From the NCBI GenBank assembly GCA_029856435.1, contig JAHQXB010000024.1, positions 1 through 36,520 of the forward strand: a stretch of DNA of 36,520 nucleotides, given 5' to 3'. The position numbers and the translations under genes were made by a program. Positions 1-36,520 of the stretch are shown in pieces. The DNA is from Candidatus Jordarchaeia archaeon (GTDB lineage Archaea > Asgardarchaeota > Jordiarchaeia > Jordiarchaeales > Jordiarchaeaceae). The stretch's first letter is position 1, and each line of letters opens with the position of its first letter. The notes under the pieces were generated by a model. The model saw nothing but the letters and a program-made list of their open reading frames with translations, had not been told where the DNA came from and ran no database searches.

Positions 1-23
1 GCTTCCAGCGTTTAGAGTAGGCT

Positions 24-231
24 TTACGCCCATCTCCTCATCTGCTGGTTCGGGGGCTCACGGCTCCCCCATCCCATAGAGCTCGTTACCCTATGGGCTA
101 TATTTACACACGCATTCAGGTCTATGTCGTATTTTCTGCAAGGGAACATCCCAAAAACTTTTTAGATTGTAAGAGTTATTTAAGTTCAACCGCAATTCAT
201 CCCCCCCTTTCGGAAGGGGTCTTCTTGCGAA
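24..231 (-). mobile_element. Remnant of an IS200/IS605 (IS1341-type) element: TnpB C-terminal fragment plus upstream left-end hairpin; runs to the window edge
   Basis: Minus-strand frame 161..24 reads KVFGMFPCRKYDIDLNACVNIAHRVTSSMGWGSREPPNQQMRRWA*, with the DxDLNA(x)xNI C-terminal TnpB signature; stop codon just upstream (162-164). Hairpin CCCCTT-TCGG-AAGGGG at 204-219 flanked by CAATTCATCC and TCTTCTTG, shared with the element at 15.8-16.2 kb. Confidence 0.6.
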
Positions 232-359
232 GTGTATATAAAAAGGTTGAGTTGGCGGGTAATAGTTTCAATCAGAAGAAGGGGAAAAGGTCGAGAAGGT
301 TAGGGGGCTTTGTTTCCACCTTTTTGTGAACGTTGTATTATTCGATAGCCTTTTTTGGC

Positions 360-1019
360 TCATATTTTAATTCTATAAGCTTCGGGGAAAACTGATTCAG
401 ACGGGGAATATTTAGAGGGGGTGGTTGCAGTAGGGCATCCAATTTGAGGTTTAATTAGACTGTCTGTAGGGGGTAATGTTTTTGGCGAGATTGTTGATTT
501 ATTTAGGCTTTCTTGTGTTTCGAATATGATATGGTTTATGCTGTCCATGCTTTCTTGAACATTGACGTTTTGAGCTACGCTGGTTTCGAAGTATTTGGCG
601 TTAATCGTGGAACTGTATTCTCTCGCCTCGCTCTCATCAACTTGTCGGGGAAGATCAATTTTGTTACCTATAAGTATGCAGGGAACGTTACTAAGGACTC
701 CGTTTACTTCTTGGATCCATTTTTCGAGGTTTATGAAGGTTTCACGCCTTGTGACGTCATAAACGTAAATGATGCCTCGGGCGCCTCGGTAAAAGTTTTG
801 GCGTACAAACTTGAACTGCGGCTGGCCGCCTATGTCCCAATACTGGGAAATAATTTCTACACCGTTTATAGTCAGCTTTTTTGTGGCGAAATTTGCACCC
901 ACAGTTGCCATATAATTTACATTGAAGGTGTTTTGAGTATATTTCATAATGAGGCTGGTTTTACCTACACTTGCATCGCCGCATATGACGATTTTGTAAG
1001 TTTGTTTGGAGGCGGACAA
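360..1019 (-). CDS. Rab/Ras-like small GTPase
   Basis: P-loop GDASVGKTS, G3 WDIGGQ, G4 GNKIDL, G5 ETSVA; TTG start. Confidence 0.93.
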   Translation of the reverse strand: MSASKQTYKIVICGDASVGKTSLIMKYTQNTFNVNYMATVGANFATKKLTINGVEIISQYWDIGGQPQFKFVRQNFYRGARGIIYVYDVTRRETFINLEKWIQEVNGVLSNVPCILIGNKIDLPRQVDESEAREYSSTINAKYFETSVAQNVNVQESMDSINHIIFETQESLNKSTISPKTLPPTDSLIKPQIGCPTATTPSKYSPSESVFPEAYRIKI

Positions 1020-1550
1020 TGGATTTTGCCTTCTTTCACTCCTTTTCCCTAATTTATAGTTAGGCTAAATAATATTTAAATTTTACTATGATGAAAAGTA
1101 TAAACAAAAATAAAAAGTATAACGAATTAATATCTATAAACATTTAAAAAAATCATATAAAATATAACAAAAGAAAAACCACCAGAATCAGGAAAACCAT
1201 CCACAGGAAGACCCAAAAACAAATGTTTAAAGCAGATTTAGAAAACCAAGCCTACCACATAAGCCTTAATCACCGATATCCAAAAAGATCCAAGTAAAAA
1301 ATAAAAATCGGAGACATAAGACTATTAGTTAGCCCCCAAGGTTCAACACTTCAATGGGAAGGATTTGCCTTGCGGAGAAAAATTTTAGCAATCATTTTGA
1401 TTCTACTATTCCTTGGAACCTTATTGGCCGCACTCTTTACAGCCATATATTAATAGCAAAACAATTGCTCAGAAACAGGTGAGGTGTTAAAGTAGCTAAA
1501 AACTATTTAGATCATTGTGACTATCCTAACTCTTTCGAGTTACACAATTT

Positions 1551-2687
1551 TTATTCGGTTAGCGGTGCGTACTGTTGCAGTCTTCTGAGGGCTTGGGTTT
1601 TTTCTTTTGTCTCGGTTTTTGCTTCTTCCACCACTTTTTTTAGGAACGCTGTTGCCTCATCCATGGATTTTTTGTTAACCGGGTAAGGAACTCCATCTTT
1701 GCCCCCGAAGGCAAAAGAATATTTCACCGGGTCCTTCCAGCTGGGCGGTTTTCCATATATTAGTCCTGATATCATAGCTAGTGCTTTTACTGTGGATGGG
1801 CCTATTCCCCTGAAGGAGAGGAGTTCTTCATAGTTTTTGGGTTGAGCTTGGTAGGCTTTCATTAGGGCTTTCCAATTTACACTTTTCAAGAGGTTGAGGT
1901 GTAAGGGAGGAGATACATTGGTTTGAGGCACCCATTTTAGGAGAGTCTCCTGGTTTAGGGGTTTGTCTGATAATATGGTTTTGAGGTGCTGAGGATTATC
2001 ATTCACTAGGTCTGTTGATATTTTTCTACACTCCTCACTATATTTAGAGGTCATGTCCAGTACCTTTTTGTGGGAGACTTCTCCCACTATTGCGGTGTGC
2101 GGCTCCTCAACAAATGTTTTGAAGGTCCCTTTGAGCCAATGGTATCTGCGGGCTTTTCTGATTTCTGGATTCATACCTTGTTGTATTACGCTCCAATCAC
2201 CTTCCTCCGTTATAAAGATGCAGTGATGATAGAGCTGGTAACCGGCTTGTATGGCGGTGTTATCCACCTTTGCAGACATGCGGCTTGCATACTTTAGGTC
2301 TTCTACCTTTGCTTCCGAAAGATCAAAGAGTTCCCCTATTTGAGGTATTTCAAGAGGTGTCTTTCTGGAGGTTGAACCTTTACCTCCAGCTACCGCTATC
2401 CCGTGTTCTCCTGGCCTCATAGCTAGCTTTAGGGCTGAGCATGTTACCGTGGTGGTTCCGGAGCTGTGCCAGTCGAAACCCAACACGCAGGACAGAGCTT
2501 GGAAGAAGAAGGGGTTTGAGAGTCTCTGGATTAATTCCTTTGCCCCATACTCATCGATGATTATGGAAACTATGGCATCTGCCAGCTTAACCATACGGCC
2601 GAATAGCCACTTTGGAGCCTTTCCTCCATGCAAGGGGAGATCTGCAACACCTGCCCGGTACATCCTTCCTTCATCCCTAAGAATCAC
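1551..2687 (-). CDS. DUF763 family protein (start may be the internal ATG at 2663, MYRAGVADLPLHGG)
   Basis: Characteristic N-terminal GVADLPLHGGKAPKWLFGRMVKLADAI and DWHSSGTTT; helix-hairpin-helix-like FRGIGPSTVKALAMIS. Confidence 0.85.
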   Translation of the reverse strand: MILRDEGRMYRAGVADLPLHGGKAPKWLFGRMVKLADAIVSIIIDEYGAKELIQRLSNPFFFQALSCVLGFDWHSSGTTTVTCSALKLAMRPGEHGIAVAGGKGSTSRKTPLEIPQIGELFDLSEAKVEDLKYASRMSAKVDNTAIQAGYQLYHHCIFITEEGDWSVIQQGMNPEIRKARRYHWLKGTFKTFVEEPHTAIVGEVSHKKVLDMTSKYSEECRKISTDLVNDNPQHLKTILSDKPLNQETLLKWVPQTNVSPPLHLNLLKSVNWKALMKAYQAQPKNYEELLSFRGIGPSTVKALAMISGLIYGKPPSWKDPVKYSFAFGGKDGVPYPVNKKSMDEATAFLKKVVEEAKTETKEKTQALRRLQQYAPLTE

Positions 2688-2784
2688 TGAAACGTAGATG
2701 AATTTAAATTGTTCCCAAAAAATTAGAGAAATATAAAATATGTGTTAAAAATGAAAATGATAATTACAAAAAGTTTCTTGGTTT

Positions 2785-3969
2785 TTAGAATTCGGCAAGG
2801 GTAGTTACGGGTTTTACGCGATTCTTTGCAGTAAAGAGTTGGTATAATTCCACTAGTTCTTCGTGGGCTACACTTGTTTTCCTGCCAAAAAGGTACTGTT
2901 CCTGTATCTTGTTTAAAATCTTGCTTATGACGGGGTCTGTTTTTTCGACATTTATACCAAATTCTTTAAGTATGAAGACTATACTTTCTCTACCTGTTGT
3001 CTCCCCTATGACTATCTTGTCTCTCATAGAACCTTCTTTTATGCCCACCTCTGCAGCCCTCACTTTTTCATAAAGGTTCACGTCTCTGAGTACACCGTGA
3101 GCATGAATGCCGGACTCGTGGCGGTAAATGTTTAAACCAGTAATGGGAGTGTTTGGTGGCGGGTCTATGCCAGACACGTTTTGCACAAATGTGGCTAGTT
3201 CTGCCAGTTTGCTCACATCGTATTTCTTGATGTTGAAGTGTTTGTAGAGATTGTATAGGACTTGCTCAAGGGAGGTGAAGCCGCCGCGTTCGCCCAATCT
3301 GCAGACACTGGTGTCCAGCCACTTGGCTCCTGCCCTGTATGCTTCTAGAGTGTTACCCACACCCAAACCCATATCGTCGTGCCCATGAAATTCTATGTCC
3401 ACTTTAATTCTCTTTGCGAGTTTTGAGATGATGTTGTATGTTTCATGAGGTATGAGTTCTCCCAATGTATCGCAGTATCTTATTCTGTCTGCGCCTGCTT
3501 CGGTGACTGCGTCAGCGAAGTCTATTAGGTATTCGGGTTCTGTGCCAACACTTTTTTCAGCGTTTACAGATACGTATAAATCGTGCTCTTTTGCGAAGGA
3601 TACCGCTTCGCACATGTTTTCTATTATTTGTTCCTTGGTCATCTGTAGTTTCTGTTCACGATGATGTTTTTCTGTTGCTATGGACAGAGCTACGGCTCCG
3701 AATTTAAGTTTGGTGTTAAGAGATTTCTCTAGGTCTACTTTTAAGCCCCTGTGCCAGACTAGCAACTTTTTATCTAGTCCTATTTTGTTTAGTTCTCGTA
3801 TCAAGAAGTAATCTTTGAGCACGTATCCGGGACAAAAGACTTCTATTTGGTCTATTCCTATCTCGTCCAGCCTTTTGGCTATTTCTACGCACTCATATAG
3901 TGTGAAGTATACTCCAGGCATCTGCCTGCCGTCTCTCAGAGTAGTATCACAAATGTATACATCATGCAT
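2785..3969 (-). CDS. Homocitrate synthase / isopropylmalate synthase family (LeuA/NifV/AksA-like)
   Basis: DTTLRDGRQMPGV active-site motif, EFHGHDDMGLGVGNTLEAYRAGA, HESGIHAHGVL; HMGL-like fold. Confidence 0.88.
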   Translation of the reverse strand: MHDVYICDTTLRDGRQMPGVYFTLYECVEIAKRLDEIGIDQIEVFCPGYVLKDYFLIRELNKIGLDKKLLVWHRGLKVDLEKSLNTKLKFGAVALSIATEKHHREQKLQMTKEQIIENMCEAVSFAKEHDLYVSVNAEKSVGTEPEYLIDFADAVTEAGADRIRYCDTLGELIPHETYNIISKLAKRIKVDIEFHGHDDMGLGVGNTLEAYRAGAKWLDTSVCRLGERGGFTSLEQVLYNLYKHFNIKKYDVSKLAELATFVQNVSGIDPPPNTPITGLNIYRHESGIHAHGVLRDVNLYEKVRAAEVGIKEGSMRDKIVIGETTGRESIVFILKEFGINVEKTDPVISKILNKIQEQYLFGRKTSVAHEELVELYQLFTAKNRVKPVTTLAEF

Positions 3970-4246
3970 TTACTACACCTTTGATACAAATCATATTTTT
4001 TCCACTCAGTTCCTTAAGGGTAGGAAATTGGTTTGTTACTATGCATTCATTATTTATATTTGTATCGGAAATATATACTTGTACCAAATAAAATTTGATT
4101 ATTAATTTACATATGTAAAAATAAATTTGGTACAATGTAAACATTTTTATTTTTATGTTAAATTTATTGGAGACAACTATTTTTAACTCTATCGGAAAAA
4201 TTCAAGTGGGAGATGGTTCCGGCCGCAAATCCTTCTATTGTCACTC

Positions 4247-4936
4247 CTATTCTGTTTTTCCCAATTCGGGGTAAAATCGGCTTGCTGAGTCGCAGATCCC
4301 ATTTAGAACACACTTCGGACATTTAGGTTTAGGCTTACAGATGCGCCTTCCATGCTCAATCATGTTTATGTGAAATGAGTAAACTTGCTCTTCGGGAACA
4401 ATTTTTTGGAGTATTTTGTGTGCCTTAAGGCGGTCTGCGTTTCCAATTAGGCTAAGTCTTTTTGATACTCGATGAATATGGGTATCTACGGGTAGAACTG
4501 GCTTGCCGAATGAGAAGAGAAGGACACAGGCCGCGGTTTTTGGACCCACACCTTTGAGCTTTGTGAGAAAGGATAACGCTTCCTCCGTGGGAATTTCTTT
4601 TAGGTAAGATAAGTCAAGATTTCTTCTCTTCTCCATAATTGCGACAAGTGTTCCCTTTATCCTCTTGGCTTTAATGTTGCCCAGCCCGCCAATCCTTATG
4701 ACTTCTGCTATTTCCTCTTCAGAGGCGCCTATGAGGTCTTCCCAAACAGGATATTTTCTCTTCAGGTTAGAGAAGGCAGAATAACTATTTCTATCGGAAG
4801 TGTTCTGAGACAATATGGTTAGCACCAGCTGGTCGAGGGGGTCAAACTTCTTTTTCCACTTTTTCTCTCCATACTCCCGATTCAGAAGCTCTATTACTCT
4901 AATTACCTTCACATTCACACCCGTACTTTCCTCCAA
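4247..4936 (-). CDS. nth: Endonuclease III (DNA glycosylase/AP lyase)
   Basis: LTILSQNTSDRNS, HhH LKGVGPKTAACVLLFSFGKPVLPVDTHIHRVSKRL, C-terminal 4Fe-4S loop CKPKPKCPKCVLNGIC. Confidence 0.92.
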   Translation of the reverse strand: MEESTGVNVKVIRVIELLNREYGEKKWKKKFDPLDQLVLTILSQNTSDRNSYSAFSNLKRKYPVWEDLIGASEEEIAEVIRIGGLGNIKAKRIKGTLVAIMEKRRNLDLSYLKEIPTEEALSFLTKLKGVGPKTAACVLLFSFGKPVLPVDTHIHRVSKRLSLIGNADRLKAHKILQKIVPEEQVYSFHINMIEHGRRICKPKPKCPKCVLNGICDSASRFYPELGKTE

Positions 4937-5054
4937 AAATGTTAATTTTTACACAAGCCCCCTAACAGGCTAATGGGAAAAAATCCTTTGTATATCTTAA
5001 ATTTTCCAACAAAAGAAACGAATAAAATGAAAAAAGGGGGAATTTAGGACTTGT

Positions 5055-6098
5055 CTATTTTGGTTCTAGTTTTTTGAAGACTGCTGGTGCAATCAGTGTT
5101 ACCCATAATCCCATTAGGGCATAAACTGGGAATTGAAGCGGCCCCCAAGGAACCTTGTCTAAGAGGTAGTATGCGGGCAGAGCAACTATTGCGCCTAGAA
5201 TAATTCTTATGACAGCGTACTTCCAAGACTTTGGTGTTGTAAAATGAACATATTTTTGTTCCAAGATTGCTCCTGAAAGGAAGCCTGCTATAGCCCCAGG
5301 AAGATACCAACTTATTCCCCATTCAAAGGGATATACTATGAGCAATATGAGTGGTAGAGTTCCCGTTATGTAGCCAGCGGTGAGTAGATATAGGTACCAG
5401 CCCACTTCCCAGTTGAAGGGAATTACTGAAGCAATGAGGAGGAGAACAATAACTATGATTACTATCCTAATCCAAGTACTCTTTGGAAGTTTTGCATCGA
5501 TTAAGCTCCAGGTTCTATCAGCAATTAGCGCAAACACTGCAAAGATGAGTAGTCCTAGGAGGATGCCGAAAATCACGTCTGTGGGCCAATGTGCTCCCAA
5601 GTAAACTCTGCTTATGGAAACAAGGACTGACACCAAGGCGGCTAGTGCAAATAGGAGGATACCCCGTTTTGACACTGCGGGGGCTTCCTTCTTTGCAAGC
5701 CAAGCAAGTGTAAACGCGGCGGCGGTGACTGTTTGTGCATGTCCACTAGGCATTGAGGGCCCCTCTGGAAAGTATAGTTTCTTGGACTCGAAGAATGAGG
5801 GTCTGGGCCGGCCAATAACATATTTTAGAGTGAAGTTGATAAGCGAGCTGAAAACGAGGAGCAGTGCTAGAAATATGCCTTCCCGCTTGTAGCCAAGCCA
5901 GTATATTATTGCAGTTAGTACAAATAAGGCCATTTCGTTCCCCAAAGAGGTGATAACAAACCAGAATTTGTCAAGAAGGGGATTCCCACCAAGGAATCCC
6001 CAAGGGGTCCAGAAACTTCCCTGAATAGTCCAAAGAACTCCTAGATCCCAAGTATACCAGTAATTTAGAGCCATAATTAGAAATAGAGATTCTTCCAT
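5055..6098 (-). CDS. PAP2-superfamily membrane phosphatase
   Basis: KYVIGRPRPSF, MPSGHAQTVTA, SRVYLGAHWPTDVIFG (three PAP2 motifs) and multiple TM segments. Confidence 0.9.
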   Translation of the reverse strand: MEESLFLIMALNYWYTWDLGVLWTIQGSFWTPWGFLGGNPLLDKFWFVITSLGNEMALFVLTAIIYWLGYKREGIFLALLLVFSSLINFTLKYVIGRPRPSFFESKKLYFPEGPSMPSGHAQTVTAAAFTLAWLAKKEAPAVSKRGILLFALAALVSVLVSISRVYLGAHWPTDVIFGILLGLLIFAVFALIADRTWSLIDAKLPKSTWIRIVIIVIVLLLIASVIPFNWEVGWYLYLLTAGYITGTLPLILLIVYPFEWGISWYLPGAIAGFLSGAILEQKYVHFTTPKSWKYAVIRIILGAIVALPAYYLLDKVPWGPLQFPVYALMGLWVTLIAPAVFKKLEPK

Positions 6099-6576
6099 AA
6101 CTTTTTCACCATATAATTTTCCTTACTGTTTTTTTTGAGCTCAATGTAATTACTGTTTACCATCTTAAGAATATAAAAATTCGTTTTTTGAAAAAAAGAT
6201 GGAGTAGTTCTTCCTTGGAATGATAAAAAAGATCTCCCTGTATAGGATAATGGAGAGTTGATTGGGGTTTGAATGGAGTGTGTCTATTAAAGGCTTCACA
6301 ATTTTGAGTCCTCGAAGAGAATTAAACTCTATTCTTACATTCCTTCTTCAAGCTCTGTGGAGGGTGTATGGGGGATCAAAAAAATGTTTGGAGTAAGTTT
6401 TATTTCTTTGAAATAAGTAACTACTAAAAGTGTGTTTGTCTCTCTGCTGGCAGGATTTTGGCGAAATCCATAAAGGTATATTAAAAAATAATTTTAATAG
6501 TAAAATATTTATTATTTAAAAATCGTAGAAGAATATAATAAATATGTTAAAAGTGTAGCTGTTTATTTCCCGGTTT

Positions 6577-8109
6577 ATGGGTTTTCCGAGAAGAAAGCCT
6601 ATGTTTAGTTTGGAAAGTGTAGTGAGCAAACTTATCCCAACGTGGGCAGAATACTTACTTCAACCGCCTCTTTCAGCCCAGATAATTTTCACTTTAATTC
6701 TTTTAGTCACATTCATTTTGATTGCAACTAGGCGCATTCATGGAACTGTTGCGGCTCTGGGAGGCGCGGTGGCCACACTTATTTTTGGAGTCTATTTCTC
6801 AAAAGTTTATTACTGGGTTCCCTACTTTACATTCTATGTCTCGGGAGGTCTGGTAATCAGAGAACTACTTTTTTCAGCCAGCGATGTTTATAAAGAGTTT
6901 ATAGATTGGTCCACTCTGCTCATCATTATTTCTGTTGTTATTATTACTACGGTTGCTAGCCACTCCGGACTATTCGAGTACATTATACTTAAGGTGGTGA
7001 AACTTAGTGGAGGGGACATAAGAAAACTCTTTCTCAGCATATGGTTTTTGGCTTTTCTTCTAACCATGTTGCTAAGCGGTGACCCAACAGCAATCATGCT
7101 AACTCCCCTAATATTGTTAATATGTAAGGTATTGGACTTAAATCCTGCACCCTACTTATTTGGCACCGTCTTCGTGGTTAACGTAGCTGCTGCTTCCACC
7201 CTTGTCGCTAGTTTCATAAACATTCTGGTATCTGGTCATTACAATTCTGATCCGTCACGCTGGCTATCCTATCCTACATTTATGGTTTTAGGTTTGCCCT
7301 TCTCTCTTCTCTGCATGGGTATAGTAATACTATTTGTATTCCGCAGGTATGGAGAAGCCTTCAGGGTGCCACAAGAAAAAGCCGAGTATTGGGAGTTGAG
7401 AGCGGAGTTGCTATCCTTGGATGCAAAAATTCTGATAGAAAATCCAAAAATGTTTCGGAGGCTGAGCGTACTTCTGACAACGGCTGTAATAGGTTTTATA
7501 GTTGCGGGATTGTTACACGTCCCATTTTATGTGGTTTCCCTGTTTTTTGCCTTCGCCTTCATTTTGGTGAGCGGAGTTGATCCTGTTAAAACCCTTAGGG
7601 AGGTGGATTGGAGCCTAGTGTTCTTCTTTATAGGAGTATTCATAATTGTGGGTGGGGTACACAGCACCAAAATCTTGGAAAGTCTTGGAAGTAATCTTGG
7701 TAGCCTGACGACTGGCAATGTTCTAGGAACAATCAGCCTCGTGACATTATTTTGTGGTTTATTATCAGGAGTGATGGACAACATTTCTGTAACTACAGCA
7801 CTATTGTACGTTACACCCAGCCTATCCGCATCCGCCATAATAAATCAAAACCTCATAATATGGTCACTAATATTCGGATCTAATGTGGGAAATAATCTAA
7901 CTCCCATAGGAAGCTTACCAAACCTCCTAGCCCTCACAAGCTTGGAAAAAGAGAATATTAGAGTTACATGGTTTGAATTTATGAAACTAGGAGTGCCCAT
8001 AGTAATCATATGTCTCTTTGCCGCCATACTGTCGCTAACTTTAATTGGACACATTCTCGGTTGGGGAGTAGACATCACCAGTCTCTTCTCCTATCTATAC
8101 TCGCAGTAG
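6577..8109 (+). CDS. IT-superfamily (ArsB/NhaD-like) ion permease, paralog 1
   Basis: About 12 hydrophobic segments; LSGDPTAIMLTPLILLICKVLDLNPAP and LSGVMDNISVTTALLYVTPSL resemble the repeated ArsB/NhaD core. Confidence 0.8.
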   Translation: MGFPRRKPMFSLESVVSKLIPTWAEYLLQPPLSAQIIFTLILLVTFILIATRRIHGTVAALGGAVATLIFGVYFSKVYYWVPYFTFYVSGGLVIRELLFSASDVYKEFIDWSTLLIIISVVIITTVASHSGLFEYIILKVVKLSGGDIRKLFLSIWFLAFLLTMLLSGDPTAIMLTPLILLICKVLDLNPAPYLFGTVFVVNVAAASTLVASFINILVSGHYNSDPSRWLSYPTFMVLGLPFSLLCMGIVILFVFRRYGEAFRVPQEKAEYWELRAELLSLDAKILIENPKMFRRLSVLLTTAVIGFIVAGLLHVPFYVVSLFFAFAFILVSGVDPVKTLREVDWSLVFFFIGVFIIVGGVHSTKILESLGSNLGSLTTGNVLGTISLVTLFCGLLSGVMDNISVTTALLYVTPSLSASAIINQNLIIWSLIFGSNVGNNLTPIGSLPNLLALTSLEKENIRVTWFEFMKLGVPIVIICLFAAILSLTLIGHILGWGVDITSLFSYLYSQ

Positions 8110-8432
8110 AGCATCTTAAAGATAGAAACCTTTTGACACTCTTCGTAACTAAAGTGAGAAGCCTTCACGCCGACGTTTTGGAAGTATTTTGTCTTAAACC
8201 CTCCGTAAGACGTGTTTCTGGGAAAATTACAAAAATGTTTTCCATAGTGAAGGTTTAAAGCTAACAGCTAAATCGAGAATTAGTTAAATTCAAGAAATAG
8301 CATGTTAAATGCCTTAAAATTTAAAAAGTTTTTCTTTGATATATATTTAAAACATCTAAAGGTAAAACGCTCAGCCGCCCTAATTTTGCCTTCGTAAGAT
8401 TTAAGGTGCCGATTGGATAGGAGTGTAAGGAT

Positions 8433-9950
8433 ATGCTCTGTTTAAAGGAAGCTATGGATGTACTAATCCCGGATTGGGCCAATTACCTACTGAAGTTGCA
8501 TCTTTTTCCGGCCCAAATAGTTTTCACAGTTATAGTTATTGTTGCTTTTGTGTTGATAGCGGCTGGACGCCTCAATAGGACAGTTGTAGCTCTGGGGGGA
8601 GCGGTAGCTACACTTGCTGCCGGATATTATTTTGCCGTGATATATTCTTGGGTTCCCATTTTCAAGTGGTTTGCGTCTGGGGGGTTTGTTTATTCGGCGC
8701 TACTGTTTTCTTTTGAAGACGTTTATAAAGAATTTATTAGCTGGTCCACCCTGCTCATAGTTATTTCTATAGTTATTATTACTACTGTTGCCAGCCACTC
8801 GGGAATATTCGAGTACATTATACTTAAGGTGGTGAAACTCAGTGGAGGGGACATAAGAAAACTCTTCCTCTATCTGTGCATACTCTCATTTGTTTTGACT
8901 ATGATTTTGGGAAATAATCCCACCCTGATAATAATGAGCGCCTTAATATTCCTAATAGATAGAATTCTTGACCTCAACCCTGTTCCTCACATACTCGGGA
9001 TTCTGTTCGTAATCAATGCAGCAAGCAACTCAACAGTCATTGGTAGTTTTGTAAACTTGCTAGTTTCAGGCCATTATGATTTGGATCCCACACGTTATCT
9101 CTCTTATCCCAACTTTTTGCTGCTAGGATTGCCCTTCGGAGTAGTAAGTGCAGTGATTGCTTTGTTCTTTTTGTTCCACTACCATAAAGAGGCCTTCCAA
9201 GTTCCTAAGGATAAAGAAGAATTCTTTGAGATAAGGTCTAGACTGCTCAGCCTAGATGAACATAAATTGATGAAGGAACCGAAATTCTTCCAGCGGATAA
9301 GTATTCTGCTCATAGCAACCGTTTTAGTATTTGTAGTGGCGGGATTTTTCGGCGTACCATTCTATGTGGTAGCACTATTGTTCGCTTTTCTTTTTCTCGT
9401 TATTAGTGGAGAAAACCCGGAGAAAACTTTGCGTGAAGTAAACTGGAGTCTCATATTCTTTTTTATAGGGATATTCATTATGGTGGGTGGACTTAATAGC
9501 ACGGGGGTTTTAGAAAATTTGGGAAGCAGTCTTGGAAAACTTACAGTTACCAACGTCCCACTGACAACCGCCCTTGTAACAATGCTAAGCAGCACACTAT
9601 CCGGAGTGCTCTACAACATTTCTGTAGCATCAGCATTGCTATACGTTACACCCAGCCTATCCGCATCCGCTCTGGTAAACGAAAACATAGTGATATGGTC
9701 ACTTATATATGGAGCAAATATTGGAGCCAGCCTAACCCCCATAGGGGGACTCCCAAGCCTAATTGCAGTAACATCACTAGAGAAAGAGGGGCATCCTATC
9801 CCTTGGGTCAAATTTATAAAAATTGGGGCACCCATCACACTGGTAAGTGCGATTGCAGGCATATTTCTGCTCGTAGGCTTTTCATACATACTAGGCTGGG
9901 AAGTGGATATATCAAGCTTACTAGAAATTTTGTATGTGTTTAGCTCCTAG
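8433..9950 (+). CDS. IT-superfamily (ArsB/NhaD-like) ion permease, paralog 2 (tandem duplicate)
   Basis: Collinear with the 6577-8109 product throughout, e.g. VVIITTVASHSG(L/I)FEYIILKVVKLSGGDIRKLFL. Confidence 0.8.
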   Translation: MLCLKEAMDVLIPDWANYLLKLHLFPAQIVFTVIVIVAFVLIAAGRLNRTVVALGGAVATLAAGYYFAVIYSWVPIFKWFASGGFVYSALLFSFEDVYKEFISWSTLLIVISIVIITTVASHSGIFEYIILKVVKLSGGDIRKLFLYLCILSFVLTMILGNNPTLIIMSALIFLIDRILDLNPVPHILGILFVINAASNSTVIGSFVNLLVSGHYDLDPTRYLSYPNFLLLGLPFGVVSAVIALFFLFHYHKEAFQVPKDKEEFFEIRSRLLSLDEHKLMKEPKFFQRISILLIATVLVFVVAGFFGVPFYVVALLFAFLFLVISGENPEKTLREVNWSLIFFFIGIFIMVGGLNSTGVLENLGSSLGKLTVTNVPLTTALVTMLSSTLSGVLYNISVASALLYVTPSLSASALVNENIVIWSLIYGANIGASLTPIGGLPSLIAVTSLEKEGHPIPWVKFIKIGAPITLVSAIAGIFLLVGFSYILGWEVDISSLLEILYVFSS

Positions 9951-10023
9951 AAGCTGATCTGGTTTTATGCAACCTCACGAAACTTCTTCACAAAGGGGAA
10001 ACAAATATAGGAGGGGAAGAAAA

Positions 10024-10074
10024 ATGCGTAAGGTTTACGCCCCTCAGAGGGAGCAAATGGGGAGGTACCACTAA
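10024..10074 (+). CDS. Possible short leader peptide MRKVYAPQREQMGRYH
   Basis: Strong Shine-Dalgarno GGAGGGGA (10010-10017) 6 nt before ATG, 16 codons then TAA, immediately upstream of the large membrane protein. Confidence 0.3.
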   Translation: MRKVYAPQREQMGRYH

Positions 10075-10163
10075 TTGTGCAACGAAGCATGTGGGGTAAA
10101 AATGTTTATTACCTTTGCGATTCTATAATAAACAAAAACATTTGTGTATTTGGAGGACAATGC

Positions 10164-12983
10164 ATGGCTTTGAAAGGGAAACTAAGTAAAATATTCACGC
10201 GTAGAAGAGCTATTTTGATTATTTTAGCTATTATTATTGGTGTTATCGCATGGTTTGACTATTGGGCTATCTATTTTGACAATGTTTTTTATGGACCCAT
10301 CACTGCAGCTGTTCATTTTAAATTTAGAAGTTGGGCCATTGTACCTGGTTTGATTCCTTGGGGTGTTTCCCCTTATTCCCCTGAATGGATACCACTCATA
10401 TCTTACCCGATATATCCAACACATGTCATTCAAGAGTACTTTCAGGGTTTAGCTCCGATTGCATTATTTCTAGTGGCTTCTCTGGGTATGGGACTACCTG
10501 ACGGCTTGCTCGATACTGGAATCGTAGCTGGACTCTTTATTGTGGGCAAAGATTTACAGCTAAAAATTCTAATATATACTGGTGCCTACGACCCTACGAA
10601 AGGTGGATTTCTTGGAGCCTATGGTATTGTACTCACCATGATAGCAATGGGTGTCGCTGGTGGATTTTTCTCGCAGTTCGAAGTGTACAGTTTAATGTGG
10701 AAGAGCTTTGTATATTCATTCAGAAAAGTTGTAGTTACACTCACATGGTTGATTTTCTTGATAGCACCATTCCTTTTAGGGTACTGGGCTGATGTAAATT
10801 TCATAACACAGTCGAAACTACAATTTGGGCCTTGGACAATATATTATAACGAGGTGCTTATGCTTTGTTTCGTTTATGCTTTTGTGGTTGTGGCCCTCTC
10901 ATCCTTTTTCAGCAAGCGGTTCTGGAGCGGAGCATTCATAGGAGGTACAATAAGTTTCGCCTCCTTCGTTGGAATATTAAGGGCTGGAGCACCACAACTA
11001 ATTCATGACCTTATCTGGCTCCCCTACTATATATCGGTTCAGGGTAGCATAGTGAGGTACTTCCAAGACGCTTTGGGAGTTTGGCAGGCGGATCTGAACA
11101 TAGCTTACACAGCCTTGGCAGCAACATTCATTGCAATTTCGGCTCTTTGGGGAGGATTCTGGGCATCTATGGGAAGAGTCAGCTCTTACACCGAACCTAC
11201 ACCTGAAATGAAAACGCCGCAAGGTTTTGCATACATATTCCGAGACCTATGGTCAAACTACTTCCTTCTGGGAAAAAACGCAGTTGACGAATACAAGAAG
11301 GGCGCACCAGGATTAAGGGCTAGACTTCTGAGACTCTTTAAGAGGCAGCCTGAATACGAAACCTACGAGCACATGGATCGGGTGTCCAGAGGAGAAAAAC
11401 CTAGGCTACCAGAATACGACCTAGAGATCATACCCACAGGAGAAGACAAGTGCATGGTTCGAGTAATAAAAACAAAGGAGGAAATAGGTCCCCTTTACAA
11501 TCCAAACTATCTTGCAGAGAAATATAAGCCACACTGGAACCCCTTCGAGCTAGCATACCGAGTCAATGTAGTAAGATCAGTGACTCCGATAGTGGCATTG
11601 TTAATAGCAGTTGCTACTGTCTACTTCGCCATAACTATTCAACCCTACCTCCAAAACATATTTTTGCCAGGCGATTTATGGAGGCTTGTAACCACTGGAG
11701 AGGTGCGGATACTAGTAATAGCCGCAATAGTGCTATACGCCTTTATAGTCCTATTCTCAATATATTGGGGTAAAAAGTCTAGAGCAATACTGCAAGAATC
11801 TCCCGAAGGCGCACCAGCAGTCATAACCATAGGCATATTCTCAAGCGTGGCCTTCATATTCTCAGAATATATCCTTCTGAGACTGGCAGACTTTCTCACA
11901 ATTAACATTCTCAACTCTCCCTACTTCAGACAATTTGTTCTAGGAGAAGACCCAACACTAATCTCCATAACCCCTTCACTAGCGGATCAATATTCAATAA
12001 TAGCTGCGATACCATTCAATTTAACGTTCACCGCTTGCCTCTACGGAATATTATTCTTGCTGGCAGCAAGCTTCGTACTGGGACTATCTGGGGTACAAGT
12101 CCTGGGGCTTGAAAGATACACACTGTACTTTTACGCCAACCAGGGACCTCTATTTCCATATAAAGACCGTGAAGACGCCCCTATATGGGTAGAGGGCAAA
12201 TACTACTGGGTAATGCGCTTCACCTACTTGTGGCCAGGGGAATTCACATTGTCTTCAAGGTCCCTATACCACGAAGACTATGAAAGAGTGGAGGTTTGGG
12301 TCAACGCAGAGACTGGAGTGCTGGAATGGATAGTGAGCGATTATCACTGGAGAGAGCTTTTCTACCGTGTTCCAGACGATGGCAAGGACCACAGAATTAT
12401 TGTGGACTTTAACACCAACTTCCATACACCCAATTTTACTCTGCTCCACCCAGAAGAATTAGCGGACTTTGAAGTTGAAGACCCATTGAAGGCAGCCTTC
12501 ACTCTGAGCAAGGATTGGATTAAGAAGGGCCGCCAGAGAACCCGTGAACTCTTCAAGAGTGTAGGCCAAAAGGTTTCGACAAGTATTCTCCGAAAAGAAG
12601 AAGGATACGCAGTGAAAACTAGGTCGAAATATGTAGAAGATTACTTTGTAGACATTCCCCCAGGGGTTCGGCGAGCTACCGCAAACGTTTGCGCCAAGCT
12701 TCCCTGGAGTTTCTGGAGATACCCCTTGGGCGTTCCAACAATTGATCCCAAGACTGGAAAATACTACTACAGGGAGGACAAGTATTTCCCACCCTCCATT
12801 GACGCTCCACTGCACCCCATCAAAAAGAAGATAGATGGCATAGGCACATCTGCTGTTATAAACCAGCAAGTATGCGCCAACTGTTTCACTCTCAACACTA
12901 TAGACCTGCATTCAAGTGACGCTAAGAATTGGCAGTGTAAAAAGTGCGGAGAGGACATGAGAAGGCAATCAATGATTCACTAA
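10164..12983 (+). CDS. Large multi-pass membrane protein of unknown function with soluble C-terminal region and terminal zinc ribbon (ORF open from 10077; ATG 10164 has the better RBS)
   Basis: SD GGAGG at 10152-10156 before ATG 10164 (MALKGKLSKIF); many TM segments; C-terminus CANC-(x17)-CKKC. Confidence 0.85.
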   Translation: MALKGKLSKIFTRRRAILIILAIIIGVIAWFDYWAIYFDNVFYGPITAAVHFKFRSWAIVPGLIPWGVSPYSPEWIPLISYPIYPTHVIQEYFQGLAPIALFLVASLGMGLPDGLLDTGIVAGLFIVGKDLQLKILIYTGAYDPTKGGFLGAYGIVLTMIAMGVAGGFFSQFEVYSLMWKSFVYSFRKVVVTLTWLIFLIAPFLLGYWADVNFITQSKLQFGPWTIYYNEVLMLCFVYAFVVVALSSFFSKRFWSGAFIGGTISFASFVGILRAGAPQLIHDLIWLPYYISVQGSIVRYFQDALGVWQADLNIAYTALAATFIAISALWGGFWASMGRVSSYTEPTPEMKTPQGFAYIFRDLWSNYFLLGKNAVDEYKKGAPGLRARLLRLFKRQPEYETYEHMDRVSRGEKPRLPEYDLEIIPTGEDKCMVRVIKTKEEIGPLYNPNYLAEKYKPHWNPFELAYRVNVVRSVTPIVALLIAVATVYFAITIQPYLQNIFLPGDLWRLVTTGEVRILVIAAIVLYAFIVLFSIYWGKKSRAILQESPEGAPAVITIGIFSSVAFIFSEYILLRLADFLTINILNSPYFRQFVLGEDPTLISITPSLADQYSIIAAIPFNLTFTACLYGILFLLAASFVLGLSGVQVLGLERYTLYFYANQGPLFPYKDREDAPIWVEGKYYWVMRFTYLWPGEFTLSSRSLYHEDYERVEVWVNAETGVLEWIVSDYHWRELFYRVPDDGKDHRIIVDFNTNFHTPNFTLLHPEELADFEVEDPLKAAFTLSKDWIKKGRQRTRELFKSVGQKVSTSILRKEEGYAVKTRSKYVEDYFVDIPPGVRRATANVCAKLPWSFWRYPLGVPTIDPKTGKYYYREDKYFPPSIDAPLHPIKKKIDGIGTSAVINQQVCANCFTLNTIDLHSSDAKNWQCKKCGEDMRRQSMIH

Positions 12984-13032
12984 AAAATAAAGTTTCTCTA
13001 TTTTCTTCTTTTTTGTTTCTCTTCCTTATATC

Positions 13033-14355
13033 TTAGTATTTGCTGTTTAGGAAATTTTCCAGCACCTCTTCCAAATCGGGTTTCCCTATTTCTTGGAGTT
13101 CGTATCTTATTCGGACTGTGGTTTTGTTAACTTTTAGGAGTCTTCTGAGGTCTATGGGTGTACCTATAATCACTGTGTCGCAGTCTGTGGCTTCGATGGT
13201 TTGTTTTAGTTCATCTATTTGTTCGGGGCTGTATCCCATTGCGGGTAGGAGTGCGCCTATTTGGGGATATTCTTCGAATACCTTTTTTATGGAGCCTACA
13301 GCATAGGGTCTGGGATCAACTATTTCTTTCGCCGCATATTTTCTCGCAGCCACTATTCCCGCCCCATAGCTCATTCCGCCGTGGGTTAGGGTGGGGCCGT
13401 CCTCCACTACCAGTACCCTTTTGTCTCGGATGAGGTCGGGGTTTTCCACAGTAATGGGGGATGCGGCTTTGATTATGGTTGCTTTGGGGTTGAGTTTTTT
13501 GATGTTTTTTATGGTTTGCTCCACATGGTCAGGTTTTGCACTGTCAATTTTGTTGATTATGACTATGTCTGCCATGCGGGCGTTTGTTTCTCCGGGATAG
13601 TAGGTTAATTCATGTCCTGGTCGGTGGGGGTCAACCAGCACTATTTGTAGGTCGGGTTTATAGAAGGGAAAGTCATTGTTGCCCCCATCCCACAATATTA
13701 TGTCCGCCTCTTTTTCGGCTTCCCCCAAGATTTTTTGGTAGTCAACCCCCGCATACACAATGTTCCCCCTATCAATATGAGGCTCATACTCTTCCCTCTC
13801 CTCTATGGTGGTTTGGTACTTGTCCAAGTCTTCATAGGTTGCAAATCTTTGGCATACCTGGCTTTTCAGGTCTCCGTAGGGCATAGGGTGTCTTATTACC
13901 ACCACTTTTAATCCTCTGCTGCGAAGAATGTCTGAAACTTTTCTGGTAGTTTGACTTTTCCCCGAGCCTGTCCTCACAGCACATATAGATATTACCGGTT
14001 TTTTGGATTCTAGCATAGTGGCTTTGGGACCCATGAGTCGAAAATCAGCTCCACAGGCAAGTACAAGTGAGGCCTTATTCATCACGGTTACATGAGAGAG
14101 GTCAGTGTAAGCTAGAACTACTTGTTCCACATCGTATTTTTTAATGAGGTTAGGTAGTTCTTCTTCGGGATATATTTTTATGCCTTTAGGGTAGAGGGGA
14201 CCGGCAAGTTCTGGAGGATACACCCTGTTCTCTATTTTGGGTATTTGAGCTGCTGTGAAAGCCACAACCTCATATTGATCGTTTTGTCTAAAGTAAACGT
14301 TAAAATTGTGGAAATCTCTTCCCGCCGCACCCATGATTATCACTCTGGTTCTCAA
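13033..14355 (-). CDS. Cyclic 2,3-diphosphoglycerate synthetase-like GTPase
   Basis: VIIMGAAGRDFHNFNVYFR N-terminus, VRTGSGKSQTTRKV P-loop, INKIDSA; TTG at 14355 preceded by GGAGGCTG (ORF track extends to 14415). Confidence 0.85.
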   Translation of the reverse strand: MRTRVIIMGAAGRDFHNFNVYFRQNDQYEVVAFTAAQIPKIENRVYPPELAGPLYPKGIKIYPEEELPNLIKKYDVEQVVLAYTDLSHVTVMNKASLVLACGADFRLMGPKATMLESKKPVISICAVRTGSGKSQTTRKVSDILRSRGLKVVVIRHPMPYGDLKSQVCQRFATYEDLDKYQTTIEEREEYEPHIDRGNIVYAGVDYQKILGEAEKEADIILWDGGNNDFPFYKPDLQIVLVDPHRPGHELTYYPGETNARMADIVIINKIDSAKPDHVEQTIKNIKKLNPKATIIKAASPITVENPDLIRDKRVLVVEDGPTLTHGGMSYGAGIVAARKYAAKEIVDPRPYAVGSIKKVFEEYPQIGALLPAMGYSPEQIDELKQTIEATDCDTVIIGTPIDLRRLLKVNKTTVRIRYELQEIGKPDLEEVLENFLNSKY

Positions 14356-14603
14356 GTCACAGCCTCCAGCAAATAGGGAAAGAGAGTTTCTTAATTGTTG
14401 AGACGTATACTGCACACTTTTTATAAGGATAATGTATGCAAAACCATTAAAATAAACTAGTATTACGTCTCGGATGCAAGTTGAATGTTATGTTTGGAAG
14501 GGATAAAAAATCTAAAACCGCGCCTTAATGGAACATTCCCAATTTTTGAGGGAGGGAGGTGAATAAAGTCGAAAAATAGTTTTAGGTTAACAGTACCATG
14601 AAA

Positions 14604-14793
14604 TCCATATGTTTAAGCAACACTCCGGGTGGCTGAATTTTTGTGGTGACCTTGCCTTTAGCCTGCCTCCGCATCCCTTCCCACCTCCATTTTTCTACAC
14701 AAAGGTCTTAAAAAAGATGGGGAGATGGTTTCTCTCAAAGCCAGCCACAAAAACAGACCCCTACAGGTAGGAGTGCTGCCTTAAACATATGGA
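14604..14793. mobile_element. MITE-like element, ~190 bp, with ~23-bp imperfect terminal inverted repeats and 5-bp TSD
   Basis: Left TCCATATGTTTAAGCAACACTCC; right (reverse complement) TCCATATGTTTAAGGCAGCACTCC; flanking direct repeat TGAAA at 14599-14603 and 14794-14798; no long ORF inside. Confidence 0.7.
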
Positions 14794-14832
14794 TGAAATG
14801 GAATGGAAAAGTAGTTATTTGCTTATTAGGGT

Positions 14833-15336
14833 TTAGTTGGAGATAGAGCGTAATATTTTTTCTTGTATTTTTTCGAATATTGCTTCGTTGTAGTTTAGTC
14901 TTTCCACTTTTACTCTTGCTCTTTGGGAGATTAGGAGGAGGTAAATTTTGTGCATTGTTTCGCGGTCGTATACTAGAAGTGAGAAGCTGAGCCCGCTTAG
15001 TCCGGGTTCGCCTTTAACTCCTTCCCTGAGGAGTTTGTTATCGTTTTCGTAATCGTTGATTATTTTTCCCAAGTTTTTTGGTTCGGATATTCTACCGTTA
15101 AAGGAATAGTTTACTCGGTACACCCCGTTTTCTTTTATGTTTTGGAGTATGATCTCGTGTGGTTTTACCAGTGATTGGTCTGTTTCCTCTGAAAATTCGG
15201 TTAGGCTGGATGGTTTTTCCGCAGACGAGATCATTTTAGTTACCCATTTTTGGATGGGTCTCTGTGGAATATAAACACCTTTGCGTATACTGTTTCCAGT
15301 GTTTCCAGTGTTTCCAGTGAAAAACTTCAAAAACAT
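14833..15336 (-). CDS. Hypothetical protein
   Basis: Open frame with soluble alpha/beta composition; start uncertain because N-terminus contains a GNTGNTGN repeat tract. Confidence 0.6.
   Translation of the reverse strand: MFLKFFTGNTGNTGNSIRKGVYIPQRPIQKWVTKMISSAEKPSSLTEFSEETDQSLVKPHEIILQNIKENGVYRVNYSFNGRISEPKNLGKIINDYENDNKLLREGVKGEPGLSGLSFSLLVYDRETMHKIYLLLISQRARVKVERLNYNEAIFEKIQEKILRSISN
15292..15318. repeat. Three perfect tandem copies of 9-bp GTTTCCAGT
   Basis: Direct reading of 15292-15318. Confidence 0.95.
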
Positions 15337-15417
15337 GCTCTTCGTAAATTCTTAGCAGAAAAACCAACATAATTAAATAAGTGAAACATTAAAAGAGCGT
15401 TTTTGGGTGCGAGCCTG

Positions 15418-15792
15418 ATGGATGCCAAAAAAATAAGTTTACTGGAGGAAATCTTCAAAGAAAAATTTGAGTCCTCCAATTTTAATGCTTTTCTGCTTGA
15501 CGAATCAGGGAATATAGTTGTGAGTAAATTGAGAAAAGGAGGAGAAGAATTCAGTGAGGAAGCGATGAATTTACTGGAAAACCGTAAATGCATTTCCGAC
15601 TGCTTCAAACAGGGGGAGGTTGAAGACTTTATACTCCGCACTAAGGAAGGATACATTGTTGCGGTCACTGTACACTCCCACATTCTCGCAGTTTCAGGAG
15701 TGACAGAAGAGGATATGGGAGAAATCCTGAAAAGAGTAAAAGCAGTCGCCAAAACAATCGAGAACAAAGCCTTTTCCAAGAAAAAAGAATGA
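15418..15792 (+). CDS. Roadblock/LC7-like domain protein
   Basis: FNAFLLDESGNIVVSK ... VEDFILRTKEGYIVAVTVHSHILAVSGVTEEDMGEILKRVKAVAKTIE matches the roadblock layout; ATG at 15418 (TTG at 15403 also possible). Confidence 0.6.
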   Translation: MDAKKISLLEEIFKEKFESSNFNAFLLDESGNIVVSKLRKGGEEFSEEAMNLLENRKCISDCFKQGEVEDFILRTKEGYIVAVTVHSHILAVSGVTEEDMGEILKRVKAVAKTIENKAFSKKKE

Positions 15793-15814
15793 AAACAATC
15801 TAGAATCTCTCTAC

Positions 15815-16235
15815 CAGTGACCTCCTCCACCATTTGAAAATGGTGGCTTCCAGGTTTCGTTCACCATTTCCCGCTTGTCGCCAACACGGTGTTTTATGGA
15901 TGTTTGTGGGGTTGCACCTTCACCTTCAAGGCTTTAACGGTGCAAGGCCAACGCCTCTCAGGCTTATCTCCCTCTTCCTTGTGCTTCAGGGCCTGGTCAC
16001 CTGATGACTGGTACTCCAGTCAAGACCCTAGGCCAGACGTCGAGCCTGGCACTCGTTCGTTGCCGAACGTATTGAAGCCCTTTTCGGGTATCTCAAGCTT
16101 CATTCGCACAGTGTGGCTTGGTTTTCTCCGATTGTTCCCCCTTAAGGGGAACATTTTGATATTCTGTTCGTTTTGCCAGCTCAAAAAAACTTCCTCAATT
16201 CATCCACTGTTTGAAAACGGTGGTCTTCTTGAGGT
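15815..16235 (-). mobile_element. Non-autonomous IS200/IS605-like element (PATE-like), hairpins at both ends and a degenerate ORF between
   Basis: End hairpins CCACCATT-TGAA-AATGGTGG (15827-15846) and CCACTGTT-TGAA-AACGGTGG (16204-16223); left-end flanks CAATTCATCC / TCTTCTTG identical to those at 193-227; GCTTCCAG next to the 15827 hairpin also starts this window. Confidence 0.6.
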
Positions 16236-16538
16236 GGTCTTTATAAAATAAGCTGGCATGAATATAACCTTCCACACCACAGGAATTAGCAGATTTTATC
16301 ACGGATAAGGGAATGCAGCAAGCCAGTTTTAGAATTAAGCTCGAGCTCAAACCCATTTTAGGATTGACACATTCTTTTCGCATTTCCTAAAAAAGCCAGT
16401 TTAAAACATTAAGCATCGTGTTCTCAATCATACCTCCAAATTTCTGTCCAGAAATCATATAAAAATTTTGGAATAGGTGAATGTAACAAAAAGAACGAAA
16501 AAAGGGGAGAAGGGGTGAGTTCATAGGGATTACTTTGT

Positions 16539-17765
16539 TTAGGGCATGGAATCGATGTCTTCTAGGATTTGCAGGCATAGTTTTAAGGCTTTTTGCAGAT
16601 TTTTCTCATCTATGTTTTCGGGGACATCTTCGGGAATATGCCATAGTGTAAACAGCTCGTTTTCATCCATGCCCATGATGGTGACTGACTTAAAGCCCTG
16701 TCTAGCAATAGGGGTGGCGTCAGTGTTTCCATATTTGAGCTCAATGGGTTTTACCTTTACATTACATTTCTTTCCAGCATTGACAACTATTTCTGCCAGT
16801 TCCTTTGAAAGGTTTCCCGATACGGAAATCTCCCTAGTTACTACTCCGAAGCTTCCCTGACCCACAGTTTCCATGTTGAACACGTAGGCATCTTTAAGCT
16901 CTTCCCCATGTCTTTGGGCGAAAACTTTGCTTCCCAGGGTTGCGGGCTCCTCTGTCCCAAAAGAGACAAGCCAAACCTCCGTATCTCTAGGCGGCTTCTT
17001 TGAGACATTCTCTGCTATGCCCAGAATCACGGCAACCGCTGAAAGGTTGTCATTAGCACCCATTACGGGCCGCTTCGTAACCATGTTGAATGTGAAGTAG
17101 GCGCCGGATAGTAGACTAATTAGTCCCACCGCTACTGCGGGCACATCGAGGGGTAGATAGAATCTTATCAGGTTAGCAAAGGTGAAAAGCCCTAGACTAA
17201 TTGTGAATAAGTTAAATCCAGTAAAGAGATCCAGAAAGATCCAAATGCTTTTCACCGCCGCCAAGACTGCGAAGACGATGGCGGAGTAGACTGGAATGTT
17301 CTGCAGTATGTGTAGTCTTTTCTTCTGCTTTGCAAAGAGAGGCATGTAGAATGCGGAATCGTGGTGGCCCGAAAAAATCACTTTCCTCTTAGCCTTATGT
17401 ACAGGTTTAATTATTGCTATTACGTTCTCCGAGGCTGCAGATTTAAATAGTGGATCGATTATTTCTTTTCCCCGCATTCGTGTTAGGAACAGAATTAGAA
17501 TTGTTATTACTATGATTAGAGTAGTTAACGCCGGGATTATAAAATAGAGAATAAATGCTATGAGTATACAGGAGAACTCGAAAAGGATAAGGCCCTGCAA
17601 AACGCTGGGGTGGCACTTAAATTCTTCCACCATAACCTTGTCACTTAGAGGCTTTAATTTCTTCTTCAAGTAATCTGCTGCTTTGGCCTCCTCTGGGCTT
17701 CCCGCTATTCTAGGACCTATTGTTTTACAAATCTCAAAGATGTAATCCACAAGTTTCCCAGGCAA
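16539..17765 (-). CDS. M28-family metallopeptidase with internal transmembrane insertion
   Basis: KRKVIFSGHHDSAF, GANDNLSAVAVILGIAE, LVSFGTEEPATLGSKVFAQ, metal ligand-like motifs of M28; 3 or more hydrophobic segments between the first and second motifs. Confidence 0.85.
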   Translation of the reverse strand: MPGKLVDYIFEICKTIGPRIAGSPEEAKAADYLKKKLKPLSDKVMVEEFKCHPSVLQGLILFEFSCILIAFILYFIIPALTTLIIVITILILFLTRMRGKEIIDPLFKSAASENVIAIIKPVHKAKRKVIFSGHHDSAFYMPLFAKQKKRLHILQNIPVYSAIVFAVLAAVKSIWIFLDLFTGFNLFTISLGLFTFANLIRFYLPLDVPAVAVGLISLLSGAYFTFNMVTKRPVMGANDNLSAVAVILGIAENVSKKPPRDTEVWLVSFGTEEPATLGSKVFAQRHGEELKDAYVFNMETVGQGSFGVVTREISVSGNLSKELAEIVVNAGKKCNVKVKPIELKYGNTDATPIARQGFKSVTIMGMDENELFTLWHIPEDVPENIDEKNLQKALKLCLQILEDIDSMP

Positions 17766-18081
17766 AAGTTCACCTCCACCTTATCTAAAAGGAGTTAGCC
17801 TCCTTCACTAATTGATTAAGAAAGTTTCAGCAATCTTTATGATAAAACTTTCTATCCAAATATTTTAACCACTTGAGGTTAGCTACCTCAATAATGTGAA
17901 TTTATATACTCAGCCATCTATTTTTGGCCTTCAATATCCGGAAGGAGAGACCTGTAATTTCTAATTTAGGCAGGAAGAACAAAACCACAACGCTCAATTG
18001 TACAAACAACTAAAAAACAGTTGAAGAATGGTTTTCTACTTTTCCTAAATGCTTACCCGGCTTCCATTCCAAAAAATTACT

Positions 18082-18810
18082 TTATTCAGCAAATTTGGGT
18101 TTTCTCCTTGGCGGTCTAATTAGGTACCCCACCCTCTCAGCTAGTTTCACGTGGGTGAGCAGCATTGACTCCCTTGCCCTGCTGGCAAACAGTAAATTGG
18201 GAGTATCGTCCGTAATGGACATTCTTACAAAGTCGTCGCCCAGTTTATTCATCATTTTTACAAATTCTTCGTCTTTTACCAGCCTTTCAACCCTCTCCAC
18301 GTCGGAAGCCTTTACAATAAATTTATCTTTCAATTGGGGGGCGTCAACTTCTTTTAGTTCCTTTAGAACCAAGCTGTCCTCCTTTGTGATCTCCTTACTT
18401 GTGGGGTTAATGATTTCGAGGTGGAATCTGGGTTTAGCTTCAAGATTAGCCTGTGTGAAGAGCATATCATAATGAGGACGGAATTTTGAGATTATGTGAT
18501 GGATGAGATTCTCTCTGTTAAGCAGGAATAGAACCACTTCCCATTTTTTAAGGGGAATGTTTCTTTTGGTTTCGCAGTAAAGTCTGAAACCGCTGGTTCT
18601 GAAGATTTGTTGCTTGCTTTTCTCACACTTGGGGCTGAGCTCTGCTTTTAGAATGGTTCCAAACCTGCTAATGAGTATCCTGTTGTATTTGGAGCCCCAT
18701 ACATAAACGGCGACGAAAACGGCCATAATGCCCATAACAACAAACATTCCAACTGTCCCAAAAAGTTCAACTGGATCCACAAATTCAAACACCACAGCCA
18801 CCTCACACAT
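18082..18810 (-). CDS. Hypothetical membrane-anchored protein
   Basis: N-terminal TM (LFGTVGMFVVMGIMAVFVAVYVWG) followed by a soluble domain; divergent from the HdrD-like operon. Confidence 0.65.
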   Translation of the reverse strand: MCEVAVVFEFVDPVELFGTVGMFVVMGIMAVFVAVYVWGSKYNRILISRFGTILKAELSPKCEKSKQQIFRTSGFRLYCETKRNIPLKKWEVVLFLLNRENLIHHIISKFRPHYDMLFTQANLEAKPRFHLEIINPTSKEITKEDSLVLKELKEVDAPQLKDKFIVKASDVERVERLVKDEEFVKMMNKLGDDFVRMSITDDTPNLLFASRARESMLLTHVKLAERVGYLIRPPRRKPKFAE

Positions 18811-18947
18811 CTTAAACCAAATCCCCCTTTAAAACTCTTACTAAGCACAAAAAATGAAAGTTTTTATACGTTGCCATTTTTAAAAGCTTAAATATAAATA
18901 GCGGATAGGTATTTTAGAAATATTTAGAATTCCGTGAAGGGCTTAAA

Positions 18948-20282
18948 ATGAGCAGGCAGGAAACATACAGTTTCTTCAAGAGAGATTACTGCACCGAGTG
19001 CGGCGACTGCCTCGTGAAGTGCCCGGTAATGCAGCTATCTCCACCAGAAGCTAAAAGAGAAATTCGGAGATTGATTAACTCTGAAAAAACAAAGCATGTG
19101 CTCACCAAGTGTACTACCTGTTTCTCCTGTAACATTTATTGCCCACAGAAAGCAGACCCCTACGAGTTAATCTTGATGAGATGGTTTGAAAGATACAGAA
19201 AAAATGGTCTAGGCCAAACAATGAAACTCCTATCACCCAATCATCCACGAAACCTTTGGTCAGCCCTCTGGAAGAAATTCCCCGAGGACGAGAAAAAAAG
19301 GATTCAGTCATGGGCCAATCCCCAGAAATCCGACTTGGTAATAATTGGGGGAGGCATGACTAGCTTTGTTCCCTACATTACACAATCCAAAATTTTGGAA
19401 AACGTCACTTTTGTGGGCACCGGGGATTTCTGGACCAGCGGAGGCCTTTACTATCAGCTGGGTTTGTTTGACGTGGTGGAGCAGGCAGGAAGGCGTGTGG
19501 AGAAGCAACTCGGAAAAGTGGGCGCAAAAAGGGTAATTCCCTTCTACGTTGGCGAATACGTTATGCTCAAAAAAATATTGCCTCAAAAATTTGGCATAAG
19601 ATTCAATTTTCAAGTGCAGCCCTTTGAGGAGTGGCTGCTGGAGAGAATCAAGAGGGGGGAAGTGAAACTAAAGTCGAAGGTTAAAATGAAGGTCACCCTC
19701 CACGATTCCTGCTGGTCTAAGGCGGCGGGAGAGGAATTCTTCGAAACTGTCAGAAATTTACTGAGTGCCACAGGTGTAGAATTGGTTGAGATGAAGCACC
19801 ATAAGGAAAACTCTCTGTGCTGCGGCTTCGGAGCCGGCGCCGGCCGCTACAGTATGCTGGACATCATAAGCTATGCAGGTAAAAGATTTAAAGAGGCGGA
19901 GGAAACCGGTGCAGACGCCTTAGTGGTTCACTGCGCTGGATGCCTGTGGATAATGTCAGTGGCAAAAGAACTCTTAGGAGTTAAGATGCCCATATACCAT
20001 GTTTTTGAGGTAGTCCAGTTGGCGGCGGGAGAACAGCCACTACATAGACACAGTGAGAGAGCATGGGACATAATTGGAACAGTTTTGGCTCACCCCATAG
20101 CAAACATAGTGAGAACCGGAAAAGGGTACTGGATTGCACCGTTCCCGCCCGAAATAGAGGACAGAACTGAACAGTTGGAGGACAAAACCATGCTCTCCAA
20201 ACTAATAACTCCTCTACTGAAACGGAATTCGGTCAAAAAATTAATCTCTAAAACATTTAGAATAATACTCTCATTGAGATAG
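18948..20282 (+). CDS. HdrD-like iron-sulfur protein (ferredoxin domain + CCG domains; first CCG degenerate)
   Basis: CTECGDCLVKCP and CTTCFSCNIYCP 4Fe-4S motifs; one intact CCG domain (LHDSC...LCCGFGAGAG...HCAGC). Confidence 0.85.
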   Translation: MSRQETYSFFKRDYCTECGDCLVKCPVMQLSPPEAKREIRRLINSEKTKHVLTKCTTCFSCNIYCPQKADPYELILMRWFERYRKNGLGQTMKLLSPNHPRNLWSALWKKFPEDEKKRIQSWANPQKSDLVIIGGGMTSFVPYITQSKILENVTFVGTGDFWTSGGLYYQLGLFDVVEQAGRRVEKQLGKVGAKRVIPFYVGEYVMLKKILPQKFGIRFNFQVQPFEEWLLERIKRGEVKLKSKVKMKVTLHDSCWSKAAGEEFFETVRNLLSATGVELVEMKHHKENSLCCGFGAGAGRYSMLDIISYAGKRFKEAEETGADALVVHCAGCLWIMSVAKELLGVKMPIYHVFEVVQLAAGEQPLHRHSERAWDIIGTVLAHPIANIVRTGKGYWIAPFPPEIEDRTEQLEDKTMLSKLITPLLKRNSVKKLISKTFRIILSLR

Positions 20283-20335
20283 AGTGTTTAATGTTTTAAC
20301 TTATATAAAAGTAAATTTACTTAGGAGACTAAAAA

Positions 20336-21553
20336 ATGGTGGCTGAGCAGAATCAGTATAGCTTCTTCAATGAGGAAGCGTGTACACGCTGCGGAGAATG
20401 TTTCTCGCGTTGCCCTGTTATGAAGCTTCCTTTAGAGGAGTCCAAGAGGGAAATTCAGAGGCTAATTGATGGTGAAAAGACGAAACATGTCTTGGAAAAA
20501 TGTGAATCGTGTTTTGCATGTAACTACTTCTGTCCGAATGGCTGTTTCCCCACGGAGCTAGTTCTGCAAAGGTGGTACGAGGAATATAAGGCGAAGGGGC
20601 TTCCTGAGAGGGCTCGTTGGTTCATTGCCCACGGGAAACCCAACTTCAGAACTTACGCACTTGATAGACTGCCTGAAGATGAGAAAAGAACTGTGGAGTC
20701 CTGGTCTAAATTTAAGAAAAGTGAAACCATACTCTACCCCGGATGCAATGTTATCACTATTCCTTCGCTTACCTACACTAGCCTCTTGAAAGAATACACT
20801 ATCATGGGTTCCCTGAATCTGTGCTGCGGAGAAACCTACTACCGTACGGGAATGTTTGACCAAGCCAAGCAAGCCGGTTTGAGGCTTGAGAAATGGTTTA
20901 AATGGATAGGGGCAAAAAAGGTAGTTATGCTGTGCACTGCAGGGTGCAACATGTTTACCAACGTTTTACCCAAAAGATTTGGCATAAAATTCGATTTTGA
21001 AGTGGTGCCCTTTTACAGAATACTCCTAGATAGACTCGAAAAGGGAGAAATTAAGGTGAAGGAGAAGCTCAACAAAACTGTAACCCTCCAAGACTCCTGC
21101 TATGGGCGGGCATTCGGCGATGAGTACCTTGATATACCTAGAAGAATATTGGAAATCATAGGGACGAAAGTTGTGGAGATGGAGTGCGCCCGGGACTGTG
21201 CTCTCTGCTGCGGAATAAGTGGAGGGTTCAGTTTCCCAAGAAGTTATCACCCTTGGACTTTGACTATGGCAACAATAAGGAGACTGAGACAGGCCGCGAA
21301 AACCCACGCCGACATTCTGGGCGTCTACTGCGCGGGTTGTCTACAGATGCTCTCGGTGGGGAAAAAGGTTTGGCCAATTAGGATGCCCATCTACCACCTA
21401 CTGGAATTGGTGCAGATGGCCATAGGTGAAAAACCGGAACATCGATGCTCACAGAGAGCCGGCACCATATTCAAGGGAGTTATTCTACATCAGTTTCCCA
21501 AAACACTGTCTCGGAAAAGATTCTGGGTAGAAGAAATAAAACCCGAATTTTAA
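20336..21553 (+). CDS. HdrD-like iron-sulfur protein with two intact CCG domains
   Basis: CTRCGECFSRCP, CESCFACNYFCP; LYPGC...NLCCG...CTAGC and LQDSC...LCCGISGG...YCAGC. Confidence 0.88.
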   Translation: MVAEQNQYSFFNEEACTRCGECFSRCPVMKLPLEESKREIQRLIDGEKTKHVLEKCESCFACNYFCPNGCFPTELVLQRWYEEYKAKGLPERARWFIAHGKPNFRTYALDRLPEDEKRTVESWSKFKKSETILYPGCNVITIPSLTYTSLLKEYTIMGSLNLCCGETYYRTGMFDQAKQAGLRLEKWFKWIGAKKVVMLCTAGCNMFTNVLPKRFGIKFDFEVVPFYRILLDRLEKGEIKVKEKLNKTVTLQDSCYGRAFGDEYLDIPRRILEIIGTKVVEMECARDCALCCGISGGFSFPRSYHPWTLTMATIRRLRQAAKTHADILGVYCAGCLQMLSVGKKVWPIRMPIYHLLELVQMAIGEKPEHRCSQRAGTIFKGVILHQFPKTLSRKRFWVEEIKPEF

Positions 21554-21763
21554 ACTAAAAACTGGCAGAGCAGTAATACCCATTGGGCTACACACCAATC
21601 GCTGAGTGACTTGTTTAAATCCTTTCTATAGAGTTTCTCATTAATTTTTTCCTAAACCTATCCTTGACCGGGGTTATTTAAGGCTTCTTTTCCCAAAAAA
21701 AGGCGGGAAAAACCATACTTTCTGGAAGCGAAAAGGAAAAAAATTAAATGGAAAGTCTATATG

Positions 21764-22432
21764 TCATTTTCCTATGGCGCATACTTTTACGCAGATCCCA
21801 CAGATTAATTCGCTTGTGTCTAACTTTTTTCCCACTTTTTTCATGTGGCTAATACATTTTTTCTTGTCTGTAAGCCCGGTTTCCAGTGCGTTTGCAGGGC
21901 AGGATTTGACGCATAAGTCGCATTCTTCACAGAAATTTTCGGGGAGAGGTGGGTCGCCAGTTAGGGGGGCGTTGGTTACTATGGATGTGAGGCGTACTCT
22001 TGGTCCATAATCTTTGGTGATTAGGAGGTTGTTTCTGCCTAGGCAGCCGATTCCTGCAAGAACCGCCGCGTGGCGATGGGAAAGGTCTCCCCTATTCTCC
22101 TTAGTGTTGTAGGGGGAGGAAGCGGGAATTGCTACGGCTTTATATCCCTCACTTTCCAAAAAGAGGGCCACCCGCATTGCTATTGTGTTTAATTCTTGGT
22201 TTAATACGGAATAGTTTAAAAGGTACTCTCTGCTGGGAGCATTTCTTACTGCCCCCTTTAGGAGGGGAATTGCTAGAACCACCACACTTTTTGCATCTTT
22301 TAGAATGTCATTCGGCCTGTAGCCCTCAGGAGCCTCCTTGAACCCATCTGCTTTTGCAACTCCCACAATTTTAGCTCCCAAATCTTGGGCTAACCTCTTA
22401 ACCCTAGTAGTTAACTCGCCATTTTCACTCAT
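21764..22432 (-). CDS. QueG-like 4Fe-4S ferredoxin-domain protein (epoxyqueuosine reductase family-like)
   Basis: GIGCLGRNNLLITKDYGPRVRLTSIVTNAPL, CEECDLCVKSCPANAL, CGICVKVC. ORF track extends to 22792 but MSENGELTTRVKRLAQDLGA at 22432 is the better start. Confidence 0.82.
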   Translation of the reverse strand: MSENGELTTRVKRLAQDLGAKIVGVAKADGFKEAPEGYRPNDILKDAKSVVVLAIPLLKGAVRNAPSREYLLNYSVLNQELNTIAMRVALFLESEGYKAVAIPASSPYNTKENRGDLSHRHAAVLAGIGCLGRNNLLITKDYGPRVRLTSIVTNAPLTGDPPLPENFCEECDLCVKSCPANALETGLTDKKKCISHMKKVGKKLDTSELICGICVKVCAIGK

Positions 22433-22591
22433 TTTCGATACACGCTCAAACAAGTTTATGAAATAAGCCTCCGTCACTACCAAATAATTTAAATCGACAA
22501 GTTCCAAATACACGTCTAACAAATTAACCTGTTCATACATATTTGGAAAGGGAATCCGATGCGTTGAACAGTTTATTGGAGGGAGCAAGCA

Positions 22592-23419
22592 TTGAATATT
22601 GTCAAAGTTTCCTGTGTCCAGTTTGCTTACAAGCCTATTAGTGGATTTGAGGATTTTGAATCCAACGTGGAAAATCTCCTGAACAAGGCAAAGGGCTCCG
22701 ACTTTGTTGTTTTTCCCGAAACCTTCACTATGGAGCTCCAATACCTTATCCCAAATCACGATATAACCAGAATACATGAGTTTACTGAACAATACTTGGA
22801 ACTATTCACCCAGTTATCCAAAGAGAGAAAACAATACATTGTGGCAGGTTCACATAACACAAAGAAAAACAATAAGCAGTACAACACCAGCTACATGTTC
22901 TGTCCCGATGGACAAATATTTGAGCACAGCAAAACCCACCTATTCCCCCTAGAACCCTTCCTAGGAGTATCCCCAGGCGACACCATTGAAATTTTCCAAA
23001 CAAAAAAGGCAAAAGTAGGTATAGCTATATGCTACGAAATAGAGTTTCCAGAAGTGGTACGCATCCTCACACTAAAAGGAGCGGAGATTGTCTTTTGTCC
23101 CTCGTACACCATCGGCGAGCATGGCTTTTGGAGGGTTAGACACTGCTGCCAAGCAAGAGCCATAGAAAACCAAATCTACGTAGTCCACTCCTGCATGGTT
23201 GGAACGCCCCCGATTCCAGAGATGGCTGGCTGGGGAAGATCCTCAATACTAAGTCCATGCGAAGACCCATGGCCCCCAAACGGCGTTATAGCCGAAGCCA
23301 AAACCAATACAGAAATGGTTATACATGGAGAACTAGACCTGGAACTACTACATAAAAAGAGGGAAAACGGCTCAGCAACAACCCTTAAGGATCGCAGACC
23401 AGAACTCTACAAAAACTAG
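22592..23419 (+). CDS. Carbon-nitrogen hydrolase (nitrilase family)
   Basis: VVFPETFT (Glu), KTHLFPLE (Lys), AICYEIEFPEVVR (Cys) catalytic triad motifs; TTG start with GGAGGG upstream. Confidence 0.92.
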   Translation: MNIVKVSCVQFAYKPISGFEDFESNVENLLNKAKGSDFVVFPETFTMELQYLIPNHDITRIHEFTEQYLELFTQLSKERKQYIVAGSHNTKKNNKQYNTSYMFCPDGQIFEHSKTHLFPLEPFLGVSPGDTIEIFQTKKAKVGIAICYEIEFPEVVRILTLKGAEIVFCPSYTIGEHGFWRVRHCCQARAIENQIYVVHSCMVGTPPIPEMAGWGRSSILSPCEDPWPPNGVIAEAKTNTEMVIHGELDLELLHKKRENGSATTLKDRRPELYKN

Positions 23420-23809
23420 TTTTGCTGCAGCCTCTCATTTAGATTCAACCTTTATAGATATTATCCAGCCCACCTGCAAGTCTACTGGAAACTTCTCTCG
23501 CTTCAGACCCGTTAGAAGCTGCAAACATTAGCTAAATTAAAACAACATTTTTTTATTTTGATGGTCTCCTCAACTTTGTTTACCAAAAATGGGTTCTTAA
23601 TGGTTTATTTTGTGGGTATTCTATCTTGAGAAATTGATGCGTATATTTGCGGCCATCACAAGAATTTTTTATGTAAGAATTGTGATGTGGTGCCTTAAAT
23701 GCAGGCTAACGGTGCCCGTTATGCAAATAGAGAATTTTTCGTTCTTTATCTAGGGTGGGATTGTAAGATTGCTTATTGGAGGGCGGGGAGAAAGATTGGG
23801 TGCGAAAAT

Positions 23810-24679
23810 TTAGTCCATGAACTTGCCTGTTAGCCAGTTTACTCTCTTTTTACAGTAGGGGCAAGTGTCCATTCCAGGCTCGACCATAACTGTGCTTCCG
23901 CAGGCAGGGCACAGCATTTCGACTTTTTCACTTATAATAAATCCTGGTGGGGTCTTTTTTAGTTCTGCTTCTATTTTTTGCTTCTTGGCTTCTTCCCGCT
24001 CCTTCATCATTTGGGATACCTTTGCCGAAATTGAGATGCCGCCTTTATCTTTAATCTCTCCTTTTGCGCTGGGAGTGGTTTTGGAGACGGTTTTAGCTTT
24101 GGATTTGGCTCCTGGTTCGGGGGGATTTAGGACGTCCCAAATTTTTTTGGCTAGTGATTTTTCCTTTACTACGCCAGTTACTTCTGTTTCTATGCCCACA
24201 TCATAGGATGGGGAGATTTCTTCTTCGTCTAGTTGTGCTCTTTCAGCTACTGTTAGGGGTATGGGCTTTAAGTCCATTTGTTTGTAGCTTTTTATAAGTC
24301 TTATTAGTCTAGTCATGTCTTCGGTGTCCATGCCCTTAATGGCTATGTGGTCAGATTTGAAAACTGACCATTTGCTCTCCTTGGGATATTTTATCTCTAA
24401 CTGTTTTTCCATCAGTCCCCCTATGGATACATCATCTATGTTTTCAAAGAAGATGCTGAATCCTCCGAATATCTCTTCTTCCGGTGAGGCGCGCATTATT
24501 TGGGCTAAGGTTCCCTTATCTCCATAGAATATGATTCGCATGTTTGTCAGGTATAGGTCGCCTCTGTTGGTCTGGAGGTTGAAGTCTTCGGCTTCCCCGA
24601 CAGTTACACCGCGCACCACATGTATCAGTTTTTCTCCTTTGAGAAGAAGTGGAGGCGTCTTTCCATGAATCCTTATCAT
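23810..24679 (-). CDS. GRAM/PH-like domain protein with C-terminal zinc ribbon
   Basis: GDLYLTNMRIIFYGDK ... IFFENIDDVSIGG PH/GRAM-like pattern; CPACGSTVMVEPGMDTCPYC zinc ribbon. Confidence 0.65.
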   Translation of the reverse strand: MIRIHGKTPPLLLKGEKLIHVVRGVTVGEAEDFNLQTNRGDLYLTNMRIIFYGDKGTLAQIMRASPEEEIFGGFSIFFENIDDVSIGGLMEKQLEIKYPKESKWSVFKSDHIAIKGMDTEDMTRLIRLIKSYKQMDLKPIPLTVAERAQLDEEEISPSYDVGIETEVTGVVKEKSLAKKIWDVLNPPEPGAKSKAKTVSKTTPSAKGEIKDKGGISISAKVSQMMKEREEAKKQKIEAELKKTPPGFIISEKVEMLCPACGSTVMVEPGMDTCPYCKKRVNWLTGKFMD

Positions 24680-24762
24680 ATCTATTACCCTTTCTCAAAC
24701 CTTTTTTTGATATAAAATTTTTCTAAATTAATGATTAGCATACCCAAATATAAAAATAAGGT

Positions 24763-25617
24763 TTAGGGCACAGTTAAATCCACATTTACCCACGGGCTTG
24801 GCCTGCCCTGCTCCCTTTTAAGTATTCTAAAACTGGGAGGGCTGTCTCGAGTTTCAATCACTGTTGAAAAGGTATCCATAATGAAGTCTCGAATTTCCTT
24901 TTCGAGCAATTCTGATTCAAAAATAGATATGGTTAGCAAATTGCGGAAACTAACCCTACCAAGCCTCTCTTCATATTCAAGAATCTTCTTTGGGAACAAG
25001 GCTTCCTCCTTCATATATTTTATAATCGAGTCTCTAATAACTATGAGGCCCTCGTAGCCCTCTTTTTTGGACTCCTCTAGCATATCTTTCAATTTATTTA
25101 TTAGCATGTAATCCTCTGTGAGGTCTTTATAAAGTTCTGCAATGTCACCAATGATGCAGGACTCCACACCAATTTTCTCAATCATTTTTCTCACGGTGTT
25201 GAGTCGGGCCCCTTTACTGATGGTGTAATAGTAAGATTTAATGTTTCTCTTACTGGCCGCCACAATTATGTGTATAGCCAAATATGTTGCGGTTCTCGGT
25301 TCACCTATGACTGCTACGTGATTTGTAAACTGTAGCCCACCACACAAGTATAGGTCTAGGTCTGTTATCCCACTAGAAAGCTTGTTAGGAATGGATCTGG
25401 CTACATCTGCGAGTTTATCGCAGGTGGTAATCATCAACTCTTCCGTTATTGGTTCACACCATACTCCCTTACAGATAGGCACCGAATAGTCTAAAGCACA
25501 ACGTGTAAGTTTACCTTCTTCCACTATCAGGTAGCGGCAGGGCTTCTCGTAGGAAAAGCCCAAGCAACTGACCAGTATTTCGGCGATGGATCTCAGCAAC
25601 AATAGTATTCTCCTCAA
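24763..25617 (-). CDS. KaiC/MEDS-like protein with degenerate P-loop and N-terminal Cys cluster
   Basis: LSSGITDLDLYLCGGLQFTNHVAVIGEPRTATYLAIHIIVAA aligns by eye to the KaiC LxSGIxxLDxLLGGGxxxGxxxLIxGxPGTGKT pattern without GKT; N-terminal PCRYLIVEEGKLTRCALDYSVPICKGVWC. Confidence 0.5.
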   Translation of the reverse strand: MRRILLLLRSIAEILVSCLGFSYEKPCRYLIVEEGKLTRCALDYSVPICKGVWCEPITEELMITTCDKLADVARSIPNKLSSGITDLDLYLCGGLQFTNHVAVIGEPRTATYLAIHIIVAASKRNIKSYYYTISKGARLNTVRKMIEKIGVESCIIGDIAELYKDLTEDYMLINKLKDMLEESKKEGYEGLIVIRDSIIKYMKEEALFPKKILEYEERLGRVSFRNLLTISIFESELLEKEIRDFIMDTFSTVIETRDSPPSFRILKREQGRPSPWVNVDLTVP

Positions 25618-25992
25618 CAGTTATTGTTAACTCCGGTGCCTAATTGGAGCATATGACTTCATCCATCCTTTTACTTAACTCAGCATCCCCGCGTTTCCAA
25701 ATAGTTAAACTCGCTGGGTTAACGGTTCGTGTAATGCACTTTTAGGTTCTTAAATGCTTCTCAAGGAAAAAAATATTTTTCCCTTTAAAAAATTTATCTT
25801 ATTATGTTTTGCCAAAAAAAGGGTTAAGTAATAAAAAAATTTACTTAAAAAACTTGAAAAAAAACATTTTTTTAAAAAAGAATTTAGAGATTCTAAAAAG
25901 CACGATTCGATTTCTAATTTTTGATGTATAGAGCTGGGCAATAAAGACTTTTGTAGCGAAAGTTTCCTTATTGCTTAAAATTGTTTTTTATC

Positions 25993-26478
25993 TTATAGGC
26001 ATTCTGGTGGAGGAAAACCGAACTCCTCCATGTGGTCAAATCCGATTTTAAAATTTGCCATAAGTTTTCTTATTTCTTCCTCAACTTCGCCAGCTTTTCT
26101 TATGGAGTCAAAGCTTTCCACGTGGTCTCCTATTTCCATTATGCAATCTGACACCGCATCAATCTCTTCCCCTATCCTCCGTTTAATCTCATCACACAGG
26201 CGAATCATCCCATCCACAAGCACCATAATTTCTTCCTGTCTTATTGAGCCCTTTAAATCCTCCAAGGCTATCGAAAGTTTATCACATTTTTTCATTCTCT
26301 CTGCCAAAAATTTGATTCTGTACTTCTCACACCACCACCTAAACTCAGTGATACTCATTTTCTGGGCCTCAGAGGGGGAGAGAAAAACTGTCTGAGGCCC
26401 TAATTCCTCAACCTCGTAGCGCCTCCATTCCAAAAAGGCTTTAACCACGAAGCCCCACAGCTCCATAGCCACAGACAA
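25993..26478 (-). CDS. Hypothetical helical protein
   Basis: Open frame with helix-rich composition; no recognised motif. Confidence 0.55.
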   Translation of the reverse strand: MSVAMELWGFVVKAFLEWRRYEVEELGPQTVFLSPSEAQKMSITEFRWWCEKYRIKFLAERMKKCDKLSIALEDLKGSIRQEEIMVLVDGMIRLCDEIKRRIGEEIDAVSDCIMEIGDHVESFDSIRKAGEVEEEIRKLMANFKIGFDHMEEFGFPPPECL

Positions 26479-26509
26479 GAATTGCCCTCCATGAAACAGA
26501 GTCTAGAAT

Positions 26510-27367
26510 TTATTTTGGCATTTCGGACTCAATTATTTCATCAAGAAGAGCGTCTCTCTCATCCGCAGGCAGAAACTCTAAACGCCTGATATTTAGGGGA
26601 TCAATTTCCTCCCTTATTATCCTTACCTGTTCCCTAGTGGGAGGCTCGGTGGTGGGTGTATCTTCGGGAATAATTAGTTCGAAGCCTGTTTTTTCCTGAA
26701 TTTCCCTCCTCGTTACCCCGGGATGCAGAGAAATAACTTTCATACGCTTAGTCTTCTCGTCAAAACCCAGAACTGCAAGGTCAGTAATTATGTGGTAAGG
26801 GCCTTTTCCCGGGAATCCCATCTGCTCCCTTGTAGTTTTCCCGTCTAGGAAACCTACGCCACTCACAAAGTCAATTTTGGGTGTGAAACACCTCTTATCA
26901 TGGCGAGGCACGTAGAGCAGAATCTTCTTGTAGGTGATTGAAACCTCAGGTATTCCAGCAGCCCCCGGAAGACGAACCTTGGGAGAATACCAGTCGCCAA
27001 TGCAGGTATTGTTGAAGTTTCCATACATATCTATTTGGGCCGGCCTGAAATACTCCACTGTTACTCTTCCAGAGGGCAGATGCTCCATAGTCACTTCCCC
27101 GCTGTGTTGAAAGCGCAACGCCCAAGTACTAACATATTTCTCGAAATATAGTAAAGATACCGGGCGAGTTTCAAGGACATAGGTGTTGCCCATATGAAAC
27201 ATGGGAGTACAGTGGGGGGCATGGGTTTTTTTGGCAAGAAGGTAAGCGTTGGTCACCAAGGGTGTAGCTATACCCTGCGCCATCACGTCATAGTCTTTAA
27301 TCTCTCTTGCCATACAAACAATAACCATTTCGTCTGTTGTAAAATCATTAGAATACATAGTCACCAA
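26510..27367 (-). CDS. CoA-transferase beta subunit (glutaconate CoA-transferase / IpdB-like)
   Basis: FTTDEMVIVCMAREIKDYDVMAQGIATPLVTNAYLLAK, RLPGAAGIPEVS, TDLAVLGFDEKTKRMKVISLHPGV. Confidence 0.85.
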   Translation of the reverse strand: MVTMYSNDFTTDEMVIVCMAREIKDYDVMAQGIATPLVTNAYLLAKKTHAPHCTPMFHMGNTYVLETRPVSLLYFEKYVSTWALRFQHSGEVTMEHLPSGRVTVEYFRPAQIDMYGNFNNTCIGDWYSPKVRLPGAAGIPEVSITYKKILLYVPRHDKRCFTPKIDFVSGVGFLDGKTTREQMGFPGKGPYHIITDLAVLGFDEKTKRMKVISLHPGVTRREIQEKTGFELIIPEDTPTTEPPTREQVRIIREEIDPLNIRRLEFLPADERDALLDEIIESEMPK

Positions 27368-27370
27368 CTC

Positions 27371-28234
27371 CTAGAGAAGAATTTTAGAAAGGGTTGAGGC
27401 CCCTATGCGGTCCAGATACTCTTCATGAGTTTTAGTCTGGTAAACGTAAGTGTTGAGATACTCGGAAAATCCATTATTCCTCGACATTTCCAAATATTTT
27501 CTGATGTGCTTTATGTCATAAGTGTAAAATGGGAAGCAGGATGTGGGATGGGCTCCGAAGGGCGTACGAACTACAGCATCAACCATAAAGTGGGGAATGT
27601 TCGCCCTGCCCGGAGCGCGAATGATTTCCTCTGTTTCCACAATCTTCTCAGCAGAAATAACCACTTTCTTGCTGGCTTTGGCTAAGTCCTCATCTAACCA
27701 AACCGCACCATCAATGTGGGCATTACCCATCCTGTCCGCCATAGACACATGGATAATTGAAACATCTGGCTTTATGGGAGGAAGGGCCACAAGCTTCTCG
27801 CCGGAAAGGGGACAGGTGTACTCCTTAAGATCCTTTCTTACCTTCATAACATCGGTGCCTCTGATTCCCCTAGTTGGCAGATGAGGGACTTGGAGTAGGG
27901 TAGCCTTTAGGCCCAAAACAATTGTGAGTTCTGTTTCCTCAACTATCTCGAGTTCCCCGTTTTCGGAAGCCTTGCGAAAATTAGGCGCAAAGCCAAAGAG
28001 TTCAAAACCCACATAGCAACTTCTAATCTGCGAGGCACAGTGTGCACCTATAAGCATATCTGTGGGTAGTCCGGCTATAAAGGTCAAAATTCCCAGATTC
28101 TTGATACCTTGGCGTATAATTTCTCGAGTCAAAGCCATGGGGCGGCGGTAAAGGCTCATTCCTCCAATGCCCAGAAGATCACCGTCTTTAATTAAACTAG
28201 TCGCCTCACTCAGGGATATCAGTTTATCAGCCAA
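27371..28234 (-). CDS. CoA-transferase alpha subunit (glutaconate CoA-transferase / IpdA-like)
   Basis: DKLISLSEATSLIKDGDLLGIGGMSLYRRPMALTREIIRQG; GNAHIDGAVWLDEDLAKASKKVVISAEKIV; TTG 28234 preceded by TAGGAGGA (ORF track extends to 28321). Confidence 0.85.
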   Translation of the reverse strand: MADKLISLSEATSLIKDGDLLGIGGMSLYRRPMALTREIIRQGIKNLGILTFIAGLPTDMLIGAHCASQIRSCYVGFELFGFAPNFRKASENGELEIVEETELTIVLGLKATLLQVPHLPTRGIRGTDVMKVRKDLKEYTCPLSGEKLVALPPIKPDVSIIHVSMADRMGNAHIDGAVWLDEDLAKASKKVVISAEKIVETEEIIRAPGRANIPHFMVDAVVRTPFGAHPTSCFPFYTYDIKHIRKYLEMSRNNGFSEYLNTYVYQTKTHEEYLDRIGASTLSKILL

Positions 28235-28416
28235 CCTTTTTCCTCCTAAAAATGGAAGGCAAATATGGTGAAAAACATCTGAATTCACAAAGCTTAAAAG
28301 TTTTTTTGCAGAGAACCCCAACGGTGTATTCTGCTTGCGCTCACCATATGAAAAATAAATTTATGGGGCTCTACCCATTTTAGGCTCAAAAAGAGGGGGA
28401 GCTTATATTGTGACAC

Positions 28417-29151
28417 TTAAACAACCTGGTAGTAACCTGGTCGAGGCTCAATCGCTTCGCCGGATTTGAGAAGTGCTTTTAGAGTTTCTTGGGTTTCCTC
28501 AGGAGTATATCCCATTGTTTCCATTTTTTGCATTATTTCCTTTTCAGATATAGGATTAGCTGATTCGGATAAGAGTTTTACTAGAGCTCTTCTGGCTCCC
28601 TTAATCTGTGTCTGGAAGCTAGGGGTTTTAGATATGGCTGTGTATCCAGAGTCTGCTGCGCCCACATACTTAATTGTCCATGGGGTGGGAAAAATTATGT
28701 TTCCTTCTTTTCCTAGTTGAACCAGTTTTTCCTTCACATATTCGAAGTCTAGCTTGTATTTGGGGCAGAGTTCTTCGATTTGGTCAAAGCTTGCCGGTTG
28801 CTTTGTGCAGTGTTCCCTTAAGAGAAGTGTAAGTCTCTGGGTTCGGGAGCTGGAAACCGTTTCTTCCTCCTCTGTTAAGTCTTCTATTTTTAAGGGCTCT
28901 TTGGGGAGAAGCTTTTCCAGCTCTTTCTGTGAAGCTTCCACAGCTCGGAGAAAGCTTTTGGCATCCTTCTCCGCATTGTACTTTCGCACTAGCATTGAGG
29001 CTTCTCTCTGGTCATGAACAATTTGGCAACTTGTGGGGTCAATTTTTATTATGTTGCCACAGTTGCCACAAAGCCTAGTTTTTTGCCTAACTGGCGAGAA
29101 GGTAAACCTACCACATTTAGGACACTTGAAAATCGCGTAAACCTGTTTCAA
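28417..29151 (-). CDS. Zinc-ribbon (DUF1922-like) plus winged-helix-like protein
   Basis: FKCPKCGRFTFSPVRQKTRLCGNCGNIIKI; downstream wHTH-like segments ending FPTPWTIKYVG and EEIQETLKALLKSGEAIEPRPGYYQVV-like C-terminus. Confidence 0.65.
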   Translation of the reverse strand: MKQVYAIFKCPKCGRFTFSPVRQKTRLCGNCGNIIKIDPTSCQIVHDQREASMLVRKYNAEKDAKSFLRAVEASQKELEKLLPKEPLKIEDLTEEEETVSSSRTQRLTLLLREHCTKQPASFDQIEELCPKYKLDFEYVKEKLVQLGKEGNIIFPTPWTIKYVGAADSGYTAISKTPSFQTQIKGARRALVKLLSESANPISEKEIMQKMETMGYTPEETQETLKALLKSGEAIEPRPGYYQVV

Positions 29152-29395
29152 GCCTCATCCTCCAAAGAAAAACTTATCCTAAAATAATTCTTATTCACAC
29201 TTTATAAATAGTCCCCCCCTAATCAACACCTTATCTTTTTGGTGCAGAACTCATTTGAAAATTTAACTTCTCTCCCTTTTGAACACTAATTTTATTTTCT
29301 TTCTGGAAACATAAATAAGTAAATGTTTAGATTATTAGTATAGTTTATGGACGTGAATGGTTCTTTAATTTCAGAATGGAATGAGGTTATGCAAT

Positions 29396-29923
29396 ATGGA
29401 CGTCGAGGCCCTTGCTGATCTTAAGGCTTATCTCGAAGAGGAAATTGAGAAAAGGAAGGAGGAACTGGAACGTTTTAAAAGATTTCTAGGATTGGTTGAT
29501 GAACTTTTAATGCAGGAGAGCTTTAAGACCGCAGCTGAGGTTGTGGAATCAACCGGAAAGAAGGAGGAAGGGGAGGAAGCATTCCAAATTGTTTCAAAGA
29601 ACGGCGTACTACTAGGTGAGATGACAATAACGAAAAATGCGATTTCAATTAAGCCGAATCCAGAGATTGAGTTTAACGTTAAGACTCCCCCCTTCGCATC
29701 GTTTTTCCTGGGAAAAGTGTTGTCGGGAATGTTGAGAGCCGACGAGGAACTAGTTAAGAAGAAAATGATTGATGAAAAAAATATCATAAAGTTCAAAGTT
29801 AAGGCCCCCAACGATATCCTTCAGGAGATCGTAATAAGGAATTATGGTGACGAGAAGAGAGTTGACGAAATAAAAAACACTATACGTTGGACTCTGGAAA
29901 AAATATACCAGCAAGCACAGTAA
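29396..29923 (+). CDS. Hypothetical protein with N-terminal coiled coil
   Basis: MDVEALADLKAYLEEEIEKRKEELERFKRFLGLVDELL; ORF track begins at 29381 but ATG 29396 is a plausible start. Confidence 0.65.
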   Translation: MDVEALADLKAYLEEEIEKRKEELERFKRFLGLVDELLMQESFKTAAEVVESTGKKEEGEEAFQIVSKNGVLLGEMTITKNAISIKPNPEIEFNVKTPPFASFFLGKVLSGMLRADEELVKKKMIDEKNIIKFKVKAPNDILQEIVIRNYGDEKRVDEIKNTIRWTLEKIYQQAQ

Positions 29924-30162
29924 TCTCCCAACCAAGTATTTCCTTAAAAAAAGAACCCTTCAACTATTATTTATTTTTTATATACCAGTCTCTCTGATAC
30001 AATGAATAGGTTTAACTTGAATAAGCAGTGAGAGTGCTCCTCGACCTACTTAGCACCCGTACTTTTTTATATTACACTCTATTTTTTGGGCTTGTTTTTC
30101 GAAAGATTTATGTTTAGTTGCTTTAAATAAGTTTATAAATGGAAAAAAGGGGAACTACCCTT

Positions 30163-30765
30163 ATGGCTTACCGAGATGCTATGGAAGGCAATTTTTTAGC
30201 GGTTTATGGAGCGGAACAACTCAGACTCATAAAAGAGGCCTATAAGTTTTATGTTAAAAACGATGTACGGGATGTCTTAGCTTTTGGAGCAGTAACCCTG
30301 ATAAATAGATATCTTCGAGTTTCCAAATTACCAAAAGAAGATGTTGCCATGTTTGTCGCTGCTCTATACCTAGTAAGTAGGCACCCATTCTCATTTGCTA
30401 ACCATACTTCAAAGCAGGAATTCGCGGAACAGTTTGGTATAAAAGCCACTTCGCTTGAGTGGTACTCTGAAAACTTGGCTGAAAAACTGGGATTCATAAG
30501 AATATATGATTACCGCCACTTCCCATACTATATTGATCCAGAGGGAGTGATTAACTCTGTAATATTATCCGTGGTTCGTCTCACAGTAGAGGAACTAGCG
30601 GTGAGAACTCTTCTCGGCGTAGAAACATTCGAGGAGAACGAAGCCATAGAGGGAATAGTGGATAGGCTGGTTGATAGGCTAAAAATTGTACCCAGCGTCT
30701 TTAAGCCAGAAATACGCAGAATTGTTTCAGAATATATGAGCAAAGAAATTAAGAAGTACATTTGA
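30163..30765 (+). CDS. Cyclin-fold (TFB-like) protein lacking a zinc ribbon
   Basis: LINRYLRVSKLPKEDVAMFVAALYLVSRHPFSFANHTSKQEFAEQFGIKATSLEWYSENLAEKLG resembles a TFB cyclin repeat; TATA-like TTTATAAA at 30131-30138 suits a leaderless ATG at 30163 (ORF track start 30139). Confidence 0.5.
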   Translation: MAYRDAMEGNFLAVYGAEQLRLIKEAYKFYVKNDVRDVLAFGAVTLINRYLRVSKLPKEDVAMFVAALYLVSRHPFSFANHTSKQEFAEQFGIKATSLEWYSENLAEKLGFIRIYDYRHFPYYIDPEGVINSVILSVVRLTVEELAVRTLLGVETFEENEAIEGIVDRLVDRLKIVPSVFKPEIRRIVSEYMSKEIKKYI

Positions 30766-31544
30766 AGCTAAAGAGAGGCGTAGAGGTGAAAACTGAGGGA
30801 ATCTTCCCCTGCTTTGAAGTTGAGGGACAAAAGATTCCCAGAATACTTCTGGGGAGCTCACCCTTCTTAGGTGCTGGCCAATTTGGAGTAAAAGCCTACC
30901 AATACTATAAGAAATTTTTCGAAAAACCCGAAAATATTACGGAGCTAGTAATGGAAACCATAAAACTGGGAGTGAGGGGTATTCAGCTCGTGGCATATCG
31001 CGAAATTGCCCAAGCAGTAAAAAAAGCACAATTTGAAACTGGGGTAGAATTAACAGTCGTGGGAAGCCTTCCCTTTGATAGTCCAGAAGACGGACTAGAT
31101 TGCCTGTGTGATTTAAATACTAAAGCGGTTTTACTCCATGGAGAGGAAACAGATAGGCTTAACCTCAAAGTTTTAAATTCTTGGTTTAAGAGAATCAGAA
31201 ACGCAGGATTCGTTCCAGGAGTTGCCACTCACAAACCAGACCTCACTCTACCTGTACTTCTTAAAAGTGAATTAGATTTTTCAATAGTGTTATTACCCTT
31301 CAATGCAGCCGGCTTCCTCATGGGAAAAAAAGAAACGGTTTACAATATAGTTTCCGAATGCGACAAATCATACATAGCCATGAAGCCTCTGGCCGCGGGA
31401 CACATCAAACCCAAGGAGGCATTGGAGTTCATTTTTTCCTGCAGGGGCATAAAGTCTGCAGCAGTAGGCATAGCCACCCCAGAAGAAGCTAGGGAAACAT
31501 TCTCCATAGCAAAAGACGTTCTTAACAAAACACTTCAATGTTAA
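30762..31544 (+). CDS. TIM-barrel / aldo-keto-reductase-like protein
   Basis: PRILLGSSPFLGAGQFG..., beta-alpha repeats, AMKPLAAGHIKPKEALEFIF and SAAVGIATPEEARET; TTG start overlaps the upstream stop (TTGA). Confidence 0.6.
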   Translation: MKLKRGVEVKTEGIFPCFEVEGQKIPRILLGSSPFLGAGQFGVKAYQYYKKFFEKPENITELVMETIKLGVRGIQLVAYREIAQAVKKAQFETGVELTVVGSLPFDSPEDGLDCLCDLNTKAVLLHGEETDRLNLKVLNSWFKRIRNAGFVPGVATHKPDLTLPVLLKSELDFSIVLLPFNAAGFLMGKKETVYNIVSECDKSYIAMKPLAAGHIKPKEALEFIFSCRGIKSAAVGIATPEEARETFSIAKDVLNKTLQC

Positions 31545-31886
31545 AGTTATGTCTTGATTATTATTTAGTACAGCTTTGCTCCTTCTACTTTTTGAGAAAA
31601 TGACCATTTTGCTACTCCTACATAAAGGAAGAAAAGGGGTTAATGACTTATCACGAAAATGACTTGTAAACGGAAAGCATCGAGATTTATATGAAGCAGG
31701 TAAACCTGAAAAAAAGGGAACGCGTAGAGTTTTATGTAATTAGCTTTTAAGGGAAGGATTCACCTTGCCGGATTATCTGAGGTGGGGTGTTAAAACTGCT
31801 TCTATTTAGAAAAGTAGAATAAAGTTTGTTAACTTAAACTTCCAACTGTTAACAGGGTTTAAAGAAAAACCATTAAAATTATTATT

Positions 31887-31894
31887 CTTTAAAA
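31887..31894 (+). promoter_or_regulatory. Putative archaeal TATA box for the candidate ncRNA
   Basis: CTTTAAAA about 25 nt upstream of the GC-rich block. Confidence 0.35.
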
Positions 31895-31911
31895 ACAACC
31901 ATACACATAAC

Positions 31912-32115
31912 ATGTGCCGTGCAGCCGATTCCAGCCCGGAATGCGGGAAGTTCGAAAAACCCAAAGAGAGCAGGGCCACAACTGGGAACATCCTCCCACC
32001 GAAAGCAGGAGAGATGTGCTCGCTTCAATCGTTCCCCGGGAGAAAAACTTTGAAACTTGAGGGAGGAAAACCCAAAGTTACGCAAGGTTAACGCTGGGTC
32101 AGAACGGTTTTTATT
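31912..32115 (+). ncRNA. Candidate structured non-coding RNA, family unknown
   Basis: GC-rich island in AT-rich flanks; helices ATTCC/GGAAT (31928-31942), GAGC/GCTC (31968-32021) enclosing ACATC-CTCC/GGAG-A-GATGT (31988-32017), AACTTTG/CAAAGTT (32046-32079); TATA-like CTTTAAAA at 31887-31894; T-rich end at ~32107. Confidence 0.45.
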
Positions 32116-32416
32116 TATGGTTGTCTTGGGCTGTTTTCACTTCTTCGACAACCATTGTTCCGGAAACTACTTGGTCTACTGAGTGGATTACTGCCCCCAG
32201 GCTCTCGATTTTTTCCTTTAACTCATTGTAGTTTAGCTTGTTTCCTTCGATTGTTATTTTAACACTTTCGGTTTCGGCGTCAACCTCAATAAGTGTAATG
32301 TTGACCCCCATAACTCCGTTTACTTTTCCCAGCTCTTCTGCAAAGTCTGGTAAAACTGGTTGGTGTGGTTTAAGAACATCGAGGACTAAGCGTTTTAAGC
32401 CATAACTATTGCCCAT
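32111..32416 (-). CDS. DUF211 family protein
   Basis: KRLVLDVLKPHQPVLPDFAEELGKVNGVMGVNITLIEVDAETESVKITIEG; internal Met at 32416 preferred over 32485. Confidence 0.85.
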   Translation of the reverse strand: MGNSYGLKRLVLDVLKPHQPVLPDFAEELGKVNGVMGVNITLIEVDAETESVKITIEGNKLNYNELKEKIESLGAVIHSVDQVVSGTMVVEEVKTAQDNHK

Positions 32417-32571
32417 TTTTCTTATGGCACCTCGCCCAACTGTATCAAATTGAAGGATACTATTTAAAAGTATTGACAAACTCAAACAAGCCGATTCTCA
32501 CAACTGAATTTTTTTCTAAACAATTTGAGAATCTGAATGTGTGGTTGGAGTGTTTGATATTTTAGCCTTTT

Positions 32572-33315
32572 TTATTGTTGCTTGAAAATCGGATATTCTT
32601 TGAGATAGTATTTTTCGGTACAATTTTGACAGCTCTTACTTATGTTGCTCCAGCGTTCTTCGAATATCGTGGAGCAATAATTTATGATGCATTCATCATT
32701 TGTTGCCTCGGCCAAGTCTCCTTTTTCGGAGAGCCCGCTGCTGGTTAGGTTGGCGCTACCTCGATAGACTACCAATCCGTCTGCAACTATGAATTTGGAG
32801 TGGGCAAAGCTGCAAAGCTTAATTTGTATGTTAGATTCGGATAACATCTTTATGAGGATGCAGCCTTGCTTCCAAGCATTTTTCTCCAATACTTGCACAT
32901 CTGGAGGGGGGTGATCATTCTGATATTTACTCCTTTTTTGATTTTTGGTAAGGGTGTCGAGAAGGTCAATTCGGTAGAGTTTATTTTCTGTCCTTAAGGT
33001 TTTTACTTGGAAGAACAGGTGGCTCATAATCATTATTTCACTTGATGCTTCCCTCAAGATTTGTATTGCCTTTAAGCCGATTTCTGGTCCGTGCAAAACC
33101 ATACTTGCGGTCTCAGTTTTCTGGGGTCGCATACTATTCCTTTGTTTTTCGTAAATGCTGTCTAGTAGATCAGCTCTTTCTCTATATTCGTAAAGTTTGG
33201 TTCTGATCGAGTTTCTCAACTCCTGCTTTATGTGCTTTTCTAGTAATTTGGAGAGTATTTCGGCAGATTTTCTGTAATTCTCACTCGCTTCTTTGAATTG
33301 TTCCCCCTTCTCCAA
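32572..33315 (-). CDS. MIT-domain plus phospholipase D-like (HKD) protein; 5' end probably truncated by frameshift (see finding)
   Basis: FKEASENYRKSAEILSKLLEKHIKQELRNSIRTKLYEYRERADLL MIT helices; HSKFIVADGLVVYRGSANLTSSGL HKD motif. Confidence 0.75.
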   Translation of the reverse strand: MEKGEQFKEASENYRKSAEILSKLLEKHIKQELRNSIRTKLYEYRERADLLDSIYEKQRNSMRPQKTETASMVLHGPEIGLKAIQILREASSEIMIMSHLFFQVKTLRTENKLYRIDLLDTLTKNQKRSKYQNDHPPPDVQVLEKNAWKQGCILIKMLSESNIQIKLCSFAHSKFIVADGLVVYRGSANLTSSGLSEKGDLAEATNDECIINYCSTIFEERWSNISKSCQNCTEKYYLKEYPIFKQQ

Positions 33316-33417
33316 GATAATTGCCTCCGTAGCTATTTTCCAAGCATTCTTATACTCCTTTTCAAACCGTGTTTTTTAGTTATAAGGCACATTCATCACT
33401 TGAGAGACCATAGCTTT

Positions 33418-35256
33418 TCAAACTGAGATTAATAACCATAGTAAGGCTAAAGAAACTCCGCAGATAAAGAATGGTAAGATAATTATCTTTAAAGTGTTTA
33501 CTGTTTCTTCTACTCCTTTAAAAAAGACGTTTAACTTTTTATCAGTCCAAATTTTAATGTTTGAAATGTTGAAAACTTTTGTTCCAATTTCCACCTCTTC
33601 CAAGTCTGCGATGGCTCTTCTGGTGCTTTTCACTATTTCCTCGATTAAATCCTCGTGATTTATTGTTCGACCCACGGGGTAATAGTCAGGCTGGTGGATG
33701 GATGGCGCATTTACAGTGTGGGTGTCAGAGGTGAGAACTTCAACTTCGTCAACGAGCTTTTCTTCTAGAAGACGGCTAATTATTTTATCTCTCAGCCCTA
33801 TAATCATATTGTTTCCATCAATAACAATTAAAGCTGTTCTCTGCATCCAATGGTTGTCCTCGAATCTTTTAGGAACATCGAGCTTCTCATCATCCAGCCA
33901 AGTTTCAATAATGTTTGCAGTTATCCCTTCCTCCCCCAATCCATAATCACGATAGACACTAGGAAACCTTGTTCTAGATACGCCGTATCTAATTTTGGTA
34001 GCCTTTTTTAGGGACCCCATTTTTTTGATTGATTCTTCAACAGCGTTTAAAATGTTTTCAGCAGCGGGAGTGTTGGGTTCCACAAGAACTTCTGCGTCTA
34101 GAATGCAGTTATGAGAATCTATGAAGAACACGCTATCGCCTTCCAAGCCACTTTTTTGCATTTCATTCTTGGCTCTTTCCAAAGCGGACAAGCCTACTTT
34201 CAGGTTGATATCATCTGTTATTTCGGGGGAGCGGGTGGAAATCATAATTATACTCTTCCCCATGACGGCGGAGAGTATCTTAGCCTCATTTTCGTGTACT
34301 CGATGGAAAGGTGTGGCTGAATCACTAAATTCGATTTCCTTTAGTTTCCCTACAATCTGTTTAATTGCCTTTTGGGTTTCCCTGACGCTGCAAAGGTTCT
34401 GAGCGTGAGTGCACGCTCCATGAGTAACAGAGAGTATAGTATCATTTTTATTCTCGATTTTTTGTGCCAAGAGGCGGGGGAGAGTTGATGAGCCCGCCTC
34501 CTTGAAGGGACCGTAATGGATAAAGGAGGAGAATATCAATCCCTTCAATTTGTGGTTCTTTTTGGATCTGAAGGCAACTAGAAGAGCTGGAAGGCTTGCT
34601 TTTTCTCCAAATTTGTCAGTAACGCTATCTATTTTTTGTGAATCCTTAAGAATCCACTCTAGGAAAAATCCACGAATCAACTCATAACCGCTAACTCCCA
34701 GCCTCTTTTTAATTGGCTTTTCTATTATGTGAAACGCCACAAAATTGGGTATCGCAAGAATAACTGCTGCGACAATGAAGGTGACTAGCCAAGGAGACAG
34801 GTAAGTGGTCTTAAGGTTGCCCACAATTATTGCAAGGAAAGTTATACCGGAAAGTGGTAGAATACTTGAAAGCAATACACTGAGCGGGATTCCAAAGGTG
34901 GAAATAGTTATCAATATTACAAGGCAAAGCGCAAAAACGAATGCCGCCCCGAAAAATGTTGCGATTAAGGAAAGATCTGGAATCTTCAGAATCGCGGCAA
35001 TAAAAGCTCCTGCGAAGAAGAAAAACTCCCACACAGCAACAAAAATCAGACAAAAAGCCAATGATCTAGATAATGAAAAAATGGGGCTTTTAATCTTACC
35101 AACAAAGTACAATAAATAGGAAGAAAAAAACATTGGAACAGCAAATACAAAAACACCCACCCCAACGCCATAGAGTAATATCCTATCCCAGTCGCCTTCA
35201 GGAATATAAGAAACCACACCCATCACAATACTTAGTAAAACCCCGGTCAGAGCCAA
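33418..35256 (-). CDS. DUF2070 membrane protein (N-terminus likely extends upstream to ~35376)
   Basis: Multiple N-terminal TMs, HGACTHAQNLCSVRET, DSHNC, SDTHTVNAPSIHQPDYYPVG, C-terminal TM. Confidence 0.85.
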   Translation of the reverse strand: MALTGVLLSIVMGVVSYIPEGDWDRILLYGVGVGVFVFAVPMFFSSYLLYFVGKIKSPIFSLSRSLAFCLIFVAVWEFFFFAGAFIAAILKIPDLSLIATFFGAAFVFALCLVILITISTFGIPLSVLLSSILPLSGITFLAIIVGNLKTTYLSPWLVTFIVAAVILAIPNFVAFHIIEKPIKKRLGVSGYELIRGFFLEWILKDSQKIDSVTDKFGEKASLPALLVAFRSKKNHKLKGLIFSSFIHYGPFKEAGSSTLPRLLAQKIENKNDTILSVTHGACTHAQNLCSVRETQKAIKQIVGKLKEIEFSDSATPFHRVHENEAKILSAVMGKSIIMISTRSPEITDDINLKVGLSALERAKNEMQKSGLEGDSVFFIDSHNCILDAEVLVEPNTPAAENILNAVEESIKKMGSLKKATKIRYGVSRTRFPSVYRDYGLGEEGITANIIETWLDDEKLDVPKRFEDNHWMQRTALIVIDGNNMIIGLRDKIISRLLEEKLVDEVEVLTSDTHTVNAPSIHQPDYYPVGRTINHEDLIEEIVKSTRRAIADLEEVEIGTKVFNISNIKIWTDKKLNVFFKGVEETVNTLKIIILPFFICGVSLALLWLLISV

Positions 35257-35617
35257 AACTCTAGCTGAAGGGGGATCGAAGGGATAGGAAAAAATCTGGG
35301 TAGCCCTCTCACGTAGGGTCCGTTTCTCAGGTTTAACTATTCTCAGATAGGTACCACCATTCCTAACAAGGGGCAGAAACCTTCACCTCACCTAGGAACA
35401 TGTATCAAATATATTAGAATCATCGATTATAAACATAATCTTGATGAAAAAAATGTGCTATAAGGACTGAGCGGAAATTTACAGGTGAACCCAAGTATCT
35501 TAAAAGATTTAACAATTTTTTTATGGATGATGTTTAATCTTTTTTCCAGTATGTGTTAAGGGTTAATGACTTTCTTAATTTAATGAGGGGTTGGATGTTA
35601 TGTATTGTTTTCTTAAA

Positions 35618-36271
35618 CTAGCGGAAGTATATGAAACTTTCATCTGGTAGATACATTTTTACTCTCTTGTGGATTTCTTCGCGGTCTTCGATTTTGGTGT
35701 AGCCGGCTTTTTTAAATACTTTTTCCATTTCTACATGAAAAGGAGGTACTCCTTCAGTGGGCCATTTTTCGCATAGATAAGTAATAAAATATACTCTCTT
35801 TTTGGGGCTGAAGTTGACATAAAGAAATGTTCTGTAGGGATCATCAAACAGCACGGCAATAGCAGTTACTAGGTATCCCCCTTTAAATGCATCATAGGCC
35901 TCAAGTGACTTTTGTTCCTCTTTAATTCTCTCATTTTCCTCCCTAATGGCTTTCACAAGCTCGTAAGCTTCCTTTAAATTTCTTAGTTGAAATATCAGCT
36001 CAGCCCGTTTATAGCTCTTTAAGGGAAATTTAGGCACCCACACCCCATTGATTACTTCTCCCATAAAGTGTTTACGCATAGGAGACTTAACCTTCATTTC
36101 TATCAACTTGATTTTGGTTGCTTGCTCTTCCAATACTTTTCCTAAAGAATGCCCGAAAACGTACTCGAGTTGTTGAGAGATAGAGCTACTGACATCTGTA
36201 CCTTCTCCCTTCGTTAACTGCTCACCAATAGTTGATTTCTCCTCTTTCGAGCTCTCAGCACCATAACTCAT
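35618..36271 (-). CDS. Hypothetical protein
   Basis: Open frame with normal codon usage; central coiled-coil-like region; no recognised domain. Confidence 0.6.
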   Translation of the reverse strand: MSYGAESSKEEKSTIGEQLTKGEGTDVSSSISQQLEYVFGHSLGKVLEEQATKIKLIEMKVKSPMRKHFMGEVINGVWVPKFPLKSYKRAELIFQLRNLKEAYELVKAIREENERIKEEQKSLEAYDAFKGGYLVTAIAVLFDDPYRTFLYVNFSPKKRVYFITYLCEKWPTEGVPPFHVEMEKVFKKAGYTKIEDREEIHKRVKMYLPDESFIYFR

Positions 36272-36520
36272 TTTGCCACCTCATCCAAATAGCAAAATCT
36301 ATTATATACATCCCCAAATTTATGGTCAACCAACACAAATTTGAACACACAATTTTTCTTGGTTTCTACTTTACAATTAAAGTCTGATTATAAAAAATTT
36401 CTGGTAGTTTATTGGAAAATTCGAACTTGTTAAAAAATAATTGGCATTAGGGGGGATGTTTTGCCTTTTTTTGTGTTCCCGTGCTTGTTTGGGGTGTATG
36501 TTTCTCTCTCTACTCTACAT

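Follow-up and report, generated by a model that had tools for sequence, protein, structure and literature searches.

The closest described counterpart in layout of the gene analysed here is MITD1, in which a MIT domain is followed by a phospholipase D-like (PLD) fold (PDB 2ymb) and which is not known to carry a catalytic HKD motif. Nuc (1byr), NucT and Zucchini/MitoPLD have a single HKD motif and a PLD fold without a MIT domain; Nuc and NucT exemplify the small PLD proteins with one HKD motif, which are nucleases. Vps4/CdvC combines an N-terminal MIT domain with an AAA ATPase domain, and binding of the Asgard Vps4 MIT domain to ESCRT-III has been established experimentally (PMC7240154). Human MITD1 uses its MIT domain to bind ESCRT-III and its PLD fold to bind membranes (PMC6015221, PMC9477494), and the membrane-binding PLD fold is required for abscission (PMC6015221). 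The Asgard ESCRT papers that we examined are concerned with Vps4, with ESCRT-I/II/III and with components linked to ubiquitin; none mentions phospholipase, PLD or MITD1 in its main text, and no paper combining Asgard and MITD1 was found in the literature searched.

We analysed a 36,520-nt stretch of DNA from a Candidatus Jordarchaeia archaeon (contig JAHQXB010000024.1, hereafter the window). By its sequence, one Asgard-archaeal gene in this stretch combines an ESCRT-docking (MIT) domain with a phospholipase D/nuclease-type enzyme domain. No published description of this gene, here called MIT-PLD, was found in the literature searched.

Domain architecture of the MIT-PLD frame

The first-pass annotation of the window had described an open reading frame at 32572–33315 encoding a MIT domain fused to a PLD-like domain with an HKD-like motif. 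Translation and homologue searches showed that the MIT-PLD frame is real. However, the listed version takes an internal TTG (33315) as its start and is missing most of MIT helix 1. The complete open frame consists of 267 codons plus a stop codon (32572–33375, minus strand) and is closed at its 5′ end by an in-frame TAA. The predicted N-terminal MIT domain was found at 33160–33351 (minus strand), where PF04212 matched with E 5.0e-9 and 38.2 bits against a curated cut-off of 30. This match extends upstream of the listed frame to 33351, in a stretch that contains no ATG, GTG or TTG codon. In the C-terminal half, PF13091 matched residues 172–242 of the 267-aa frame (32650–32862, minus strand; E 4.7e-9, 36.6 bits against a cut-off of 27), which is the part of the PLD-like domain matched in the window copy. 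The HKD motif itself, HSKFIVADGLVVYRGSAN (32749–32802, minus strand), is an exact and single match to the pattern HxKx4Dx6GSxN in this frame, and the pattern did not occur in any of 20,000 shuffled versions of the orthologue sequence. A Cys motif, CxxCx4C, lies near the C terminus (32605–32631, minus strand). In the alignment its third Cys is retained in 13 of the 14 members and is replaced by Tyr in the window copy. All 14 aligned members matched PLDc_2, and in the intact orthologue L007 both domains were recognised (PF04212, E 1.7e-9; PF13091, E 3.7e-18) with the PLDc_2 model covered almost in its entirety.

Profile comparison and structure prediction bore out the proposed identity of the N-terminal domain as a three-helix MIT bundle. 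When the N-terminus of the intact family was compared by hhalign with Asgard Vps4 MIT domains aligned from 38 loci, the probability was 98 (E 2.6e-13), versus 5.6 for the TPR control and 1.2 for the Snf7 control. The AlphaFold model of the orthologue contains helices at residues 10–35, 39–57 and 63–92, with block pLDDT values of 79–93 over residues 11–70, and Foldseek superposed the yeast Vps4 MIT domain (4niq) at an rmsd of 1.2 Å (TMt 0.86). Thus, a TPR or generic coiled coil as the N-terminal domain was ruled out. In a single-sequence search with the MIT domain the engineered TPR protein 9gzg ranked first, yet none of its domains passes alone; the MIT domain of MITD1 (4a5x) was matched with E 0.0055, about equal to archaeal Vps4 MIT. 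The NCBIfam CdvC model also matches residues 10–112 of MIT-PLD, which is the MIT part; unlike Vps4/CdvC, MIT-PLD has no AAA ATPase domain. Since the position that we take to be the equivalent of human VPS4A Leu64 in the MIM1 groove is Arg or Lys in the intact MIT-PLD copies, canonical MIM1 binding may be altered.

Neighbourhood, distribution and probable decay of the window copy

As the first-pass annotation had noted, MIT-PLD lies directly downstream of a gene for a DUF2070 membrane protein (33418–35256, minus strand; PF09843, E 7.1e-104). An intact DUF211 gene follows on the downstream side (32111–32485, minus strand; PF02680, E 2.7e-36). DUF2070 directly precedes MIT-PLD in all three genomes of the window's genus in which we found the gene (G000, G001 and G003), and the two genes are separated by 6–19 nt in two close relatives (L025 and L026). 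Synteny identified the linked DUF2070 as an additional paralogue: G000, G001 and G003 each have three full-length copies versus one in the sister genus f2. In G000, the window's genome, the copies are that at 33418–35256 of the window and those on contigs C66 and C44, only one being linked to MIT-PLD. In G004, a genome of f2, the syntenic block is present without the DUF211/MIT-PLD/DUF2070 cassette.

Among the Asgard genomes searched, MIT-PLD was present in three of the four of the window's genus, and in the fourth (G002) the contig ends right after DUF211, at the MIT-PLD site. A contig scan identified close protein relatives in Candidatus Jordarchaeia QZM_A3 (L025) and Candidatus Freyarchaeota SQRJ_82 (L026), both Asgard archaea; these were found with a three-sequence alignment, and the scan patterns reach close relatives only. 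In a more distant Asgard family (f10), each of the eight genomes examined encodes MIT-like plus PLD proteins, most of them as two paralogues; in G015 the second was seen only as short fragments. The f10 N-termini gave hhalign probabilities of 94.6 (paralogue 1) and 40 (paralogue 2) against Vps4 MIT. Unlike MITD1, the window's group (f1) and f10 paralogue 2 retain an intact HKD motif, and the Lys is missing only in f10 paralogue 1, where HxN replaces HxK. Thus, catalysis would not be universal in the family. At three f10 loci (L105, L107 and L109) the Lys-less paralogue belongs to a conserved block that also holds one gene for a Ras-like GTPase and one longin/roadblock-like gene, both named by eye. 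A further MIT-PLD copy, cut by a contig end and in the window's gene order, was found at positions 1–5907 of G199:C269 (L111); this contig belongs to a bin of another family that is 9% contaminated and is possibly misbinned. L112 (G149:C516, 9822–13814, minus strand) encodes a 1331-aa protein that ends in a PLD-CxxCx4C module, with no recognisable MIT domain before the module.

Comparison with these relatives indicated that the window copy has probably become a pseudogene recently, with intact copies in close relatives. DNA alignment showed that an ATG at 33409–33411 corresponds to the start codon of the L007/G003 orthologue, and an in-frame TAA (33376–33378) follows 11 codons on, leaving a remnant of the original 5′ end at 33376–33411 (minus strand). 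The HMM alignment of the window copy reads through '1 TAA'. In addition, the BLASTN gap list and alignment against G003 revealed three deletions of 1 nt each (net −3) within 32905–32950 (minus strand). These deletions, at about 32909–32948, put approximately 15 residues out of frame and replace the conserved RIITSPP stretch. With the normal start lost to the nonsense codon and a core strand disrupted by the deletions, any product would be truncated and would lack most of MIT helix 1. Outside the scrambled segment, private amino-acid changes polarised with G001 numbered 16 in the window lineage versus 5 in G003. The adjoining DUF2070 gene had 15 (window) versus 16 (G003) such changes and no frameshifts.

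If the lesions were instead sequencing or assembly errors of this metagenome-assembled genome, the gene would be functional in this organism too. The deletions do coincide with or adjoin runs rich in A and C, their net effect is a multiple of a codon, and dN/dS between the window and G003 copies, whose proteins are 82% identical, is 0.153, still below 1. However, four lesions fall within 0.8 kb versus none that shifts the frame of the adjacent 1.8-kb DUF2070 gene, and replacement changes, one of which costs a conserved Cys, are in excess. We therefore consider the error explanation rather unlikely; the TAA, the three deletions, the excess replacements, the lost Cys and the intact neighbours together point to probable recent decay. 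Intact orthologues in the two congeneric genomes are, judging from their codon substitutions, under purifying selection (G003–G001 dN/dS 0.063, with dS saturated).

The PLD half and its candidate relatives

Profile and model comparisons place the PLD half nearest to catalytic enzymes of the Nuc/Zucchini/PLD3 type. Sequence-profile matches in the PDB were PLD3, MitoPLD and Nuc. A model of the PLD half alone, of low confidence (pLDDT 54), matched TrmBL2, F13, Nuc, Zucchini, NucT and FAM83 among the 50 listed folds, and in this low-confidence model the matches to Nuc, NucT and Zucchini span the entire half. The structure models were built from only 2–3 sequences, and the PLD half is poorly modelled as a consequence (mean pLDDT about 54).

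One alternative is that MIT-PLD is a lipid-acting phospholipase D, with the MIT domain bringing the enzyme to ESCRT-III necks, where cleavage of archaeal lipid headgroups would change curvature. The PLDc_2 domain with its intact HKD motif is compatible with such an activity, as are weak matches to a bacterial phospholipase (7e0m) and to MitoPLD and the linkage to a gene for a membrane protein, DUF2070. Nevertheless, the nuclease activity of small single-HKD proteins such as Nuc and NucT, the coverage of the whole PLD half by the Nuc, NucT and Zucchini folds, and the lack of an obvious membrane anchor in MIT-PLD (by eye) make this alternative unlikely, and a nuclease or other phosphodiesterase is the reading that we prefer.

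The first-pass annotation had also compared the gene with eukaryotic MITD1. The shared order of MIT then PLD was confirmed by the domain matches, and MITD1 (2ymb), of similar length, was the first Foldseek match of the full-length model (E 3.4e-6), albeit with a low TM-score of 0.32. Kinship with MITD1 found no such support. MIT_C (PF16565), the Pfam family of the MITD1 C-terminal domain, did not match the MIT-PLD protein at E ≤ 1 and exceeded its cut-off in none of the 228 genomes of the phylum, and MITD1 was absent from the 50 best PDB folds listed for the PLD half alone (a low-confidence model). MITD1 orthology was rejected by the family model, and MIT-PLD, which differs further in its intact catalytic HKD motif and extra CxxCx4C tail, is MITD1-like in layout with membership of the MITD1 family not established.

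These results bear on the idea that the MIT-then-PLD order of eukaryotes descends from the Asgard protein, which would then act at division as an ESCRT-III membrane tether rather than as an enzyme. Identical domain order, similar size, the Foldseek result, the match of the MIT domain to 4a5x and the loss of the HKD Lys in one f10 paralogue all fit such an ancestor, as does the requirement for the membrane-binding PLD fold of MITD1 in abscission (PMC6015221). Against it stand the unmatched MIT_C model, the lack of MITD1 among the 50 best folds of the PLD half, a sequence profile that finds catalytic PLDs instead, and the patchy occurrence of MIT-PLD in Asgards. Moreover, fusions of MIT to other domains recur in Asgards, so such an arrangement could readily arise independently. 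We regard this line of descent as improbable.

Finally, that MIT-PLD is a defence-related PLD nuclease of the DrmC/DpdK kind with an incidental MIT-like helical domain is highly improbable: 13 of the 14 family members matched DpdK at E ≤ 0.001 (best 2.1e-11) and many matched DrmC, consistent with a weakly similar PLD half, but the scores are far below the NCBIfam equivalog cut-offs (22.6 versus 133 and 17 versus 100 bits), the MIT identity is strong, no recognised defence genes, DISARM or Dpd included, were found around MIT-PLD in the loci inspected, and the absence of relatives from viral contigs also led us to reject a viral origin.

ESCRT genes, other MIT fusions and the proposed role of MIT-PLD

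The ESCRT-III search recovered two Snf7 (ESCRT-III) proteins over cut-off in the window genome, alongside an MIT-AAA Vps4. Co-occurrence of MIT-PLD with ESCRT genes, a check that the first-pass annotation had put forward, was found in so far as 10 of the 11 f1 and f10 genomes with MIT-PLD encode two Snf7 proteins, with none in the less complete G043. However, it is not diagnostic: MIT matches, mostly in Vps4-sized frames, occur in 204 of the 228 genomes of the phylum, and so near-universal a presence means that ESCRT co-occurrence carries little weight. MIT-PLD lies outside the ESCRT cluster; in the 3.5-Mb assembly the window is contig C88, the ESCRT-III genes are on C154 and Vps4 is on C94. 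Both ESCRT-III proteins have tails that finish in helices rich in leucine and isoleucine, which appear MIM1-like by eye.

Asgard genomes contain other MIT proteins. The contig that carries both ESCRT-III genes of the window genome also encodes a second non-Vps4 MIT-like protein (L114, G000:C154, 2892–3524, plus strand), whose MIT match is below cut-off (E 5.9e-4) and which has an additional C-terminal domain. L123 (G142:C10, 1055–1888, plus strand) has two MIT domains in tandem, then a SHOCT-like segment and a zinc ribbon. In L127 and L128 a MIT domain precedes TPR-like repeats (recognised by eye), and L124 is a weak case of a MIT-like plus longin-like protein. MIT, a proline-rich linker and a helical C-terminal domain are kept in three genomes of f23 (L118, L119 and L120), and further MIT proteins exist besides these fusions. 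In L121 (G028:C6, 891–1583, minus strand) MIT is fused to the C-terminal nuclease domain of NucS, with both Pfam models over cut-off. As in MIT-PLD, the MIT domain is thus joined to a nuclease-type domain, although the nuclease fold is unrelated. This second fusion supports the idea of ESCRT-recruited phosphodiesterases.

On balance we lean towards a model in which intact MIT-PLD is a phosphodiesterase or nuclease, probably dimeric, that is docked through MIT on ESCRT-III tails, the window copy being a probable pseudogene. In this model, the product of the intact gene would be a soluble adaptor-enzyme whose MIT domain attaches to ESCRT-III filaments at their C-terminal tails. Docking is plausible because the MIT domains of Asgard Vps4 (PMC7240154) and human MITD1 (PMC6015221, PMC9477494) bind ESCRT-III. 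The PLD domain would thereby be delivered to membrane-remodelling or division sites. Since a single HKD motif supplies only half of an active site, this domain is probably a dimer, and once delivered it would hydrolyse a phosphodiester, the putative substrate being more likely nucleic acid, with lipid headgroups as the alternative. Metal ligation is a possible role of the C-terminal cysteines, and the gene is probably co-expressed with the dedicated DUF2070 paralogue that directly precedes it.

A broader proposal, which we offer only tentatively, is that Asgards recruit catalytic nucleases or phosphodiesterases such as MIT-PLD and MIT-NucS through the ESCRT-III tail code, which would couple membrane scission to the removal of DNA or lipid from the neck; the Lys-less f10 paralogue would then be an archaeal counterpart of the inactive PLD tether of MITD1. 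MIT-domain effectors are a source of the many jobs of eukaryotic ESCRT, and an Asgard MIT-PLD, beside the other MIT fusions, would place MIT-based enzyme recruitment before eukaryotes.
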